DNA from: Fibrobacter sp. UWP2
Lineage (GTDB): Bacteria; Fibrobacterota; Fibrobacteria; Fibrobacterales; Fibrobacteraceae
NCBI RefSeq assembly: GCF_900141705.1
Contig: NZ_FQYM01000001.1
Span: 124,001 to 188,000 of the forward strand
Length of the DNA: 64,000 bases
Direction: 5' to 3'
Positions 1 to 64,000 of the stretch are shown here, piece after piece. The first letter of the stretch is position 1, and every line of letters starts with the position of its first letter. Made by a program: the position numbers and the translations under genes. The notes under the pieces were generated by a model, which saw only the letters and a list, made by a program, of their open reading frames with translations, did not search any database and was not told where the DNA came from.

Positions 1-569
1 ATGGTTTCCTCGGCATTGGACTTGGACTTCTTTTGCATGGACTTGAGCTTTTGCTTGTCCATGGGGTTCGCCGAAGCCTTGGTAATGGCATTGTCGTACT
101 TACCGTGCCAAATATCACCCAAAAGAGAACCCGAAGAAAGGGCGTCCTTCAAAATGCCCTGCGCCCAGTCGTCGTTGGCAGGCGGCAGCAACTTGAACTT
201 CAAGTTGCGAATAGACGTTGCTTCCTCTTCAAAATAAAGCATCATCTCGAAAAGGCCGACATTGTACTCTTTGTTGTCGGTACCCGTGGCCGTCTGGTCC
301 ACGTAGGCAAGCACGGCGTACACATCGCCGTCAAAGAGGGCGTTGATGAGCAATTCCGGGTCACCGTTAGGGGCGCGAACCTCACCAATGGCCTGGAAAG
401 CCCAAGGGGCGGCTTCCACCTTAAGCGAGAACTTGTGGTAGCCGTGTTCCGCGGGCTTCAACTTGAGCAAAGCACCAGAAAAAGCCTGGAACTTCGGCTT
501 AATCGAACCTTCCTGAGCGTAGCCTGCCATGGCGAAGGCAAGCACGAGCATCATGAGAATCTTCTTCAT
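1..569 (-). CDS. Exported protein of unknown function (3' end beyond window)
   Basis: The ATG at 569 starts an uninterrupted frame that runs off the left edge of the window, so about 189 residues are visible and the stop is missing. The N-terminus (MKKILMMLVLAFAMAGYAQE) is a clear Sec signal peptide with a probable cut after GYA. The mature part is acidic, without repeats, Cys clusters or a motif I recognise; the visible end turns Lys-rich (KQKLKSMQKKSKS). It lies 21 bases downstream of the phosphohexomutase gene on the same strand and could be co-transcribed with it. Codon use matches the neighbours. Function unknown. Confidence 0.75.
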   Translation of the reverse strand, partial: MKKILMMLVLAFAMAGYAQEGSIKPKFQAFSGALLKLKPAEHGYHKFSLKVEAAPWAFQAIGEVRAPNGDPELLINALFDGDVYAVLAYVDQTATGTDNKEYNVGLFEMMLYFEEEATSIRNLKFKLLPPANDDWAQGILKDALSSGSLLGDIWHGKYDNAITKASANPMDKQKLKSMQKKSKSNAEET

Positions 570-590
570 TTTTCCATTCCCTTTTATTTT

Positions 591-2204
591 TTAGTTCTTG
601 TAGAACAAAGCTTTGGCGGCTTCAAACATCGGATCCTTTTCGTCAGGGTTGCGGCACTCCGTGTAAATACGGACCTTGGGTTCGGTACCAGACGGACGCA
701 CGAGCATCCAGGAATCGTCCTCAAAGATGACCTTCACGCCGTCGAGCGTGAGGAGCTGCTTCACCGTCTTTTCCTTGTCGCCGACCATGACCTTGGCACC
801 GGGCTTGGCAATCTCGGCGACAGCGTCGACCTTGGCCTTCAAGGGCGCGCCCACGAGGGACTTGTCCACCTCGAAGCCCGAACGCGTCGGGTAGAAGCGA
901 CCATATTCTTCGTAGAGGGCGTCGAGGTATTCACCCAGGTTCTTGCCCGTGGTGGCCATGATTTCGAGGGCCATGAGGAGACCGAATTGGGCGTCCTTCT
1001 CGAGGGTGTTGTTGAGGCCCGAAATGCCGTCGGATTCTTCGAAGGCGACAAGCGCCTTCTGTTTGGCATTGCGGCTGAGCCACGGGCGGAAGTTCTTGAA
1101 GCCCACCGGGGTTTCCATCACAGGCACACCGAGCTTTTCGGCAATGATGTTCACAAAGTTCGAGGTTGCGACGGACTTCGCAACGACTCCCTGTTCCTTG
1201 CGCCAGGTCGCCATGTAATGGAAGGCGATGGCTCCAAACTGGTTCATGTCAATTTCGCGCGTGCCGTCGTAGAAGCGAATGCGGTCACCATCGGGGTCAA
1301 AGATGGCGCCCAGGCGGAACTCGCTCTTGCTTTCGTCCAAAACCTTGCGGACTTTCTCGAGGTTCTTGCTCGAAGGTTCCGGAGCAATGCCGCCAAAGAG
1401 GCTGTCGTCTTCATTACGCAAAGTGATGAGGCATTCCGGATTGTCGAGAAGAGCGGCCGGACGACGACGGGTGGACCCGTGCACGTGGTCGCACACAAGC
1501 GTGAGACGCCCCTTCTTGATGAAGTCCTTGATGCGGGCGAACTTGATGGTGCCCTGCTTGATGAGGAATTCCTTGTAAATCTTGAGGGAGTCGATGATTT
1601 CCCAGTCCACCTTGGCCACCGGTTCGAATTTCCAGGTCGCCATCATCTCGTTAGAGAGCTTGGTAATGACGTTCGTGATTTCCGGACCTGCAGGACCGCC
1701 GTCGGCCGGGTTGAACTTGATGCCGTTGTAGTGGCTCGGGTTGTGGGAGGGCGTCATGTTGATGGAGCAGGCGGCACCGAGCATCTCGATGCAGGCGGAG
1801 AACTCCGGAGTCGGCATTTCGCCGCCGTAGTAGACCTTCACGCCGGCCTTGGCGAACTGGTCAGCGACCGCTTCACAAAATTCATGGCCCAAAAGGCGGT
1901 TGTCGTGGCCCACGACCACGCCGCGCTTCTGCAGTTCGGCAAAATCCTTGACGCCGAGAGCTTCAAAAAGTTCAGGAGTCGCCTCGCGATAAAGACGCAC
2001 AATGGCGGCGCCCACCACCTGGAGGTTGCGGAGAGTGAATTCAGAGCCAATTTCGCCGCGCCAGCCGGAGGTACCGAAGCTGACCTTAGCCGGTTCCTGG
2101 GAGGTAAGAGCGACCTGCTTGACCTGTTCAACCAGGTTCATATCGGTTGCCAGGTTGAATTCGGGAGCCTGAATCTTTTTCCAAATCTGAGTGATCGTTT
2201 CCAT
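591..2204 (-). CDS. Phosphoglucomutase/phosphomannomutase family protein
   Basis: A 537-residue alpha-D-phosphohexomutase, the cytoplasmic enzyme class that interconverts sugar 1- and 6-phosphates. The hallmarks are all present in order: the active-site phosphoserine loop TPSHNP (Ser153), the metal-binding loop DPDGDR (303-308), the sugar-specificity loop with FEESDG, and the C-terminal phosphate-binding loop RPSGTEPKVRI. I chose the ATG at 2204 because AGGA lies six bases upstream; an in-frame ATG at 2270 would add 22 residues without homologous character. Whether glucose or mannose phosphate is preferred cannot be told from sequence. It is divergent from dapA. Confidence 0.93.
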   Translation of the reverse strand: METITQIWKKIQAPEFNLATDMNLVEQVKQVALTSQEPAKVSFGTSGWRGEIGSEFTLRNLQVVGAAIVRLYREATPELFEALGVKDFAELQKRGVVVGHDNRLLGHEFCEAVADQFAKAGVKVYYGGEMPTPEFSACIEMLGAACSINMTPSHNPSHYNGIKFNPADGGPAGPEITNVITKLSNEMMATWKFEPVAKVDWEIIDSLKIYKEFLIKQGTIKFARIKDFIKKGRLTLVCDHVHGSTRRRPAALLDNPECLITLRNEDDSLFGGIAPEPSSKNLEKVRKVLDESKSEFRLGAIFDPDGDRIRFYDGTREIDMNQFGAIAFHYMATWRKEQGVVAKSVATSNFVNIIAEKLGVPVMETPVGFKNFRPWLSRNAKQKALVAFEESDGISGLNNTLEKDAQFGLLMALEIMATTGKNLGEYLDALYEEYGRFYPTRSGFEVDKSLVGAPLKAKVDAVAEIAKPGAKVMVGDKEKTVKQLLTLDGVKVIFEDDSWMLVRPSGTEPKVRIYTECRNPDEKDPMFEAAKALFYKN

Positions 2205-2287
2205 GGAGGTTCCTATAGATTGTTGTTTGCGGTTCAAAAATAGAATATTTCTGTGCATTTGTTTTGACATTTATGTATTTTTAGCCC

Positions 2288-3244
2288 ATGCAAATAACTA
2301 ACGCTTCTCAACTTACTGGTGTTTTCCCCGCGTTGTTCACACCCCTTAAGAACGACGATCACAAAAACCTTCGCAATTCCATCGATTTCAAAAAGATGGG
2401 CCAGATGATCGACGATGTTATCGCCGCTGGCGCAAGCGGCGTCCTCCCGGCCGTGACTACCGGTCAGAGTGCGACCGTCTCGCCTCAACAGCATTTGGAC
2501 GTCATCAAGTTCACTCTGGACTATGTGGACGGGCGCGTGCCCGTGATTGCCGGTGCTGGTTCCAACTGCACCCGCGAATCCATCGAGATGATCGAAAACG
2601 TTTTGAAAATCGCCCCGGTGGCTGTCCTCTGCGTGACAGGCTACTACAACAACCCCCCGCAGGAGGGTCTGCTCAAGCATTACCAAACCTTGAGCTCCGA
2701 GACGGGCGCCAAGATCGTCATTTACAACGTCCCTGGCCGCACCTCGAGCTACGTACACCCCGACACCCTCATCGCCCTTGCCGAAGACAAGAACATCATC
2801 GGCCTTAAGCAGGCGGTGGAATTCGGCTTTGGCGAAAAGTTCCACGAAGACACGATGCGCGTTATCAAGGAAACGAAGGGCAAGGACTTCGCCGTGATGA
2901 GCGGTGAAGACGGTCTGTTCGCAGACCTCCTCGAAATGGGCGGCACGGGCCTCATCAGCGCTTCGGGCAACATCCCCGAAGCCTGCAAGACCTTCGTCGA
3001 CCTTTACAAGGCTTATGCCGCCGGCGACAAGGAGAAAGCTCACGACCTGCAAAAGGCCGCCCGCGACTACATCGAAGCGACCTTCTGCCGCAAGAACCCG
3101 ATTCCGCTCGGCACGCTGTTCAATAGCCCGCTGTTCCAACCGCTGGTAAGCGTGAAGGACACTGCCCACGGTGACGAAGCGGTCGCCCGCATCATGAAGC
3201 TCATCGACGAAAAGGCACCGAGCCTAAAGAAGTATCACGCATAG
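2288..3244 (+). CDS. dapA: 4-hydroxy-tetrahydrodipicolinate synthase
   Basis: DapA condenses pyruvate with aspartate semialdehyde, the first committed step to diaminopimelate and lysine. The 318-residue TIM-barrel protein keeps the expected residues: Thr57-Thr58 in AVTTGQSAT, Tyr146 and Arg151 in YNVPGRTSS, and the Schiff-base Lys174 in GLKQAVEF. It is somewhat longer than the E. coli enzyme (about 13 extra N-terminal residues and a longer C-terminal part). Other members of the family, such as N-acetylneuraminate lyase, are possible, but the Arg in the GRTS motif favours DapA. A Cys/acid-rich protein gene follows after 18 bases, suggesting co-transcription. Confidence 0.9.
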   Translation: MQITNASQLTGVFPALFTPLKNDDHKNLRNSIDFKKMGQMIDDVIAAGASGVLPAVTTGQSATVSPQQHLDVIKFTLDYVDGRVPVIAGAGSNCTRESIEMIENVLKIAPVAVLCVTGYYNNPPQEGLLKHYQTLSSETGAKIVIYNVPGRTSSYVHPDTLIALAEDKNIIGLKQAVEFGFGEKFHEDTMRVIKETKGKDFAVMSGEDGLFADLLEMGGTGLISASGNIPEACKTFVDLYKAYAAGDKEKAHDLQKAARDYIEATFCRKNPIPLGTLFNSPLFQPLVSVKDTAHGDEAVARIMKLIDEKAPSLKKYHA

Positions 3245-3262
3245 TTTTTACAGGAGAATCCC

Positions 3263-3949
3263 ATGGCCAAGAACAACAAATCCATTACCGACATCGTCTG
3301 CGACCATATCAAGAAGCAGAAGCTCCTCCCCATCCCCGTACAGACGCTGAACGAAGAAGCCGAAACGACCCGCTACTTTGGCGGCGACCTCAAGGAATTC
3401 CTTGCCGCGGCCAAGAATCTGGGCGCCAAGGGCATCTTTGTTGAGACCCTCTACCTGGAAGACGACGAGTTCTACTACGACAGCGGTATGGACGACGAAG
3501 AATACCTGGCGACCTTCAACAACAACTGCTGCGACGACGAATGTACCTGCGGCAAGTGCAAAGACAAGAAGGGCAAAAAGAACGTCAAGATTGATGAAGA
3601 AGAAGACGGCGTTTGGTTGGAACCCGAAGACCTCGACGGCCTCGACCTCTCCCTCCTCCGCCCCGAAATCGCCAAGTTCCAGGACCGCATCGGCGAATCC
3701 TGCGGCGTGCGCCTCACGGTGCCCGGCGTAGACCACCTCGAGGTGGAGCTCTTTGCCGACTGGTACGACCAGTTTGCCGAACTCGTGGACGAAGCCTCCG
3801 ACATCATCGAGACCGACCCGAGCGGAGCCCTCGCCGACATGGAAGCCATGTACAGGGCCGAGGAAGCCGCCGCTAAGGCCGCTGCCGCCAAGGCCAAGGG
3901 CACAAAGAAGATTGCCGCCCATCCGCCTAAAAAGTCCAAGAAGAAGTAA
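3263..3949 (+). CDS. Acidic protein with a Cys cluster and a Lys/Ala tail
   Basis: A 228-residue cytoplasmic protein I do not recognise. It is very acidic through most of its length, has a compact Cys cluster (Cys89, 90, 94, 96, 99 in CCDDECTCGKC) followed by a basic KDKKGKK stretch, and ends in an Ala/Lys-rich low-complexity tail (about 190-228). The Cys cluster could bind zinc or iron, but no known zinc-finger spacing is matched. The start is well supported by CAGGAG six bases before the ATG. It follows dapA by 18 bases and is closed by a strong terminator at 3969-4001, so both genes probably share one transcript. Confidence 0.8.
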   Translation: MAKNNKSITDIVCDHIKKQKLLPIPVQTLNEEAETTRYFGGDLKEFLAAAKNLGAKGIFVETLYLEDDEFYYDSGMDDEEYLATFNNNCCDDECTCGKCKDKKGKKNVKIDEEEDGVWLEPEDLDGLDLSLLRPEIAKFQDRIGESCGVRLTVPGVDHLEVELFADWYDQFAELVDEASDIIETDPSGALADMEAMYRAEEAAAKAAAAKAKGTKKIAAHPPKKSKKK

Positions 3950-3968
3950 TCTTCTACTGAACGTTTAA

Positions 3969-4001
3969 GGGCCGCGGTTTCGACCGCGGTCCTTTTTTTT
4001 T
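3969..4001 (+). terminator. Rho-independent terminator after the dapA pair
   Basis: A ten-base stem (GGGCCGCGGT / ACCGCGGTCC, one G-T pair) with a TTCG loop is followed by nine T residues. It ends the dapA and Cys/acid-rich protein transcript. Confidence 0.9.
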
Positions 4002-4223
4002 GACCGAGTCTCTCCTCGCCTACGCAAAAAAAAACGCCCCCGCCGAAGCGGAGGCGCTTTTGGAGTGTATGGAGGATTTATTGAATAAGCTCTTTGATGT
4101 TCCAACCATTGCCGCTAAGATCACCTATATATTTGCAGGCGTCTACAGCGAACGAATTTGTAGTGAAAGCAACCCAATGGCAAGTGCCGTGTCTCCCTAA
4201 TCTGATACCCACATATAAAATAA
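4002..4223. other. Intergenic stretch between convergent transcripts
   Basis: Apart from a minus-strand terminator at 4026-4056 I see no convincing gene. A 66-codon plus-strand frame starts at 4000 inside the terminator and has no ribosome-binding site or protein-like composition. Confidence 0.6.
4026..4056 (-). terminator. Minus-strand terminator, second downstream of the CBM6 xylanase
   Basis: Read on the minus strand, a nine-base stem CGCCTCCGC / GCGGGGGCG with a TTCG loop is followed by nine T residues. It lies beyond the first hairpin at 4224-4248 and would act as a back-up stop for leftward transcription. Confidence 0.75.
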
Positions 4224-4248
4224 ATCCCCCGAATTGAATTCGGGGGAT
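4224..4248 (-). terminator. Hairpin downstream of the GH11-CBM6 xylanase gene
   Basis: A near-perfect palindrome (ATCCCCCGAATT / AATTCGGGGGAT) 35 bases past the stop codon, followed on the minus strand by a T-rich TTTATTTTATA. The same CCCCC/GGGGG hairpin occurs at 5847-5873 and 7916-7938. Confidence 0.7.
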
Positions 4249-4282
4249 TGTAAACATTTTTATGTTGTATACAGGAACAACG

Positions 4283-5803
4283 CTACTTCACAGCAATCCG
4301 GCGAGCCACATTGCCATTCTTGACCATGTAGACTCCAACCTTGTGGAAGCTAGCCTTGATAGCCTGGGCAACGGAGCTACCCGAAGCGACTTCGACCTTG
4401 CCAATGAACTGACCCTTGAAATCGAACACGCTGTAGGTTGCGCTTGCAGAGGCCACCAGCATTTTGGCAATGGCCTGCGGAGGATTATCGCCGCCCACAA
4501 GCGAGAACTTCACATAGTCCACGTTGGTATTGGCGTTGGCGATGGTAATGCGGAGCACGTGTTCACCCTTGGTGAGCGTCGCCTTGCCGGTAGCCTCTTC
4601 GTAGGCATTCCAGTCTTCCTGGGTACCCGTAAACGAGAGCGACGCAAGGGACTTGCCATCGAGAGAAAGGTTCAACTTGCCAGCGCCAGAACCGTTCGAA
4701 ACGTAGGCAACAATATCGTATTCGCCATCCTGAGCAACATTCACCGTGTATTCGAGCCATTCATCAGCAGCGGTGTAGCCAATCGCCCTACCCTCTCCAG
4801 CGGCAACGATATCCACGGAGGCGTAGTCTTCGCCACGGTAGTCATGGTCGCCGTCGTCGCCCGAAGCACCCTGCACGCCGGAGTAGGTCACGCCGTAGTT
4901 ACCTTCGTCGAAGTTTTCGGCTTCAACGGTACCCGGAATGGAAGCTGCCGTGCCACCGAACGGCTTGCGTTCGATTTCCTTAGGCGGTTCAGACGGCTGG
5001 CCGTTTTCGCTCATATCGAAATAGGAGTATTTCACGGAACCCGAAGCACCACCACCGGCTTCGGTCATGAGCATCACTTCGGTCACGTCACCAAACTTGA
5101 GAGACATGGACTGGCCGCCCTTGGACCCCTTCAACTGCTTCTGCTGGCCCGTGAAGAGTTCGTTCCACTTGTCAAAGTGGGCCTGGATATCGATATGGCC
5201 ACACTGACGCGGAGTCTGGCGGACGCTGAAAATCTGCAAGAAGGTAGAAGTACCTGTCTTGGAAGGCTCCTGCTGACGCACGAAAGCATGGATGGTGTAA
5301 GTGGCTCCGTCAACGGTAATTTCGCCAAACTTGTCGCCCACATACTGTTCATTCGGCTTGCTGTACCAGTCATCCACGATGTAGTATTCCACCTGCGGGT
5401 TCACCGTCCAACCATAGATACCGATGTAGCCGTACGAAGCATTACCAGTCTTGGTGTACTTGTAGTCGGCAGTGTACTGCATGCCCTTGACGCTCTTACC
5501 CGGGCCGTTATCGCCATAGCGGAAACCCACACGGGCCAAGTAGTCATTACTACCACTCCAGCTAGCTTCGAAAGTACCGTTGTCGTAGTACTTCATTGAG
5601 TTATTACCACCGTCAAACCACTGTTCGAAGCCCCACTTGGTGCCGCTGATGGAACCCGTCTGGTTGCCGTTCACGCTGTGGCCGGAACCCTGCGGGACAG
5701 ACATCGCATCCTTACAGGCATCGACTGCGAAGGCAGAAGTTGCGCTCAAGCCAAAAGCCAATACAGCGGCCGTTTTGAGCATTTTTTTTGTTCTAGTTTC
5801 CAT
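4283..5803 (-). CDS. Secreted GH11 endo-1,4-beta-xylanase with CBM6 and C-terminal sorting-type domain
   Basis: A 506-residue exported xylanase that hydrolyses internal beta-1,4 bonds of xylan. Order of parts: signal peptide (1-26, cut near SAFA), GH11 jelly-roll (about 28-266), short linker, CBM6-like carbohydrate-binding module (about 290-436, VEAENFDEG start and EWLEYTVNV), and a C-terminal domain (about 447-506) ending in GVYMVKNGNVARRIAVK that resembles type IX secretion tails. The GH11 catalytic pair is Glu139 in PQVEYYIVDDW (nucleophile) and Glu248 in MLMTEA (acid/base). AGGAG precedes the ATG. The gene follows a close two-domain GH11 paralogue on the same strand, so the pair most likely arose by tandem duplication and then differed in accessory modules. 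Confidence 0.95.
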   Translation of the reverse strand: METRTKKMLKTAAVLAFGLSATSAFAVDACKDAMSVPQGSGHSVNGNQTGSISGTKWGFEQWFDGGNNSMKYYDNGTFEASWSGSNDYLARVGFRYGDNGPGKSVKGMQYTADYKYTKTGNASYGYIGIYGWTVNPQVEYYIVDDWYSKPNEQYVGDKFGEITVDGATYTIHAFVRQQEPSKTGTSTFLQIFSVRQTPRQCGHIDIQAHFDKWNELFTGQQKQLKGSKGGQSMSLKFGDVTEVMLMTEAGGGASGSVKYSYFDMSENGQPSEPPKEIERKPFGGTAASIPGTVEAENFDEGNYGVTYSGVQGASGDDGDHDYRGEDYASVDIVAAGEGRAIGYTAADEWLEYTVNVAQDGEYDIVAYVSNGSGAGKLNLSLDGKSLASLSFTGTQEDWNAYEEATGKATLTKGEHVLRITIANANTNVDYVKFSLVGGDNPPQAIAKMLVASASATYSVFDFKGQFIGKVEVASGSSVAQAIKASFHKVGVYMVKNGNVARRIAVK

Positions 5804-5846
5804 ATCATCTCCTATTCAGGTTATTAACCCCAACGCCTTAAAAATA

Positions 5847-5873
5847 AATCCCCCCAATTGATTTGGGGGGATT
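5847..5873 (-). terminator. Repeated CCCCCC/GGGGGG hairpin between the two xylanase genes
   Basis: The arms AATCCCCCCA and TGGGGGGATT enclose a short AT loop, followed on the minus strand by TTTATTTTTAAGG. It lies 34 bases after the stop of the two-domain xylanase and about 44 bases before the start of the CBM6 xylanase, so it can end the first transcript and also sit in the leader of the second. Confidence 0.65.
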
Positions 5874-5906
5874 GTTAGCAAAGATTTGTTGTAGAGAAAA
5901 ACAACG

Positions 5907-7871
5907 CTACTTTACAGCGATTCTCTGTATAAAACTACCCTGTTTGACCAAATAAACGCCACTCTTGTGGAATCTGGTCATCAAGGCGTCGTTTATGGAA
6001 ACGCCCGTCACAACGTCGATCTTGCCGAGGTACTTGCCCTGCATATCAAACACCTGGAGGGACTTTTCAGTATTGAACAGGTTTATATCGGCAACCGGAA
6101 TGGCGTCCGTAGAGCTGGAAATGTTCCACATGCCATTGCTGAACGGGAAGGAGAAGCCACTGCTCGACGAAGTCTTGCTAGAGCTAGACCCACCTTCCCT
6201 GCTGGAGCTGGACTTCGCCGTGCTGGAGCTCGTCGGAGAAGACTTGGCATTGTCGGTCATATCGAAGTAGGTGTAGTCCACGGAACCCGTAGCGTTACCG
6301 CCAGCTTCGGTCATGAGCATCACTTCGGTCACGTTACCGAACTTGAGCGAAGCAGATCCACCGCCCTTCGAACCGCGAAGCTGCTTCTGCTGTCCAGTAA
6401 AGAGTTCATCCCACTTCTTGAAGTGGGCAGAAATGTCGATGTGGCCGCACTGACGCGGAGTCTCGCGGATGCTGAAGAACTGCACGAACGTGGAAGTGCC
6501 CGACTTGGAGGGTTCCTGCTGGCGGAGGAACGCGTGGATGGAGTACTTGGCGCCATCGACCGTGATTTCGCCGAACTTTTCACCCACATACTGTTCGTTC
6601 GGCTTGCTGAACCAGTCGTCCACAATATAGTATTCGGTTTCCGGATTCTTGGTCCAACCGTACACGCCGATGTAGCCGTAAGACGCGCTACCTGTCTTGG
6701 TGTACTTGTAATCGACTGCAAAATTCTTCGACTTGTGGTCGATTCCGTTGCCGTTGTACTGGTAACCCACGCGGGTCAGGTAGTCGCTGGAGCCGCTCCA
6801 GTTGGCCTTGAATGTGCCATTACTATAATAAGTCATGGAAGCATTGCCGCCCTGATACCATTGTTCAAAGCCCCAAGGGGTTCCACTAATAGAACCTACC
6901 CTGTTGCCGCTCACTTGCGAGCCATTGCCAGGATGCCCCATATCTGTGGCCTTGCAAACATCAGTCACAACCGTCTGGCCACCACCCTGGGAAGAGCTAG
7001 ACTTTGCCACAGATGAGCTGGACTTCGCCACGGAAGAGCTAGATTTCGTCGAGGCGCTAGAAGTCGGCGACGACGAGGCTTTGTCGGTCATGTCGAAGTA
7101 GGTGTAGTCCACGGAACCCGTAGCATTGCCACCCGCTTCGGTCATGAGCATCACTTCGGTCACGTTACCGAACTTGAGCGAAGCAGATCCACCGCCCTTC
7201 GAACCGCGAAGCTGCTTCTGCTGTCCAGTAAAGAGTTCATCCCACTTCTTGAAGTGGGCAGAAATGTCGATGTGGCCGCACTGACGCGGAGTCTCGCGGA
7301 TGCTGAAGAACTGCACGAACGTGGAAGTGCCCGACTTGGAGGGTTCCTGCTGGCGGAGGAACGCGTGAATGGAGTACTTGGCGCCATCCACAGTGATTTC
7401 GCCGAACTTTTCGCCGACATACTGTTCGCTCGGCTTGCTGAACCAGTCGTCCACGATGTAGTATTCGGTTTCCGGATTCTTGGTCCAGCCATACACGCCG
7501 ATGTAGCCGTAAGAGGCATTACCTGTCTTGGTGTACTTGTAATCGACTGCAAAATTCTTCGACTTGTGGTCGATTCCGTTGCCGTTGTACTGGTATCCCA
7601 CGCGGGTCAGGTAGTCGCTGGAGCCGCTCCAGTTGGCCTTGAATGTGCCATTACTATAATAAGTCATGGAAGCATTGCCGCCCTGATACCATTGTTCAAA
7701 GCCCCAAGGGGTTCCACTAATAGAACCTACCCTGTTGCCGCTCACTTGCGAGCCATTGCCGGAATGCCCCATATTGTCGTTGCAAGCATCGGCAGCGAAA
7801 GCGGATGTTACACTCAAGCCAAACGCCAAAATAATAGCGGTCTTGAGCCATTTTTTTGACCCTGTTCCCAT
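5907..7871 (-). CDS. xynC: Secreted xylanase with two GH11 catalytic domains (XynC-like)
   Basis: A 654-residue exported xylanase. After a signal peptide (1-27) come GH11 domain A (about 30-262), a Ser-rich linker with repeated SSSSVAK, GH11 domain B (about 310-540), a second Ser-rich linker, and a C-terminal sorting-type domain ending GVYLVKQGSFIQRIAVK. Both domains keep the catalytic pair: Glu136 and Glu245 in A, Glu413 and Glu522 in B. A two-GH11 architecture is that of XynC described from Fibrobacter succinogenes, the reason for the symbol. The two domains are nearly identical at DNA level (repeat offset 831 bases), which points to recent duplication or ongoing conversion. AAGGAG precedes the ATG. 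Confidence 0.93.
   Translation of the reverse strand: MGTGSKKWLKTAIILAFGLSVTSAFAADACNDNMGHSGNGSQVSGNRVGSISGTPWGFEQWYQGGNASMTYYSNGTFKANWSGSSDYLTRVGYQYNGNGIDHKSKNFAVDYKYTKTGNASYGYIGVYGWTKNPETEYYIVDDWFSKPSEQYVGEKFGEITVDGAKYSIHAFLRQQEPSKSGTSTFVQFFSIRETPRQCGHIDISAHFKKWDELFTGQQKQLRGSKGGGSASLKFGNVTEVMLMTEAGGNATGSVDYTYFDMTDKASSSPTSSASTKSSSSVAKSSSSVAKSSSSQGGGQTVVTDVCKATDMGHPGNGSQVSGNRVGSISGTPWGFEQWYQGGNASMTYYSNGTFKANWSGSSDYLTRVGYQYNGNGIDHKSKNFAVDYKYTKTGSASYGYIGVYGWTKNPETEYYIVDDWFSKPNEQYVGEKFGEITVDGAKYSIHAFLRQQEPSKSGTSTFVQFFSIRETPRQCGHIDISAHFKKWDELFTGQQKQLRGSKGGGSASLKFGNVTEVMLMTEAGGNATGSVDYTYFDMTDNAKSSPTSSSTAKSSSSREGGSSSSKTSSSSGFSFPFSNGMWNISSSTDAIPVADINLFNTEKSLQVFDMQGKYLGKIDVVTGVSINDALMTRFHKSGVYLVKQGSFIQRIAVK
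6251..6943 (-). repeat. Direct repeat copy 1 (GH11 domain B of xynC)
   Basis: This 693-base stretch matches 7082-7774 with an offset of exactly 831 bases (277 codons) and only scattered substitutions. It encodes the second GH11 domain. Confidence 0.9.
7082..7774 (-). repeat. Direct repeat copy 2 (GH11 domain A of xynC)
   Basis: Partner of 6251-6943. Long runs are identical, for example the whole stretch encoding the ELFTGQQKQLRGSKGG segment. Confidence 0.9.
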
Positions 7872-7915
7872 ATCGTCTCCTTATGTTTGTAATCCCCCAA
7901 TACCCTAAAAATATG

Positions 7916-7938
7916 TTCCCCCTTTTTATTCGGGGGGA
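7916..7938 (-). promoter_or_regulatory. Leader hairpin of the two-domain xylanase gene
   Basis: A CCCCC/GGGGG stem about 45 bases before the start codon, in the same relative place as the hairpin at 5847-5873 before the neighbouring xylanase. The stretch between hairpin and start is also alike in both genes (TATTTTTA, then TTGGGG, then the ribosome-binding site). It may be a promoter-proximal regulatory structure or a duplicated terminator. Confidence 0.5.
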
Positions 7939-7973
7939 TTGTAAACAAAAGTATGTTGTTGCAAAAAACAACA

Positions 7974-8007
7974 GAAAAAAATCCCGCCGGGCATTTCCCA
8001 GCGGAAT
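7974..8007 (-). terminator. Terminator of the gyrA operon
   Basis: On the minus strand an 11-base stem ATTCCGCTGGG / CCCGGCGGGAT (with G-T pairs) is followed by seven T residues, 47 bases past the gyrA stop. Confidence 0.85.
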
Positions 8008-8053
8008 CTTTTTGCGAATTTTGCGTTATTTTAAGGAAAAAACGGAGGCTTTG

Positions 8054-10753
8054 TTAAACCTCTTCAGGGTTTTCCTTCGGCATCACGTCATTGTCTTCCC
8101 CGTCGTTTTTCACGATGGAGTCGTCATCGACCTCGACCCCTTCGACCTTGTCAAAGGTCTCCTTGGCCTCGGCGCTGTCCTGCTCAATGTCCTCGACGCT
8201 CGGGAGGGCTGTCGCATCGCCAACCGAGTCCCCATCGCGAAGCGTAATCGCCTTGACGCCCTGAGCATTGCGGCCCGTGACGCGGATGGAATCGGCCTTG
8301 ATGCGGATGACCTGGCCTTCCTTGGTGGTGATGATCAAGTCGTAGTCGTCGGCAACGCTGTCGACAAATACGGCCGGGCCCACCTTGTCGGTGACGTTCA
8401 AGTTCTTGACGCCCTTGCTACCACGGCGTGTAATACGGTAGGAGCCCGGCTCCGAACGCTTGCCATAGCCCTTCTCGGTAATGGTGAGCACCTTGTTGCC
8501 GGCCTTGAGCCAGAGGAGCGAAATCACTTCGTCGCCTTCGGCAAGCTTGATGCCGCGTACACCGTGCGTACCGCGGCCCATGGCGCGGAAGCAGCTAATC
8601 GGGAACGTGACCGCCTGGCCATTCTTGGTGGCTAGCATCAGCAAGTCGTGCGGAATCGGGCGGTTTTCGTCATTCACCTCTTCGCCCTCGACTTCCTCGG
8701 CATTCTCGGCAACTTCGGCGGCGGAATCTTCTTCACCAAGATCAAGTTCACTGGCGGCTTCGGACGCCTTGAACTCTTCTTCGGTGAGGCCCACAAGTTG
8801 GACCTTGACCAATTCGTCGTCTTCGTCGAGGCTGATGGCGTTGACGCCAGCCTTGCGCGGACGACTGAACAGTTTGAGGTCCATCTTGTTGATAATGCCC
8901 TTCTTGGTCGCAAACACCAGGCAGAAATAACCGCCGAACTTGCGGACAGGCACAATCGCCTGGACCTTTTCGCCGTCGGTAAGGCCCACAAAGTTCACAA
9001 TCGGGCGGCCCTTGCCGTTGCGAGCCCCCTCAGGCAGGCGGTAGACCTTGGTCCAGTAAGCGCGACCCTTGTTGGTGAACACGAGCAAATAGCTGTGCGT
9101 GCTCGCCGTAAAGATTTGCTCCACGTCGTCCTCGTCCTTGAGGCCCGCACCAATAATGCCCTTGCCGCCACGGCTCTGGGTCTTGAAGGTGTCAATCGGC
9201 AAGCGGCGAATGTAACCTTCGCGGCTAAGCGTAATCACCTGTTCCTCTTCGGCAATCAGGTCTTCGTCGTCGCTGTCGTCAATGGCTTCGCCAATGGTGG
9301 TGCGGCGATCGTCGCCATACTTGTCCACGACGGCATCCAGCTTTTGGAGCATGATGGCAATGCGGCGTTCGCGCTTTTCCAAAATGTCCTTGAGGTCGGC
9401 GACGGTCGCAATGAGTTCGTTGTACTCGGCTTCCAACTTTTCGATATTGAGTCCGGTAAGCTGAGCCAAACGCATGTCAACAATCGCCTGCGACTGGATT
9501 TCATCCAGATTGAAGCGCGTCTGCAACGCCTGCTTGGCATCTTCCGTGCTCTTGCTGTTACGGATGATTTGCACCACTTCGTCAATGTTCTGCGTTGCAA
9601 TGCGGAGGCCTTCAATAATGTGCAAGCGGGCTTCGGCCTTTTTGAGGTCGAACTGCGTAGCACGCGTAATCACCTCCAAGCGGTGATCGATGTAGACCTG
9701 CAAAAGATCCTTGAGCGTCAGGAGCTTCGGGAGGTTGTTAACCAACGCCAAGTTGTAGATACTGAACGTGGTCTGCAACTGGGTGTATTTGAACAAATTA
9801 TTTAGAACAACTTCACCAACAGCATCGCGGCGGAGTTCAATCACAATACGAACATCGCGACTCGATTCATCACGAATATCGGTAATGCCGTCCACACGCT
9901 TGTCACGGACCAAGTCGGCGATCTTTTTGCAAAGTTCCGCCTTGTTCACCATGTACGGAATTTCGGTCACAATGATACGCGATTTGCCCTTGGAATCCGT
10001 TTCAATCTCGGTACGGGCACGCACACGAACGCGGCCATGCCCTGTGAGGTAGGCGTCACGAATGCCCGCGCGGCCGCAGGCAATGGCGCCCGTCGGGAAG
10101 TCAGGTCCCTTCACATATTCCATGAGGTCTTCGCCCGTGAGGTCCGGGTTCTCGGCCAAGGCATGGATGGCGGCACCAACCTCGCGCAGGTTGTGCGGAG
10201 CCATGTTGGTCGCCATACCCACAGCAATGCCGGAGGTCCCGTTCACAATCATGTTCGGGAGCGCCGAAGGCAGCACCAACGGTTCTTCAAGGGATTCATC
10301 GTAGTTCGGGCCCATATCGACGGTATCCTTTTCAAGATCCTCGAGCATCAGGGCGCCCATGTTGTTCATCTTGGCTTCGGTGTAACGCATGGCGGCGGGA
10401 CTGTCGCCGTCAATGCTACCGAAGTTTCCCTGGCCAAAAACCAGCGGGTAACGCAAAGAGAAATCCTGGGCCATACGGGCCAAGGTCTCGTACACGGCGG
10501 AGTCACCATGCGGGTGGTACTTACCGATCACGTCACCCACAATACGGGCGCTCTTGACCGTAGACTTGTTCGGAACCACGCCCAGCTTGTGCATGCTGTA
10601 CATCACGCGGCGGTGCACGGGCTTAAAGCCATCTCGAGCATCGGGCAATGCACGAGCCACAATTACGCTCATCGAGTAGCGGAGGTAGCAATCCTGCATG
10701 TCCTGTTCAATCAGGCTCTTGAATTGTGTTCCTGGTACCATTTCTTCTGACAT
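8054..10753 (-). CDS. gyrA: DNA gyrase subunit A
   Basis: GyrA, the breakage-reunion subunit that with GyrB introduces negative supercoils. The 899-residue protein has the catalytic tyrosine Tyr124 in AAMRYTEA, the quinolone-pocket segment [10 protein letters not shown] (Ser85 and Glu89 at the positions of E. coli Ser83 and Asp87), and a C-terminal six-bladed wrapping domain. A GyrA-box-like QSRGGKG (consensus QRRGGKG) identifies it as GyrA rather than ParC. A long acidic insertion (around [19 protein letters not shown]) and an acidic tail are present. AGAGGG precedes the ATG. It is the last gene of a methyltransferase-surE-gyrA run, 17 bases after surE. Confidence 0.97.
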
Positions 10754-10770
10754 TTTATCCCTCTTAGTGA

Positions 10771-11592
10771 TTAGCCGTTACCGGCCAACATCTCGTTTAT
10801 TATTTTCAAATTCTCTTCATCCGTCTGGTCAATACGGTGCGGCGTAATGGTCGCATAGCCCTGGTGGAGCAGGTAATCGTCGCTATCCACGGGCTCCTTC
10901 TCCCACAGTTTTTCACCGTCCAACTGCCACACGCCGTCCAAGCCGGAAACCCCTTCAAGACGGTCGTAGTGGTCCGTAAACATACCCAACGCCATCTTGG
11001 TCGCCCTGACGCCTTTAAACGTTCCGTCCTTAGACTTGGGGAAATTCACGTTCCAAAAAGTATTAGGTGGCATTTGCGCATAAAGCCGGTCCCGCACCAC
11101 GTGAACCGCAAAATCAAGCACGGCAGGCATCAAAGATTCGCCACCTACGCAAAGGGACAGTGCCACCGCAGGGACGCCCCAGAGGGCTGCTTCCCGTGCC
11201 CCGGCTACCGTTCCCGAGTAAAGGCTTGACACCCCGGAGTTCTCCCCCACATTCACGCCCGAAAAACAGACGTCAAAGTGGGAGCCGGGAACCTCGTTTG
11301 CAGCAGGGTCCGCGCTAAACCCGTGGGCGGCAAAACAGCCTATGGCGAACTTTGCCGCGTCAGCGGGAGTTCCCGAAACCGAATACACCTCGTACTGCCC
11401 CGAAGATCCCTTTTGCACACGGATTCCCTTGCGCACCGTAAAGGCCTGAGAAACGCCGCTCTGTTCTGTTTCGGGGGCAAACACAAAAACCTCCCCAAAG
11501 GGAGCCAAAGCGCCTGCCAAGGCGTGGATATTGGCGCTGTTCACCCCATCGTCATTGGTGATGAGGACGCGCGATTTTTGCGTGTTTTGCAT
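10771..11592 (-). CDS. surE: 5'/3'-nucleotidase SurE
   Basis: SurE is a metal-dependent phosphatase acting on nucleoside monophosphates and related small phosphates in the cytoplasm. The 273-residue protein starts with the family hallmark VLITNDDGV (metal ligands Asp14-Asp15) and has the further motifs APETEQSGVSQAFT, SGTPADAAKFA and SGVNVGENSGVSSLYSGT. I chose the ATG at 11592 because family homology begins there; the frame is open further upstream but that part is low-complexity and overlaps the neighbouring methyltransferase gene. No good ribosome-binding site is visible. It lies between a SpoU-type methyltransferase and gyrA in what looks like one operon. Confidence 0.93.
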   Translation of the reverse strand: MQNTQKSRVLITNDDGVNSANIHALAGALAPFGEVFVFAPETEQSGVSQAFTVRKGIRVQKGSSGQYEVYSVSGTPADAAKFAIGCFAAHGFSADPAANEVPGSHFDVCFSGVNVGENSGVSSLYSGTVAGAREAALWGVPAVALSLCVGGESLMPAVLDFAVHVVRDRLYAQMPPNTFWNVNFPKSKDGTFKGVRATKMALGMFTDHYDRLEGVSGLDGVWQLDGEKLWEKEPVDSDDYLLHQGYATITPHRIDQTDEENLKIINEMLAGNG

Positions 11593-11675
11593 GCTAATAG
11601 AAATGTAGAAAATGGCGCCCAAAAGGCGACAAAAAAAAGCAGAAAATGATGAAAAAAAGGGCGAAAAAAGAGCCT

Positions 11676-12428
11676 TTAACCTTTTGCACTTCTTAGGCAA
11701 AAAGCCATGATGGCAAACGCTCCGGCAACGTTCATGCTCGCCTTGCGACCGGCCATGGGGATGGTCACTTTCATGGTGGCCTCGGCCATGATTTCGGGGG
11801 CAATTCCCAGTTCCTCGTTCCCCAGCACAATCAGGCCTTTTTGCGGCCACGTTACGTTGTTTATACTGGGGATGTCCTCGCCCGTTTCGAGGGCAATAAT
11901 CTCGTAGCCGTTCTCCTTGTGCCACCTGATGCAATCAAACGGACTCTCCCAGCGCTTGATGGGGATCCACTCCTGGCAACCGCGGGCGGCGCTCTTGACC
12001 GTCACATGGTCAGGGTTGCAACTGTAACCGCTCAAATGGACGCCCTCCAAGCCGAAGCAGTCGGTGCTGCGGATAATGGAACCCACATTAAAGGCGCTGC
12101 GCAAATTGTGCACCAGCACGGCAAACGAGATGGGTTTTTCATTGGCCACCTCACGGTCACCCGGTTCTTGCTCCAAGTACACATCGCGTTCAAAACCAAG
12201 ACCCGCGCGGGTGCGGAACGTCTTGTACAAATCGATCATTTGCGCCTGGTTCTTGCCAATGAGCCGTTCGGTCTCGGGCAGCTTTAGCCACTCTGCGTAG
12301 GTTTCAAACTCACGACGGGCGCGAGGCACGTCGTCGCCCAACTGCAAAATGATGACCCGCAAAAGCTCAGCAAGGCGCTTTGCCTGCGAGGTCGGCTTCA
12401 TCGCGAGGAACTTAGGTTCGGTGTACAT
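11676..12428 (-). CDS. SpoU/TrmH-family RNA 2'-O-methyltransferase
   Basis: A 250-residue RNA ribose methyltransferase of the SPOUT class. All three knot motifs are present: NLRSAFNVGSIIRS (motif 1), VLGNEELGI (motif 2) and IPMAGRKASMNVAGAFAI (motif 3). The N-terminal 90 residues form a helical extension without a clear family match. The substrate (tRNA position 18, 23S rRNA, or another site) cannot be assigned from sequence. The gene precedes surE by 83 bases and starts eight bases after the stop of the TolB-like gene, so the minus-strand run may begin even further upstream. Confidence 0.9.
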   Translation of the reverse strand: MYTEPKFLAMKPTSQAKRLAELLRVIILQLGDDVPRARREFETYAEWLKLPETERLIGKNQAQMIDLYKTFRTRAGLGFERDVYLEQEPGDREVANEKPISFAVLVHNLRSAFNVGSIIRSTDCFGLEGVHLSGYSCNPDHVTVKSAARGCQEWIPIKRWESPFDCIRWHKENGYEIIALETGEDIPSINNVTWPQKGLIVLGNEELGIAPEIMAEATMKVTIPMAGRKASMNVAGAFAIMAFCLRSAKG

Positions 12429-12436
12429 GAGTACGG

Positions 12437-13651
12437 CTATTGCGCATCGGGCTTTGCGTTCAGCTTGTTCACGGCCTCGGTCAAACGGTCAATGGCCTTG
12501 ATGAGTTCGTCCATTTTGGCATCGCTCGCCCCAACAACAGCCTGTGCGGCTGCCGGAGCCGCCTTGGCTGCCTCGGCAACCGGGGCTGGCTTTTCTTTTA
12601 CGGGGACCTTGCCAAACCAAACGTCGGGCCAGCGGTCGTTACCCGTATGGTAAGTGATGCGGGCAGCGGTCTCCACCGGCTCGCCAATCTTCCACATGTA
12701 AAGCTCGTAATCGAACAGGTCGTGGTCGTGTCCCTTGTCGGTCGCACCCCACACCAGCCACTTGCCATCGGGCGAGAGCCGCGGGAAGTACTCGTGACTG
12801 CGGCGACCCGGCAAGTCCATCAACTTCACATTCTTGGGGATGCCAAAGAAGCCGACTTTTTCGACCTGCTTGCCATCCTTTGCCGAGAACCACAAAATTT
12901 CGCTAGGGGCTGCCGTGCCGCCGTTACCCGTGGGGTTCACGCGGTAAAGCTTGCTACCATCAAAGTTCCAGTCAATTTGGCAACCGTCGCCAGACTTGGT
13001 CCAGGCGCCCTTCGCCAAATCCCAAACGCCAGTCTCGCGCATGGAACCGCGAAGCGTAATCGCCAGGTGCTTGCCGTCGGGGCTCATGTTCGGTTCCTGC
13101 AAAATCACGCCCGCCTTGTTGAACGCCTTTTCGCCATCCAGCACAAGCGTCTCTTTTTTGCTCGCGAGGTCCATCGTAAAGACCTTGCCGGCGCGGCTGA
13201 ACACGATGGACTTGCCGTCGGGGCGCCAAGTACCCCACGTGGCGTTGTCCACAATTTTCACGGCATTTTCGCCATCGATATCGACCGTCCACAAGTCCCA
13301 CTTTTCGGGATAGTTGGCGTCGTTTTCGGGAACCCAGCCAGTTTTGCTGCGGTTGAACAAAACCTTAGAGCCGTCAGGAGCCACGCGCGGGAACCAGTCC
13401 ACGTTGTTGCTCTTGGTGAGCGGCCTTGCGTTGGTGCCGTCGGCATTCATAATCCAAATGTCGTGGTGCGAGTTCGATCGGCTCGTCGCCCACACAATGA
13501 CGCCTTCCACCTTCCCCTTGAGGGCATCAAGCACCTTTTGTTCCTCGGGGGTCGGGTCCACGGCAGCGCCCGTCGGGGCACCCTGCTGGGCATAAGCGAC
13601 AGAGGCACACAGGGCAAATGCAGAGGCAACGGCAAATTTCTTAAAACTCAT
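12437..13651 (-). CDS. Exported TolB-like beta-propeller protein
   Basis: A 404-residue exported protein with at least four PD40/TolB-type repeats (PRVAPDGSKVLFNRS, WRPDGKSIVFSR, MSPDGKHLAIT, LSPDGKWLVWGA), a signal peptide ending near VAYAQ, an Ala/Lys/Pro-rich spacer (EKPAPVAEAAKAAPAAAQ) and a short C-terminal helix that may form a coiled coil. Such propellers commonly mediate periplasmic protein contacts; a true Tol-Pal role is not supported because no tol genes are nearby. I prefer the ATG at 13651, which has AGGA eight bases upstream and begins the signal peptide; an ATG at 13666 would add five residues. Confidence 0.82.
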   Translation of the reverse strand: MSFKKFAVASAFALCASVAYAQQGAPTGAAVDPTPEEQKVLDALKGKVEGVIVWATSRSNSHHDIWIMNADGTNARPLTKSNNVDWFPRVAPDGSKVLFNRSKTGWVPENDANYPEKWDLWTVDIDGENAVKIVDNATWGTWRPDGKSIVFSRAGKVFTMDLASKKETLVLDGEKAFNKAGVILQEPNMSPDGKHLAITLRGSMRETGVWDLAKGAWTKSGDGCQIDWNFDGSKLYRVNPTGNGGTAAPSEILWFSAKDGKQVEKVGFFGIPKNVKLMDLPGRRSHEYFPRLSPDGKWLVWGATDKGHDHDLFDYELYMWKIGEPVETAARITYHTGNDRWPDVWFGKVPVKEKPAPVAEAAKAAPAAAQAVVGASDAKMDELIKAIDRLTEAVNKLNAKPDAQ

Positions 13652-13711
13652 GAAGGCAATCCTCATTGTATTTGTTTTGTCTAAAAATACAAAACTTTAT
13701 AGCGAACACAA

Positions 13712-13748
13712 AAAAAAGCCGTTTTAGAAACTCTAAAACGGCTTTTTT
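13712..13748 (-). terminator. Terminator after the GH8 gene (symmetric)
   Basis: A 17-base perfect stem (core AGCCGTTTTAGA / TCTAAAACGGCT) with an AAC loop and T runs in both directions. It lies 26 bases past the GH8 stop. Confidence 0.9.
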
Positions 13749-13774
13749 AACATCAAAAAATGCCGCGCACACGA

Positions 13775-15217
13775 CTAGTGCACGTTGATTTTATACATGC
13801 GTGTCGCACCGAGAGCCGAGACCTTGGCAATGTAGAGCCCGCTCGGGACACCCCTGAGCGAAACGCTCACAGAACCCTTGGCGTCGCCGTTCCAAAGCGT
13901 CTTGACCAGGGAGCCCGTCACCGAGAATAGGTCCACACGAGCCATGCCGTTCAAGTTCGCCTGGAGCGTACGGCCATGCACCTTGAGCGTCGGGACAACA
14001 ATACCCGCCGTCGCCGCAATGGACGTGGTGCTGGAGCTGCTCACCGGAAGCACTGCAGAACTGGAAGAGGAGGGCGTTGCAGAACCGGCTGTCATGAGGT
14101 TCGGCATGTTGCCCGATACAAGAAGACCGTTCAAGAGTTTGAGAGACTGGTTGAAGTAGTTCTCGTCACCGAGCGCCACGGCTTCCTTCCAATATTCGTC
14201 AAGCTTGCTCTGGTAACTCGCGTCCGAGATGAGCGCCGTCATCAGGGAGGTCACGAACGTACTGTTGTGGTCATTACCGAGAGAGCCCGAGGAGCGAATC
14301 ACCGGACCTTTCATATTGGCCGCCGAAACGCCCGAAACGAATTTTGCCATCTTTTTGTCGATAGCTAGTGCACGTTGGTCGCCGTGCCAGCATACGGCCT
14401 TTGCGTTGCGCCACGGGGCGCGGGAGGCATCGTAGCTGTAGTAGTCGTCTTCGCTCTTGCCGTTCTTGTCGGTCCAGTCGTCCACCAGCCCAGTCGAAAC
14501 TTCGCCAGCGCTGGTTTCGTAAAGTTTCATGTTGGCATCGTAAGCCTTGCTGCTCCAAAAGTCCGCATTTTCCTTGTCCACGGCGGCAAAGATGGGCATG
14601 TAGGCGGGGTCAAAGTAGCCCGGATTCTTGCGGTTGTATCCCGCATCACCCCACTTATCGCCCGGCAAATGGAGGCCGTTTTCTTCGAACTCGTGCTTTT
14701 TCATATTCTGGATCAGGGTCTTGGCGTCGGTCAAGTACTTCTCGTCGCCAAACTGGTAGTACGCCATCACGAGGGCGGCAGCCGCATCGATATCCCCATC
14801 AAGGGCTGCCCCCTGGTCGTACTTCTGCGAAAGGTTCCCGACCTTCCACACCATCAGGCCGTTCTCGTTCATCATCTTTTTGTAGAAGTTCCAAATCTTG
14901 TCGAACTGGCTCTGGTAACTCGTGGTGTTGTCACTGAAATAGACCATCAGGAGCATGCCGTAGCCGACACCTTCCGAGAAATACTGATCAGAACCCGGAT
15001 CGGAACGCACGCCGGCCACATCACCACTTTCATTGTACATGGTCTTGAGCCAGTATTCAAAGCCCTTTTTGAGGTCCGCCGACGCCTGGTCCTTGTCGCT
15101 CAAAAGTGTCGCATAGCCGTTATAGTCGGACTTTTGCGGGAACGGGAAGTTCACCGCCGCCTGCGAAAGGCCGAATGCAACGAGACTGGCAACACCGATT
15201 TTTGCAATAAAATTCAT
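13775..15217 (-). CDS. Secreted GH8 endoglucanase with C-terminal sorting-type domain
   Basis: A 480-residue exported glycoside hydrolase family 8 enzyme, which cuts internal beta-1,4 bonds of cellulose or mixed-linked glucan. Signal peptide 1-21; GH8 (alpha/alpha)6 barrel about 25-380 with the acid residue Glu82 in SEGVGYGMLL, the DGD signature (140-142) in ALDGDIDAA, and YYSYDASRAPWR; then a Ser-rich linker with SSSSS runs and a C-terminal beta domain (about 410-480) ending SGLYIAKVSALGATRMYKINVH, like type IX sorting tails. AAGGAG precedes the ATG. GH8 also contains chitosanases and xylanases, so the exact substrate is inferred from the Fibrobacter setting. Confidence 0.93.
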   Translation of the reverse strand: MNFIAKIGVASLVAFGLSQAAVNFPFPQKSDYNGYATLLSDKDQASADLKKGFEYWLKTMYNESGDVAGVRSDPGSDQYFSEGVGYGMLLMVYFSDNTTSYQSQFDKIWNFYKKMMNENGLMVWKVGNLSQKYDQGAALDGDIDAAAALVMAYYQFGDEKYLTDAKTLIQNMKKHEFEENGLHLPGDKWGDAGYNRKNPGYFDPAYMPIFAAVDKENADFWSSKAYDANMKLYETSAGEVSTGLVDDWTDKNGKSEDDYYSYDASRAPWRNAKAVCWHGDQRALAIDKKMAKFVSGVSAANMKGPVIRSSGSLGNDHNSTFVTSLMTALISDASYQSKLDEYWKEAVALGDENYFNQSLKLLNGLLVSGNMPNLMTAGSATPSSSSSAVLPVSSSSTTSIAATAGIVVPTLKVHGRTLQANLNGMARVDLFSVTGSLVKTLWNGDAKGSVSVSLRGVPSGLYIAKVSALGATRMYKINVH

Positions 15218-15384
15218 AACATCTCCTTATTGAAGCAACGCTATACACTCTTTAATCAAAAATAGAGTTTTTTTTCGCAAAGCGGGTACGGGCCGCGTCA
15301 ATCCGTGTGCCGCGTCACAAAAAAAGAGCTTACAAAAAAATAATCGGGGTCAAGCCTCCCATTTTTTGGTGTTATCTTTGACCC

Positions 15385-16209
15385 ATGAATCTCGTGGTCC
15401 AAGATTTTACCGGTGTTTACGGCGAGCAGGCCTTTGTGCAAAGGTTCAAGGACGCATGCCATTGCGAGGGCAACGACTTTTGCTACATCGACTGCTCCGA
15501 CGTGAGTGGAACGGACTGCTATTGCGACAGTGAAGCCGAGGGCTTTTTGGTTGGGATGCTGGCAAAGTACCCGCCCTCCGGAATCCATTTTTTTGACAGC
15601 GGCAACTACCATTACATGAGCAAGATCTGGACAGGGAAAATCACGGAGCCGTTCACGCTCGTGGTATTCGACCACCACCCCGACATGCAGCCGCCCCGCT
15701 TTGGCGACATTCTCAGCTGCGGCAGCTGGGTAAAAGAAGCCCTCGACAGCAACAAGTTTATCCATAATGTCGTCTTAATTGGCGTGGCCGACAAGCTCGC
15801 TACAGAGGTTCAAACCGATGAGAGCGTCGACTTTGCACGCTACGCCGAACGCGTCGCATTCATCACCGAGAGTGAGGTCTGCAGACTTTGCCAAGACGGC
15901 AACGCCCTCCCGCAAAAAGTCCTCGCCATGGTCGGCGAAAGCCTACCGGTATACATCTCCATCGACAAGGATGTGCTCTGCGAAAAAGATGCCGTCACCA
16001 ACTGGGACCAGGGCTCGCTGGATGTCGCGACTCTCAAAAAAATCATCGCCGGCCTCGCCACAAGCCACAAAATCATCGGTGTAGACATCTGCGGCGAACG
16101 CGCCCGCGACTTTGCAGGCGACGAGTACCACACAGTGCAAGAAGCGGACTCCCTGAACGACCGCATAAACCGCGAATTGATAGAGTTTTTGCAGAACTTT
16201 CTGCAGTAA
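15385..16209 (+). CDS. Arginase/agmatinase-like ureohydrolase family protein
   Basis: A 274-residue protein with the metal-ligand pattern of the ureohydrolase fold: GNYHYM (His76), DHHPD (Asp96, His98, Asp100) and SIDKD (Asp194, Asp196). The family uses a binuclear manganese centre to hydrolyse guanidino compounds such as arginine, agmatine or formiminoglutamate. The protein is shorter than classical arginases and unusually Cys-rich near the N-terminus (CHCEG, CYIDC, CYC), so its substrate is open. No strong ribosome-binding site is seen. It is divergent from the GH8 gene; hisC follows after 74 bases on the same strand. Confidence 0.8.
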   Translation: MNLVVQDFTGVYGEQAFVQRFKDACHCEGNDFCYIDCSDVSGTDCYCDSEAEGFLVGMLAKYPPSGIHFFDSGNYHYMSKIWTGKITEPFTLVVFDHHPDMQPPRFGDILSCGSWVKEALDSNKFIHNVVLIGVADKLATEVQTDESVDFARYAERVAFITESEVCRLCQDGNALPQKVLAMVGESLPVYISIDKDVLCEKDAVTNWDQGSLDVATLKKIIAGLATSHKIIGVDICGERARDFAGDEYHTVQEADSLNDRINRELIEFLQNFLQ

Positions 16210-16283
16210 ACGGATAAAAAAATCTATTTTTGCACGCAGAACTTAAACTCGGGACAAGCCCCGAATAACGAAGAAATAAAATC

Positions 16284-17393
16284 ATGGATATCAACGAACT
16301 CGCTCAAAAGCACATCTTAAACCAGCCGCTCTACGTGACCGGCAAGCCCATCGCCTACACCGCCCGCGAATTCGGCCTCGACCCGAAAGACATCGACAAA
16401 CTCGCGAGCAACGAGAACCCGTTCGGCCCGAGCCCGAAGGGCATGGATGAAGCCCGCAAGGCCCTGGAAGAAATCAACCTCTACCCGGATGGCGGTTCTT
16501 ACGACCTCATCGGAAAGATTGCAGAGTTCCGTGGCGTGAAGCGCGAACAGATTGCCGTGGGTAACGGCAGCAACGAGCTCCTGGACATGATTGCCCAGGT
16601 GTTCCTCGGCCCCGGCACCGAAGCCGTGATGGGCAAGCACAGCTTTGCCGTCTACAAGCTCGCCACCATGGCAATGAACGCGAAGATTATCGAAGTCGAC
16701 ATGCCGGCCCCGGCCTACAACTACGACCTCAAGGCCATGCGCGCCGCCGTGAACGAGAAGACCCGCATCGTGTTCCTCGCGAACCCGAACAACCCGACGG
16801 GCTCCGACCTCACCGCCAAGGAAATCATTGACTTCGCCGACAGCCTCCCCGAGACCTGCGTGCTCGTGATGGACGAAGCCTACACCGAATTTATCGAAGA
16901 CACGCCGGAACTGGTCCCGGATTTCAACAGCCGCATCGCCGAAGGCAGGAACATCATCTGCTGCCGTACGTTCAGCAAGATCTACGGTCTCGCCGGGCTG
17001 CGCGTGGGCTACTGCATCACCCGCCCCGAAATCGTGAACCTCATCAATCGCGTGCGTGAGCCGTTCAACGTGAACAGCATCGCCCAGGCCGCCGCCATCG
17101 GCGCCATCGACGACCAGGAATACGTGAACAAGGTCCGCGAGCTCAACAAGAAGGGCCTCGACCAGCTCAAGGCCGGTTTCAAGGAACTGGGCCTCGCCTA
17201 CGTGGACAGCCACGCGAACTTCATCGCCGTCAGCGGTTTCAAGGACCCGATGGACGCGTTCAAGTTCCTGCAGGCCAAGGGCACCATCATCCGTCCGCAG
17301 CCTGCGATGGGCGACGTGCTCCGCATTACCGTGGGCACCGAACCGCAGAACAAGAAATGCCTCGCCAATATAAAGGCATACCTGGGCAAGTAA
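16284..17393 (+). CDS. hisC: Histidinol-phosphate aminotransferase
   Basis: HisC is the pyridoxal-phosphate enzyme converting imidazole acetol phosphate to histidinol phosphate in histidine synthesis. The 369-residue class-II fold-type-I aminotransferase shows SNENPFGPSP, NPNNPTGS, and the cofactor lysine Lys232 in TFSKIYGLAGLRVGY. Related aminotransferases acting on aromatic amino acids share these motifs, so the histidine role is likely but not proven; no other his genes are in the window. The stop overlaps the start of the pseudouridine synthase gene by 37 bases. Confidence 0.88.
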   Translation: MDINELAQKHILNQPLYVTGKPIAYTAREFGLDPKDIDKLASNENPFGPSPKGMDEARKALEEINLYPDGGSYDLIGKIAEFRGVKREQIAVGNGSNELLDMIAQVFLGPGTEAVMGKHSFAVYKLATMAMNAKIIEVDMPAPAYNYDLKAMRAAVNEKTRIVFLANPNNPTGSDLTAKEIIDFADSLPETCVLVMDEAYTEFIEDTPELVPDFNSRIAEGRNIICCRTFSKIYGLAGLRVGYCITRPEIVNLINRVREPFNVNSIAQAAAIGAIDDQEYVNKVRELNKKGLDQLKAGFKELGLAYVDSHANFIAVSGFKDPMDAFKFLQAKGTIIRPQPAMGDVLRITVGTEPQNKKCLANIKAYLGK

Positions 17394-18136
17394 ACCGCGG
17401 GGAGAAACCTCACGGGGTTGCACGCGTCATCTCGAAGCGCGGCTTTTGCAGCCGTAGCGTAGCAGAAAACCTGGTCCGCGAGGGCCGGGTTTCTTTGCGT
17501 GGTAAAATCGTGCTCGACCCCGACACGCCCGCATTCGAGAACGACGAAATCTCAGTGGACGGGAAGCTTATCGAGGTCGCCCAGAAATTCTACTTCGCGA
17601 TGAACAAGCCGCGCGGCATCGTCACCACCGCAAGCGACGAGAAGGGCCGCAGGACCGTGATGGACTTGTTCCGCGAGCAATACGCCAAGATGTTCCCCGG
17701 CAGGCCCGTGCCGCACATATCGCCGGTGGGCCGCCTTGATGCCGCCAGCGAAGGATTGTTGCTGTTTACGAACGACACGCAATGGGCCGACGCACTGCTA
17801 GCCCCGCGCGACCCGAGTTCCCACTTGAAAATCTACCGCGTGCAGGTCGCGAGTAAGCCCTCCGCCGCCGAGCTCAAACAGATGGAAGACGGTTTCAACG
17901 TACCGCCCCGCGTCTTCGGCGAAAAGGAAGAATTCATGCATGCCGAGCGCGCCGTGCTCCATAGCGAAGGCGAAAAGAACTGCTGGCTCGAAATCACGCT
18001 ATCCGAAGGCAAGAACCGCGAAATCCGCCGCATGCTCGCCCACCTCGGCTACGAAGTCATGCGGCTCATGCGCATCCAGTTCGACAAGTACACCCTCGGC
18101 AATTTGAAACCCGGCGAAATCCGAGAAATAAACTAA
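17357..18136 (+). CDS. RsuA/RluB-family rRNA pseudouridine synthase
   Basis: A 259-residue rRNA pseudouridine synthase. An S4 RNA-binding domain (about 20-80, VISKRGFCSRSVAENLVREG) precedes the catalytic domain with GRLDAASEGLLLFTND, whose Asp is the nucleophile, and ends with SEGKNREIRRMLAHLGYEV. The family modifies 23S (RluB/RluE/RluF) or 16S (RsuA) rRNA; the exact site is not assigned. The only in-frame start codon upstream of the S4 domain is the ATG at 17357, which forces a 37-base overlap with hisC, consistent with coupled translation. It converges on ftsE with a four-base overlap of the stops. Confidence 0.88.
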   Translation: MPRQYKGIPGQVNRGEKPHGVARVISKRGFCSRSVAENLVREGRVSLRGKIVLDPDTPAFENDEISVDGKLIEVAQKFYFAMNKPRGIVTTASDEKGRRTVMDLFREQYAKMFPGRPVPHISPVGRLDAASEGLLLFTNDTQWADALLAPRDPSSHLKIYRVQVASKPSAAELKQMEDGFNVPPRVFGEKEEFMHAERAVLHSEGEKNCWLEITLSEGKNREIRRMLAHLGYEVMRLMRIQFDKYTLGNLKPGEIREIN

Positions 18137-18822
18137 ATCAAATCTCTGTTCAACAGCTCGCCGTGGTCAAGCACCAGACGGCGGAAAGGGCTGTTCAGGT
18201 AAAAGTCCGGGTTATGCGTCGCCATCACGACCGTCGTTCCGCGGGCATTGATTTCCTTGAAAATACTGAATACCTCTTCTGCGTTTTTCGGGTCAAGGTT
18301 ACCAGTCGGTTCGTCCGCAAGCAACAGGTAAGGGTTGTGCACCATCGCACGCGCAATCGCCACGCGCTGCTGTTCACCGCCCGAGAGCGTGTAGGGCATG
18401 GCGAACCGCTTTTGGCTAATGCCCACGAGGGCGAGCGCGTCAAAGACCGCGGCGTTAATCTTGGAGCTGGGAGTCCCCACAATGCGGAGCGCGAGAGCCA
18501 CGTTCTCGAAAACATTGCGATCCGGCAGCAGCTTAAAATCCTGGAAGATGATACCCATCTTGCGGCGAAAACCCTGGATCTTGGAATCCGGGGAATTCTT
18601 GCTGTCGTAAACGTCGTCACCGCTGAACTTCACCATGACTTGGCCGCCGCGTTCCACGTCAGGGCGTTCGTCCATATAAATGAGCTTGAGCACCGTCGAC
18701 TTGCCGGCGCCCGAATGACCCGTAAGGAACACAAACTCACCCTTGTTAATACGGAAGGTGACGTTGTTGAGCGCCTTCCAGTTGTCCTCGTAGGACTTGG
18801 TAACGTGGGTGAAGTGGATCAT
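18133..18822 (-). CDS. ftsE: FtsE-like ABC transporter ATPase
   Basis: A 229-residue ABC ATPase. Walker A GHSGAGKST (35-43), signature LSGGEQQRVAIARA, Walker B LLLADEPTGNLD and the H-loop ATHN are intact. The EPTGNLD form and short length fit FtsE, which with FtsX couples ATP use to septal peptidoglycan hydrolysis; LolD is the main alternative. The expected membrane partner is not adjacent in this window. The start is the ATG at 18822 with GAGG upstream; an in-frame TTG nine bases earlier is less likely. It lies 27 bases after surA. Confidence 0.82.
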   Translation of the reverse strand: MIHFTHVTKSYEDNWKALNNVTFRINKGEFVFLTGHSGAGKSTVLKLIYMDERPDVERGGQVMVKFSGDDVYDSKNSPDSKIQGFRRKMGIIFQDFKLLPDRNVFENVALALRIVGTPSSKINAAVFDALALVGISQKRFAMPYTLSGGEQQRVAIARAMVHNPYLLLADEPTGNLDPKNAEEVFSIFKEINARGTTVVMATHNPDFYLNSPFRRLVLDHGELLNRDLI

Positions 18823-18849
18823 GGTCCGCAAGGCCTCTACAAAAGCGGT

Positions 18850-20136
18850 TTATTCCGTCATGCGGATTTCGACGTGGACTTCCTGGCGCCATTTTTTCAC
18901 GAGAGCCTTGAGTTTCTCGTTTTCCAGGTGGTTTGCGGCAAGGTTCTCAATTTTGCCGTAATCCTCTTCCATGGTGAGCTCGCGAATCTGGCGGGCGTCG
19001 TCGAGGCGGAACAAGTGGTAGTTGCCGTCGATGAGCACCGGTTCCGAGACCTCGCCCACGTTCAGGTTCGCGACCGGGTCGACGTAAGCGGGTTCCATCT
19101 CGTTTTTCTGGTACCAGCCCAAGAGACCGCCCGCAAAGTTGCTGGACTTGTCTTGGCTGAACTTCTTGGCAGCGGCAGAGAAATCTTCCTTGGTCTTGAT
19201 GGCCTTGTGCAGCGAATCCGCTCGGGCCAAAATATCGGCGGAGTCCTTAGCCGTCGGAATGGTGCGGAGCAAAATCTGCGCTGAACGCACACCGTCCTCT
19301 TTGCGACCAAGCACGCGGGCAATGTGCCAGCCCAAATCCGTCTTGACGGGCGTCGTCGCATACTGACCGTTCTTGAGCTGGTCCAGGGCGCGTTCAAAGG
19401 CCGGGTCCAAAAGCCCGCGACGGAAGTAGCCCAGGTCACCACCCTTGGCGGCGGAGGAATCCTGCGAATGGTTCTTGGCCAAAAGCTCAAAATTCATGCC
19501 CAGGTTCAGGCTGTCGATCAAATTCTCGGCGACCTTCTTCACCGAGTCCACAATCATCTGGTCCGGCGTAATCGGGATTTGGATATGGCTCAGCAAAACG
19601 CAGTTGTACTGACGCGGCAGGGAATCCTTGTAAGCCTTGTAAAACGCCTCCACCTCTTTTTTGGTCGGGTTGATGGAGCCCACATGCATCTGGCGCACGC
19701 GGGTCATTTCCATGTGACTGCGAATCTGCTTTGAGAGCTGGTCGCGGTATTGCGCCATGCTCATGCCGAGCTGGGCGCGAATGGCCTTTTCGAGGGTCGC
19801 CAAATCAATGTTCTGGCTGGCGGCCAACTGCGACAAGTGCTGCGTCACACGCTGGTCCACCTCGGCGTCGCCAATCACAATGGAGTCGCGGTCAATGCGG
19901 CTCAGCAAAACCTTGTCCTCAATCATCTGCTCCAGCACGTAGTCCTTTTGCTGCTGCTCGGTCATCGCAGAGCCCTCGGGCGTCTCCTGGAAGCGGTAGA
20001 GGTTGTTCATCAACTCGGAGCGCATAATGGGCTTGCCGTCTACCACCGCCGCAACGCCTTCCATAAGCACAGGGGCGGCAAACGCAGAGGCCACAAGGGC
20101 AACTACAGCCACAACAAAAAGTTCAAAACGCTTCAT
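18850..20136 (-). CDS. surA: SurA-like periplasmic peptidyl-prolyl isomerase
   Basis: A 428-residue exported foldase: signal peptide (to about SAFAAP), SurA N-terminal domain beginning GVAAVVDGKPIMRSEL, then two parvulin/rotamase domains (around LLAKNHSQDSSAAKGGDLGYFRRG and AAKKFSQDKSSNFAGGLLGWYQ). SurA chaperones outer-membrane proteins in the periplasm and its two-parvulin layout is kept. The start ATG at 20136 overlaps the stop of the upstream lipoprotein by one base (TGATG), a sign of translational coupling; a GTG just upstream is an alternative. It forms a unit with the PPIase-like lipoprotein. Confidence 0.9.
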   Translation of the reverse strand: MKRFELFVVAVVALVASAFAAPVLMEGVAAVVDGKPIMRSELMNNLYRFQETPEGSAMTEQQQKDYVLEQMIEDKVLLSRIDRDSIVIGDAEVDQRVTQHLSQLAASQNIDLATLEKAIRAQLGMSMAQYRDQLSKQIRSHMEMTRVRQMHVGSINPTKKEVEAFYKAYKDSLPRQYNCVLLSHIQIPITPDQMIVDSVKKVAENLIDSLNLGMNFELLAKNHSQDSSAAKGGDLGYFRRGLLDPAFERALDQLKNGQYATTPVKTDLGWHIARVLGRKEDGVRSAQILLRTIPTAKDSADILARADSLHKAIKTKEDFSAAAKKFSQDKSSNFAGGLLGWYQKNEMEPAYVDPVANLNVGEVSEPVLIDGNYHLFRLDDARQIRELTMEEDYGKIENLAANHLENEKLKALVKKWRQEVHVEIRMTE

Positions 20137-20951
20137 CACTGGTCCTTTTTACTAAATACATCCGTTTGCGAAAAAATGGGACGTTCCGTTTTCCATTCCT
20201 TCTTGAGCTTGTCCATGACCTTGGCCCTGTGTTCCAGCCAAGCCTGGGTCGCCACATCCTCGGCAACGGCCTCGAACGGGAGCACATCGGCGGAATCCAA
20301 GCGGGCAGTCACCACAGCCATCTTGAGCGCCCCGCCGCAAACCTTCATAGGCGAGAGCTTCCCTACCTCGACCTCGTAAATATCGGGGATCAAGCAGCTA
20401 TCGGGCGACACCGTGGCCGAGTCAAAAGTCTCCATTCTCTTTATCAGGTAGTGTTCACTGGGGAGCGAATCGTACTTGAGGTTCTTGTGCCCACGGTAGT
20501 ACTGGTCAGCCGAAGCCCAGTCCTTAAAGAAGATGAAGGCTCCAAAAACATAGGTCTTGCCGCGCAAAAACTTATCCTGGTGGGCGTGGTAGTAATCGAT
20601 TTTTTCGGCATCGCTCACGACCATCGTGTCGGCAAAGTTCTCCAAGAACTGGTCCACGACCATCTTGCGGACCGCCTGTTCAATCTGCATCGAAAGCACC
20701 GGGTCCTTGTCCGTCCCGTTTTCGACGGCCTCCTGGTACATGGTCTCTTCGTCAATCCAGTTTTCCAAAAACTTGAGGCGTTCCTGGTTGTTCCAGGAAT
20801 CCCATTCCGGGGCAAGTTTTTGTATTTCGGAGAGATGCAACTTGGCCGACCCGACAGACACGACCACCGGATCCTCTTTGCCAAACGGCATATTGCAGGC
20901 CACAAAAGCAATGAGCCCGCAAATGCACAAAAAACGCATCAAAAATTTCAT
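20136..20951 (-). CDS. Lipoprotein related to SurA/PpiC foldases
   Basis: A 271-residue lipoprotein: hydrophobic leader LMRFLCICGLIAFVAC with the likely lipidated Cys19. The mature part resembles the helical SurA/PrsA N-terminal region (VVSVGSAKLHLSEIQKLAPEW, then helices with EETMYQEAVENG) and a degenerate parvulin-like C-terminal half without the usual GGDLG motif. It is probably an envelope chaperone partner for SurA, whose start it overlaps by one base. The ATG at 20951 is chosen because it begins the signal sequence; the frame is open a further 17 codons. Confidence 0.78.
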   Translation of the reverse strand: MKFLMRFLCICGLIAFVACNMPFGKEDPVVVSVGSAKLHLSEIQKLAPEWDSWNNQERLKFLENWIDEETMYQEAVENGTDKDPVLSMQIEQAVRKMVVDQFLENFADTMVVSDAEKIDYYHAHQDKFLRGKTYVFGAFIFFKDWASADQYYRGHKNLKYDSLPSEHYLIKRMETFDSATVSPDSCLIPDIYEVEVGKLSPMKVCGGALKMAVVTARLDSADVLPFEAVAEDVATQAWLEHRAKVMDKLKKEWKTERPIFSQTDVFSKKDQ

Positions 20952-21011
20952 CGAGCCCAATTTAGCAAATTCCAGGCCCGCGGACCCGCCCCAAACGTTC
21001 AAAAAAGGGCT

Positions 21012-24000
21012 TTATTTGAGTTTTCCGAACCGTCCCTTAAGCTTGGCGAGGGCGTCTTCTTCCACGACCTCTTCCACGTCGCTCCCGCGGCGCTTGTAGC
21101 GGAGGATCTCGAAATCCTCGAGTAGGGCCCGCGCCTTCAGGTAAAGTTCCGCAAATTCCTTTTCGTCCTGGCCTGTGCGTTCAATTTCAGAGAGTAGTTC
21201 ACGGGCGCTTTTGAGTTCGTGGTCCTTGAGGTAGCGCGACTTGAGGAACGGGCGGAACATTTCACGGAGCGCCCTCGGGTTCAAGGCTACCGTTGTTTGT
21301 ACACCATCGTTTACCAAGTTCGCGTCAAGCACTTTGGACACAGCTTTAAGCCTTTCGTACAAAGTAACATCCTTTTGATAGAGCGTAAAAATTGCGTTCA
21401 TCTGGGGATTGCGGGCAGCTTGGGCATGTTCTGCCCCCTGCCGCATCGAGATGCTAAACTCCTTGAGCAAACGCCAGCTCTTCACAAAAGACTCGGCGCC
21501 CAGCAGCCCCGACTCGTAGGTGGCCCGCACCAAGGCAAGGCGGATTTCTTCGTCTTCACTGCGGGTGGTGGCGGCAAGGTTTTTGAATTCGTGTATTTTT
21601 TTGCCGCGACTGAACTCGAGCCCAGTAAAGCGCACGCAGCGGTTCACGTCCAGCCGGTCGGCCACCAACGATTTTAGGACCCAGGCCTTGAGGGCGGTTT
21701 CAAAGCCGTCCAAAAACACGCCACCGGTTTCGAGCATGTTCAAACGGTCGGCAATGAGCGTCGCGTCATAGGCCTCCTGGGCGTCGCGCTCCAGGCGTTT
21801 GCGAAACGCCTGCCAAAAAGCCGATTCCCCGGGCGTCATCAATGACGATTCGCCCAAACGCCAGCCAAAGCGGAGCGTTTCGAGCGGGAAGTCAATGCCA
21901 AAAGTCACCACCGCCGGGCGAACCGCCTGAAACATGCGGAAACACCCCCACTCGGGCGAAATCTCCAGCGTGAATTTTTCGGCAACGCCCTGCTTGCAAA
22001 CGCTCAGGTGCAAGCGCAAGTGATTCTCCTTGTCAGGGTTCACCGTGGCGATGGAGAGCGCCGCACCATCCTCATCGAACAACTCCTTCATCTGCGACAG
22101 GGTCTCATAAAGCGAAAGCAACGGCGCCTTGTGCGGGGCAGCTTCCAGCGCCGCATAAAAAGCGTCGTCAATCGAGGTCTTTTTGCCTTCCAGGGACTTT
22201 TTCACAGCCTTCGGGAGCTCGCGGATTACCGATTCGACCATCCATTCGCGCCACTGGTGAATAGCCATGGCTAAGTTCGCGGGCGAAACCTGCGTAAGCA
22301 AGTCGTAGGGCAAATTGAGGTTAATGCCGTCGCAGTCGCGCGTGGCGTCAAAAACCATCTCGCCCACCACCACGCGGTCGCCAATGCGGAACTGCTCGAG
22401 GGAGCCGCCGAGAGTGGGCTTTGGCAGCAACTTTTTATTATGCGTGTCACCCAGGCCCTTCGACAAGCTCAGGGTAAACTCCGTCGAAGGGTCTATCAAC
22501 GGATGCATTAAATTCTTCGACTCCGTGCTTCGCACTCCGCTCAGAATGACACCGCTTATTTCACTCTCATTCTGGTCCAGCCAGAATTTCGCATCGAATT
22601 TCAGAAACTGGTCGGTGTGTTCGCGGATGTAGTCCTTGAGCGTTTTGATGGAATTCACCTCATGCGCAATGCGCACGTAGTAATCCACCAGCGCATCTTC
22701 GCTCGGGGCTAGCCCGAATTGGCGCTTGCGGGCTTCCAGCGCATGCAGGTCCTCGACGACGCGTTCATTGTGCGTCATGAAGGCAAACGGGCGCGCCATC
22801 TGGCCAAGCACTACGGCCTCGCGCCAGAAAATCTCGGCACATTCCTCGGGATTCACGCGGGCGTAATCCACGCGGTGGCCACGGCTAATCACGAGCCCGC
22901 GGAAACTCACCTCCTCCACCGCTTCCACAAAACCGCGATCCTGGTTCCACGTAGGCGCATACCAGCGGCGCGTGCAGAAGGGCTCCGCCACCTGCATAAT
23001 CCATTCGGGCTTGATTTCGGCGGCCTTGTTGAGGAAGATGCGGCTCGTCTCGCGCACCTCGGCGCTAAAGAGCCATTCTGCGCTCTTGCCGTAAAGGTCA
23101 CTGCCCGGGAACACGTGCGTCTCGCGCCCGCTCACCAGGCGGTAGCAACCGTTCTCGATATCGCGGAGCGCAATGCCGCCCAGGAATCCCGAAAGCAAGG
23201 CAATGTGCAGGTTGTCGCGGTGGAAACTGTCGAGCGGGCATACGCGATTCTCGAATTTCACGTCGAGGATGCGCCCGAACTGTTCGTACAAATCAATCCA
23301 TTCGCGGCACCGCAAAAAGTGCAGGCTGTTCTTGTCGCAGAACTTGCGCAGTTTATTCCAGGTCTTGCCATCCCATTCGGCGCAGAAGGCATTCCACATG
23401 CAGATGAACGTGAGGAAATCGCTCTTGTGGCCCGCGAACTTGCGGTGCAGCTGGCGAATGCGGGTGCGTTCGGGTTCTTCGCTCGGCACCACGCGCGGAT
23501 CCTGGATGGAGAGCGCCGAGCAGACAATCAACGCGGGCTGCAATACGCCGGCATCACGCGCCCGCAATAGCACCGCCGAGAGCGCCACATCCATCGGAAG
23601 GCGCGTCATCTCGCGGCCAAGTTTGGTCACATGCCCGCTAGCGTTATCGGCGGTCAACGCACCGAGTTCAAAAAGCGTCTTGTACGCGCCGCGGAACGCC
23701 GAATGCGGCGGCGACTGCAAAAACGGGAAATTCTCGAGTTCCAGCCCGAGGCTGCGAAGTTGCAGAACCACGTTCGCGAGATTACTCCGCCGGATTTCCG
23801 GCTCCGTAAACTCGTCTCGCTTCTCAAAATCCTCGGGAGAATAGAGGCGGATACAAACACCAGGCTTTACGCGCCCCGCACGCCCTGTGCGCTGCCGGGC
23901 ACTTGCCTTCGAGATATCCTCGACAGGCAACCCCTGGATTCGAGACTGCGCGTTGTACCGCGAAATGCGGGCCGTACCCGTATCCACCACGTAGGCGATT

Positions 24001-24992
24001 CCCGGAATCGTGAGCGAAGTTTCCGCGATGTTCGTCGCGAGCACCACGCGGGTCTTTTCCGTACGCCTGAAGATGCGGCGCTGTTCGTCGGGGCTCATGC
24101 GCCCGTAAAGCGGCAAGATGTCGAAAGTCGCAGAGTCCAGTTCGTGCGCGAGCTCGCCCGCCAAATCTTGAATGTCGCGTTCCGTCGGTAAAAAACACAA
24201 TAGGTGGTCGCGGTGGCGCGTTTCCAAATCGAGAATCGCATCGCGCGCCTCGTCCAAAAGGCCCGAATCACCCTTGCCGCTGGTGTCGCGGAATCTCGGC
24301 CCTTCGGCAAGCTCAGGGACCTTACTTAAGGTCGGTGAGCCTGTCGAACCGCCGCCGAAATAGTACTCCACATCGACGGGGAACGTTCTTCCCTCGGCTT
24401 CGAGCACGCAGCTGTTGTCGTAGAATTCCTCGAAGAGCTTGGCATCGAGCGTCGCGGAAGCCACAATCAATTTGAATTCCGGACGAGCCTGCAAAACCGT
24501 CTTGAAAATGCCGAGCAGAATGTCGATGTTCAACGAGCGTTCATGCGCTTCGTCAATCACGATGGCCGAATACTGCCTAAAGAGTCTGTCGCGACGGAAT
24601 TCCTGCAGCAAAATGCCATCCGTCATCACCTTGATGGGAGCATCACTCTGGCCCTGCTCCCAGAAACGGATCTTGGTGCTGACAAGAGTTTCGTCTTTCA
24701 ACTCTTCGCGCAGGCGGTCCGCAATCGAAATCGCCGCAAGTCGGCGGGGCTCTGTAACACCGATTTTGAAAGGGTTCTGAGGTCGCGCTTCGCGCTCTGT
24801 GGTATGGGCACGGGCTTCGCCCTTCGAGGAATACCATTCTAATAAAAACTTCGGCAACTGCGTCGACTTGCCCGAACCGGTGTCTGCCTTGACAATCACC
24901 ACCTGATGCTTCTCGAGCATCTCGAAGAACTCTTCCCGATGTTCAACGACAGGAAGGTCCGGGTAGGCGATTTTCAAGTTCTCGTAAGACAT
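21012..24992 (-). CDS. hrpA: DEAH-box ATP-dependent RNA helicase HrpA
   Basis: A 1326-residue HrpA-type helicase acting on RNA in the cytoplasm. Walker A DTGSGKST (37-44), VIDEAHERSLN, SATLD, TNIAETSLTIPG and QRTGRAGR are all present, followed by HA2, OB-fold and the long HrpA-specific C-terminal region. Three stretches do not belong to the family: about residues 52-72, 211-234 and 811-851. They coincide with palindromic DNA repeats that stay in frame (listed separately). It heads a minus-strand group with the PPIase-like lipoprotein 60 bases downstream. Confidence 0.95.
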   Translation of the reverse strand: MSYENLKIAYPDLPVVEHREEFFEMLEKHQVVIVKADTGSGKSTQLPKFLLEWYSSKGEARAHTTEREARPQNPFKIGVTEPRRLAAISIADRLREELKDETLVSTKIRFWEQGQSDAPIKVMTDGILLQEFRRDRLFRQYSAIVIDEAHERSLNIDILLGIFKTVLQARPEFKLIVASATLDAKLFEEFYDNSCVLEAEGRTFPVDVEYYFGGGSTGSPTLSKVPELAEGPRFRDTSGKGDSGLLDEARDAILDLETRHRDHLLCFLPTERDIQDLAGELAHELDSATFDILPLYGRMSPDEQRRIFRRTEKTRVVLATNIAETSLTIPGIAYVVDTGTARISRYNAQSRIQGLPVEDISKASARQRTGRAGRVKPGVCIRLYSPEDFEKRDEFTEPEIRRSNLANVVLQLRSLGLELENFPFLQSPPHSAFRGAYKTLFELGALTADNASGHVTKLGREMTRLPMDVALSAVLLRARDAGVLQPALIVCSALSIQDPRVVPSEEPERTRIRQLHRKFAGHKSDFLTFICMWNAFCAEWDGKTWNKLRKFCDKNSLHFLRCREWIDLYEQFGRILDVKFENRVCPLDSFHRDNLHIALLSGFLGGIALRDIENGCYRLVSGRETHVFPGSDLYGKSAEWLFSAEVRETSRIFLNKAAEIKPEWIMQVAEPFCTRRWYAPTWNQDRGFVEAVEEVSFRGLVISRGHRVDYARVNPEECAEIFWREAVVLGQMARPFAFMTHNERVVEDLHALEARKRQFGLAPSEDALVDYYVRIAHEVNSIKTLKDYIREHTDQFLKFDAKFWLDQNESEISGVILSGVRSTESKNLMHPLIDPSTEFTLSLSKGLGDTHNKKLLPKPTLGGSLEQFRIGDRVVVGEMVFDATRDCDGINLNLPYDLLTQVSPANLAMAIHQWREWMVESVIRELPKAVKKSLEGKKTSIDDAFYAALEAAPHKAPLLSLYETLSQMKELFDEDGAALSIATVNPDKENHLRLHLSVCKQGVAEKFTLEISPEWGCFRMFQAVRPAVVTFGIDFPLETLRFGWRLGESSLMTPGESAFWQAFRKRLERDAQEAYDATLIADRLNMLETGGVFLDGFETALKAWVLKSLVADRLDVNRCVRFTGLEFSRGKKIHEFKNLAATTRSEDEEIRLALVRATYESGLLGAESFVKSWRLLKEFSISMRQGAEHAQAARNPQMNAIFTLYQKDVTLYERLKAVSKVLDANLVNDGVQTTVALNPRALREMFRPFLKSRYLKDHELKSARELLSEIERTGQDEKEFAELYLKARALLEDFEILRYKRRGSDVEEVVEEDALAKLKGRFGKLK
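22446..22552 (-). repeat. In-frame palindromic repeats in hrpA (site 3)
   Basis: Two modules lie side by side: CCCTTCGAC..GTCGAAGGG around 22457-22491 and a CTTCGACTCCG..CGCTCAGAATGACA module at 22513-22551. They encode VILSGVRSTESK and TEFTLSLSKGLGDT, absent from the HrpA family. The second module is nearly identical to the one at 32681-32723 in the LysE-type gene. Confidence 0.8.
24301..24350 (-). repeat. In-frame inverted repeat in hrpA (site 2)
   Basis: The arms 24301-24321 (CCTTCGGCAAGCTCAGGGAC..) and 24330-24350 are imperfect 21-base inverted repeats around an eight-base AT loop. They encode the PTLSKVPELAEGPRF segment, foreign to HrpA. Confidence 0.8.
24779..24838 (-). repeat. Probable in-frame repeat insertion in hrpA (site 1)
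   Basis: The stretch encodes KGEARAHTTEREARPQNP between the Walker A helix and the TEPRR motif, where HrpA proteins normally have only a few residues. It contains small palindromes such as GCGCTTCGCGC and GGGCTTCGCCC. Confidence 0.6.
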
Positions 24993-25062
24993 TTGGCAAT
25001 GGATAATTGATAATGGATAATGGATGATGTAAAATTATAAATCATCAATTATCAATCATCAA
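24993..25062. repeat. AT-rich imperfect palindrome
   Basis: Tandem GATAATGGATAATGGATGATG-like units on the left face ATCATCAATTATCAATCATC units on the right. It fills the gap between hrpA and the small zinc-ribbon gene. Confidence 0.5.
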
Positions 25063-25203
25063 TCACTCTTTAATGTGCCCACACTTGTCGCAGGTGAGTT
25101 TATAGCTGTTGTCGGGGTCAACGACCATCACGCCGTCACAATCCGGCTTTTCGCACGGGAGTTCACCCGGCATCACTTCACGGTATGTCTGTTTTTCTTC
25201 CAT
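25063..25203 (-). CDS. 46-residue zinc-ribbon protein
   Basis: A short frame missed by length cut-offs. The translation starts MEEKQTYREVMPGELPC and contains two Cys pairs, CEKPDC and CDKC, about 20 residues apart, a spacing that fits a small zinc ribbon; it ends GHIKE. The start ATG at 25203 is the only good one. Coding bias in this stretch matches the neighbours and the ordered Cys pattern makes a chance frame unlikely. Function unknown; such mini-ribbons often bind nucleic acid or serve as accessory subunits. It lies between hrpA and a HAD phosphatase on the same strand. Confidence 0.7.
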   Translation of the reverse strand: MEEKQTYREVMPGELPCEKPDCDGVMVVDPDNSYKLTCDKCGHIKE

Positions 25204-25222
25204 ATCCCAAATATAGAAAATG

Positions 25223-26050
25223 CTACGGGACGAACTTCTCAATCACCTCGGTAATTCCCGAATGGTTGTTGTCGTTTACCGTCACGTAATCGGCAATGTC
25301 CTTCACCACCTGCGAGGCATTCGCCATCGCGACACCGACACCGGCAGCTTCAATCATCGGGCAATCGTTCTCTTCGTCGCCCACCGCAATCGTATCGGCA
25401 ATCGGCACCTTGTAAAAATCCGCCATGAACTTCACCGCATCGCCCTTGTTGCTCTGCATGTGCGAAAACTCGAGCATCTCGGGCTTGCTGAACACGTCGA
25501 AGAGCTTGCCCTCGGTAGTCTTGCGCATCTCGGTGCGGAAATCCACGAGGCCAGAATGTTCGAAAGGCGTAATGATATTCACCTTGATGGGTGGCTTCAC
25601 CACGACATTGACGAACTCGCCGTAATACTCGCGGATATCCTTCACCACCACGTAATCCATCTTCATCAGGCGGCAATACGTCTTGAGCTGTTCCGTCTCG
25701 TATTCCGAGACAACGAGGTCGCCCGAGTAGGTGTGCGCGTGCATCCCGTGGGCGTGCGCGGCATCCATGATGGCCTTGACCTCGTCGACGGGAATGTAGC
25801 GTGTGAGAATCGGCTTCTTTTCGCCGCAATCGTAGATGAGCCCTCCGTTAAAACTCACGAGGAAGAATCCCGGTTCCAGGAACCCGTACTGTTCCGCCAG
25901 TTGTTTCACGCTCGTAAGCGGCCGGCCCGTAGTCATCACGAACTTGTGGCCCGCATCGATCATCGCGCGGATGGAACGCATGTCGGTTTCCGAAATACGC
26001 TTGTCGTCGGTCAGGAGCGTGCCGTCAAGGTCTGTGAACAGGATTTTCAT
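25223..26050 (-). CDS. HAD-superfamily (Cof-type) phosphatase
   Basis: A 275-residue haloacid-dehalogenase-like hydrolase of the Cof/YidA group. Motif I is FTDLDGTLL (nucleophile Asp7, acid Asp9), motif II MTTGRP, motif III Lys in the NKGDAVKF segment, and motif IV GDEENDCPMIEAAG. The large type-C cap domain lies between motifs II and III. These enzymes dephosphorylate sugar phosphates, nucleotides or pyridoxal phosphate; the substrate here is not predictable. It begins the minus-strand unit that ends with the small zinc ribbon, 19 bases downstream. Confidence 0.93.
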   Translation of the reverse strand: MKILFTDLDGTLLTDDKRISETDMRSIRAMIDAGHKFVMTTGRPLTSVKQLAEQYGFLEPGFFLVSFNGGLIYDCGEKKPILTRYIPVDEVKAIMDAAHAHGMHAHTYSGDLVVSEYETEQLKTYCRLMKMDYVVVKDIREYYGEFVNVVVKPPIKVNIITPFEHSGLVDFRTEMRKTTEGKLFDVFSKPEMLEFSHMQSNKGDAVKFMADFYKVPIADTIAVGDEENDCPMIEAAGVGVAMANASQVVKDIADYVTVNDNNHSGITEVIEKFVP

Positions 26051-26239
26051 CGGGCTAAAATTTAGAAATTTTACGCAAGGTCAGGGCAAATCATACGTGA
26101 TTTTTCAATGACATCAAAGAAACTAGACGCGACCAGACTGCATAAAATGACACTTTATGACATCATGATTAATGTATATTATGCATGTACGGAGGGAAAG
26201 CATTACTTTTTGTGTCGAAAAAAGGGTAAATTATTTCTT

Positions 26240-26419
26240 ATGAAGTTTCTGTTAATTTTAGCAGCTTTAACTATTTTAGTTTCTTTTACACTATTCTTGT
26301 ACGTCATTTTTGATGCGTATATGTTTGCCGTTGTATTTATGCCGTTGGTCTTGGCTTTGACAGCTTCTTTTGCAGCAACCATTGTGTATATCGCAATCTT
26401 CCATTACAAAGACGTTTAA
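26240..26419 (+). CDS. Small two-helix membrane protein
   Basis: A 59-residue frame from the ATG at 26240, almost entirely two hydrophobic helices (about 2-24 and 27-52) with a C-terminal HYKDV. The frame is open further upstream to 26108, but that part (Lys/His/Tyr-rich) is unlike a signal sequence. No strong ribosome-binding site is seen, so the gene is tentative. It opens an AT-rich island of small membrane proteins. Confidence 0.45.
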   Translation: MKFLLILAALTILVSFTLFLYVIFDAYMFAVVFMPLVLALTASFAATIVYIAIFHYKDV

Positions 26420-26481
26420 AACATCCTGTTATCGAACTCACTTTTATTTTATAGAGACTATTAATGTGCCGAGAAAAAAAA

Positions 26482-26754
26482 ATGAATGCGGAAAAGCAAA
26501 ATAAAACATCGTCAAAATTTGTAAAGCATGTAATATACGCCGGCCTCTATTGGGGCTTTTATGCCATCGGATACCATTTTTGTTCTCAAATCGAATCTAG
26601 CGGTTCCTTTATTATGCAGGAATCATCAAAGTTTGAGATTATTGCATTAGCAATATTTACATATTGCGTAACCGCTTTCGAAGTAATAGAGGTTTTTCCA
26701 ACCACTTTACGTTCAAAAAGATCTTCCGATACGCAATCTCAAAATCAAAAATGA
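26482..26754 (+). CDS. Small membrane protein of the AT-rich island
   Basis: A 90-residue protein, or 96 if started at the ATG at 26464. It has a basic N-terminus, two likely membrane helices (around HVIYAGLYWGFYAIGYHF and IIALAIFTYCVTAFEVI) and a polar tail. The region around the start belongs to a repeated motif (TTATAGAG..CT.TTTATG.GCC) found again at 27399 and 27964. No family recognised. Confidence 0.45.
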   Translation: MNAEKQNKTSSKFVKHVIYAGLYWGFYAIGYHFCSQIESSGSFIMQESSKFEIIALAIFTYCVTAFEVIEVFPTTLRSKRSSDTQSQNQK

Positions 26755-26848
26755 TGGATTAATGCCTCCACATCCATTTTTTTAATTTCAGAAGTAGCAC
26801 TCCCGTTTTTCTCACTTTTTTCTATTGCTTCTTTGCAGAAACAAACTA

Positions 26849-26874
26849 GCCATGGTTTAAATATAAACCATGGC
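26849..26874. terminator. Perfect 11-base palindrome downstream of a membrane-protein gene
   Basis: The arms GCCATGGTTTA and TAAACCATGGC with a four-base AATA loop lie 33 bases past the stop of the minus-strand gene at 26907. T-rich sequence follows but no clean T run, so it is a weak terminator or a protein-binding site. Confidence 0.45.
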
Positions 26875-26906
26875 CAAAAATCATCAATCATTTAAGGAAC
26901 ATCTTT

Positions 26907-27338
26907 TTAATACAAGAATGGGCCTGCATACCTAGATTCATGATCACTGCAAAATAGTACAAGAATGGGCACCGAAACAAAAATATTTACAAGAGCAATA
27001 CAAGATTGCACGTAAAAAATTGATTCCCGACCAACACAAAAGGCAAAAACGAGAGACGACAAAAAAGAAAAAACATAAGAAATCACCCAAAGCGAAGAAA
27101 TCAATTTTCCTTTTTTTCTTCCATCTTCGTTTGTATAAAAATCAGACGAACTGTCCAAATACAAATCCAAAAGAACCATATATGCATAAAAAGGCACCAG
27201 GCATCCCAACTTTGTAATAACACCGCCCCAAAATGCAGAAATAATAATTCCCAACCAGAATAGGAAAAACGGAACAACCATCCCCAAAACAACAGACTTG
27301 GGAACATACCTAAAATCAATGTCATTCCATTTTTCCAT
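26907..27338 (-). CDS. Four-helix membrane protein, paralogue A
   Basis: A 143-residue integral membrane protein from the ATG at 27338; 27353 is an equally possible start and neither has a good ribosome-binding site. Four hydrophobic segments are visible (VVLGMVVPFFLFWLGIIIS, LGCLVPFYAYMVLLDLYL, SSLWVISYVFSFLSSLVFAF, SCIALVNIFVSVPILVLF). It shares the pattern PF.LFW.G and PFY.Y....LY with the protein at 27475-27891, so the two are paralogues and their upstream DNA is similar too. Family and function unknown. Confidence 0.6.
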   Translation of the reverse strand: MEKWNDIDFRYVPKSVVLGMVVPFFLFWLGIIISAFWGGVITKLGCLVPFYAYMVLLDLYLDSSSDFYTNEDGRKKGKLISSLWVISYVFSFLSSLVFAFCVGRESIFYVQSCIALVNIFVSVPILVLFCSDHESRYAGPFLY

Positions 27339-27398
27339 GCCAATAATATACATTATATTAACGTCTTTTCTTCCAAATTGCAAAAACTTATGTCAAAT

Positions 27399-27431
27399 CT
27401 TATAGAGGCTCTTTATGAGCCGAGGAAATAC
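27399..27431. repeat. Repeated motif of the AT-rich island, copy 2
   Basis: TTATAGAGGCTCTTTATGAG followed by CCGAGGAAATAC. Near copies occur at 26449-26479 and 27964-27995. The centre GGCTCTTTATGAGCC can form a small hairpin. Confidence 0.6.
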
Positions 27432-27474
27432 TAAGACATGGCTAGCAAAATAGTTGATTTAGTGAGCATCTTTT

Positions 27475-27891
27475 TTATTTGGATTCAGGCCAACTATACC
27501 ACAAACTTCCCCATCGCATATTGAACGCCACGCACAGCAATCCACAAAAAGAGAAAAACATCATAACAACAGCATTCAAGACTGAAGACCTCAAAACAAA
27601 TAAAAAGTAGTCACTTTTGGGAAAAAATCCAGCATAATACGCTACAATAACAAAAACGAGCGACACAACCCCAATAAACGCCGATGCAACAAGAGCATTC
27701 CTACAATCCGTATTTTCGTAAAGATTAGTTCCAAAATAAACATAACCATAAAACGGAATCATTGAAACTAAATAAACCAGCATCGATCCTGAACTAGCCC
27801 CCCAAAGAAGTCCAATCCAAAAAAGCACAAAAGGCAAAACAACGCAAAAAACAGCGTTTTTCAACTCCATTATGTCTTTCAGCATCCTCAT
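27475..27891 (-). CDS. Four-helix membrane protein, paralogue B
   Basis: A 138-residue integral membrane protein with four hydrophobic segments (AVFCVVLPFVLFWIGLLW, MLVYLVSMIPFYGYVYF, ASAFIGVVSLVFVIVAYY, LNAVVMMFFSFCGLLCVAF). The ATG at 27891 has AGAGGA seven bases upstream. It is a diverged paralogue of 26907-27338, sharing helix patterns and an upstream GTATATTAT element. Its DNA is strikingly AT-rich compared with the housekeeping genes, suggesting foreign origin of the island. No known domain. Confidence 0.6.
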   Translation of the reverse strand: MRMLKDIMELKNAVFCVVLPFVLFWIGLLWGASSGSMLVYLVSMIPFYGYVYFGTNLYENTDCRNALVASAFIGVVSLVFVIVAYYAGFFPKSDYFLFVLRSSVLNAVVMMFFSFCGLLCVAFNMRWGSLWYSWPESK

Positions 27892-27963
27892 AGTCTATTC
27901 CTCTAACCATAATATACACTAAATTATTGACAATTTCTAACACAAAAGGTAAAATCTTAAATG

Positions 27964-27995
27964 TTATAGAAGCTCTTTATGAGCCAAGAAAATAC
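27964..27995. repeat. Repeated motif of the AT-rich island, copy 3
   Basis: TTATAGAAGCTCTTTATGAG followed by CCAAGAAAATAC, 27 of about 32 positions shared with copy 2. The plus-strand ATG inside it opens a frame antisense to the zinc-ribbon gene that I do not regard as real. Confidence 0.6.
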
Positions 27996-28001
27996 GTATC
28001 C

Positions 28002-28472
28002 TCACAAACTCCCATCCTTCAAGTCAGGAAAGAATTTGCTTTTGCTATTCGGGTCAATAATTCCCAAAAGCTTAACTTTCCCATCGGAACCAGCAATAAA
28101 ATATCCGCTAGGCAAAACTTTACGGAGAAAATCAAGTTCTTTTCCGATTGCAATGATTTTTTTCGCAACATTGTCAGGCACTTTACAAGACACACTATGG
28201 GATTCAAACCACCAGTATTTCATCTTCTTCAAAAATTCTTCATCCAAAGGACATCCCGACGCATCGGGAATAACAGAATCTATTCCACAATACGGGCATA
28301 ACGCGGTCCGACGTCGGTCCCGCTCATCGCACCAGTCCACCACTTCTGAAGCAGGGTATACGCGGCAGCAATAATAGCAGCCACACTTCTTCGACTTTTT
28401 CAAAAGCCTCCAGCTTTTGAAGGACGCATCCGCCGCATCACGGTATGTCTTCGGGATTTCTGAATTAGACAC
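28002..28472 (-). CDS. Zinc-ribbon cytoplasmic protein
   Basis: A 156-residue protein with a Cys pattern typical of a zinc-binding domain seen in many bacterial accessory loci: CGCYYC, WCDE, then LCPYCGIDSVIPD, followed by PLDEEFLKKMKYWWFE. The remaining C-terminal part is charged and without motif. I prefer the GTG at 28472, which has GAGG six bases upstream, over the GTG at 28484. Its role is unknown; homologous domains are mostly annotated only as cytoplasmic proteins. Confidence 0.65.
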   Translation of the reverse strand: MSNSEIPKTYRDAADASFKSWRLLKKSKKCGCYYCCRVYPASEVVDWCDERDRRRTALCPYCGIDSVIPDASGCPLDEEFLKKMKYWWFESHSVSCKVPDNVAKKIIAIGKELDFLRKVLPSGYFIAGSDGKVKLLGIIDPNSKSKFFPDLKDGSL

Positions 28473-28898
28473 ATTTAACCTCACTTCTAAATATATACTT
28501 GCGTATTTAGCGTCAAGTACAACTTCAATTATAGCATTTTTAAAATGTCAGATTATGACATTTAAATTAACATATATTTGTCGTGACACAATAAGAATCA
28601 TTGCTTTTTTCGCAACATGGATAGTATTAATTTTAGCAGCATTTATCCTCACCTCACTTAAAGACACCTAAAAGCCGCCGTTCAAGAAAAAAACCAGCGC
28701 TTAACAAGATTGACCCAAACAACCCAGTTTTCCACCGAAATGCAACCGTTAAACCAGCAAGCATAATTATCCTTTTTCGTCAAAAATCGCCATTTTATTC
28801 AAAACATCCTTGAAAGAGTGTAATACAGAACACTAAAGTGGGTCGAAAAAGTGCATTAAAGCATTGATTTATCCCTAGAAAAAGTGTATATTTAGAGT
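28473..28898. other. AT-rich intergenic region with the promoter of the AAA ATPase
   Basis: Nothing coding is convincing here. A 38-codon plus-strand frame at 28557-28671 would make a one-helix peptide (FFATWIVLILAAFIL) but has no ribosome-binding site. The right end holds the promoter described separately. Confidence 0.5.
28864..28892 (+). promoter_or_regulatory. Sigma-70 promoter of the AAA ATPase gene
   Basis: TTGATT (28864-28869), 17 bases, TATATT (28887-28892). The ATG follows after six bases, so the transcript would start at or next to the start codon (leaderless). Confidence 0.6.
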
Positions 28899-30236
28899 AT
28901 GTTCGAGCGAAAAATCCTAAAAGAATTCGAAAAATGGATGAATGGCGGGGGCAAGAAAAAGGCTCTTGTCGTCAAGGGAATGCGCCAAATCGGCAAGACA
29001 TTCAGTGTACTTGAATTCGCTAGGAGCCACTATAAGCATGTGGTCTATGTGAACTTCAAGGAAAACGACAGCGCCCGTAAAATTTTCGACGGCGATTTCA
29101 ATGTCAACCGCATGACAATCGACCTGTCGGCCCTGCTTCCCGATGCTCGCTTCGAACCGAGAAAAACAGTTATCATCTTTGACGAGATTCAAGAATGTGC
29201 GAACGCCCGCGCAAGCATTAAACCGTTTATGGAAGATGGTCGATATGACGTCATCTGCACGGGTTCTCTCCTAGGAATAAAAGGGTATAACAAAAAAAAA
29301 GGCAAGGGTGTCCCGACTGGGTTCGAGAGAATTGTTTACATGAAGCCTATGGATTTTGAGGAATTTCTATGGGCAAAGGGCATTGACGAAAAAGTCATTG
29401 ATTATCTCAAGGAATGTTTCAGCAACAAGAAACCCGTCAGCGAAGCCACGCACAACGTCATGTTGCGCTATTTTAGGGAATATCTCTGCGTGGGAGGCCT
29501 CCCGTACATCGTTTCCCGTTTCGTCGAGACAAACGACATGAACGTCGTTTGGCAAGAACAGCAAGATATTCTCGAAGAATACAAGGACGATTTCGGCAAG
29601 CACCTTGACGAAGACGAAAACGAGGAAATAGACAGAACGCTTCTAGGCAGAATCAACCGCGTATTCGATTCCATTCCGGCGCAACTCGCCAAAGAGAACA
29701 AGAAATTCACATATTCCTCATTAGAAAAGAAAGGCCGTTCCGAAGCATACCAGAATGCAATCCAGTGGCTTTATGACTGCGGCATCATCAATCTATGCCA
29801 TAATCTCACAAACATATCTACTCCGCTGGATGGTTACAAGATTGAAAACGCGTTCAAAATCTACGTGCAGGATTCCGGGCTGTTCGTCGCGATGCTCGAA
29901 AAAGGATGTGCTGCCAAAATCCTTAGCGGAGACTTGGGATTTTACAAGGGCGCTATTTACGAGAACATTGTTGCTGACTGTTTCTCGAAACAGGGGCGAA
30001 ACCTATACTACTTCCGCAAGGATTCCGGACTTGAAATAGATTTTGTAGAAACCATTGCTGGCGAAACAGCATTAATCGAAGTCAAGGCAACTTCGGGGCA
30101 AACCAAGTCGGCAAAGACCGTCCTGCAAAACGAAAACTACGAGGTAGACATCTGCTACAAACTTTCCGAAAACAATGTAGGCGTTGTCGGGAAAATAGTA
30201 ACGCTACCTTACTACATGACCATGTTCTTGGAATAA
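28899..30236 (+). CDS. AAA ATPase with C-terminal DUF4143 domain
   Basis: A 445-residue ATPase of the widespread AAA_14/DUF4143 family. Walker A is GMRQIGKT (27-34), Walker B VIIFDEIQE (Asp95-Glu96), and a later CTGSLLG sensor-like segment follows. The C-terminal half has the DUF4143 core and a nuclease-like GLEIDFV...ALIEVKAT motif of the PD-(D/E)XK type. These proteins are of unknown cellular role and are frequent in accessory DNA. The start codon lies seven bases after a -10 box, with no room for a ribosome-binding site. An alcohol dehydrogenase gene follows after 12 bases. Confidence 0.88.
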   Translation: MFERKILKEFEKWMNGGGKKKALVVKGMRQIGKTFSVLEFARSHYKHVVYVNFKENDSARKIFDGDFNVNRMTIDLSALLPDARFEPRKTVIIFDEIQECANARASIKPFMEDGRYDVICTGSLLGIKGYNKKKGKGVPTGFERIVYMKPMDFEEFLWAKGIDEKVIDYLKECFSNKKPVSEATHNVMLRYFREYLCVGGLPYIVSRFVETNDMNVVWQEQQDILEEYKDDFGKHLDEDENEEIDRTLLGRINRVFDSIPAQLAKENKKFTYSSLEKKGRSEAYQNAIQWLYDCGIINLCHNLTNISTPLDGYKIENAFKIYVQDSGLFVAMLEKGCAAKILSGDLGFYKGAIYENIVADCFSKQGRNLYYFRKDSGLEIDFVETIAGETALIEVKATSGQTKSAKTVLQNENYEVDICYKLSENNVGVVGKIVTLPYYMTMFLE

Positions 30237-30248
30237 AAGGACCTTTCT

Positions 30249-31355
30249 ATGCGTTTCTACGTACCCACGGATATCTATGTCGAAAAGGACTGCGTGAAGA
30301 GCCACGCGCAAAACCTGCTTGCGATGGGGAAACGCGCATTCATCATGACGGGCAGAACTTCCGCCAAAAAGAACGGTTCTTTGAACGATGTCATAGCCGT
30401 TCTGGATGCAGGCCACATTCCATATCAGTTTTTTGACCAGGTCGAAGAAAATCCGTCAACAGATACCGTAGGAAACGCCGCACAGCAGGCTCGCGAATTC
30501 AAGGCCGATTACATTATCGGCATCGGAGGCGGCTCCGCCATCGACGCGGCGAAGGCAGCAGCACTACTGCTTGCAAACCCGAATCTCATCGCGGACAACA
30601 TGCACAAGGCTCCCGAAAAGCCGCTCGATCACATGCCCGTCGTCGCCGTACCGACTACCTGCGGAACAGGTTCCGAGGCAACACCGGTCTCCATCATCAC
30701 AAACCACAAGATCCAACTGAAAAAGAGCATCCCGCACAAGATTTTCCCGGCGCTCGCGCTTGTGGACGGCAAATACCTCGCCTCGGCCAAGAAGACGCTG
30801 ATTATCAATACCGCGGTCGACGCCCTCGCCCACATGGTCGAAAGCATCTTGAACATCTATTCCAACGCGTTCAACCGCATGTGCCCGGAATACGGCCTCA
30901 AGCTCTGGAGCGAATTCAAGGAAGCGCTCCTTTCCGACGCGCCCGTAAGCGAAAACCTTTACGAAAAACTCATGCTCACCTCGACTATCGCAGGCATGTC
31001 CATCGCTCACACGAGTACCTCCGTACCACACGGCATGAGCTATGATCTCACGCTGCATCAGGGCACGCCGCATGGCCCCGCCGTCGGCTATTTCCTTGCC
31101 GGCTACGTAGAAGTCTGCGAGAAGAAGGTTCCCGAAGACGTCCAGAAAATCCTCGCGCTCTTGAACCTCAAAAGCACCGCCGATTTCACCGCAATGCTTG
31201 ACAAGCTCATCGGCAAATGCAAGGTTTCCCGCGAAATGCGCGACCAGTTCGCCGCCGCCATGAAGGAAAACCATTCCAAGCTCGACCTCGTCCCCGGCGG
31301 AATCACGCCCGAAGAAGTCGACTACATTTACGACAAATCCCTTGTCGTAGAATAG
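30249..31355 (+). CDS. Iron-containing alcohol dehydrogenase
   Basis: A 368-residue group-III metal-dependent alcohol dehydrogenase, which interconverts alcohols and aldehydes with NAD(P)H. Nucleotide-binding GGGSAIDAAKA and VPTTCGTGSEATP are present, as are the metal ligands in DALAHMVES and in SVPHGMSYDLTLHQGTPHG. The physiological substrate is not predictable; butanol- or propanediol-type activity is common in this group. It sits 12 bases after the AAA ATPase gene, a spacing that suggests one transcript, although the two have no evident functional link. Confidence 0.9.
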   Translation: MRFYVPTDIYVEKDCVKSHAQNLLAMGKRAFIMTGRTSAKKNGSLNDVIAVLDAGHIPYQFFDQVEENPSTDTVGNAAQQAREFKADYIIGIGGGSAIDAAKAAALLLANPNLIADNMHKAPEKPLDHMPVVAVPTTCGTGSEATPVSIITNHKIQLKKSIPHKIFPALALVDGKYLASAKKTLIINTAVDALAHMVESILNIYSNAFNRMCPEYGLKLWSEFKEALLSDAPVSENLYEKLMLTSTIAGMSIAHTSTSVPHGMSYDLTLHQGTPHGPAVGYFLAGYVEVCEKKVPEDVQKILALLNLKSTADFTAMLDKLIGKCKVSREMRDQFAAAMKENHSKLDLVPGGITPEEVDYIYDKSLVVE

Positions 31356-31401
31356 GCGTTTCCTTTCCCATTTATTATATTCCCCGCAAAAAGGATTGAA
31401 C

Positions 31402-32355
31402 ATGACAATTGACGAATTCTTGGGCGAAGCGAAAACGGTTGCGATTTTCGGGCACGTGAGGCCCGACGGGGACTGCGTGGGCAGCACTACGGCGGTTTAC
31501 AACTACATCCGCGACAACTTCCCGGGAATCGCAGTGAAGTTATTCCTCGAGAATTTCCCCGAGAGTTACCGGATTGTGCGCGGCACGGAAGTCGCGCAGT
31601 CCACCTATACCAAGGAAAAAGACGGCATATTCGACCTCGTCTTTCTGATGGACACGCCGAGTTTCGAACGCGTGGGCGCAAACGGAGCCGAATGCATCCG
31701 CACCGCAAAGAAGACCATCAATGTCGATCACCACATTTCTAACCCGCTCAACCTCTGTACGGCAAACTTCGTGGAACCCGAAGCGAGTTCCGCATGCGAG
31801 GTGCTGTACATGAACCTCGACAAGGCGAAAGTGAGCCGCGAGACCGCGAACAGCCTTTACCTGGGAATCGTGCACGACACGGGAGCCTTCAAGTTCAGCA
31901 GCACCGGCAAGCGCACCATGCAAGTAGTCGGCGACCTCATCGAGAAGGGAATCGATTTCGCAAAAATCGTGAACGAAACTTACTACACGCGCACCTACAA
32001 GCAGACGCTCGTGACCGGGTTCGTAATGCAGAACTGCAAGCTCGGGCTCGGGGGTAAAGTGGTCTACGCCCACATCACCCCCGAAGACATGGAACGCTTC
32101 GGCGTTACGCCCGTGGAGCTCAGCAACGTAATCGATACCGTGCGCGAAGTCGGCGGCACCGAAGTGGCCTTGTTCCTCTACCCGGTGAATGGCAAGTACA
32201 AGATTAGCCTTCGCAGCAACTACATCGTAGACGTAAACGCGATTGCGAAGGAATTCGGCGGTGGCGGCCACACCCGTGCCGCCGGCGGCGATACCAGCGA
32301 TGCGCCCGAAGCGGCGATTGAGAAAATCCTGAAATTGATTGAGAAGCAGCTATAG
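31402..32355 (+). CDS. nrnA: Bifunctional oligoribonuclease / PAP phosphatase, DHH family
   Basis: A 317-residue DHH/DHHA1 phosphoesterase. The metal-binding motifs are HVRPDGDCVGS, the DTPSFER segment and NVDHHISN; the DHHA1 substrate-binding domain ends with EFGGGGHTRAAGG. NrnA removes nanoRNA 5'-to-3' or 3'-to-5' depending on lineage and can dephosphorylate 3'-phosphoadenosine 5'-phosphate. The ATG at 31402 is chosen because AAGGA lies six bases upstream; a TTG six bases earlier is in frame. Its stop overlaps the stop of the convergent LysE-type gene by six bases. Confidence 0.9.
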   Translation: MTIDEFLGEAKTVAIFGHVRPDGDCVGSTTAVYNYIRDNFPGIAVKLFLENFPESYRIVRGTEVAQSTYTKEKDGIFDLVFLMDTPSFERVGANGAECIRTAKKTINVDHHISNPLNLCTANFVEPEASSACEVLYMNLDKAKVSRETANSLYLGIVHDTGAFKFSSTGKRTMQVVGDLIEKGIDFAKIVNETYYTRTYKQTLVTGFVMQNCKLGLGGKVVYAHITPEDMERFGVTPVELSNVIDTVREVGGTEVALFLYPVNGKYKISLRSNYIVDVNAIAKEFGGGGHTRAAGGDTSDAPEAAIEKILKLIEKQL

Positions 32356-33072
32356 CGCGAACAGCGCGATGGCGAGGGCGATAAACACGCAGCCGCTGAA
32401 CCAATTGAGGTTGCGGTTCGCCTTCGGGCTATTGAGCATGAATTTCTTGACCGCTCCGGCGAGGAGTGCGATGGAGCCGAATACGATAAATGTCGCCACG
32501 ATGAATTCCCCGCCGAGAATCACCATCTGGAGCGTCGGGCTCAGCGGGCGTTCCATCTTGACCGCGGGCGGGATAAACGAAAGCGCGAAAAGAACCGCCT
32601 TCGGGTTCGTGAGATTCATGATGATGCCACGCAGGTAGAGCCTGTGGAACGGGAGGCCCGCGGATTCTCCACTCGGGCCTAGATCCTTCGACTCCGAGCT
32701 TCGCTCTCCGCTCAGGATGACACTAGCGGATTCCGCGCGCATCTCGCTACAAGCATCACTCTCGTCTCTCGTCTCTCCACTCTCGTCTAAATTCACGACG
32801 CCGGCGCGGACCTGGAAACTTTTGTACGCGAGGTATAGCAGGTACGCCGCCCCGCAGCACTGCAGAACAAAGAACGCAACCGGGCTTGCGGCAATCAGGG
32901 CAGAAACGCCGACAATCAGCAGGCAAACCTGCACGCAAATGCCCGTGCATAGCCCGCAAATCACGCTAAAGCCGGACCTGGCCCCGTATGTGGCGCTCTG
33001 CGCCAAAACAAACAGGTTGTCTGGACCGGGGGCAATTGCCACCACCAGCGCCGCTACAAAAAATTCAAGCAT
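32350..33072 (-). CDS. LysE/RhtB-family amino-acid exporter
   Basis: A 240-residue inner-membrane exporter of the LysE/RhtB type with the hallmark N-terminus FVAALVVAIAPGPDNLFVLAQS and the central NLTNPKAVLFALSF. Normal members have about 205 residues; the surplus is a hydrophilic stretch at about residues 91-131 between the third and fourth helices (ESGETRDESDACSEMRAES then VILSGERSSESK). That stretch matches a palindromic DNA repeat, also found in hrpA, that has entered in frame. Since it falls in a loop, the exporter may still work. It follows a zinc-ribbon gene by 17 bases. Confidence 0.87.
   Translation of the reverse strand: MLEFFVAALVVAIAPGPDNLFVLAQSATYGARSGFSVICGLCTGICVQVCLLIVGVSALIAASPVAFFVLQCCGAAYLLYLAYKSFQVRAGVVNLDESGETRDESDACSEMRAESASVILSGERSSESKDLGPSGESAGLPFHRLYLRGIIMNLTNPKAVLFALSFIPPAVKMERPLSPTLQMVILGGEFIVATFIVFGSIALLAGAVKKFMLNSPKANRNLNWFSGCVFIALAIALFAL
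32681..32800 (-). repeat. In-frame repeat insertion in the LysE-type gene
   Basis: ATCCTTCGACTCCGAGCTTC..CCGCTCAGGATGACA (32682-32722) is nearly the same element as 22513-22551 in hrpA. It is followed at 32757-32790 by a CTCTCGTCTCTCGTCTCTCC low-complexity stretch. Confidence 0.8.
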
Positions 33073-33089
33073 CGAACCCAACCGCTACA

Positions 33090-33470
33090 TCAAAGCTTTT
33101 CGAGGAAGGAATCAGCATCCATCTCGGCGAGGTCCTTCTCCAGCTGAGCCAGGGCGTCGTCCGAAATGGAGGGCTGCGCCTTCTCGCGTTCGGCCGCCAA
33201 GGAGTTCGAGGCGTCCACCATCTTCTTGAGCGAATCCGCCACCTCGCTGACCGAGCTCTCTTGCTTCATGACGACGTTCAGCACCTTGGAAAGGCGTTCA
33301 CGCAGGCCGGCGAACTCCTCGCGGTCCAATTCCAGCACTTGGCCGTGGTAGTACATGAGCGGCGTCTTGCAACGGGCGCAGGGGAAAACCATCATGTTTG
33401 ACGGTTCTCCGTTCAACTGCACTTCGAAGTTGGAGCCGCAATGGGGGCATTCTATGTGGAATTCACTCAT
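33090..33470 (-). CDS. Zinc-ribbon protein with C-terminal helical region
   Basis: A 126-residue protein. The N-terminus is a zinc ribbon (HIECPHCGSNFEV then FPCARCKTP, two CxxC pairs 22 residues apart). The rest is strongly helical and heptad-like (REEFAGLRERLSKVLNVVMKQ...LAQLEKDLAEMD), suggesting a coiled coil. Function unknown; the layout recalls small RNA- or ribosome-associated proteins, but that is only a guess. It is transcribed with the LysE-type gene. Confidence 0.8.
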   Translation of the reverse strand: MSEFHIECPHCGSNFEVQLNGEPSNMMVFPCARCKTPLMYYHGQVLELDREEFAGLRERLSKVLNVVMKQESSVSEVADSLKKMVDASNSLAAEREKAQPSISDDALAQLEKDLAEMDADSFLEKL

Positions 33471-33571
33471 GCGTCATAATTTAGCAAATATGGATTTCTG
33501 CCGGAACAAAAACGCCTTTTTATTTTATTTTTTAAGAAACAACTTTTTTTCACATTCAAAATCTGTAAAAA

Positions 33572-34720
33572 ATGCTCTGCCATTGGCTTTACCATATTAC
33601 TAGCATTGACCTTTTCGACGGCCGCCTGTTCCGTGCCGGCGTCGCCGCCATGCTTTCCATCGTCCTCGTGCTCTTCTTCATGCCCAAGTACATCCGGCTT
33701 TTACAAGGGCTAGACGCCACCTCCGATTTCGACAAGGACGGCAAGTCCAAGTCGCCTCCCATCATGGGCGGGCTCCTCCTGGTGGTCGTGGTCGAAATAG
33801 TGTCGCTACTGGTGTGCAAGATGAACGGCTATACCATATCGACCCTCGTCATCTTGGCGCTGTTCTCTGCCGTGGGGGCCATCGACGACATTGCGAAAGT
33901 CCGCGCCAAGCGTCTCATCAAGCTCGGTAAGCTCAAGGCCGCCGACTACATGGACAAGGCCGACGGCATCTCCAGCAGCCTGCGCCTGTTCCTCTACTTT
34001 CTGTTCAGTCTCGTCGTCGCGATTTTCTGCTACAAGTTCATTCCCGAACTCAAGGGCGACCTCACCATCCCCTTCTGCCCCATCGACGTATTCCAGCTTC
34101 ACTTGCCCAACTGGATTTTTGTCGCCTTCATGACGTTTGTCATCGCCGCAAGCGCGAACGGCACCAACTTTACCGACGGCCTCGACAGCCTCGTCTCGGT
34201 GCCCATCCTCACCAGCATGATTTTCGTGGGACTTGTCGCCTACGTGAGCGGCAACTTCATCTTCAGCCAGTACCTGAGCGTCCCGTACCTTCCGGGCTGC
34301 GACGAACTTTTCCCGATAGCGCTGTCCATCGCAGGTGCGCTGCTCGCCTACCTGTGGTTCAATAGCCCTCCCGCCGAAATCTACATGGGCGACGCGGGCT
34401 CCGTGGGCTTTGGCGCGGCCATCGGCATCATGTTCATCTTGGTGCAGGCAGGGCTGTTCCTGCCCATCGTGTGCATCATCATCATCGCAGAAGCCTGCTC
34501 AGTGCTGTTGCAGATAACCTGGTTCAAGTTCACCAAGAAGACTACAGGTACCGGCAAGAGGATTTTCCTCTGCGCACCGCTGCACCACCACTACCAGAAA
34601 AAATGGGAAGGCAAGTTCCCGAGCAAGCCGCTCATGAACTCCAAGATCGTGTGGCGCATGCACCTGGTGAGCATCTTCGCGCTCATCGTGAGCATGGTGA
34701 TATTCTTCGGCATTAGGTAA
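33572..34720 (+). CDS. mraY: Phospho-N-acetylmuramoyl-pentapeptide transferase
   Basis: MraY transfers phospho-MurNAc-pentapeptide from UDP to undecaprenyl phosphate, making lipid I at the inner membrane. The 382-residue polytopic protein has the diagnostic motifs KSKSPPIMGG, AIDDIAKV, ANGTNFTDGLDSL, YMGDAGSVGFG and the cytoplasmic PLHHHYQKKW. About ten membrane helices are visible. The ATG at 33572 has no clear ribosome-binding site. It is separated from the usual mur cluster here and heads a different envelope operon with a UDP-sugar pyrophosphorylase (7-base gap), an acyltransferase and an Smr protein. Confidence 0.94.
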   Translation: MLCHWLYHITSIDLFDGRLFRAGVAAMLSIVLVLFFMPKYIRLLQGLDATSDFDKDGKSKSPPIMGGLLLVVVVEIVSLLVCKMNGYTISTLVILALFSAVGAIDDIAKVRAKRLIKLGKLKAADYMDKADGISSSLRLFLYFLFSLVVAIFCYKFIPELKGDLTIPFCPIDVFQLHLPNWIFVAFMTFVIAASANGTNFTDGLDSLVSVPILTSMIFVGLVAYVSGNFIFSQYLSVPYLPGCDELFPIALSIAGALLAYLWFNSPPAEIYMGDAGSVGFGAAIGIMFILVQAGLFLPIVCIIIIAEACSVLLQITWFKFTKKTTGTGKRIFLCAPLHHHYQKKWEGKFPSKPLMNSKIVWRMHLVSIFALIVSMVIFFGIR

Positions 34721-34727
34721 TCAAGGC

Positions 34728-36062
34728 ATGGACATCATTGAAACTTTGAATGCGGCGGGGCAGCAAGAGCTGGCCGCCAAACTGGAATCGTTGAGCGGGG
34801 ATGCCCGCGCCTTGCTGGAACGCGACATCGCAAGCCAGGACTGGCTAGCGCTCCAAAGCATTTACGAAGAAAAATCCAGCGCCTCCCTGAGCGACAACGT
34901 GGCAAGCGACATCCAGCCGATGCCCTTTAAAATCGCCTCAGACGACCTGCGCTACGACTACTGGAAAGAGACCGGCGAAATCCTCCTCGGCAAGGGCCAG
35001 GTGGCGGCATTCCTCGTTGCGGGCGGTCAAGGTTCGCGCCTCGGGTTCAACGGTCCCAAGGGCATGTTCGACATCGGGCTCCCGAGCCACAAGAGTCTTT
35101 TCCAACTGCAGGCGGAACGTTTGCAGAACCTCGCCGCGCAGGTGGGGCACGCCATCCCGTGGTGCATCATGACGAGCCCCTTGAACCATGAAGCGACCGT
35201 GAACTTTTTCAGGGAACACGACTACTTCGGCATGAACAAGGACGACATCCGCTTCTTTGAGCAGGGCACCATCTGCGCCCTCAACCCGAACGGAAAGGCC
35301 GTTGTCGACGAGAACAACCGCCTCGCCCTCGTGCCCGACGGCAACGGAGGCTGCTTCCGCGCCCTTTCCCAGAGCGGCACGCTCGCCTGGCTCGTGGAAC
35401 GCGGCGTGCAGTACGTGTTCCTCTACAGTGTGGACAACGCCCTCTGCCGCATTTGCGACCCAGCCTTTGTGGGGGCGCTCGCCGCCGACGGACGCGCTGT
35501 GAGCGCATCCAAGGTGGTCGCAAAGGCAGGCCCGGGCGAGAAGGTGGGCATTTTCGCCTTCCAAAACAACAAGCCCGGCGTGGTCGAATACAGCGATTTG
35601 CCCGAAAACCTTCGCGACATGACTAACGCCGACGGCAGCCTCACCTACGACGGCGGCAACATCGCCGTTCACTTGTTCAAAATCAGCGGACTCCGCAAGC
35701 TGCAAACCGGCAAGCTCCCGTGGCACACCGCACGCAAGACCGTCTGCGGCATCGAAAAGTGCTTCAAGTTCGAGCAGTTCCTCTTTGACGCCTTCCCGCT
35801 CCTCGGGAGCATGCTCCCGTTCGGCGTCATCCGCGAAGAGGAGTTCAGCCCCGTGAAGAACGCCGAAGGCAATGACAGCCCGAAAACCGCCCGCGAGATG
35901 ATTGGCAAGCTTCACCGCGAGTGGCTCCGCAAGGCGCACGTGGAAATCGACCCCCACAAGCTCTACGAAGTTTCCCCCACCCTGAGCTACGCGGGCGAAG
36001 GCCTCTCCCGCCGCCTGTTCGAACGCGAACTCGGGCGCAACATTTGGGAATTTGACGCCTAA
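34728..36062 (+). CDS. UDP-sugar pyrophosphorylase (UDPGP family)
   Basis: A 444-residue nucleotidyltransferase with the UDPGP-type signature VAGGQGSRLGFNGPKGMFDI, then ESLFQL-like helix and the GNGGCFRAL region. This family makes UDP-glucose or UDP-N-acetylhexosamine from UTP and sugar 1-phosphate and is more common in eukaryotes (UAP1, UGP) than the GalU or GlmU types. Given its place directly after mraY, UDP-GlcNAc synthesis for the envelope is an attractive role, but the sugar is not proven. The gap to the next gene is 20 bases. Confidence 0.87.
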   Translation: MDIIETLNAAGQQELAAKLESLSGDARALLERDIASQDWLALQSIYEEKSSASLSDNVASDIQPMPFKIASDDLRYDYWKETGEILLGKGQVAAFLVAGGQGSRLGFNGPKGMFDIGLPSHKSLFQLQAERLQNLAAQVGHAIPWCIMTSPLNHEATVNFFREHDYFGMNKDDIRFFEQGTICALNPNGKAVVDENNRLALVPDGNGGCFRALSQSGTLAWLVERGVQYVFLYSVDNALCRICDPAFVGALAADGRAVSASKVVAKAGPGEKVGIFAFQNNKPGVVEYSDLPENLRDMTNADGSLTYDGGNIAVHLFKISGLRKLQTGKLPWHTARKTVCGIEKCFKFEQFLFDAFPLLGSMLPFGVIREEEFSPVKNAEGNDSPKTAREMIGKLHREWLRKAHVEIDPHKLYEVSPTLSYAGEGLSRRLFERELGRNIWEFDA

Positions 36063-36082
36063 CGTTTGGCCGAGCGCCGACC

Positions 36083-36949
36083 ATGCCCTACTTTGCATAC
36101 AAGTTCCTGTTGCACGGTTTGCTGCGCCTGCCCGACCCATTTTTTGCGGCACTCTTCGTGCTGGTCCACCCCGTGTACAAAGCGCTGCACATGAAGCGCG
36201 CCTACGGACGCGTCATTGGGCACTTACAAAAATGCGGTTTCAGCGAGCGCACTCCGGGCGTAACCGCCCGCGATGTCTTCAAGTCGCTCTACTGGAACGG
36301 CATCGACAGCTACCGCCTGCTCGCCCGCATCCCGAGCGCCACCCGTCGCGTGCGTTACGAAAACGAACAGGTTATCCAAAGCGCCGTCGCGCAGGGACCG
36401 GTTGTCGCCATGAGCATCCACCAGGGCGCCTTCGAGAACATGCACCGCACCCTCTGCCGCTACAGCGAGCACGTGCACCTCGTCACCAACACCTTCAAAA
36501 GCGGGGGGCTCACCCGCGCACTCCGCGAAGTGCGCAGCGACCCGCACCTGAGCGAGTACTCCCCCGAGGACGTGGGCAAGGTGATACGGAACCTCTTCAA
36601 GACCAAGGGGATCATTGCGATGGTCGTGGACCAGGCCCGCAACACCAAGGGGAACCTCGTCCAGCTATTCGGTCGCGACACGACCATCTACCTGAGGCTC
36701 GCCGTCAAGGCGAACCAAATGGGCGCAGGCGTCGTCACCTTCCGCACCTTTAGCGAGACCGTCACCGGCCCCCACGGGGGCAAGCGCCGCGAGCACGTCG
36801 TGCGTTTCGAGAAATACTACCCGCCCCGGTTCGACCAAAACGAACTGGTCCAGAGCATTGCAAAAGAAATCGAGTCCTGGATCGCCGACCACCCCGAGCA
36901 GTGGTGCTGGAATTACCACAGGAACTTTACAACACAGAACAACTCTTAA
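36083..36949 (+). CDS. LpxL/HtrB-like lipid acyltransferase
   Basis: A 288-residue inner-membrane-associated acyltransferase of the lipid A late-acyltransferase family. The catalytic HX4E motif is HQGAFE (His113, Glu118); VDQARNTKG and the C-terminal PEQWCWNYHR are further family marks. One hydrophobic N-terminal segment anchors it. It should add a secondary acyl chain to lipid A or a related lipid, consistent with the envelope operon it is in. Sequence divergence from E. coli LpxL is high, so an ornithine-lipid or other acceptor is possible. Confidence 0.85.
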   Translation: MPYFAYKFLLHGLLRLPDPFFAALFVLVHPVYKALHMKRAYGRVIGHLQKCGFSERTPGVTARDVFKSLYWNGIDSYRLLARIPSATRRVRYENEQVIQSAVAQGPVVAMSIHQGAFENMHRTLCRYSEHVHLVTNTFKSGGLTRALREVRSDPHLSEYSPEDVGKVIRNLFKTKGIIAMVVDQARNTKGNLVQLFGRDTTIYLRLAVKANQMGAGVVTFRTFSETVTGPHGGKRREHVVRFEKYYPPRFDQNELVQSIAKEIESWIADHPEQWCWNYHRNFTTQNNS

Positions 36950-36965
36950 TTTTTATTTTTGAACT

Positions 36966-37427
36966 ATGGGATACAACGCAGAAGAAGAATTCCAGCTCCA
37001 GTGGATTGCGAACCACCGCATGGAGGACAAGGACGCCCTCCTGAAAAAGCAGGCCGAAGACGAGGCCGCCGCCAACCCGAAGGCGCGCCTCACCCGCGGC
37101 AAAAAGATGCGCCGCAGCCCCTCCGCCTGGGAGCTCCCCATGCCCGAGGACGAAATCGACCTGCACGGGTTCACCGCCGACGAGGCAGCCGAGGCTGTAG
37201 AACGTCGCATTGACGACCTGCTCATCGCAGGGCTTTCCGTACTCCGGGTCATCCACGGGGGCGGCAACCCTGAGTACGGCAACGTGAAACACATCATCGA
37301 CCGAAAGGTCCGGTCCGAGTGGAAAAACAAAGTCGTTTTTTACAAGGTGGAGCCCGACAATGCGGGCTCCAGCATCATGAAAATTGGCAAACCCCGCCCC
37401 TCTGTCGCCAAAAAAGCGAAAAATTAG
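36966..37427 (+). CDS. Smr-domain protein
   Basis: A 153-residue protein whose C-terminal half is a stand-alone Smr (small MutS-related) domain: EIDLHGFTADEA (DLHG at 65-68), VLRVIHGGGN and NAGSSIMKI. The N-terminal half is charged and probably helical. Smr domains nick or cleave nucleic acids; stand-alone forms have been linked to ribosome rescue and RNA cleavage. It closes the mraY operon, 16 bases after the acyltransferase gene. Confidence 0.87.
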   Translation: MGYNAEEEFQLQWIANHRMEDKDALLKKQAEDEAAANPKARLTRGKKMRRSPSAWELPMPEDEIDLHGFTADEAAEAVERRIDDLLIAGLSVLRVIHGGGNPEYGNVKHIIDRKVRSEWKNKVVFYKVEPDNAGSSIMKIGKPRPSVAKKAKN

Positions 37428-37439
37428 CCGTTTACCCCT

Positions 37440-37467
37440 TTGATAATCCCCGATTTTTAACTATAAT
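37440..37467 (+). promoter_or_regulatory. Promoter of tRNA-Pro
   Basis: TTGATA (37440-37445), 16 bases, TATAAT (37462-37467). The tRNA begins 15 bases after the -10 box. Confidence 0.8.
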
Positions 37468-37481
37468 TGTGCCCACTAGAA

Positions 37482-37555
37482 CGGAATATAGCTCAGCCTG
37501 GTAGAGCGCTTGCTTCGGGAGCAAGAGGTCGTGAGTTCGAATCTCGCTATTCCGA
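37482..37555 (+). tRNA. tRNA-Pro (anticodon CGG)
   Basis: A complete 74-base cloverleaf: acceptor CGGAATA/TATTCCG, D stem GCTC/GAGC, anticodon stem CTTGC/GCAAG with loop TTCGGGA (anticodon CGG), T arm GTGAG-TTCGAAT-CTCGC, discriminator A. CCA is not encoded. The 3' half is copied downstream several times in both orientations. Confidence 0.95.
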
Positions 37556-37560
37556 TAAAA

Positions 37561-37598
37561 CGAAAAAGGACCCCACCAAGGGGTCCTTTTCGTTTTTT
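37561..37598 (+). terminator. tRNA-Pro terminator
   Basis: AAAAGGACCCC / GGGGTCCTTTT stem with an ACCAA loop followed by CGTTTTTT. With small bulges the palindrome continues outward, pairing the tRNA 3' end with the inverted copy that follows. Confidence 0.9.
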
Positions 37599-37601
37599 AT
37601 T

Positions 37602-37765
37602 CGGAATATAGCGCGAGATGAGAACTCACGAAGTGAGTTCGACTACCGCGGCGCGGAACGAAGTGAAACGCGACGCGGGAGGCCTTGACCTGCAACAAAG
37701 TTGCAGGCAAGCCCGAAGGGCAAAACGTAAACGAAGTGCACGTTTTGGCAATCTCGCTATTCCGA
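37602..37765 (+). repeat. tRNA-Pro-derived structured repeat, unit 1
   Basis: It starts with an inverted copy of the tRNA 3' half (CGGAATATAGCGCGAGAT and GAACTCAC), then a GAA loop, then a direct copy of the T-arm start (GTGAGTTCGA), about 108 bases of successive hairpins, and finally ATCTCGCTATTCCGA, the tRNA 3' end. The outer stem pairs the two ends. Inner hairpins include CTGCAAC/GTTGCAG, GCCC-GAA-GGGC and AAAACGT/ACGTTTT. No protein-coding potential is evident. Confidence 0.8.
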
Positions 37766-37800
37766 TACGAAAAGCACCCCTTGCGGGTGCTTTTTTCGTA
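37766..37800 (+). terminator. Terminator-like hairpin between the two structured repeats
   Basis: TACGAAAAGCACCC / GGGTGCTTTTTTCGTA with a CTTGC loop. It takes the place that the tRNA terminator has upstream of unit 1. Confidence 0.8.
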
Positions 37801-37801
37801 T

Positions 37802-37957
37802 CGGAATTATACGCGAGATGAGAACTCACGAAGTGAGTTCGACTAAATCGCCATTTGAACGCAGTGAATTTAGGCGATTTAGAGATTACGCCGCCAGGCG
37901 TAACCCGAAGGGCAAAAGTTGAACATCGTGAAACTTTTGTCAATCTCGCTATTCCGA
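37802..37957 (+). repeat. tRNA-Pro-derived structured repeat, unit 2
   Basis: Same plan as unit 1 with the same ends and first hairpin, but the inner stems have different sequence and keep their pairing: CTAAATCGCC/GGCGATTTAG, TTACGCC/GGCGTAA, CCC-GAA-GGG, CAAAAGTT/AACTTTTG. It ends in ATCTCGCTATTCCGA, followed by a small GCGAGAT-GCA-ATCTCGC hairpin at 37959-37975. Confidence 0.8.
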
Positions 37958-37987
37958 TGCGAGATGCAATCTCGCAAACAGATCTTT

Positions 37988-38227
37988 TTACGCAACCTGC
38001 TTCTTGCGGGGGCGCTTGGCCCCGGAAACAAATTTCGGTTCCATCTTTTCTGCTTTAGCCTGGGCAAGGAACATGTTAATCAGCGTCTGGTAAGGAATAT
38101 CGGTCTTCTCCGAAAGTTCCTTGAAGTAAGCGAGAACCGACTCACTAATATTTATGCAAATCGTCTTTTTCAATTTCTTCGCATACGGATTTTTCACCGC
38201 ATTACTAAAATCATAGTTTTTCTTCAT
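37988..38227 (-). CDS. brnA: BrnA-type antitoxin
   Basis: A 79-residue basic protein with a ribbon-helix-helix DNA-binding fold (KTICINISESVLAYFKEL then PYQTLINMFLAQA). In BrnT/BrnA modules the antitoxin dimer neutralises BrnT and represses the operon. The ATG at 38227 has AGGAGG six bases upstream and overlaps the toxin stop by four bases (ATGA), so translation of the two is coupled. The Lys/Arg-rich tail ends KRPRKKQVA. Confidence 0.85.
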   Translation of the reverse strand: MKKNYDFSNAVKNPYAKKLKKTICINISESVLAYFKELSEKTDIPYQTLINMFLAQAKAEKMEPKFVSGAKRPRKKQVA

Positions 38228-38520
38228 AGCGGCCTCCTTTTCTTCCAATACTGTTCAGTTTCTTTCTTGTTCGCCTTTCGAGATGAAATAATGCGGATTA
38301 TCTCATCGGTCTCCGAACCACGTTCACAAAAACACACTAACAAGGTGTTCATCATTGACGACATTCCCATTAAAACAAATCGATCCTCATCGTCAGAGTG
38401 TTTCTCGTCAGCAAGCAAGAGAGCGTTTTCGTCATAGAATACAGTCTGAGCCTCTTCAAATGTCACCTTGTGTTTGGCAAAATTCTTCTTGGCTTTATCC
38501 TCATCCCACTCAAAAATCAT
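38224..38520 (-). CDS. brnT: BrnT-type ribonuclease toxin
   Basis: A 98-residue protein with the characteristic BrnT start FEWDEDKAKKNFAKHKVTFEEAQTVF, the RFVLMG...LLVCFCERG strand region and the C-terminal IIRIISSRKANKKE. BrnT folds like RelE-type RNases and stops growth by cleaving RNA when BrnA is lost. The start ATG at 38520 lies six bases after a perfect -10 box, so its message should be leaderless. The usual toxin-first order is kept. A stress role or stabilisation of the neighbouring tRNA-linked element is plausible. Confidence 0.88.
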   Translation of the reverse strand: MIFEWDEDKAKKNFAKHKVTFEEAQTVFYDENALLLADEKHSDDEDRFVLMGMSSMMNTLLVCFCERGSETDEIIRIISSRKANKKETEQYWKKRRPL

Positions 38521-38949
38521 ATATATATTATATATATTAGAACAATAATTGTCAATAGGTTGCACAATTTTTTCCCGTTCAGAAAGCGCAACTTGCATAA
38601 TTACAGATTTTGTTTTTATTTTCCGATTCATTAGTGCATTTTATCTTTTTCAACGGATGGACCTCCGCCTGGCGGAATAGGGGGACGTCCCTACCCTTAC
38701 ATATAAACGGATTTACCGACATTTTTGAGCCATTTCCCACCGTAAAAAGATCTTTGCAATTTTTCAACAATACACCCTTAACGCTCCGCCAACCACTTTT
38801 TCCACCTACCCTCACCAAAAATGTGATTAAAATCCCCTTTTTGCGACAAAAAAGCGCATTTTTGCATTTTCGTGACACTTCCCGCGTTGTTTTTTGATAT
38901 TTTACATTCCATAAGGACCAGAATGGTCCCGCCGAAATTAGGAGTATCC
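38521..38949. other. Intergenic region between brnT and the thioredoxin-like gene
   Basis: It holds the brnT promoter at the left. The middle (38655-38690) has an imperfect palindrome, CCTCCGCCTGGCGGAATAGG, and GGGACGTCCC. I see no gene; a 99-codon minus-strand frame at 38579-38878 lacks protein-like composition. Confidence 0.5.
38527..38555 (-). promoter_or_regulatory. Consensus promoter of brnTA
   Basis: On the minus strand TTGACA (38555-38550), 17 bases, TATAAT (38532-38527), an exact sigma-70 consensus. The flanking ATATATATTATATATATT palindrome is a likely BrnA operator. Confidence 0.85.
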
Positions 38950-39498
38950 ATGCGCTTTGCTAAACGTGTTCTGACCCTTTTGACTGTCGCTTCTACGATA
39001 ACCTTCGCACAGCTGGCCCCCGAACCGCAGGTGGCCGACATCCCGCTGATGATGGATTCAACCACCAACCAGCCCATGAAGATGGACTTCTCCGTGCCGC
39101 TTACAGGCATCAGCGACCCGGGCATCCTGTTCAGCCACTTCAGCAAGCGGCCGCTGCTCATCTACTACTTCAGCCCCAAGTGCCCGCACTGCCAGCGCCA
39201 CATGCCCGAAATCCAGGACCTGATGAAGGAATACGAGAAGGACGGCCTGACGGGCATCGCTATCGGACTTGGCGGCGGCATCAAGAAGAACGACATCCGC
39301 ATGTTCATCGACCAGTTCCACGTGGTGATCCCGGTATTCCAGGACGCGAACGGCAAGTTCGGCCCAGCCTACGGCACCGGCTACATCCCGGTCGTCTACC
39401 TTGTACAGAAAGACGGGACGTTCTACCGCTACGAGACGCTCAACGAGGCTAACATGAACCATCTCCGCGCCACGCTGAACAAGATGCTGAAGAAATAA
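38950..39498 (+). CDS. TlpA-like thioredoxin-family protein, exported
   Basis: A 182-residue exported thiol-disulfide protein: signal peptide MRFAKRVLTLLTVASTITFA, then a TlpA/AhpC-like thioredoxin fold with the active site SPKCPHCQRHMPEI (Cys78 and Cys81) and the cis-proline region GTGYIPVVYLV. Such proteins reduce or isomerise disulfides in the periplasm. The ATG at 38950 has AGGAG six bases upstream. The terminator downstream is shared with tRNA-Arg. Confidence 0.88.
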   Translation: MRFAKRVLTLLTVASTITFAQLAPEPQVADIPLMMDSTTNQPMKMDFSVPLTGISDPGILFSHFSKRPLLIYYFSPKCPHCQRHMPEIQDLMKEYEKDGLTGIAIGLGGGIKKNDIRMFIDQFHVVIPVFQDANGKFGPAYGTGYIPVVYLVQKDGTFYRYETLNEANMNHLRATLNKMLKK

Positions 39499-39510
39499 GG
39501 CACAAGTTCG

Positions 39511-39566
39511 CCGCCGTGAGTACGAAAAGGGCCCCCAGAAGGGGGCCCTTTTCGTACTCACGGCGG
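39511..39566. terminator. 26-base perfect palindrome ending both the thioredoxin and tRNA-Arg transcripts
   Basis: The arms 39511-39536 and 39541-39566 pair perfectly around an AGAA loop. The right arm includes the last 12 bases of tRNA-Arg; the left arm mirrors them. The core AAAAGGGCCCCC / GGGGGCCCTTTT is a two-way terminator. Confidence 0.9.
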
Positions 39567-39628
39567 GAGTCGAACCCACGACCCGCTGCTTAGAAGGCAG
39601 CTGCTCTATCCAACTGAGCTACGCGAGC
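39555..39628 (-). tRNA. tRNA-Arg (anticodon TCT)
   Basis: A complete 74-base cloverleaf on the minus strand: acceptor GCTCGCG/CGTGAGT (with G-T pairs), D stem GCTC/GAGC, anticodon stem GCTGC/GCAGC with loop CTTCTAA, T arm GTGGG-TTCGACT-CCCGC, discriminator A. CCA is not encoded. Confidence 0.95.
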
Positions 39629-39638
39629 GTGTCCGCCC

Positions 39639-39667
39639 AATATAGAAAAATAACCCAATTCCTTCAA
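39639..39667 (-). promoter_or_regulatory. Promoter of tRNA-Arg
   Basis: On the minus strand TTGAAG (39667-39662), 17 bases, TATATT (39644-39639), ten bases before the tRNA. Confidence 0.7.
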
Positions 39668-39791
39668 TGGACGACAGGGACCGTTGCCACGTCCCATAAA
39701 TTTATCTATATTTATGCATGTATTAGAATATTTGCATAAACCACGACAGCTGGTTCGACCTGCAGAAAATGTTTAAGACCCAAGAGGCTAT

Positions 39792-40682
39792 ATGAAGATT
39801 ATCGATATCCTGAAGCAAGACAAGATGAGTCTTTCTTTCGAAGTGTTCCCCCCTAAAAAAGAAACGAGCTTCGAAAACGTGAAGGCTGCCACCGAAGCCA
39901 TCGCGGCGCTTGGCCCCGCATTCATGAGCGTCACCTACGGCGCGGGCGGCGGCGTGAGCCACTTTACCCTCGATATCGCTAAAAACCTCAAGGAAAAGTT
40001 CAATATCCCGATGCTTGCGCACCTCACCTGCGTCTCGAGCAGCAAGGAGACGGTGCACCAGCGCATCGAAGACATGAAGGCGGCGGGCATCAAGAACGTG
40101 ATGGCACTCCGCGGCGACCTCACCCCGGAACTCATCGAGAAGGGGCGCGACAACTGCGATTACCACTATGCCGTGGAACTCATCCGCGAGCTCAAGGCTG
40201 CCGACGCGGACTTCTGCATCGGCGCGGCCTGCTACCCCGAAAAGCACCCCGAGAGCGCGAACCAGGCCGAAGACATCAAGCACCTCAAGGAAAAGGTCGA
40301 CGCAGGCGCGGATTTTCTCACCACGCAGATGGTGTTCGACAACAACCTGTTCTTCAGCTTCCTCTACAAGCTGCGCGATGCGGGCGTGAACTGCCCCGTG
40401 CTCCCCGGCATCATGCCCATCACGAACGCGAACCAGGTGGAACGCGCCATCAAGCTTTCGGGCTCGTTCATGCCGCAGCGCTTCAAGTCACTTGTGGACA
40501 AGTTCGGGAGCGATCCCGAGGCCATGAAGCAGGCGGGCATCATCTACGCGAGCGACCAGATTATCGACCTTTACGCGAACGGCATCACGAACGTGCACGT
40601 GTACTCTATGAACAAACCCGACGTGGCCGAGGGAATCCTCCGGAATGTCTCTGCCATTCTGGGCAAGAATTTCGCCTGTTAA
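39792..40682 (+). CDS. metF: Methylenetetrahydrofolate reductase
   Basis: MetF reduces methylene-tetrahydrofolate to methyl-tetrahydrofolate, the methyl donor for methionine synthesis. The 296-residue FAD-dependent TIM barrel begins SLSFEVFPPKKETSFENV and shows SVTYGAGGG, HLTCVSS, ALRGDL and the QMVFDNNLFFSFL region. The length matches bacterial MetF. I looked for a SAM or cobalamin riboswitch in 39640-39791 and saw none, only a small GGGAC/GTCCC hairpin. A terminator follows at 40705. Confidence 0.93.
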   Translation: MKIIDILKQDKMSLSFEVFPPKKETSFENVKAATEAIAALGPAFMSVTYGAGGGVSHFTLDIAKNLKEKFNIPMLAHLTCVSSSKETVHQRIEDMKAAGIKNVMALRGDLTPELIEKGRDNCDYHYAVELIRELKAADADFCIGAACYPEKHPESANQAEDIKHLKEKVDAGADFLTTQMVFDNNLFFSFLYKLRDAGVNCPVLPGIMPITNANQVERAIKLSGSFMPQRFKSLVDKFGSDPEAMKQAGIIYASDQIIDLYANGITNVHVYSMNKPDVAEGILRNVSAILGKNFAC

Positions 40683-40704
40683 GCTTGACATTCCTCACAG
40701 TTCA

Positions 40705-40733
40705 AAAAAACGGCCCCACGGGGCCGTTTTTTA
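40705..40733 (+). terminator. metF terminator
   Basis: AAAACGGCCC / GGGCCGTTTT stem with a CACG loop and following T residues. Confidence 0.88.
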
Positions 40734-40795
40734 TTATATATTCTTATAAAAGTCCGGCACGACCAATGGCTGGGCGCCAAACCAAAGGAACCTAT

Positions 40796-41119
40796 ATGAC
40801 AGACGAAAACGCCCAGGCAATTGTAGCTGCATTGAACAGCATTTGTGGGGAAATGCAAAAACAGAACGAAAAGCTCGACTCCATCCGCGAAGACCTCAAG
40901 ATTCTGCGGGGATCATCCGAGCTGAACACCGCCCTGAGCCTCGCCGAAGTGGACTTTGACGGGGGTGCCAGTTGCAGCAAACTGAGCGACGCCATCCAGT
41001 GCACCAAGGACTTTGTGGACAAGCGCGAAATGCAGGGACGCTTTGACCAGTACATTTTTGGCAGACGCACCCGCTTTACTACCCGCGACCCCATCGACAT
41101 CAATATCCGCAAGGGCTAA
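40796..41119 (+). CDS. Small helical protein of unknown function
   Basis: A 107-residue cytoplasmic protein. The N-terminal 40 residues form a probable coiled coil (AALNSICGEMQKQNEKLDSI), followed by a polar middle with two Cys and a basic C-terminal stretch (FGRRTRFTTRDPIDINIRKG). The ATG at 40796 has AAAGGA six bases upstream, which decides the start. No family recognised; it stands alone between metF and an HD-like protein gene. Confidence 0.72.
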   Translation: MTDENAQAIVAALNSICGEMQKQNEKLDSIREDLKILRGSSELNTALSLAEVDFDGGASCSKLSDAIQCTKDFVDKREMQGRFDQYIFGRRTRFTTRDPIDINIRKG

Positions 41120-41222
41120 ATGGTCAAAAAAAACATTTAAAAAACACTTTTTGTTTTTCATATTATCTATATTGAGAGAGTGAACCTCTCCCGTGTATAC
41201 AGGAGTCTAATAAAGGACAAAC

Positions 41223-41747
41223 ATGATTTCTTACGCTGACGCATACAAGATTGCATCTGAAGTCCACAAGGGCCAGACAGACAAGGCCGGTGGTCCCTAC
41301 ATTGACTTTTTACAGAACGTCGCCGACTACCTTAAGGAGAAGGGCGAACCCGAAGAGGTCCAGACGCTCGCCATTTTGCAAGACATCACCACGGCTTCCA
41401 CTAAGAAGACTCCCGAAGAAGTCATTGCCATGGGCGTACCGGCAGATATGGTCGAACGCATCCAGAAGATGACCTACCACAAGAACCAGAGCTGGATCGA
41501 CGAATACAGCTGCAAGCTCATGGCCCAGGGCGTACCCGCCGAGGAGGCCACCTACGAAGCCCGCGAAAAGGAATTCGTGAACTTCGTGACGACCCTCAAG
41601 ACCGACCCGATTGCCGCCAAGGCCAAATCGGCAATCCTCAACGTGCTACTCGAAGACAAGTACATCCACCGTCAAGAACGGCGGGAGCTAAAGACCAAGT
41701 TCAGGCTCAAAAAGTACAAGTCGGCCATCGAGGCCCTCGGAGTGTAA
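41223..41747 (+). CDS. Degenerate HD-domain protein related to SpoT-type hydrolases
   Basis: A 174-residue protein whose first 90 residues follow the pattern of RelA/SpoT-like HD domains (ASEVHKGQTDKAGGPYI, then VADYLKEKGEPEEVQTLAIL and GVPADMVERIQKMT). The metal-binding residues are altered: the His of the PYIxHPL motif is Phe29, the HD pair is Gln53-Asp54 and the later ED pair is missing. Nucleotide pyrophosphohydrolase activity is therefore doubtful. The C-terminal part is basic (RRELKTKFRLKKYK). AAAGGA precedes the ATG. Confidence 0.78.
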   Translation: MISYADAYKIASEVHKGQTDKAGGPYIDFLQNVADYLKEKGEPEEVQTLAILQDITTASTKKTPEEVIAMGVPADMVERIQKMTYHKNQSWIDEYSCKLMAQGVPAEEATYEAREKEFVNFVTTLKTDPIAAKAKSAILNVLLEDKYIHRQERRELKTKFRLKKYKSAIEALGV

Positions 41748-41803
41748 GTTAGACTAAAGAACGACACTTCGTGCCTACAGATCAAACTCACCTACAGAAA
41801 AAC

Positions 41804-41828
41804 TCCCGGCCGAAAAGGCCGGGATTTT
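41804..41828 (+). terminator. Terminator after the HD-like gene
   Basis: TCCCGGCC / GGCCGGGA stem with a GAAAA loop and TTTT. Confidence 0.8.
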
Positions 41829-41853
41829 GTTTGAAGTTGTAGGAAACCAAGCC

Positions 41854-44800
41854 CTACTTTATCATTACCTGCTGGGTCTTCACGGCGCTCCCGCTTGCCA
41901 CCCGCACAATGTAGACGCCCTTGTTCAGATGTCCGAGGGATACCACATGGTCTCCGGCGGAGTAGCCCACGTAATGTTCCTGCAGGAGCCCCTGCATGTC
42001 GAACACCAGGACCTTCACTTCCGACGCTTGCGGTACGGTAACCGTCAGCTCGTTGTGGGCAAAGAACATGTTCACGCCTACCACCGTCGGATAGAATCCG
42101 TCGGCCTTGCCACTGCTGCTGGATTTGTCGTCCTTGCTGGAGCTAGACTTCGTCTTGTCAGCAGAACTGCTAGATAGTTTTTCCGTCTTGGAGCTGCTTG
42201 ACACAACGGGAGTCTCGCTGCTGCTGGAGGCAACAGGCTTTTCGCTAGAGCTAGATACAACCGGTGTATCACTGCTGGAAGATTCCACAGGTTTCACGCT
42301 GCTGCTAGATTCAGGTTCCTCTGAACTGGAGCTTGCCGGCAGTGCCGTGGACGTATAGGTTGCCGTGTAAGTAGCCTCACCCGTCACCATCGTAACGGCG
42401 GGACTCCAGCCCGCGAAAGTGTAGGAGTATTGTGCGTCGTTTTCCCTGGTGGGGGCCTCAGGAGTGATATCGGTCGCAGGCGTACCGTAGGCATAGGATG
42501 TTTGATCCGTGAGCGGGCGGTTATCGTAATCCAGGAACACCACTTCGTAACGGCGCACGGTTGCAGTAAACACCGCTTTCAGCGTCAGGTCGCCAGTCAC
42601 CGTGGCACCTGCGGACAAATCCGTCTCGGAAGTTCCGTTCACCACTACCCACTTGTTGAACGTGTAGGTGAATTCATCCGTCTGTGTCTTGTCGGGATTC
42701 GTGGAAGGCAGCAAAGTCGAAACCGCTACGCCATATTCAACCGTCGCGGCAGCTGGGAGTCCCGTCACACCGACTTCGCTGGCAAAGGTCACTGAATAAG
42801 TGCGGGTGACGGACGTAAACACCGCTTTCAGCGTCAGGTCGCCAGTCACCGTGGCACCGGCGGACAAATCCGTCTCGGAAGTTCCGTTCACCACTACCCA
42901 CTTGTTGAACGTGTAGGTGAATTCATCCGTCTGCGGCTTGCCGGGATTCGTGGAAGGCAGCAAGGTCGAAACCGCTACACCATATTCGACCGTCGCGGCA
43001 GCTGGGAGTCCCGTCACACCGACTTCGCTGGCAAAGGTCACTGAGTAAGTGCGGGTGACGGACGTAAACACCGCTTTCAGCGTCAGGTCGCCAGTCACCG
43101 TGGCACCGGCGGACAAATCCGTCTCGGAAGTTCCGTTCACCACTACCCACTTGTTGAACGTGTAGGTGAATTCATCCGTCTGCGGCTTGCCGGGATTCGC
43201 GGAAGGCAGCAAGGTCGAAACCAGGGTTCCTTCTTCCACAGTCATGCTGGAGGGAATACCCGTAACATCCGCATCACCTGTGAAAGCGACTGTATACGTG
43301 GTGCCCACTAAAGCCGTCTGCGTATAGGCAGCCTTGTAAATCTGCTCGCCCGTCACAGCCGTAACGGTGGGGGTCCAGCCCGCAAAGGTGTAGCTGAACT
43401 CGTCGTCAGGGTCCCTAGAGGGGTCGTCGGGTTTGACAATGTCGGCGGCAGCCGTACCGTAAGTATAAAGGGTTCCGCCACCCCAACGCGGAGTGTCATC
43501 GTAATCCACGAAGGTAATTACATACCTGCGATCAAATTCCTTGAACACAGCCTTGAGGGTCATACCGGCAACAAGGACCGCACCTTCGGCCAGTTCCATA
43601 TCCTCGGTATCGGAAACCTTGACCACCCACCTGTCAAATTCGTAGGTCTTTGCCACAGTCTGATCTTTGTACGGATCTGTAGACGGGATAAGAGTTGCGA
43701 TTTCCGTGCCATAGTCCACAAGCCGAGCCGCCGGAAGTCCCTTGACTCCGTCATCGCCAACGAAGGAAACCTCATACTTGTTCTTGACCTGTTTGTACTT
43801 GGCCGTGTAAGTGGCTTCACCCGTTACGACAGTTTCGTCGGTAATGGCGGGGGTCCAGCCGTCAAATTCATAGGTGTATTCGGCGGTCACGGCGCCATCG
43901 ACCTGCGGAGCAAACGATGCGACCGCTTCTCCGTACTCCTTGGAAACAGTGATGTTCGCATCGGGGTTATGCTCGGCCACAAATGTCACGTCGTACTTGT
44001 TCTTCACGCTTGTATACGAGGCCGTATAGGTCGCATTCTCCGTAGCGGCAACCACCGCGGGAGTCCACTTGTCGAAGGTATAAGTGTATTCAGCCGTGGG
44101 ATCCTTTGCGGGATCTTCGCCATAGTACGGCATATCGCCATCATCAACATAATCCAGGCGCAACACAGAACCGTCGTCATCCTTCCAAGTGATGACAATC
44201 TTGTCTGTATAGAGCGCCTTGTAAATCACGTTCCTAGTGACCGGAGCAAGTCCCGGTTCCCAGCCAGCAAACTTTAGCGAGCCCTTATCGCCGACAACGG
44301 GAACATCAATCTGGTCAACCGGAGTGCCATAAGGATATTCCACAGCACCCTTTAACGGAGTATCATCATCGTCGACAAAAGTGACGGAATACAAGTTCGT
44401 GGACGTCGTAAAGTTCGCCGTGTAGGAAACGTCACCCGTCACAACCGTCTCGCCAGTAATCGCGGGATCCCAGCTGTTGAACCTATAGGTAAACTGCGAA
44501 TCGGCTTCCTTGGCCGGATCTGGAGGCGCAACACTCAAAACAGGAGTGCCGTATTCCACACCTTCCACTTGTCCATAAACCGTTTCGCCATCGTCCAACA
44601 AGAAGGTAACGGTATAGGCATTCGTAATTTCAGTATAAACGGCCTCGTAAGTGGCTTCACCGACAACGAGCCTTGTCGGATACCCCCATTCATTCTCGTA
44701 CCATGTCCAATAGTCGAAAACATAGGTGTACTGGGCATCGGCCGCCTTGGCGGGCACCCCGGCCGGGTCGGGCACATTGGAACCTGCAGCCCAGCTCTTT

Positions 44801-47172
44801 ACTTCATAGTCTTCATCGCCATTCTTGAATGTTACAGTGTAGTACGGGGTTTCGGCAAGGCCAATGCAACGAATGTTGTCGATGGCAAGAGTGCCACTGG
44901 ATACATCGTCCACATCTTTACCGTCAATTCGCCAGTCAAATCCGTTAACATACGGGAGGATCGTTTCTATATCCACCCAGTTGCCGCTATTGCCCGTCCA
45001 TTGCTGTCTCAAACTGGCAACAGGGATTGTCACGGTCTGCCACGATGCGCTAGAATCGCCCACCACGAAAGTGGGGAATCCCCAGCCCATGTCGAGCAAG
45101 TTGTTCATTGTCTCACTAACTTTCACTCGGAAACTGTGGGCAGCACCCTTGTAATCGTAGCGAACCTCCGAACACTGCGAAAGGTTCAAGTCCATGAAGT
45201 CGTTGGTAGAAATCGATGCATAGGGAGGGCCCCATGGGTACGTACCCACATCCAGGGAGTAGGTCATCTGCAAAGCATGGGAAGAATTGTTTCCCTTTAC
45301 AATGGACAATTCCGCCATCGAAGCGCCACCGCCAATTTCATCCGTTTCGTTCCAGAAGTTTCCAATATCACCCCACAGCGGACGGTAGTCCCCATCCTCG
45401 AAGTCGTCAAACAGTTCCGTATTGGTGGTGGGTTCTGCCACTATGGGCAATTCAACGCTGGAACTACTTTCCTCACCGACGCTGGAACTGCTGGAACCTC
45501 CATCCAATACACACTGGATTTCTTTGACGTAGAGGTTTCCGTTTTCACCACCAGGAACCTGCCACTTGATATCCAGAGCATTATCCAAATCGATTCCAGA
45601 TAGCGATGCCATATTGAACGTGTGAGTCGTCCATGTGTCACTACCGGAGATGGACCATTCCGCTGTCACGTCAGCGCCATCAGGAGTATTGGCAAAAGTC
45701 AGGTTGTGCGCAATACCGATATACTTGTACGATAGAGTCCGGCATCCGCTCAAATCGAACACGTTCATGCTTACACCGGCATAACCGTCCTCCGTTCCCG
45801 TGGACACATTTTTCAAGCCCCAGAAATAATCGCCCAGTTCTTGGTCATAAACGGTTGCCTCTGTCCCCCATTCACCTTCCGGGTTCGCAACGGTCCACCC
45901 ACCACCAGCGTAGGCATAATCGTAAACCGGCATGAGCGTGTATATTCCAGACCCACCACTGGAACTACTGATTCCGCCACTGCTGCTACTGGAAGCAGGT
46001 ACATAGTCGTCGCAGGCCGTGTAAGTGGCGGGCAAATCGTTAAAGACGTTTGCGTTGACCCACTGGCCACTGCGGGAATAAGTCCAATTATCGGGAGCGT
46101 TGTCGGGATCGAAATTGAATCCAAAGTATTCAGAACCGGATTCACTGCTGGGATCGTCGCTTTTCCCGACATTCCAGTTTGCCGAAGAAATTTTCCGGGA
46201 ATTCATCCAAGCTTGCCACTGCGGATTCAACGTGGTACTCGGCACACCGCCACCATTGTAGCCGACCGTACCCCATTCGCTCACGAAAACCGACAGGCCC
46301 CTTTGCATTGCGAAATTCGCATTAGAGGTCAAAGAAAACTCATGAGCCGCCGTGCCATCGTCACGCCCCGCATAAAAATGGAACGCATAGGCGATATTGT
46401 CATTTTCTAGAGGGTCCTCAACCGGATAATCAACCACCGCATGCGGGTACTGGTCCCACATCGGCGTCCCTACGATAATCAGGTTGTCGGAATACTCGCG
46501 GATCACCGAAACCACCTGGTCGGCATAGGTTTTGATACCGTCCATGCCAATGAACCCGCCATATTCGCTACAATCGCTATTGTCACCAACGGAACCCGAA
46601 GTGCAAATCGGCTCGTTGAACACCTCGAAAATCACGTTGTCATATTTGCCCCATTTTTCTGCCTGAATCCTGAAAAAGGACTTCGCGTTCTCGACACTGT
46701 CCGCCGCCACATGGGAATGGAAGTCAATAATCACGTAAATGTCATTTTCGACGGCCGCTTCTACGGCCTCATCCAGCATGGCCTGGTAGAAATCGGGCTT
46801 TGTAAAATAGTGACCATCGGCCCACTCGCCCATGTCGTCTACCGCCATGGCAGCGCGAATCAGCTGGATATTCTGCCGTTCCACAAGTCCCGTAATGATA
46901 TCCTTTTTCCAGTACCGCTGCTGATTTGCAGCACAACTCCAGAAAAGGCTCATGCCCTTGACCTGCACCTCGTGGCCGCTAGAACGGAAATGCCTGCAGC
47001 TGCCGTAAATCCGACCGTTTTGAGCGTTATCCTTACCCGCCTGCAACTGGCCGTACTGGCTCACGGGGCCTACGCGCTTGGGGATAATGGTTAGTGTTTG
47101 CGCCGAAGCAAGTCCAATGCCTAGCGCCAACAGGCCAAGCATGATAATTTGGGGAAAAGTGTGTCTGGCCAT
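41854..47172 (-). CDS. Giant secreted GH5 endoglucanase with InlB-type repeats and sorting-type tail
   Basis: A 1772-residue exported enzyme. Order: signal peptide (1-24); GH5 catalytic domain (about 30-345) with Glu187 in VFNEPI (acid/base) and Glu299 in VSEWGT (nucleophile); Ser linker; a beta-sandwich carbohydrate-binding-like domain (about 412-560); Ser linker; a second such domain resembling CBM11 (about 595-775, FDDFEDGD start); about eleven InlB/Listeria-Bacteroides-type repeats (about 785-1600, pattern Y.VTF..DDG..YG......YTF..W.P..T..VTGE.TY.A.YT); a long Ser-rich linker; and a C-terminal domain ending GVYIVRVASGSAVKTQQVMIK. GH5 of this kind cuts cellulose internally; the repeats probably act as a spacer holding the catalytic unit away from the cell. 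Confidence 0.93.
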   Translation of the reverse strand: MARHTFPQIIMLGLLALGIGLASAQTLTIIPKRVGPVSQYGQLQAGKDNAQNGRIYGSCRHFRSSGHEVQVKGMSLFWSCAANQQRYWKKDIITGLVERQNIQLIRAAMAVDDMGEWADGHYFTKPDFYQAMLDEAVEAAVENDIYVIIDFHSHVAADSVENAKSFFRIQAEKWGKYDNVIFEVFNEPICTSGSVGDNSDCSEYGGFIGMDGIKTYADQVVSVIREYSDNLIIVGTPMWDQYPHAVVDYPVEDPLENDNIAYAFHFYAGRDDGTAAHEFSLTSNANFAMQRGLSVFVSEWGTVGYNGGGVPSTTLNPQWQAWMNSRKISSANWNVGKSDDPSSESGSEYFGFNFDPDNAPDNWTYSRSGQWVNANVFNDLPATYTACDDYVPASSSSSGGISSSSGGSGIYTLMPVYDYAYAGGGWTVANPEGEWGTEATVYDQELGDYFWGLKNVSTGTEDGYAGVSMNVFDLSGCRTLSYKYIGIAHNLTFANTPDGADVTAEWSISGSDTWTTHTFNMASLSGIDLDNALDIKWQVPGGENGNLYVKEIQCVLDGGSSSSSVGEESSSSVELPIVAEPTTNTELFDDFEDGDYRPLWGDIGNFWNETDEIGGGASMAELSIVKGNNSSHALQMTYSLDVGTYPWGPPYASISTNDFMDLNLSQCSEVRYDYKGAAHSFRVKVSETMNNLLDMGWGFPTFVVGDSSASWQTVTIPVASLRQQWTGNSGNWVDIETILPYVNGFDWRIDGKDVDDVSSGTLAIDNIRCIGLAETPYYTVTFKNGDEDYEVKSWAAGSNVPDPAGVPAKAADAQYTYVFDYWTWYENEWGYPTRLVVGEATYEAVYTEITNAYTVTFLLDDGETVYGQVEGVEYGTPVLSVAPPDPAKEADSQFTYRFNSWDPAITGETVVTGDVSYTANFTTSTNLYSVTFVDDDDTPLKGAVEYPYGTPVDQIDVPVVGDKGSLKFAGWEPGLAPVTRNVIYKALYTDKIVITWKDDDGSVLRLDYVDDGDMPYYGEDPAKDPTAEYTYTFDKWTPAVVAATENATYTASYTSVKNKYDVTFVAEHNPDANITVSKEYGEAVASFAPQVDGAVTAEYTYEFDGWTPAITDETVVTGEATYTAKYKQVKNKYEVSFVGDDGVKGLPAARLVDYGTEIATLIPSTDPYKDQTVAKTYEFDRWVVKVSDTEDMELAEGAVLVAGMTLKAVFKEFDRRYVITFVDYDDTPRWGGGTLYTYGTAAADIVKPDDPSRDPDDEFSYTFAGWTPTVTAVTGEQIYKAAYTQTALVGTTYTVAFTGDADVTGIPSSMTVEEGTLVSTLLPSANPGKPQTDEFTYTFNKWVVVNGTSETDLSAGATVTGDLTLKAVFTSVTRTYSVTFASEVGVTGLPAAATVEYGVAVSTLLPSTNPGKPQTDEFTYTFNKWVVVNGTSETDLSAGATVTGDLTLKAVFTSVTRTYSVTFASEVGVTGLPAAATVEYGVAVSTLLPSTNPDKTQTDEFTYTFNKWVVVNGTSETDLSAGATVTGDLTLKAVFTATVRRYEVVFLDYDNRPLTDQTSYAYGTPATDITPEAPTRENDAQYSYTFAGWSPAVTMVTGEATYTATYTSTALPASSSSEEPESSSSVKPVESSSSDTPVVSSSSEKPVASSSSETPVVSSSSKTEKLSSSSADKTKSSSSKDDKSSSSGKADGFYPTVVGVNMFFAHNELTVTVPQASEVKVLVFDMQGLLQEHYVGYSAGDHVVSLGHLNKGVYIVRVASGSAVKTQQVMIK
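42571..43317 (-). repeat. 249-base tandem repeats within the GH5 gene
   Basis: Units start at 42571, 42820 and 43069 (CACCGCTTTCAGCGTCAGGT each time), exactly 249 bases or 83 codons apart. The first two are nearly identical; the third diverges after about 43200. Confidence 0.9.
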
Positions 47173-47380
47173 AGTAACTCCATACTGTTTATTTATTACA
47201 AATATAATTACAACATTGGGAAATCGCCCCGCCGTTTTTGAAAAATTTATTTACCGACTTTTTTGGGCGTATTTTGCCTAGACCCTCATTTTTCAAAGAA
47301 AATTGCCACTTGGGTATTATTTTTCTAGATTTGGCAACGCAAAATTGAATAAGGTCCAACCTTAAAAAAGGAACACAACC
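47173..47380. other. Divergent promoter region of the GH5 and serC genes
   Basis: About 200 AT-rich bases between divergent starts. Several TATAAT-like boxes (such as AATATAATT at 47202) can be found, but I cannot single one out. Confidence 0.4.
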
Positions 47381-48487
47381 ATGGCAAACAAGGTCTATAA
47401 CTTTAGCGCAGGCCCGTCCGTCCTGCCGGAACCGGCACTCAAGGAAGCATCTGCTGCATGCATCGACTTCGAAAACAGCGGCATCAGCATTCTCTCCATG
47501 AGTCACCGTTCAAAGCCGATCGAAAACATGTTCGCCCAGACGGAACAGTACCTCCGTGAACTGATGGGCATCCCTGAAGACTACGACATCGTTTTCCTCG
47601 GTGGTGGCTGCTCCCTTTTGTTCTGCATGCTCCCGATGAACTTCTTGGACCAGGACGCTACGGCCGACTACGCTCTGACTGGCGTTTGGGCAAACAAGGC
47701 TTACAAGGAAGCTAAGCAGTTCGGTAACGCTCTCGCCGCTTGCGACACCAAGTCCGAAACCTACAGCCGCATCGACAAGAACCTGAAGCTCAGCGACAAC
47801 GCGACCTACCTCCACGTTACCGCCAACAACACCATCTACGGTACGGAATGGCACAACTTCCCGAAGCCGAAGTCCGGCTTCCTCATGGCTGACGTGAGCT
47901 CCGACTTCCTCGCCCGCAAGATCAACGTGTCCGACTTCGGCGTTGTGTACGGTGGCGCCCAGAAGAACATCAGCTGCGCTGGCGTGACTGTTACCATCAT
48001 CAAGAAGGGCCTCCTCGGTAAGGTGAACCGCACCATCCCGACCATGCTCAACTTCCAGACTCACATTGACGCTGCCAACATGTTCAACACTCCTCCGGTA
48101 TTCGCCGTGTACGTGATGAACCGCACCCTCAAGTGGCTCAAGGAATTCGGTGGCGTGGATGCTATCGAAAAGGTGAACCGTTCCAAGGCCGCTCTCCTTT
48201 ACAGCGCCCTCGACAACTCCAAGGTGTTCGTCGGTACCGCTGCTAAGGAAGACCGCTCCATCATGAACGTTCCGTTCGTGTTCAACAAGGACGTGGTTGC
48301 CGCAGACAAGGCTGACGATCTCGCTAAGGAATTCCTCGAATTCGCTAAGGCCCGTGGTCTCCAGCAGCTCAAGGGTCACCGCTCCGTCGGCGGCTTCCGC
48401 GCATCCATCTACAACGCGATGCCGGTCGAAGGCGTGCAGGCCCTCGTCGACTGCCTCGGCGACTTCGAAAAGAAGGTGCTCGGCTAA
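47381..48487 (+). CDS. serC: Phosphoserine aminotransferase
   Basis: SerC makes 3-phosphoserine from 3-phosphohydroxypyruvate in serine synthesis, and also acts in pyridoxine synthesis in some bacteria. The 368-residue protein opens with the family mark YNFSAGPSVLPEPAL, has SMSHRSKPIE, FLGGGCSLLFCM, the PLP lysine in YGGAQKNISCAG, and the C-terminal HRSVGGFRASIYNAMP. The codon use is strongly biased (GCT, GGT, AAG), suggesting high expression. AAGGA lies nine bases before the ATG. A clear terminator follows. Confidence 0.95.
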   Translation: MANKVYNFSAGPSVLPEPALKEASAACIDFENSGISILSMSHRSKPIENMFAQTEQYLRELMGIPEDYDIVFLGGGCSLLFCMLPMNFLDQDATADYALTGVWANKAYKEAKQFGNALAACDTKSETYSRIDKNLKLSDNATYLHVTANNTIYGTEWHNFPKPKSGFLMADVSSDFLARKINVSDFGVVYGGAQKNISCAGVTVTIIKKGLLGKVNRTIPTMLNFQTHIDAANMFNTPPVFAVYVMNRTLKWLKEFGGVDAIEKVNRSKAALLYSALDNSKVFVGTAAKEDRSIMNVPFVFNKDVVAADKADDLAKEFLEFAKARGLQQLKGHRSVGGFRASIYNAMPVEGVQALVDCLGDFEKKVLG

Positions 48488-48516
48488 TTAACCGCGCAAC
48501 ACGCGATTGATTTTAA

Positions 48517-48546
48517 AAGGCCTCCGCAAAAGCGGAGGCTTTTTTG
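48517..48546 (+). terminator. serC terminator
   Basis: AAGGCCTCCGC / GCGGAGGCTTT stem with an AAAA loop and six T residues. Confidence 0.9.
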
Positions 48547-48558
48547 ATAAAGAAGAAG

Positions 48559-48582
48559 CCCGCACAAGGCGGGAATGACATA
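48559..48582. repeat. Short REP-like palindrome
   Basis: CCCGC-ACAAG-GCGGGAATGACA, a small palindrome with a trailing GAATGACA. The GTCATT end recalls the repeats inside hrpA and the LysE-type gene. Confidence 0.45.
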
Positions 48583-48609
48583 TAAAAGAACGTGAAAGAA
48601 AGGCTGCAC

Positions 48610-48945
48610 TTATTCTGCGGCAGTCTTCTTGCTGAACTTGTTCACCACGTCGGGAACGATATCCATGACCTTCCCGACAAGCGAGCTGTCCTTGCTGATG
48701 GGCATGATGCGTACATCTTCACCGTTGATGTAGAGAAAAGCCACCGGTTCCACGGAGGCGCCGCCGCCAGAAGCGGTGAGTTCGCCCTTGCCGGCATGCC
48801 CGCCGAGACCGAAGCCCACAGAGACGCGGCTCACGGGAACGACCGTAGCCGAGCCCGCCTGGATAGGTTGACCGATAACCGTCTCCGCCTGCGTGATGAA
48901 GCGGAGCTTTTCCAAAAGAGTTTCTGCAAATTTTTCGATAGCCAT
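48610..48945 (-). CDS. GerW/YtfJ-family protein
   Basis: A 111-residue protein of the GerW (YtfJ) family, known from spore formers and widely present in non-sporulating bacteria. The pattern AGSATVVPVSRVSVGFGLGG followed by the glycine-rich ASGGGASVEPVAFL is typical. The ATG at 48945 fits the family start MAIEKF; the frame is open 13 codons further. Function unknown. It follows a lipoprotein gene by 38 bases on the same strand. Confidence 0.83.
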   Translation of the reverse strand: MAIEKFAETLLEKLRFITQAETVIGQPIQAGSATVVPVSRVSVGFGLGGHAGKGELTASGGGASVEPVAFLYINGEDVRIMPISKDSSLVGKVMDIVPDVVNKFSKKTAAE

Positions 48946-48983
48946 GACTTTAATATAATAAAAAAAGGTATGCATCACAACCA

Positions 48984-49850
48984 TTAATACCTGGCTTCGT
49001 AAATGCGGTCGGAGGCAACAAAGAACTTGCGTTCCAAGTCAAACCAGTCCAGGTAGCCCCAAACAACTGCCACCCGGCCACCGGGAAGCCGCGTCGCCAT
49101 GCCGTTCACGCCCTCGCCCGCCTTAAAATAGACGTTTTCGACGTTCTTGAAAGCCCCGCGCGGTTCCGCCCGCCGGAGCTGCGCCGCCCACAGGTTGTAG
49201 ACGGAATCCTCAACCTGCTCCCAGCTGCGGGCCACATTCCAATGCGTATCGGCGTCGCGATAGCTCTGCACCAGCACCGGGAAGTACGACTGGACTCCCA
49301 AAAAGTCCTTTGTCTGGATGGATGTACGGCCGGCCTCGCGATGCTCGAACGGGAGGCTCAAAAACTCCTGCGGGAACCCGCCATGGTAGCCCGGCACGCT
49401 ACGTACGTAGTTTTCCAGGTCGCTTCGCTCGTAACGGCGGAAACTGTCGTGGCGGAAGATGAAGATGCGTTTATCCGAGCGAATGCTCTGCTCCAAGTAA
49501 GAGCCGCGCAAAATCGGCACAATCCCCTGGAAACGACCGCTGTTCATGTAATAGTCCAGCGCATAGACGTCGCCCTTGAATTCTAGAATGCAAACGTCCA
49601 GGGTGTCGCCCAACATCATGGGGTAACGAAGGTCCACCCGCTTCACGAGCGCCGCGATGTTCTCGTCGGAAGGGTTCTCCTTGACCAGGACCTGCATGGG
49701 GAACACATTCTTGTACAAGAGTTCGCGGGGGTTCATTTGCGGTTCCGGCTTTTCGTTGCACGCACAAAGCAGGCCGCAAAGGAACAGCGCCATAGAGCGG
49801 CACACGAACAAAGGCAAACGACTCTGGAACATACAGTTTAAATTTAGCAT
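48984..49850 (-). CDS. Lipoprotein of unknown function
   Basis: A 288-residue lipoprotein with a hydrophobic leader ending MALFLCGLLCACNEK (lipobox LCAC). The mature protein has many aromatic residues and alternating beta strands (LDVCILEFKGDVYALDYYMNSGRFQGIVPILRGSY) and no domain I recognise. The start ATG at 49850 overlaps the stop of the Fe-S protein gene by seven bases; an ATG at 49832 is an alternative. It is part of a four-gene minus-strand run starting with psd. Confidence 0.75.
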   Translation of the reverse strand: MLNLNCMFQSRLPLFVCRSMALFLCGLLCACNEKPEPQMNPRELLYKNVFPMQVLVKENPSDENIAALVKRVDLRYPMMLGDTLDVCILEFKGDVYALDYYMNSGRFQGIVPILRGSYLEQSIRSDKRIFIFRHDSFRRYERSDLENYVRSVPGYHGGFPQEFLSLPFEHREAGRTSIQTKDFLGVQSYFPVLVQSYRDADTHWNVARSWEQVEDSVYNLWAAQLRRAEPRGAFKNVENVYFKAGEGVNGMATRLPGGRVAVVWGYLDWFDLERKFFVASDRIYEARY

Positions 49851-50689
49851 AGGCCCGCCTTGTCGTGGTGTTCCGCGTAGCCGCAAAATTCATATAGCGG
49901 GCACTTGATGCAATGCTTGGTGTGCTGGCGGCAAATAAAGTCCTCGCTCCCCTGCTCCAAAAAAAACTGGAGCGAGTGGGCGCCCAGGTACGGGTTCTCG
50001 GGCGCAAGCGCCACAAAGTACTTGTTCGCCAACTTCTGCTTTTCTTCGGGGTTCAGGTCCGCAAAGCCTCCTTCCTTTGCAGGTCCCAAAATGGCGAGGA
50101 ACCGGCGTGCCCCCATAGTCAAGGGGAGCGGCGGCATGCGCTTTGCACTGCGGCAGGCGATGCCGAGCCCAAGCGGGGCCGGTGCGAGTAAGCGGTAGAC
50201 GGCGGCGCTTGCCTTGGGTCGCGGGTTCGACTTTCCCATAAAGTAGATTTCGCCCAGGTCGCGCCACATTTCCTCCGGGGTGCGTTCCCGCGCCCACGCC
50301 TCCAAATCAGGGTGGTGCCGCACGAACATGCCCACGCTCCAAAAGATGCCAGCCACGTTCTCGAACAGGTTCCAGTTACGGGAACCAAATGTTTCCTCGA
50401 CCACCGCCTCGATTTCCTTGCCGCCAGGCACCGGAAGCGTCCATAGTTTTTCGGCGGGAAATTTTTTGTAGAGCGCCGTGAGGAGCGCAACGATCTCGGG
50501 GTAGCTGCGGTTTTGAAAGAGGACCGTCCCCAAAAGCATCCAGGCAATGCGCACTGTCGGCGGAACCGCCTTCGCCTTGCAAACGACATGCACAATCGGG
50601 TCCGGCGAGCTCGCGAAAAGGCAAACGAACTCCTGCGACGCCTTGAACAGCGCAGGCTCGTCTTGCACAAATCGCTTTACCGAGACCAT
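49844..50689 (-). CDS. Endonuclease-III-like Fe-S protein without the helix-hairpin-helix
   Basis: A 281-residue protein ending in a perfect endonuclease III iron-sulfur loop: Cys253-X6-Cys260-X2-Cys263-X5-Cys269 (CRQHTKHCIKCPLYEFC), preceded by LGAHSLQFFLEQG like the family's helix before the cluster. An N-terminal segment (RIAWMLLGTVLFQNRSYPEIVALLTALYKKFP) resembles the start of that fold. The catalytic Lys and the LPGVG hairpin cannot be found. It may be a divergent DNA glycosylase relative or a protein that keeps only the cluster. It lies four bases after psd. Confidence 0.72.
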   Translation of the reverse strand: MVSVKRFVQDEPALFKASQEFVCLFASSPDPIVHVVCKAKAVPPTVRIAWMLLGTVLFQNRSYPEIVALLTALYKKFPAEKLWTLPVPGGKEIEAVVEETFGSRNWNLFENVAGIFWSVGMFVRHHPDLEAWARERTPEEMWRDLGEIYFMGKSNPRPKASAAVYRLLAPAPLGLGIACRSAKRMPPLPLTMGARRFLAILGPAKEGGFADLNPEEKQKLANKYFVALAPENPYLGAHSLQFFLEQGSEDFICRQHTKHCIKCPLYEFCGYAEHHDKAGLC

Positions 50690-50693
50690 AAGG

Positions 50694-51548
50694 TTAGCAG
50701 AGGGCCTCGCCCACCTTTACAGGCTTGCCGACACACGCCTTGAAAATTTCGGGATGGCGCTCGCGGATCTTTTTATCGACCACGAGAATCACGGTGCTGC
50801 CCATCTCGAAGCGGCCCAATTCACCGCCCTTCTCGAAGGTCACCTTCTCGGTGGTTTCCCAGTCCAGGCGCTTTTCGTTGCGGGCGATTATCCCGGCGTT
50901 GGTCAAAAGGTCGGTACTGTACACGACGCCGATGCGACCCACGTTCGTTGCGCCCACCTTCACCACAAGGATTTCAGAATCGTCTTCAAGGCGGATGCGG
51001 CTCGTGAGGCGTTCGTTGATGCAAAAAAGACCCTCGATGCGTTCCACGCTGCCCACATTCACCGGCCAAAGAGTGCCCGGGCAATAGCTCGCGTCCACCA
51101 GTTCCCCTTTCACGGGACTATGGATGCGGTGGTAGTTGAACGGGGCGAGGTATATCGTCGCAAAGGCGCCGCCGTCAAAGTGTTTCGCCATTTCTTCGTT
51201 ACGGAGCAAGTCCTTCAAAAGGTAGGTCTTGCCCTTCGCCTGGATCATTTCCTGCTTGCCGTCAAAAGTCCCCGTCTGCGAGAGCACTCCATCCACAGGG
51301 CTGACGATTTCGGCGTCGGCTACGGGGCGCGTCCCCGGTTTTAGTCTACGGATAAAAAGTTCACCGATATTTGCGTAATGCTCCAGCGGGAATTCCGCCT
51401 CATCCATATTGAGCTTGTAATGCTTCGCAAAGATGTTCCTCGCGACCTTGCTAAACACCGGGAGGCGAAGACGCGTAACTGCACCGAAGGCACGACTCGC
51501 GGCATTCTTCGGCAGGAGTTTCATAAAGACGTAAAAGGGTGTATTCAT
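50694..51548 (-). CDS. psd: Phosphatidylserine decarboxylase proenzyme
   Basis: Psd converts phosphatidylserine to phosphatidylethanolamine at the inner membrane. The 284-residue proenzyme has SPVDGVLSQ, the catalytic APFNYHRIHSPVKG and the self-cleavage site EMGSTVIL (Ser251), giving a 34-residue pyruvoyl alpha chain. The usual LGST is MGST here. The gene heads a minus-strand unit with an Fe-S protein (four-base gap), a lipoprotein and a GerW-like protein. Confidence 0.94.
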   Translation of the reverse strand: MNTPFYVFMKLLPKNAASRAFGAVTRLRLPVFSKVARNIFAKHYKLNMDEAEFPLEHYANIGELFIRRLKPGTRPVADAEIVSPVDGVLSQTGTFDGKQEMIQAKGKTYLLKDLLRNEEMAKHFDGGAFATIYLAPFNYHRIHSPVKGELVDASYCPGTLWPVNVGSVERIEGLFCINERLTSRIRLEDDSEILVVKVGATNVGRIGVVYSTDLLTNAGIIARNEKRLDWETTEKVTFEKGGELGRFEMGSTVILVVDKKIRERHPEIFKACVGKPVKVGEALC

Positions 51549-51600
51549 AAGGGGAAATATAGAAATGTGAAGTGTCGAGTTATTAGTTACTAGACTCTAA

Positions 51601-52461
51601 TTAATGGCTTTCAAGTTTGGTCAGGTCGGTGTTAAACATTTTCCACAAGCGCGGGGCAAAGGGCGTCGCCCATTCTTTTTCGGGAGCGACACGGCTCGTG
51701 GTGACCGCCGTAAACTCGGAGTACGTGAGGAACACGAGCTCACCATAGCGGGCGTCCCACAGGCTCCAGGCGATTTTCCACTTGTACCCGCCGCTCTTGC
51801 CCAGGTCTGGAATCATCTCGACTTCCAGATACACGGGAATCGTGAGGTAGCGCAATTCATAGCGGCTAGCGATGCCGTTCAGCAGATCCTTAAGCTTTGC
51901 GGGAACTTCGCGGGCAAAGGTCTGCTCGATCCCGTTGCGTTCCACCCACGGAGCCACGTTCTCCAGCTTGATTCCATCGGCAAATTCCGACTTCAGGAAC
52001 TTTACAGATAAAGTATCCAGATAGCTGGAATCGGCCTCCGGGAGGCGCATGCCGGGGAGCATCAGTTCCCGCCGCATCTTGGGAAACGCCCGCACAAAGA
52101 GCGAGTCCTCGATGCGTGCCAAGTCAAAGTCCAGGGCGTCGGCACTAAAGCTGTGGCACATCTTGCAGCTCTCGGGGCGTTTCGCCACCACCTTCAAGGC
52201 AGGGAGTACGCCTACCACCGCGGTCGAATCCATGCGGCCGTACGCCACCTGGTTCCACTCGCGGTAAAACTTTTCGTCGGTAATCTTGAGTTCGATTTCG
52301 CCCTGCGTCCCGCATTCGTCACAGCCCGTATCGGCCATATCATTACCTCCACCGGAGCCGCCGTTTTCGGCATCGCGAGCCCCTGCACACGAAATCAGCA
52401 AAACGGCCGCCACGGCAAGCGCCACAGACCTAAAGCAATATTTCATCGACAAAAATTTCAT
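51601..52461 (-). CDS. Lipoprotein with CxxC and CxxCH motifs
   Basis: A 286-residue lipoprotein (leader ending VLLISC, lipid Cys25) followed by a Gly/Asp-rich stretch with CDEC (47-50). A CKMCH sequence (Cys99, Cys102, His103) fits a c-type haem site, but one motif alone may equally bind zinc or be chance. The rest has no recognisable domain. The ATG at 52461 is chosen for its GGAG site; a GTG six bases earlier is in frame. It ends an operon with a metallopeptidase, asparaginase and dtd. Confidence 0.75.
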   Translation of the reverse strand: MKFLSMKYCFRSVALAVAAVLLISCAGARDAENGGSGGGNDMADTGCDECGTQGEIELKITDEKFYREWNQVAYGRMDSTAVVGVLPALKVVAKRPESCKMCHSFSADALDFDLARIEDSLFVRAFPKMRRELMLPGMRLPEADSSYLDTLSVKFLKSEFADGIKLENVAPWVERNGIEQTFAREVPAKLKDLLNGIASRYELRYLTIPVYLEVEMIPDLGKSGGYKWKIAWSLWDARYGELVFLTYSEFTAVTTSRVAPEKEWATPFAPRLWKMFNTDLTKLESH

Positions 52462-52469
52462 ATCCACTC

Positions 52470-52907
52470 CTATTCCAACATTATTGTAAAAGGTCCGTCA
52501 TTCACAAGGCTCACCTGCATGTCGGCGCCGAATTTGCCGGTTTCCACCACAGCCACTTCCTTTTTGCACTCGGCAACAATGTAGTTGTACAGTTCTTCGG
52601 CAAGCGCCGGGTTCCCCGCATTATTGAACGTAGGGCGGTTTCCCTTGTGGCAATCGGCGTAAAGTGTAAACTGCGAAACCAAAAGGAGCGAGCCTTTCAC
52701 ATCGATTATCGAGAGGTTCGTCTTGCCGTTTTCGTCGGCAAAAATGCGGAGGGCGATCATTTTGCGGATCATGCGGTCTGCCACTTCTTTGGTGTCGCCC
52801 TCACCCACACCAATAAGCACCAAAAAACCTTTGCCGTCGATTTTACCCACGGTCTGACCGTCAATATCGACCTGCGCCTTGGTGACGCGTTGAATCAAGA
52901 ATTTCAT
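52470..52907 (-). CDS. dtd: D-aminoacyl-tRNA deacylase
   Basis: Dtd removes D-amino acids (and glycine) mischarged on tRNA. The 145-residue protein shows the two active-site motifs SQFTLYAD and NDGPFT and the standard start [17 protein letters not shown]. It lies five bases after the asparaginase gene and eight bases before the lipoprotein gene, so all belong to one transcript. Confidence 0.95.
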
Positions 52908-52912
52908 CTTTC

Positions 52913-53866
52913 TTATACCACAAATTTTTTAAAGAACTTTTGGATTGAACCAGGATTTTGCGTTTGGGTCAAGGCGAGCCGCAAAAGGACCGCCGCCTTT
53001 GCCGGAGGGAGTGCGTATGCCGCAACCGTACCAGGAACCAATAGTTGCTCGGGCACGACTTCGCCGTTACTGATGCGCGTCGAGACCACCACGGGAACAC
53101 GCTTGCCAGGGCCACTTACACACTTTTTGATTTCGGCAATCCAGGCTTCGCTGAACTCGCCCGCCCCGGCACCCGCGACGACGATGCCCTCGGAACGCCC
53201 TGCGGCAAAGGCAACCTGTGCCGGGTCGGCCTCGGCATTAAAATAGAGGACGGCCACCTTCGGGAGTTCCGCAACGCCATCCAATTCAAAATGCGGTAAC
53301 GCGCCAACGCCCACAGGCATCCCGACAAAAGCGTCAAGCGCATTGGCGTGGATTTTTTGCGCAGAGAGGCCATCCATCACCTTGCCCGCAAAAGCGAGCA
53401 GGACACGCCCGCCACTCGCAGTGCCGCCCGCGACCGCTGCCACGCCGCCTACTGCGACTTTCACCGCCAAAAGCAAATTCGTCGGGCCGTCGGGTTCGGC
53501 AGCCGTCGCCGGCCTCATGGCGCCCGTAAGCACCACCGGCTTTTGCACATCAAGGGTCAACGCCAAAAAGCACGCAGTCTCTTCCATGGTGTCGGTGCCG
53601 TGCATAATCACGACGCCGTCCACATCGGGCTTTACCGCCAGCTCTTTTATACGCGACAATAGCCGCAGCCAAATCGCCGAGGTCACGTCGTCCGAGTTGA
53701 TGTTGCAAACCTGCTCCACGCTCACCTGCGCCACCTGCGCAAGCCCCGGGACAGCCGCCACCAAGTCCGCCGCCTCAATCGCGCCGGACTTGTAGCCCAC
53801 GTTTTTTCCGGGTTCGCCCGCACCGGCAATGGTCCCGCCGGTCGCCAAAACAACAACTTTCTTCAC
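52913..53866 (-). CDS. ansA: L-asparaginase
   Basis: A 317-residue asparaginase, which hydrolyses asparagine to aspartate and ammonia. The first active-site segment is [14 protein letters not shown] (Thr12) and the second [13 protein letters not shown], carrying the Thr-Asp pair with the catalytic Lys expected downstream. No signal peptide is visible, so a cytoplasmic enzyme is likely. It starts with GTG at 53866, overlapping the stop of the metallopeptidase gene (GTGA), a coupled pair. Confidence 0.9.
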
Positions 53867-54864
53867 TTGACCGCCTCCAGCAACTGTGCGGTGGTCACAC
53901 CGTAATACTTGCGCAACGATTCGTCAACACCCAGTTTGCGAATGTCCCGGATGCAATCGCGAAACGTGCTAAAATCGGCAGAGGCGCTCTTGGGGTCCCG
54001 CTTTAGCAGTTCCTCGACCATCCTTTGCGAATACCAGTACAGCTTGACGGCGACATCGGTCCTGGACTCCTTCACAAAGGGTTCCGTGAGCGCCGTTATA
54101 CTCGGCTCCGGTCCTGCCGGGCGCGGTTCGCCGTTGCGCGAGGCGTCCACCACCTGCGCAATGCCTTCGTTGAGCCACAGCGGGATGTTTTTGCGGGTCA
54201 TGGCGCGCACAAAGGCGTGGGTCAACTCGTGGAACAAAATCGGGCGGTAGATTTCGGGGTATTTCATCATGTTCACAGGCACGCGCAGCTTGCCATCAAA
54301 AAGCGCGCCCACCCAGTCGGGGCGGTTGTCCATGCCTTGGTACTCTGCCGACTGGTACAGCACCAAGTGCATTTTATTATCGGGTCTAAAATCAAAAAGG
54401 TGCGTCAGCGAATCGTAGGCGACTTCCAAAACGGCGAGCGCTTCCATCACATCGGCTCGGCTCGGCCGCCCCTCGAACTCGACGCGAAAGTGCATGGAAC
54501 GTTCAATACCAAGTTCCGCCATTTCACGAATAAGCGACGCGGCCTTCCCGTCAAAATACTTGGTCTCTTCGTTGCTGAATTTGAGCCCGGCAATGTAGGC
54601 GCGGCACTCATCATAGCGTTCCTGTTCAAACAAGATCCCCGCCAGGTGGGTTTGCAAGTTCTCGTCATCGGGGGATTCTTGCAAAAGCGCACGGATGCTT
54701 TTTTCGGCGCAATTCCACTCACCCGTTTCAACGCATTCCGTCGCTTCGGCAATCAGGGACTCGTGCCTATTGAACGCCTCGTCTTGAGCCCGTTGTTTTA
54801 CCCAAAGGCGGGCCCCAACGAGCACCAAAACAAGGCAAAGAACAACGCGGGCAATCTGTTTCAT
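53863..54864 (-). CDS. Membrane-anchored HExxH metallopeptidase (MA clan) with TPR-like region
   Basis: A 333-residue protein: N-terminal membrane anchor (5-20), a helical TPR-like region (about 35-110, with WNCAEKSIRALLQESPDDENLQ), and a gluzincin domain with FHELTHAF (His212, Glu213, His216) and the third ligand Glu233 in WLNEG. It faces the periplasm and is likely a zinc peptidase of unknown substrate. The ATG at 54864 begins the anchor. It heads the asparaginase-dtd-lipoprotein operon. Confidence 0.82.
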   Translation of the reverse strand: MKQIARVVLCLVLVLVGARLWVKQRAQDEAFNRHESLIAEATECVETGEWNCAEKSIRALLQESPDDENLQTHLAGILFEQERYDECRAYIAGLKFSNEETKYFDGKAASLIREMAELGIERSMHFRVEFEGRPSRADVMEALAVLEVAYDSLTHLFDFRPDNKMHLVLYQSAEYQGMDNRPDWVGALFDGKLRVPVNMMKYPEIYRPILFHELTHAFVRAMTRKNIPLWLNEGIAQVVDASRNGEPRPAGPEPSITALTEPFVKESRTDVAVKLYWYSQRMVEELLKRDPKSASADFSTFRDCIRDIRKLGVDESLRKYYGVTTAQLLEAVK

Positions 54865-54985
54865 TTTTCTCTCGGCAATACCAAAATCTCTGCACAAATA
54901 ATAAAAAAATGACCAATTACGACTTTTCCCGCACCCCTAGGACGGGCAAAATAATGTATTTTATTCCATAAGGTTGGATCGGAGT

Positions 54986-55816
54986 ATGAAACAGATTTTT
55001 AACTACAGCGACTATCGCGACTACATTCGCGATTTTTACCTGGAGCGAAAAAAGAAGAACCCCAGGTATTCTTACAGCGTTTTAGGGACCGCCATTGGCT
55101 TGAACGCAAGCCATGTTTTTTGCCTTGTCGAAAAAACGCGCGACCTCCCGATCCGTTGCGTCCCTGCCGTCAAAAAACTGATGGGGCTCGAGAACCGCGC
55201 AGCCGCCTACTTTGACCTGCTCCTCGCGGCATCGCGCACCAAGTCCGAGACGACCCGCGCCGAGATTATGGAGAAGGCGGCACTCCTCAAAGACATCAAA
55301 AAACGTTTTTTGCAGAACAAGGAACTGGAGTACCTGAGCCAGTGGTGGACCGCGGTCATCCGCGCCGTCATCGAGGTAAACCAGGGCCGCATCGACATCA
55401 AAAAAATCGCCAACAGCCTGGAGCCCCCCATTAGCGAGGATCAGGCCAGGGACAGCATCCAGCTTTTAAAGGACCTCGGGTTCATCAAGCCCATCAACGA
55501 CAAGCGCGTCTCGCTCACCGAGTCGCACATCACCATTGGCGGCGAGGAACGCGCCAATGCCATCCGCAGTTTCCAGGCCGAGGTCATGAAGGTGGGCGCC
55601 CGCTCGCTCCGCGAGGTCGCCCCCGAGAACCGAGACATTTCAACATTGACCATGCCGGTGGACCAGCAGTGCTTCGAAGACATCAAGGCCATGCTGCAGG
55701 AATTCCGCCAAGAAGTCCAAATCCGCGTGGACAAATGCAAGCACCCCAGCCGCGTAATGCAAATGAACCTGGCATTCTTTCCGGTCGCATTAAGCAAAAA
55801 GGAGGCCGAGAAATGA
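54986..55816 (+). CDS. TIGR02147-family regulator-like protein
   Basis: A 276-residue protein of the TIGR02147/DUF4423 family that is expanded in Fibrobacter. It opens with FNYSDYRDYIRDFYLERK, has a helix-turn-helix-like N-terminal part (SVLGTAIGLNASHVFCLVEK), the middle LEYLSQWWTAVIRAVIEV and the C-terminal DISTLTMPVDQQCFEDIKAMLQEFR. A regulatory role is inferred from the helix-turn-helix. The start ATG at 54986 follows GGA/GGAG. Its stop overlaps the start of the lipoprotein gene by four bases (ATGA). Confidence 0.87.
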   Translation: MKQIFNYSDYRDYIRDFYLERKKKNPRYSYSVLGTAIGLNASHVFCLVEKTRDLPIRCVPAVKKLMGLENRAAAYFDLLLAASRTKSETTRAEIMEKAALLKDIKKRFLQNKELEYLSQWWTAVIRAVIEVNQGRIDIKKIANSLEPPISEDQARDSIQLLKDLGFIKPINDKRVSLTESHITIGGEERANAIRSFQAEVMKVGARSLREVAPENRDISTLTMPVDQQCFEDIKAMLQEFRQEVQIRVDKCKHPSRVMQMNLAFFPVALSKKEAEK

Positions 55817-57396
55817 ACTTCTACCAAAAGAAGTCTTCCCTAAAATCCCTTTTAGCGATCCTCCTGATCTTGTTCCCTGTCGCCTTCTGGGCAGGGTGCG
55901 GAGACAACGGCGGTTCCGGTGATTCAGCAAGCTACACCACCGAGACCGAGAACGCCATTGCCGTGAGAGTCTTTGACGGCGCCACCCCCGCCGCGCGGAC
56001 GAGTTTCAAAGTGATGCCCAACTGGTTCCTCGCCGACACCAGCAAGGCCGCCAGCGAAAGCGAATACACATACTCGGGCACAACCGACGAGAACGGCTGG
56101 GTCCGCATCGAGAACCACCCCGAAGGCTCGTTCACCCTGCAGCTTGTCAAGGGCGATTCCGCCGTCGTGACGCAATACAATTTGAACAAACTCTCCCCGG
56201 TGTTCACCAACGACAGCATCGCGCTCAACGCCCGCGGTTCCGTGGACGGCTGGGTGGCTTTGCCGCAAAACGCCAAGTACGCCTGGGTCTTTGTGAAAGG
56301 CGTCGACATGGTGCAAAAGACCGACTCCACTGGGCACTTCGCCATTAACGACGTTCCCTCGGGTAGTGTCGACATATTGGCGTGGGTTCCTCAGGACCAG
56401 ACCGTCGCCGGCGTCGCCAGCATCAAGGTGGAACCCGCCGACACGCTCTTCCTCGAGACCCTCAAGACTCCCGATGAAATGGAAGAACTGCAGGATCCGT
56501 GGCGTTACTCCCGTAGCATCGCCCCCTCGAAGCTTATCTCCGACTGGATGAAGCCCATCACCTTGCCGATGGTCGTCACCATCCGCCTGGACGCAACCAC
56601 CTTCGATTTCGCCACCGCCAAGAACGACGGTTCCGACCTCAGGTTGTATGACGCCGAGGGCGAACTTTTGCCCATCGAGATCGACACCTGGAGCACCACC
56701 GTTCAAAGCGGCATTGTGAACGTGCGCATCGAGAAACCCGCCGACACCGCCGGCACTTGGACCCTCAAGTGGGGCAACCCCACTGCACGTACCTTCGAGA
56801 ACGCCGATGTCTGGGCGGGCATGAGCGACTCCGTCATGCAGGAGCTCAACAGCGCCTTTATCATAGGCTTCGAGAACGATTCACAAAAGAACGACCTGCA
56901 GCCACCCCTCATTCCCAATTCCTGGTACCTGGGGACCAAAGTCACCGAGAACCTGGATTCCATCCAACTCCATAACAATATGAAGGCGATTGAAGATGCC
57001 GACGAAGGCCGCAACGGCAAAGCCCTCCACATCAAGTACAGCGCCAACTGGCCCGAATACGTTTTGATGGGAACCCGAATATCGAAGGCCTCCCGCGACA
57101 TCGGCCACCTGGACTCCATCGAGGTCTGGATCCGCGGCAACGGCAAGTACAACATCATCTTGGAAGACCTTGTCTCCGATTACAACCACAAGGTGGAATA
57201 CATTGGCGACGCCAAAGAAGAATGGGAACGCGTCGTTGTGCGTCCCCAGGACTTCAAGTCCGACACCATCAGCTATCACGGTTGGGAGCAGACCCGCCAC
57301 AATGTCACCCACTTTACCGTATTCGCCTTTGACGGCACAGACTTGTGGATTGACGACGTCCGCCTTTATGGCATCAATCGCGACGACCTGAGATAA
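55813..57396 (+). CDS. Lipoprotein with carboxypeptidase-regulatory-like and DUF2341-like domains
   Basis: A 527-residue lipoprotein (leader LLAILLILFPVAFWAGC, Cys29). After a Ser/Gly spacer come two beta domains of carboxypeptidase-regulatory type (about 45-130 and 135-210), a DUF2341-like domain (YSRSIAPSKLISDW, LRLYDAEGELLPIEIDTW, about 235-360) and a jelly-roll sugar-binding-like C-terminal domain (about 380-527, ending LWIDDVRLYGINR). It is probably surface-exposed and carbohydrate-interacting. It is translationally coupled to the TIGR02147 gene and overlaps the convergent CE6 gene by 23 bases. Confidence 0.82.
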   Translation: MNFYQKKSSLKSLLAILLILFPVAFWAGCGDNGGSGDSASYTTETENAIAVRVFDGATPAARTSFKVMPNWFLADTSKAASESEYTYSGTTDENGWVRIENHPEGSFTLQLVKGDSAVVTQYNLNKLSPVFTNDSIALNARGSVDGWVALPQNAKYAWVFVKGVDMVQKTDSTGHFAINDVPSGSVDILAWVPQDQTVAGVASIKVEPADTLFLETLKTPDEMEELQDPWRYSRSIAPSKLISDWMKPITLPMVVTIRLDATTFDFATAKNDGSDLRLYDAEGELLPIEIDTWSTTVQSGIVNVRIEKPADTAGTWTLKWGNPTARTFENADVWAGMSDSVMQELNSAFIIGFENDSQKNDLQPPLIPNSWYLGTKVTENLDSIQLHNNMKAIEDADEGRNGKALHIKYSANWPEYVLMGTRISKASRDIGHLDSIEVWIRGNGKYNIILEDLVSDYNHKVEYIGDAKEEWERVVVRPQDFKSDTISYHGWEQTRHNVTHFTVFAFDGTDLWIDDVRLYGINRDDLR

Positions 57397-58414
57397 GGAC
57401 CGATTTTTCGACCCCGTTCTTTTTGTAACGGATGTACAGCGCCTGGCTTTTGGAATCAAAGTAAAGCCGGGCTTTTTCATTTAATGGCGCCAAGCCGCGT
57501 GCCATTTGGGCAGAGCCGAGCGCCGTTGTGGAGTCGACCTTGCCCGTATCGGCGACAACGCCCGTGTCTTGCGGAACAACTTCGGGTTCCTGGGCCTTCA
57601 ACAGCTCAAGCATTTTCAAGGCGTAGCGCCTGCCAAAGGTCTCGTAGCCCTCGCGCGTAAAGTGCAGCGTGTAGTTTGTCTCCTTCAAGGCGGGGCAATC
57701 CTTCGCCGAAACCAGGTGGCCGTTCGGAATCAAATCGGCGGCCTCGGCAACGGCGGTGTTTCGCCAGCCCAAGTCTCCCGTAGGTGCCAATTCCCCAATC
57801 AGGATGGGGACCTTTTCGGGGTCCAGCTCCAATTCCTCAATAAAGTCGTCATAGACCTTCTTTACACGGCTCGGCCAGTCGTTCATTTGGTAGTCGGCTT
57901 CGCCCTGATGGAACAAAAAGCCCTTGATAACACCCTTTTGCTTGGCAATTTTCCCCATTTCTACAATTCTTTTGTGCAAATCGCCGCCGTACTCCTCAAA
58001 ATACTGGAGCCACCAGGTGTCGCCCTTATTCTTGGCGTTTTGCACGTAGGCCGTGTTGCGGTCCTTGTCAAAAAGGTCAATGCTTTGGCCGCCAATGGCC
58101 ACGTTCGCCACCGCCACAGTAATGCTGTCAGGCAAGGAATCGATCATGGCGCGCCCAAAGAAATCGACAATGCCCATTTTGGACTGACTGTGCCCCATAG
58201 GAGGGGCCGCCGGGTAGAACTCCCCGACCTTTTGGCCGGAGTGGTTTGCGGCTCGCAGCACCTGGAACCTAGGGTTCGTCACCTTATCGGCCGCAGTGAC
58301 GGTCGCCTGTCCCGACATGTTCGACTGGCCATACGCCAAGTAAATGTGGAAATTCGGGTCCTGTGCATAGCACAGAGTCGCTCCCAAAGCCAATGCCGCT
58401 AGAACTTTACGCAT
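57374..58414 (-). CDS. Secreted CE6-type acetylxylan esterase
   Basis: A 346-residue exported SGNH-like esterase of carbohydrate esterase family 6, removing acetyl groups from xylan. Signal peptide 1-17; block I LAYGQSNMSG (Ser31), the ANVAIGGQSID region, HQGE at 169-172 (FLFHQGEADYQ) and the C-terminal His in LHFTREGYETFGRRYA. The last 60 residues form a Pro/Thr-rich linker and a short basic domain. GGGAGG precedes the ATG. It works logically with the GH11 xylanases elsewhere in the window. A long structured leader lies upstream (58446-58554). Confidence 0.88.
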   Translation of the reverse strand: MRKVLAALALGATLCYAQDPNFHIYLAYGQSNMSGQATVTAADKVTNPRFQVLRAANHSGQKVGEFYPAAPPMGHSQSKMGIVDFFGRAMIDSLPDSITVAVANVAIGGQSIDLFDKDRNTAYVQNAKNKGDTWWLQYFEEYGGDLHKRIVEMGKIAKQKGVIKGFLFHQGEADYQMNDWPSRVKKVYDDFIEELELDPEKVPILIGELAPTGDLGWRNTAVAEAADLIPNGHLVSAKDCPALKETNYTLHFTREGYETFGRRYALKMLELLKAQEPEVVPQDTGVVADTGKVDSTTALGSAQMARGLAPLNEKARLYFDSKSQALYIRYKKNGVEKSVLISGRRD

Positions 58415-58445
58415 ATAGGCAAACCTCCCTTTTTAAAAATAAAAA

Positions 58446-58554
58446 AACAAACGCCCTGTTTGGTAGGACCCCACTACAGCAACGGAATTTCCGCCAACCT
58501 TGTAATTCCCCATCCGCTACTGTAGTGGGCCTAATTTCTACCTAAGCGTTTGTT
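58446..58554 (-). promoter_or_regulatory. Long terminator-ended hairpin in the CE6 leader
   Basis: Read on the minus strand, AACAAACGC opens and GCGTTTGTTTTTTT closes the structure (58554-58546 with 58454-58446). Inside, TAGGCCCACTACAG (58532-58519) pairs with CTGTAGTGGGGTCCTA (58079+400, that is 58479-58464). A small CGGAATTTCCG palindrome is at the tip. The T run comes directly before the ribosome-binding site, so the fold could act as an attenuator of the esterase gene, or be a small RNA. Confidence 0.6.
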
Positions 58555-58711
58555 ATGAATAAAATTACCTACGAGCGCCCCCATTTTATAGCCCTTTGCG
58601 AAAATAAAGCATTTACAAAATGTATATGAAATTGCCAATAATTGGTGTTTTAACTAACTTTACCGCCGTAAACAAAAAAGCGGCAAAAACCGCGAATTTA
58701 CGGAGATTACC

Positions 58712-59809
58712 ATGGGTTTTAAATGCGGCATCGTAGGCCTTCCCAACGTGGGCAAGAGCACCATCTTCAACGCAATCACCAACGCCGGCGCCGAAGCCGC
58801 CAACTACCCGTTCTGCACCATCGAGCCGAACGTGGGCATGGTGAGCGTGCCCGATAGCCGCCTCGACGAGTTGGTAAAAGTTTACAACCCCAAGTCCATC
58901 GTGCCGGCCGTGACCGAATTCGTCGACATCGCCGGCCTCGTGAAGGGCGCAAGCAAGGGAGAAGGCCTGGGCAACCAGTTTCTCACCCACATCCGCGAAT
59001 GCGAAGCCATCATGGAAGTAGTACGCTGCTTTGACGACGAGAACATCGTTCACGTGAGCGGTTCCGTGGACCCCGTCCGCGACGTGGAAGTCATTGAACT
59101 CGAGCTCATCCTCAAGGACATGGACACCGTCGAAAAACGCCTCGCCACCGAGAACAAGGCCGCCCGCGTCGGCAACGCCGAAGCCAAGGCCCGCCTCGCC
59201 GCCTGCGAACTCTTGAAAAAGACCCTCGAAGAAGGCAAGGCCGCCCGCACCGTGATGAACGACAGCGAAGAAATGCAAGCCGTTGTGAAGGACCTGGGAC
59301 TGCTCACCGCAAAGCCGCTCTTTTACTGCGCCAACGTGAAGGACGACGACATTCTCACCGGCAACGCCTACGTGGACACACTCAAGGCCTACGCCGAAAA
59401 AAACGGCCACGCCGTCATCGTGATCAGCGGTAAAATCGAGGAAGAGCTCTCCCAGATGGAGCCCGCCGACAAGGCAGAATTCCTCAAGGAACTGGGCATG
59501 AAGGAATCGGGCCTCGACGCCGTGGTGCGCAAGGGCTACGAAATTCTCGGCCTCCGCACGTTCTTTACCGCCGGCGAGAAGGAATGCCGCGCCTGGACGT
59601 TCCACTCCGGTTTCAAGGCCCCGCAGTGCGCAGGCGTCATCCACACCGATTTCGAGCGCGGCTTTATTCGCGCCGAGACATTGAGCTTCGAGGACTTTCG
59701 CAAGCACGGCAGCTGGAACGCAGCCAAAGAGGCAGGGCTTGTCCGCACCGAAGGCAAGGACTACCTGGTACAGGATGGCGACATCATGTACTTCCTCTTC
59801 AACGTGTAG
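58712..59809 (+). CDS. ychF: Redox-regulated ATPase YchF
   Basis: YchF (human OLA1) is an Obg-family P-loop protein that binds ATP and interacts with ribosomes. The 365-residue protein begins [19 protein letters not shown] (G1), has [20 protein letters not shown] (G3, switch II) and a C-terminal TGS domain with [16 protein letters not shown] and [19 protein letters not shown]. The altered NxxE specificity motif typical of YchF is at CANVKD. GGAG lies upstream of the ATG. A symmetric terminator follows. Confidence 0.96.
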
Positions 59810-59855
59810 CAAACGGGCTGCAACAGCCTACATAAAAGCCGGACACGGCAAAAAA

Positions 59856-59880
59856 AGCGGGTTCAAGACCCGCATTTTTT
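59856..59880. terminator. Two-way terminator between ychF and a membrane-protein gene
   Basis: GCGGGT / ACCCGC stem with a TCAAG loop, six A residues on the left and six T residues on the right. Confidence 0.85.
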
Positions 59881-60454
59881 ATTTCTTTTCTTTTTTCGCC
59901 CGCATTTCAACTACAATCGGTCGTACAATACAGGCGAGATTCATCGCCGTCCCTATGAGAATCAATGCGCTCGCACAGTAAATCCCCGTTGCGGGTTCAA
60001 CCGTCAGCACGTTCATACCAAGCTGGCTGCATATTTGAACCACCTGCCCAAGGAACGCCCACATGGCGACCATCGAGAGGATGCCCATGGCAAGCGAACC
60101 TAAGGAGGCAAAGTAACCGATCTGTGCAAGCCAGGCAAACACGGCGGCAATCACCAGCGCCCCGGCAATGCCATACATAAAGCGGAACGGTTGGAGCTTG
60201 GGGAATTCCGGAAAAACTTCGCGGAACCTTTCAAACGCCTTGGGGTTGCCTGTCTGGATGTTCTTCACATAGCCTGCCGCGGGCTCCTTCAAGTCCGTTT
60301 CGAGGTCAAGTCCGCTGGCGATTTCGTAAAAGGTCGGTTCCGCAATCACCGTATCGGCACAGGAGACGTTAAAGAGCGGGAGCAAGAGTCCCAAGAGAGC
60401 AAGCAAGTAAGGGGCTGCCACCAGCCTCTGAAAGAACTTGAATTTACTTTCCAC
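59879..60454 (-). CDS. Four-helix membrane protein
   Basis: A 191-residue inner-membrane protein with four hydrophobic segments (LVAAPYLLALLGLLLPLF, FMYGIAGALVIAAVFAWLAQI, LGSLAMGILSMVAMWAFLG, IYCASALILIGTAMNLACIV) and a periplasmic or cytoplasmic loop between the first two. It starts with GTG at 60454: AAGGA lies seven bases upstream, and the start is two bases after the stop of the formylglycine-enzyme-like gene. Function unknown, probably tied to that gene. Confidence 0.78.
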   Translation of the reverse strand: MESKFKFFQRLVAAPYLLALLGLLLPLFNVSCADTVIAEPTFYEIASGLDLETDLKEPAAGYVKNIQTGNPKAFERFREVFPEFPKLQPFRFMYGIAGALVIAAVFAWLAQIGYFASLGSLAMGILSMVAMWAFLGQVVQICSQLGMNVLTVEPATGIYCASALILIGTAMNLACIVRPIVVEMRAKKEKK

Positions 60455-60456
60455 GA

Positions 60457-62691
60457 TTATTCCTTGATGATATCGCGAGGATACACGCAACGGAAGCCAA
60501 TCGACTCGGACCAGTAGCGCGGATCTTCGTCATCGCTTTCTGTTGCATTCAACAGCTTTTCCTTGTCTTTCCAGGAGCCGCCCTTGTAGACCTTGGAGGA
60601 GCCGAACATGGCGCCCGTCGGGTTCGAGGGTTCCACGATCACCGAGAACATGAAATACTTGTCGCGGGTCCATTCGGCAACGTTACCCGCCATGTCGTAA
60701 ATACCCCAGCGGTTCGGCTTCTTGGAAGATGCCGGCTGCGGACCATACTCGCTGGACTTGGAATTCATGCGGTAGGAGTTGTCGTAGTACACGGCGTACT
60801 TACCCGGATCCGGGATGGAATCAAAGATCCAAATGGCACCGTCGTTGTTGTCGGCGCGGGCGGCAAACTCCCACTGGGCTTCTGTCGGCAGGTCACCACC
60901 GAGCGTCTGGCACACAAAGCGGGCGTCGTCCCATGTGATGTTGTGGACCGGCTTTTGCGGATGCTTGTAGGTGGAGCGGTCCTTGATGCGCTTTGTGGAA
61001 TCCAAAGTGTTCATGGCCTGTTCAAAAAGCTTCTGAGTCATCTCGGTCGTCATGATAGCGAACGGGGACATCGAGACCACGCGGCCCTTGTAACGGAACA
61101 TACCGGAATCAATCATTGCCACATTGCCATGCACGCGGTCACGAACGACGCGAGCCGAAGTCGCAATGTTCGCGAGCGACGGCATAAGGGCATCCTTCGC
61201 CCAAACCGTATCGGCAGCAGAAGACGAAGACATTGCCGAAGAGGAACTGCGGACGACAGGCTCTTCCACAGTCTTCGGGTTCAACCATTCCTGCACCTCA
61301 GGTTCGTTCAAAATATAGTCGGGCAAAATGAACTCGCCCTGGCCAGAGAAAATTTCGCCATTAATCTGGAAATCGATCATTTCGTAGCGATACTGGTGGC
61401 GGCTATTAACCTTGCCATCCTTGTAAATCCACACGGGCTTGTTGTTCTGCAGGGTCAAGAACACCTTGATGTCGCTATTGCTGTCCTTGAGCTGCATAAA
61501 GAGCCTGTCCATATCCTGTGTCGCCACGGAACCCGTCCATGACACGTCAAAACGGCCATGATCGTCACCAAAACGGAGCGTAACGGCAATGACGTGAGCA
61601 ATAGATTCGCCCTGGGTATCTTCGAACACAGGTTCAACCTTGGCGGGCATCATGGAGCCACGGAGCGGCAACTGCTGCAGTTCGTCCAACTTTTTGAGGA
61701 GAGCCTTGTTCAAGTAGCTTACGTCGCCAATCTTGGACTGGCGCCAGATCTTTTGGGCTTCGGCCTTTTTGGTATTGTAACGGGCTTCGTATTCCTTAAA
61801 AACCTTGTTGTCTTCGTCCAAACCAAGGGACGAAGCCGAATGGAACTTAGGATAGGCAGATTCAAATTCGTTCATCGAAAGATTCTCGGTCGCCTTGTCC
61901 AGCTGGTCCATGAACTTGTCGTAGAGCACTTCCGTTTCTTCGAGCGTAGTGGTCTTTTCAATATCATTTATCGTAATGTCAATGGCGGGTTTCTTGGAAT
62001 AATCAATTTCAAAATGCATCGGCTTCGGCTTGAACACCAAAGCATCGCCATCGCCCACAATGCCAATATCGGCATAAGGCAGAGCATTCGGCGCCGAGAA
62101 CACGAAGGTGTAAGCGCCCGGCTGCACCGGGAAGAGGGTCCTGCCCTTAATAGTACCCTTGTTATTGGAGATTTCCAGCTTCTTGTCATCGGAAGAGAAC
62201 TTGATAATTCCGGGGAGGGTGGTCTCTGTCAGCAACTGCCATTCACCATTCTTGATAAAGAACATCTTGGGCACACGCGGAGAATAAATGTACTCGCGGT
62301 CAAAGTAGATATCGGCTTCGTCCTGGAACGCCTTGGTGTTTTTAGTCGCATAGAAGCGCATTGTCGCCACTTCCGCAGCCCTCAAATAGTTATCCTTCAA
62401 GCTATAGGCGTGGAGTTTTTTGAAGTTTTCGGCATTCACCTTGCCCGAAATCCACTGGTATTCCTTCGGTCCAACCTTGTGGCGCAGATAAATCTTGTTT
62501 TCTTTCAGGGGGAACGTCTGTTCCTCGGACACCGCCACACCCTTGCCCGCGCTCACAGCCATATTGGCAATCGGGTCGACGACGGTCCCCACCTTGAAGT
62601 GCTTGGCAGGGATTTTGAAGTTCTTGTCACTGTCGGCCATAGTCAGGGCAGGCAACAGCAACAGAATCGGAAGCAAACGAACAAAAGACAT
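60457..62691 (-). CDS. Exported protein with C-terminal formylglycine-generating-enzyme-like domain
   Basis: A 744-residue exported protein. Signal peptide 1-19; a large N-terminal beta-rich region (about 25-480) without known domain; a Ser-rich linker (SSSAMSSSSAADT); then an FGE-sulfatase/SUMF1-type domain (about 530-740) with ITWDDARFVCQTLGGDLPTEAQWEFAARA, WGIYDMAGNVAEWTRD, VYKGGSW and SIGFRCVYP. True FGE makes formylglycine in sulfatases; most bacterial homologues are non-catalytic binding domains, and no sulfatase is nearby. GGAG precedes the ATG. It is coupled to a small membrane protein gene. Confidence 0.85.
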   Translation of the reverse strand: MSFVRLLPILLLLPALTMADSDKNFKIPAKHFKVGTVVDPIANMAVSAGKGVAVSEEQTFPLKENKIYLRHKVGPKEYQWISGKVNAENFKKLHAYSLKDNYLRAAEVATMRFYATKNTKAFQDEADIYFDREYIYSPRVPKMFFIKNGEWQLLTETTLPGIIKFSSDDKKLEISNNKGTIKGRTLFPVQPGAYTFVFSAPNALPYADIGIVGDGDALVFKPKPMHFEIDYSKKPAIDITINDIEKTTTLEETEVLYDKFMDQLDKATENLSMNEFESAYPKFHSASSLGLDEDNKVFKEYEARYNTKKAEAQKIWRQSKIGDVSYLNKALLKKLDELQQLPLRGSMMPAKVEPVFEDTQGESIAHVIAVTLRFGDDHGRFDVSWTGSVATQDMDRLFMQLKDSNSDIKVFLTLQNNKPVWIYKDGKVNSRHQYRYEMIDFQINGEIFSGQGEFILPDYILNEPEVQEWLNPKTVEEPVVRSSSSAMSSSSAADTVWAKDALMPSLANIATSARVVRDRVHGNVAMIDSGMFRYKGRVVSMSPFAIMTTEMTQKLFEQAMNTLDSTKRIKDRSTYKHPQKPVHNITWDDARFVCQTLGGDLPTEAQWEFAARADNNDGAIWIFDSIPDPGKYAVYYDNSYRMNSKSSEYGPQPASSKKPNRWGIYDMAGNVAEWTRDKYFMFSVIVEPSNPTGAMFGSSKVYKGGSWKDKEKLLNATESDDEDPRYWSESIGFRCVYPRDIIKE

Positions 62692-62765
62692 AACAGCTCC
62701 TGTTATCTTTTAGTACAAATCTAACACTGCAAAAGATAGTCTTTTTGTAAGGAAAATTTACCTTT

Positions 62766-64000
62766 TCATGGGTCGTTTTTGCCCATATTGAGCAAATATC
62801 CGCCCTTTGATCCCCCAACAGGCCCCAATTCGACCTTCCAGTCGGCCAATCGGATAATATCAGGGTGGTGCTCAATGACTATCACCGTGTCGCCACGGGC
62901 ACTGAGACGGCGCAAGAGATTCCAGAGCATTTGGATATCCTTGAGGTGCAGCCCTGTGGTAGGTTCATCCAGCAAGTAGACCATTTCGCCATGGGAACGC
63001 TTCGCCAGCTCCGCCGCCAGCTTGAGGCGCTGGTTCTCCCCTCCGCTCATAGTCGTCACCGGCTGGCCAAGCCGCAGGTAACCCAGTCCCACATCGCGGA
63101 GAATCTCGAGCTTGGGCAAGATCTTGGGCTGGTCCTTGAAGAACTCGCAGGCCTCGGCAATGCGCATGTCGAGCACATCGGCAATGTTCTTGCCCTTGAA
63201 GGCGACCGTGAGCGTTTCTTGGTTGTAACGCTTGCCGCCGCAAACCTCGCACGGCTCCCAAATGTCCGAGAGAAAGTGCATCTCGACGGCTACGGCACCA
63301 CGCCCCTCGCAGGCTTCGCAACGGCCCCGTGCCAGGTTGTAGCTGAACCGGCCGTAATCAAAGCCCTTGACCTTGGACTGCGGAAGTTTGGCGAACAGAC
63401 GGCGTATATCGTCGAATACGCCGGTGTAGCTCGCGGGCGTGCTGCGCGGCGTTCCCGATATGGGGCTCTGGTCCACGTACAGCACCTCGCCACTCTGCTT
63501 TTTGCGACCGCGCGCCTGGAACTTTTTTTTGAGCGCTGGGAAAACTTCGTCCATGACCATCGAGCTCTTGCCGCTACCACTCACACCGCACACAACGCTC
63601 ACGGCGCCCTTCGGGAACTTTACAGACAAATTCTTTAAGTTGTTCTTGACAAGTCCCTTGAATTCGTAGAATTCCGTATTGTCGGTAATGCTCTTGGGAG
63701 AAGTCTCGTTGGCAAGTGGGATGGAATGCGTGAGATACTTGACTGTCTCGCTCCTCGGAAACTGTTGCAGGGCATAGGGCTTAGAAAGCTGTGTTGGAGA
63801 GCCCTCCGCCACGACTTCCCCGCCAAACTCGCCTGCGGCAGGGCCCATATCGATAATGTGGTCCGCGGCACGCATCATGTTCATGTCGTGCTCTACCACG
63901 ACAAGCGTATTGCCGAGGTCGCGCAGGCGGTACAGGGAATCGAGCAGTTTGGCTGTATCGCTTTCGTGAAGGCCTACCGTCGGTTCGTCAAGCACATACA
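62766..64000 (-). CDS. uvrA: UvrA-type excinuclease ABC subunit A (5' part beyond window)
   Basis: The visible 411 residues are the C-terminal half of a UvrA protein, the damage-recognition ATPase of nucleotide excision repair. Seen in order: Walker B of the first ATPase (YVLDEPTVGLHE), Walker A CGVSGSGKSS of the second, YVDQSPISGTPRSTPASYTG, a zinc finger (CEACEG, CEVCGGKRYN), signature TMSGGENQRLKLAAELAK and Walker B YLLDEPTTGLH, ending with VIEHHPDIIRLADW. A signature of SGGENQR instead of SGGEAQR and a short C-terminus leave open that it is a UvrA2-like paralogue. The start lies outside the window. Confidence 0.9.
   Translation of the reverse strand, partial: YVLDEPTVGLHESDTAKLLDSLYRLRDLGNTLVVVEHDMNMMRAADHIIDMGPAAGEFGGEVVAEGSPTQLSKPYALQQFPRSETVKYLTHSIPLANETSPKSITDNTEFYEFKGLVKNNLKNLSVKFPKGAVSVVCGVSGSGKSSMVMDEVFPALKKKFQARGRKKQSGEVLYVDQSPISGTPRSTPASYTGVFDDIRRLFAKLPQSKVKGFDYGRFSYNLARGRCEACEGRGAVAVEMHFLSDIWEPCEVCGGKRYNQETLTVAFKGKNIADVLDMRIAEACEFFKDQPKILPKLEILRDVGLGYLRLGQPVTTMSGGENQRLKLAAELAKRSHGEMVYLLDEPTTGLHLKDIQMLWNLLRRLSARGDTVIVIEHHPDIIRLADWKVELGPVGGSKGGYLLNMGKNDP

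Follow-up and report, generated by a model that had tools for sequence, protein, structure and literature searches.

The window, a 64,000-nucleotide stretch of the genome of Fibrobacter sp. UWP2, contains a tRNA-Pro(CGG) gene that is followed on the same strand by two structured units, each preceded by a terminator-type hairpin, and by a minimal third hairpin (Table 1). Both units open with an inverted arm, the 5' strand of a helix we call P1, continue with a T-arm hairpin (P2) and a core of further hairpins, and end with a direct copy of the tRNA 3' end. The first-pass annotation of the locus had described this layout, including the second terminator-like hairpin that separates the units, and every part was found where it had been placed. 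In unit 2, CGGAAT starts at 37802, GCGAGAT at 37813, and the T-arm hairpin, identical to that of unit 1, spans 37820-37842. The tRNA-derived left parts of the two units (45 nt) are 91% identical but the cores belong to different subtypes, so unit 2 is no simple tandem copy of unit 1. The short hairpin behind unit 2 is probably the leftover of a third unit reduced to P1. The inverted arm of the window units is an imperfect reverse complement in which the T-loop TC is answered by GA (GATGAGAAC for GATTCGAAC), a change also seen in E. coli and in the majority of units elsewhere. Atypical of the family is the long complement to the acceptor stem (CGGAATA); most Fibrobacter units pair little past the T-stem part. 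Two neighbours are included in the table: a BrnT/BrnA-type toxin-antitoxin pair, and a tRNA-Arg(TCT) that carries no unit but whose terminator hairpin reaches into the tRNA 3' strand.

Table 1. Features of the tRNA-Pro(CGG) array and its surroundings (positions within the window)
Feature	Position	Strand	Evidence or remark
tRNA-Pro(CGG), host tRNA	37482..37555	+	ARAGORN; Rfam tRNA 68.2 bits
Source of the copied T arm within tRNA-Pro(CGG)	37531-37540		Source of the copied 3' half: 37541-37555
Terminator-type hairpin between tRNA-Pro and unit 1	37557..37598	+	Inverted repeat I4, T run
Unit 1, RtT-type, core subtype CTTGA..CAAGCCC	37602..37765	+	Fold z -7.8; R1 50.5 bits, E 3.1e-10 (own genome)
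Unit 1 left arm: P1 5' strand (CGGAATA..GCGAGAT), GA, P2 T-arm hairpin GAACTCAC-GAA-GTGAGTTC, GA	37602..37642	+	CGGAATA from 37602, GCGAGAT from 37613, GAGAACTCAC-GAA-GTGAGTTCGA at 37620-37642
Unit 1 core: P3, P4, CCCGAAGGG hairpin (37712-37720), P5	37643..37749	+	Fold, motif position
Unit 1 tail: direct copy of the tRNA 3' end AATCTCGCTATTCCGA, closing P1	37750..37765	+	Repeat family D3
Inter-unit terminator-type hairpin	37766..37800	+	Inverted repeat I3, T run
Unit 2, RtT-type, core subtype GATTACG..CGTAACCC	37802..37957	+	Fold z -6.9; R1 58.9 bits, E 1.7e-12; RtT 24.0 bits
Unit 2 core: P3 (37843-37852/37873-37882), P4 (37886-37903), CCCGAAGGG (37904-37912), P5	37843..37941	+	Fold, motif, covariation in 24 related units
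Unit 2 tail: direct copy of the tRNA 3' end (AATCTCGCTATTCCGA)	37942..37957	+	Repeat family D3
Minimal third hairpin GCGAGAT-GCA-ATCTCGC	37959..37975	+	
BrnT/BrnA-type toxin-antitoxin pair	37988-38631	-	Adjoins the end of the tRNA-Pro array; Pfam BrnT_toxin E 3.8e-27, BrnA_antitoxin E 9.6e-7
tRNA-Arg(TCT), without unit	39509-39628	-	Terminator hairpin GCCGTGAGTACGAAAAGGG..CCCTTTTCGTACTCACGGC carries the acceptor end as an inverted copy

Folded as RNA, unit 1 reaches -74.8 kcal/mol (z = -7.8) and unit 2 -61.0 kcal/mol (z = -6.9), levels that none of 200 shuffles attained; as DNA, unit 1 has z-scores of -9.2 on the + strand and -7.8 on the - strand. The tRNA-sense strand is the more stable of the two in 79% of units. 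RNAalifold, run on a mixed alignment (A1), recovered only P1, P2 and the pairs of CCCGAAGGG; because the lengths of P3-P5 are too variable for this approach, an alignment restricted to one subtype was used for the core. Across 24 diverse Fibrobacter units of that subtype, the 27 core pairs are standard in 95% of cases and 19 of them show two-sided change, whereas shuffled controls reach at most 79% standard pairs and slid partners 23-40%. The core is a covarying hairpin set around CCCGNAGGG. The subtype alignment also allows a true T-stem between the direct copies, so that two alternative closings of the unit are possible. As had been proposed at the outset, the array is not a mere duplication of the tRNA, and it is more than an attachment site. 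GATGAG..CGA could suggest a hammerhead, but this reading was dropped, since residues known from the core of that ribozyme are missing.

The ends of the units match the tRNA next to which they lie. The collected loci contain 185 motif matches. A tRNA on the same strand precedes 163 of these, another 17 are close to the end of a contig, and five have no tRNA, two of the five looking protein-coding. The tail has at most two mismatches in 16 positions to the 3' end of the adjacent tRNA in 125 of the 163, whereas none of the 163 comes within three mismatches of a tRNA of another kind. Of 94 Fibrobacter units, 85 carry an exact copy of the four variable T-stem nucleotides (49-52), against an average of 1.55 of 4 for other-kind tRNAs; outside Fibrobacter the copying is looser (exact in 28 of 140 units). 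Rare T-loop variants are mirrored as well: a tRNA-Pro with GTCCGA is followed by units with GGACC..GGTCCGA (L239), and a tRNA-Gly by units with GTTGAGAAC (L211). The identity between tail and tRNA sets in abruptly on the left, at T-loop position 58|59, remains high as far as the tRNA end and declines beyond; the split of the T-arm copy between TTCGA and ATCTCG, noticed in the window by the first-pass annotation, is a sharp boundary in related loci as well. In Fibrobacter the host tRNAs are Pro(CGG), Pro(TGG), Ser(CGA), Gly(CCC) and Ala(GGC), with Arg(TCT) found once in degenerate form; elsewhere they include Lys, Tyr, Ser, Gln, Arg, Met, Glu, Phe, Val, Pro and others.

Units of this plan are spread across phyla. 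A scan of GTDB species genomes with the conserved motifs as an exact pattern returned at least 119 stretches, almost all of them immediately downstream of a tRNA on the same strand, with about a dozen kinds of tRNA represented; as the scan was based on these motifs, their conservation inside the collected set is partly by construction. Among the matches listed are many orders of Gammaproteobacteria, Betaproteobacteria, Fibrobacter (including the isolate F. intestinalis ATCC 43854) and metagenome-assembled genomes (MAGs) labelled Verrucomicrobia, Kiritimatiellae, Chlamydiae, Deltaproteobacteria, Bdellovibrionales and Chlorobiota. Such labels may err: a unit labelled Acidobacteria (L072), nearly identical to one from Sedimenticola (L057), is probably mislabelled and may reflect a binning error. 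A near-exact search of the window's own genome returned this locus only; distant relatives came into view only with a structure model (R1) and family searches. Within the window's phylum, 69 of 168 genomes and 7 of 41 genera have R1 matches; in the genus, 73 of 80 genomes gave DNA matches, and named Fibrobacter records bear units of the window type. Of the genomes behind the scan loci, 34 were searched whole and gave up to 21 matches each. Three candidates (L067, L144 and L167) were rejected because they look protein-coding, and two weak model matches in the own genome (L347 and L348) have no tRNA and look like chance. Behind Fibrobacter tRNA-Glu(TTC), short tandem repeats consist of the tRNA 3' end and a terminator and have no RtT core (L048, L053). 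In some tRNA-Ser arrays (L046, L047, L208), full units are followed by much shorter ones with only P1 and one hairpin, which are apparently deletion derivatives.

The number of units changes between genomes, and individual units are precisely present or absent. E. coli has tyrT-type matches in one to nine places per genome. In its lysT-lysQ operon, shortened units follow lysT, lysW, lysY and lysZ, and a fuller unit follows lysQ. The lysT and lysW units are precisely missing from strain L26, and the lysZ unit from L26 and TK3046, each loss taking out a linker and its unit, from one copy of the tRNA 3' end to the next. Since lys-operon units are found in other enterobacteria, the empty sites in E. 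coli look like deletions. Counted at 80% coverage or more, unit-specific sequence is present in 3520 (lysT), 3715 (lysW) and 1792 (lysZ) of 5,426 genomes, in counts that include some cross-matches from one unit to another. In 11 enterobacterial genomes, none of 64 within-genome pairs of cores at different tRNAs exceeds 0.8 identity, and mean core identity is 0.543 within genomes against 0.525 between them; cores barely more alike within a genome than between genomes mean that no recent transposition is seen. The idea that the element copies itself next to tRNAs, raised in the first-pass annotation, is thus not borne out; what can be observed is that entire units come and go between stretches identical to the tRNA. 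Repeated template switching, raised there too, would by itself leave a core conserved across phyla unexplained. No mobilising enzyme was found, phage records gave no match to the E. coli unit, and plasmid records gave none to the window unit. Viral contigs gave no match with the strict pattern and five with a looser one, of which four resemble prophage ends with the host array behind and one resembles a chance coding match. The viral contigs L341, L343, L344 and L345 resemble right ends of prophages in tRNA-Ser, behind which the host RtT array continues.

We consider it likely that the window units form a satellite repeat anchored to a tRNA, with a structured core that is conserved, and, as part of the same judgement, that they are the Fibrobacterota versions of the kind of repeat found at E. 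coli tyrT (rtT/RtT), to which they would be distantly related. A unit may be viewed as an incomplete copy of the adjacent tRNA whose T-loop houses the conserved hairpin core; a strand complementary to the copied tRNA 3' end closes the unit. Unequal recombination or slippage between the tRNA-identical stretches would create and remove units, and the same process could keep the copies tRNA-like. Read-through from the tRNA promoter would transcribe the unit, and the RNA would fold with P1 closing the core; it may then be trimmed at its tRNA-like 3' end, yielding a stable small RNA that mimics the 3' end of a tRNA. These last steps draw partly on the E. coli literature.

Our best reading is that RtT-type units are made as RNA at least in gammaproteobacteria, with a function that we infer. 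The annotated rttR RNA of E. coli has its 3' end exactly at the CCACCA tail of the unit, and it is this one annotated E. coli RNA on which the tRNA-like 3' end is based; the lys-operon units sit between tRNAs, and the greater stability of the tRNA-sense strand in most units also speaks for RNA. RtT small RNAs are reported from Actinobacillus, in a paper that also cites a claimed role of E. coli rtT RNA around amino-acid limitation and the stringent response (PMC4986893). A structured RNA made by read-through of the tRNA promoter, one of the possibilities listed at first pass, stays a serious explanation. However, 49 of 68 Fibrobacter loci and 30 of the 88 other loci have, according to a simple detector, a terminator that separates the tRNA from its first unit; little read-through RNA would be made at such loci.

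An alternative explanation is that the unit acts as folded single-stranded DNA, its tRNA-sense GNA mini-hairpins being targeted by a strand-specific enzyme or the replication machinery; the P1 arm would pair with the tRNA 3' sequence as a guide, and the RNA would be a by-product. GNA triloops cap 227 of 609 core hairpins on the tRNA-sense strand (37%) compared with 18 of 1244 in shuffles (1.4%), two of 574 on the opposite strand and nine of 320 among neighbouring linker hairpins, and 209 of the 227 are closed by a C-G pair. GNA loops on G-C stems are described as extraordinarily stable DNA mini-hairpins (PMC4686876), and GAA is named the most stable loop known in DNA (PMC9828363). The frequent preceding terminators and the GNA excess fit a DNA-level role, as does the stronger DNA fold of unit 1 on the + strand. 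However, neither an enzyme nor an autonomous copy was found, recent movement between tRNAs is not seen, RNA is known in E. coli and Actinobacillus, and GNA loops may serve RNA too, GNRA loops likewise lying mainly on the + strand (49 vs 3). Because the RNA is documented, we keep the RNA reading as the likelier one and regard the single-stranded DNA reading, including its guide role for P1, as unlikely. We also think it improbable that the units are a widespread DNA-level element found only behind tRNA genes, with a sense strand of GNA mini-hairpins around a conserved core and ends rewritten to the host tRNA by an undescribed strand-specific copying process.

The units might instead be remnants of integration by a tyrosine recombinase, unit plus linker forming a tiny element and the tail being the duplicated attachment site at the tRNA 3' end. 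Such an origin would account for the direct copy from T-loop to 3' end with its sharp left edge and for precise presence or absence between direct copies, and prophages do seem to enter such tRNAs, the array being left behind attR. Nevertheless, a covarying core and tRNA-matched P1 and P2 are foreign to attachment sites, the units come without an integrase gene, the empty E. coli sites look like deletions for the reason given above, and no match was found to the E. coli unit in phage records or to the window unit in plasmid records; we therefore rate this origin as quite improbable.

Two full tRNA genes are interrupted by a core at TTCGA|ATC, a tRNA-Pro(TGG) of the own genome (L346) and a tRNA-Glu of Lacimicrobium (L300), and these could be taken to mean that the core is an intron-like insertion that is spliced out. 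However, the acceptor strand of the second exon is decayed in both, intact copies adjoin, and the exons do not rebuild a sound tRNA. These features speak against splicing; a deletion between GTTCGA repeats, after a tRNA and its unit had been duplicated, explains both genes, and we rejected the spliced intron as very improbable. The L346 region (C4:21800-22620) holds two damaged tRNA-Pro(TGG) copies, one with an RtT-type core in its T-loop and one also broken near the anticodon, beside an intact copy that has its own unit. That the window array is a one-off rearrangement or replication accident at tRNA-Pro, for which only the single hit of the near-exact own-genome search speaks, deserves practically no credence and is already refuted by the DNA matches across the genus and by the same plan beside other tRNAs of related genomes and in other phyla.

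A repeat known mainly from E. coli tRNA-Tyr thus belongs to a class that crosses phyla and follows a rule: the outer parts copy the adjoining tRNA and the core retains its fold. A comparative set is now at hand for the role of rtT RNA, for the upkeep of arrays in tRNA operons and for the matching of repeats to their neighbours, and the excess of DNA-type GNA loops makes the question of RNA or DNA directly testable.

Among known systems, the tRNA attachment sites of integrases also copy the 3' part of a tRNA up to the mature 3' end. Unlike the window units, they are not known to have an inverted arm, a covarying core or tandem arrays. The REP/BIME palindromes of enterobacteria are short intergenic hairpin repeats too, but, in contrast to the window units, they are not known to be linked to tRNAs or to match a neighbour's sequence. 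Enterobacterial BIME elements are reported to resemble rtT to some extent (PMC2965389). Like the window units, the RtT-family small RNAs Arrc20 and Arrc21 of Actinobacillus, whose expression was detected by RT-PCR, adjoin non-Tyr tRNAs (Asn and Lys); unlike them, they are described as lying upstream of tRNA genes, and the tRNA-matching rule does not figure in the parts of the paper that describe them (PMC4986893). RtT is mentioned in the literature from enterobacteria and Pasteurellaceae (including PMC4986893). In the open-licence literature we found no description of the tRNA-matching rule or of RtT-type units outside Gammaproteobacteria, though such descriptions may exist.

The closest counterpart is the 178-bp repeat of E. 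coli tyrT/tyrV with its rtT/RttR RNA. The first-pass annotation knew of no described element with the plan of the window units, and this has to be corrected, as the tyrT repeat (RtT, Rfam RF00391) has the same plan. The original paper on rtT is reportedly that of Bosl and Kersten (1991). The RtT model aligns to window unit 2 over its full length (1-130 of 130) at 24.0 bits, under the gathering cut-off of 45 and with an E-value (0.017-0.031) that is weak on its own. Other Fibrobacter units, in tRNA-Ser arrays, reach up to 37.6 bits over the full length (E down to 1.6e-5 per genome), which is also below the cut-off, and a Verrucomicrobia MAG passes it with 45.6 bits (L092); among 14 control genomes the model matches E. 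coli only. The window units differ from the tyrT repeats in their longer P3 and P5, the preceding terminator, the tRNA-Pro host and the RtT score below the cut-off. In MG1655 the repeat reads GGGGAAGGAT-GA-GAAGCTTCG..AAGGTTCGA-P3-P4-CCCGAAGGGC-P5-TAATCCTTCCCCCACCACCA and its T-loop is split after TTCGA. The window units likewise lie in tandem behind a tRNA and each close with the 3' end of that tRNA; they share the inverted arm, with GA for TC in both (GATGAGAA for GATTCGAA), the T-arm hairpin with the conserved GATGAGAA..GTTCGA (GATGAGAA..GGTTCGA in the stretch common to both), the order P3-P4-CCCGAAGGG-P5 with the conserved CCCGNAGGG, and the split of the T-loop.
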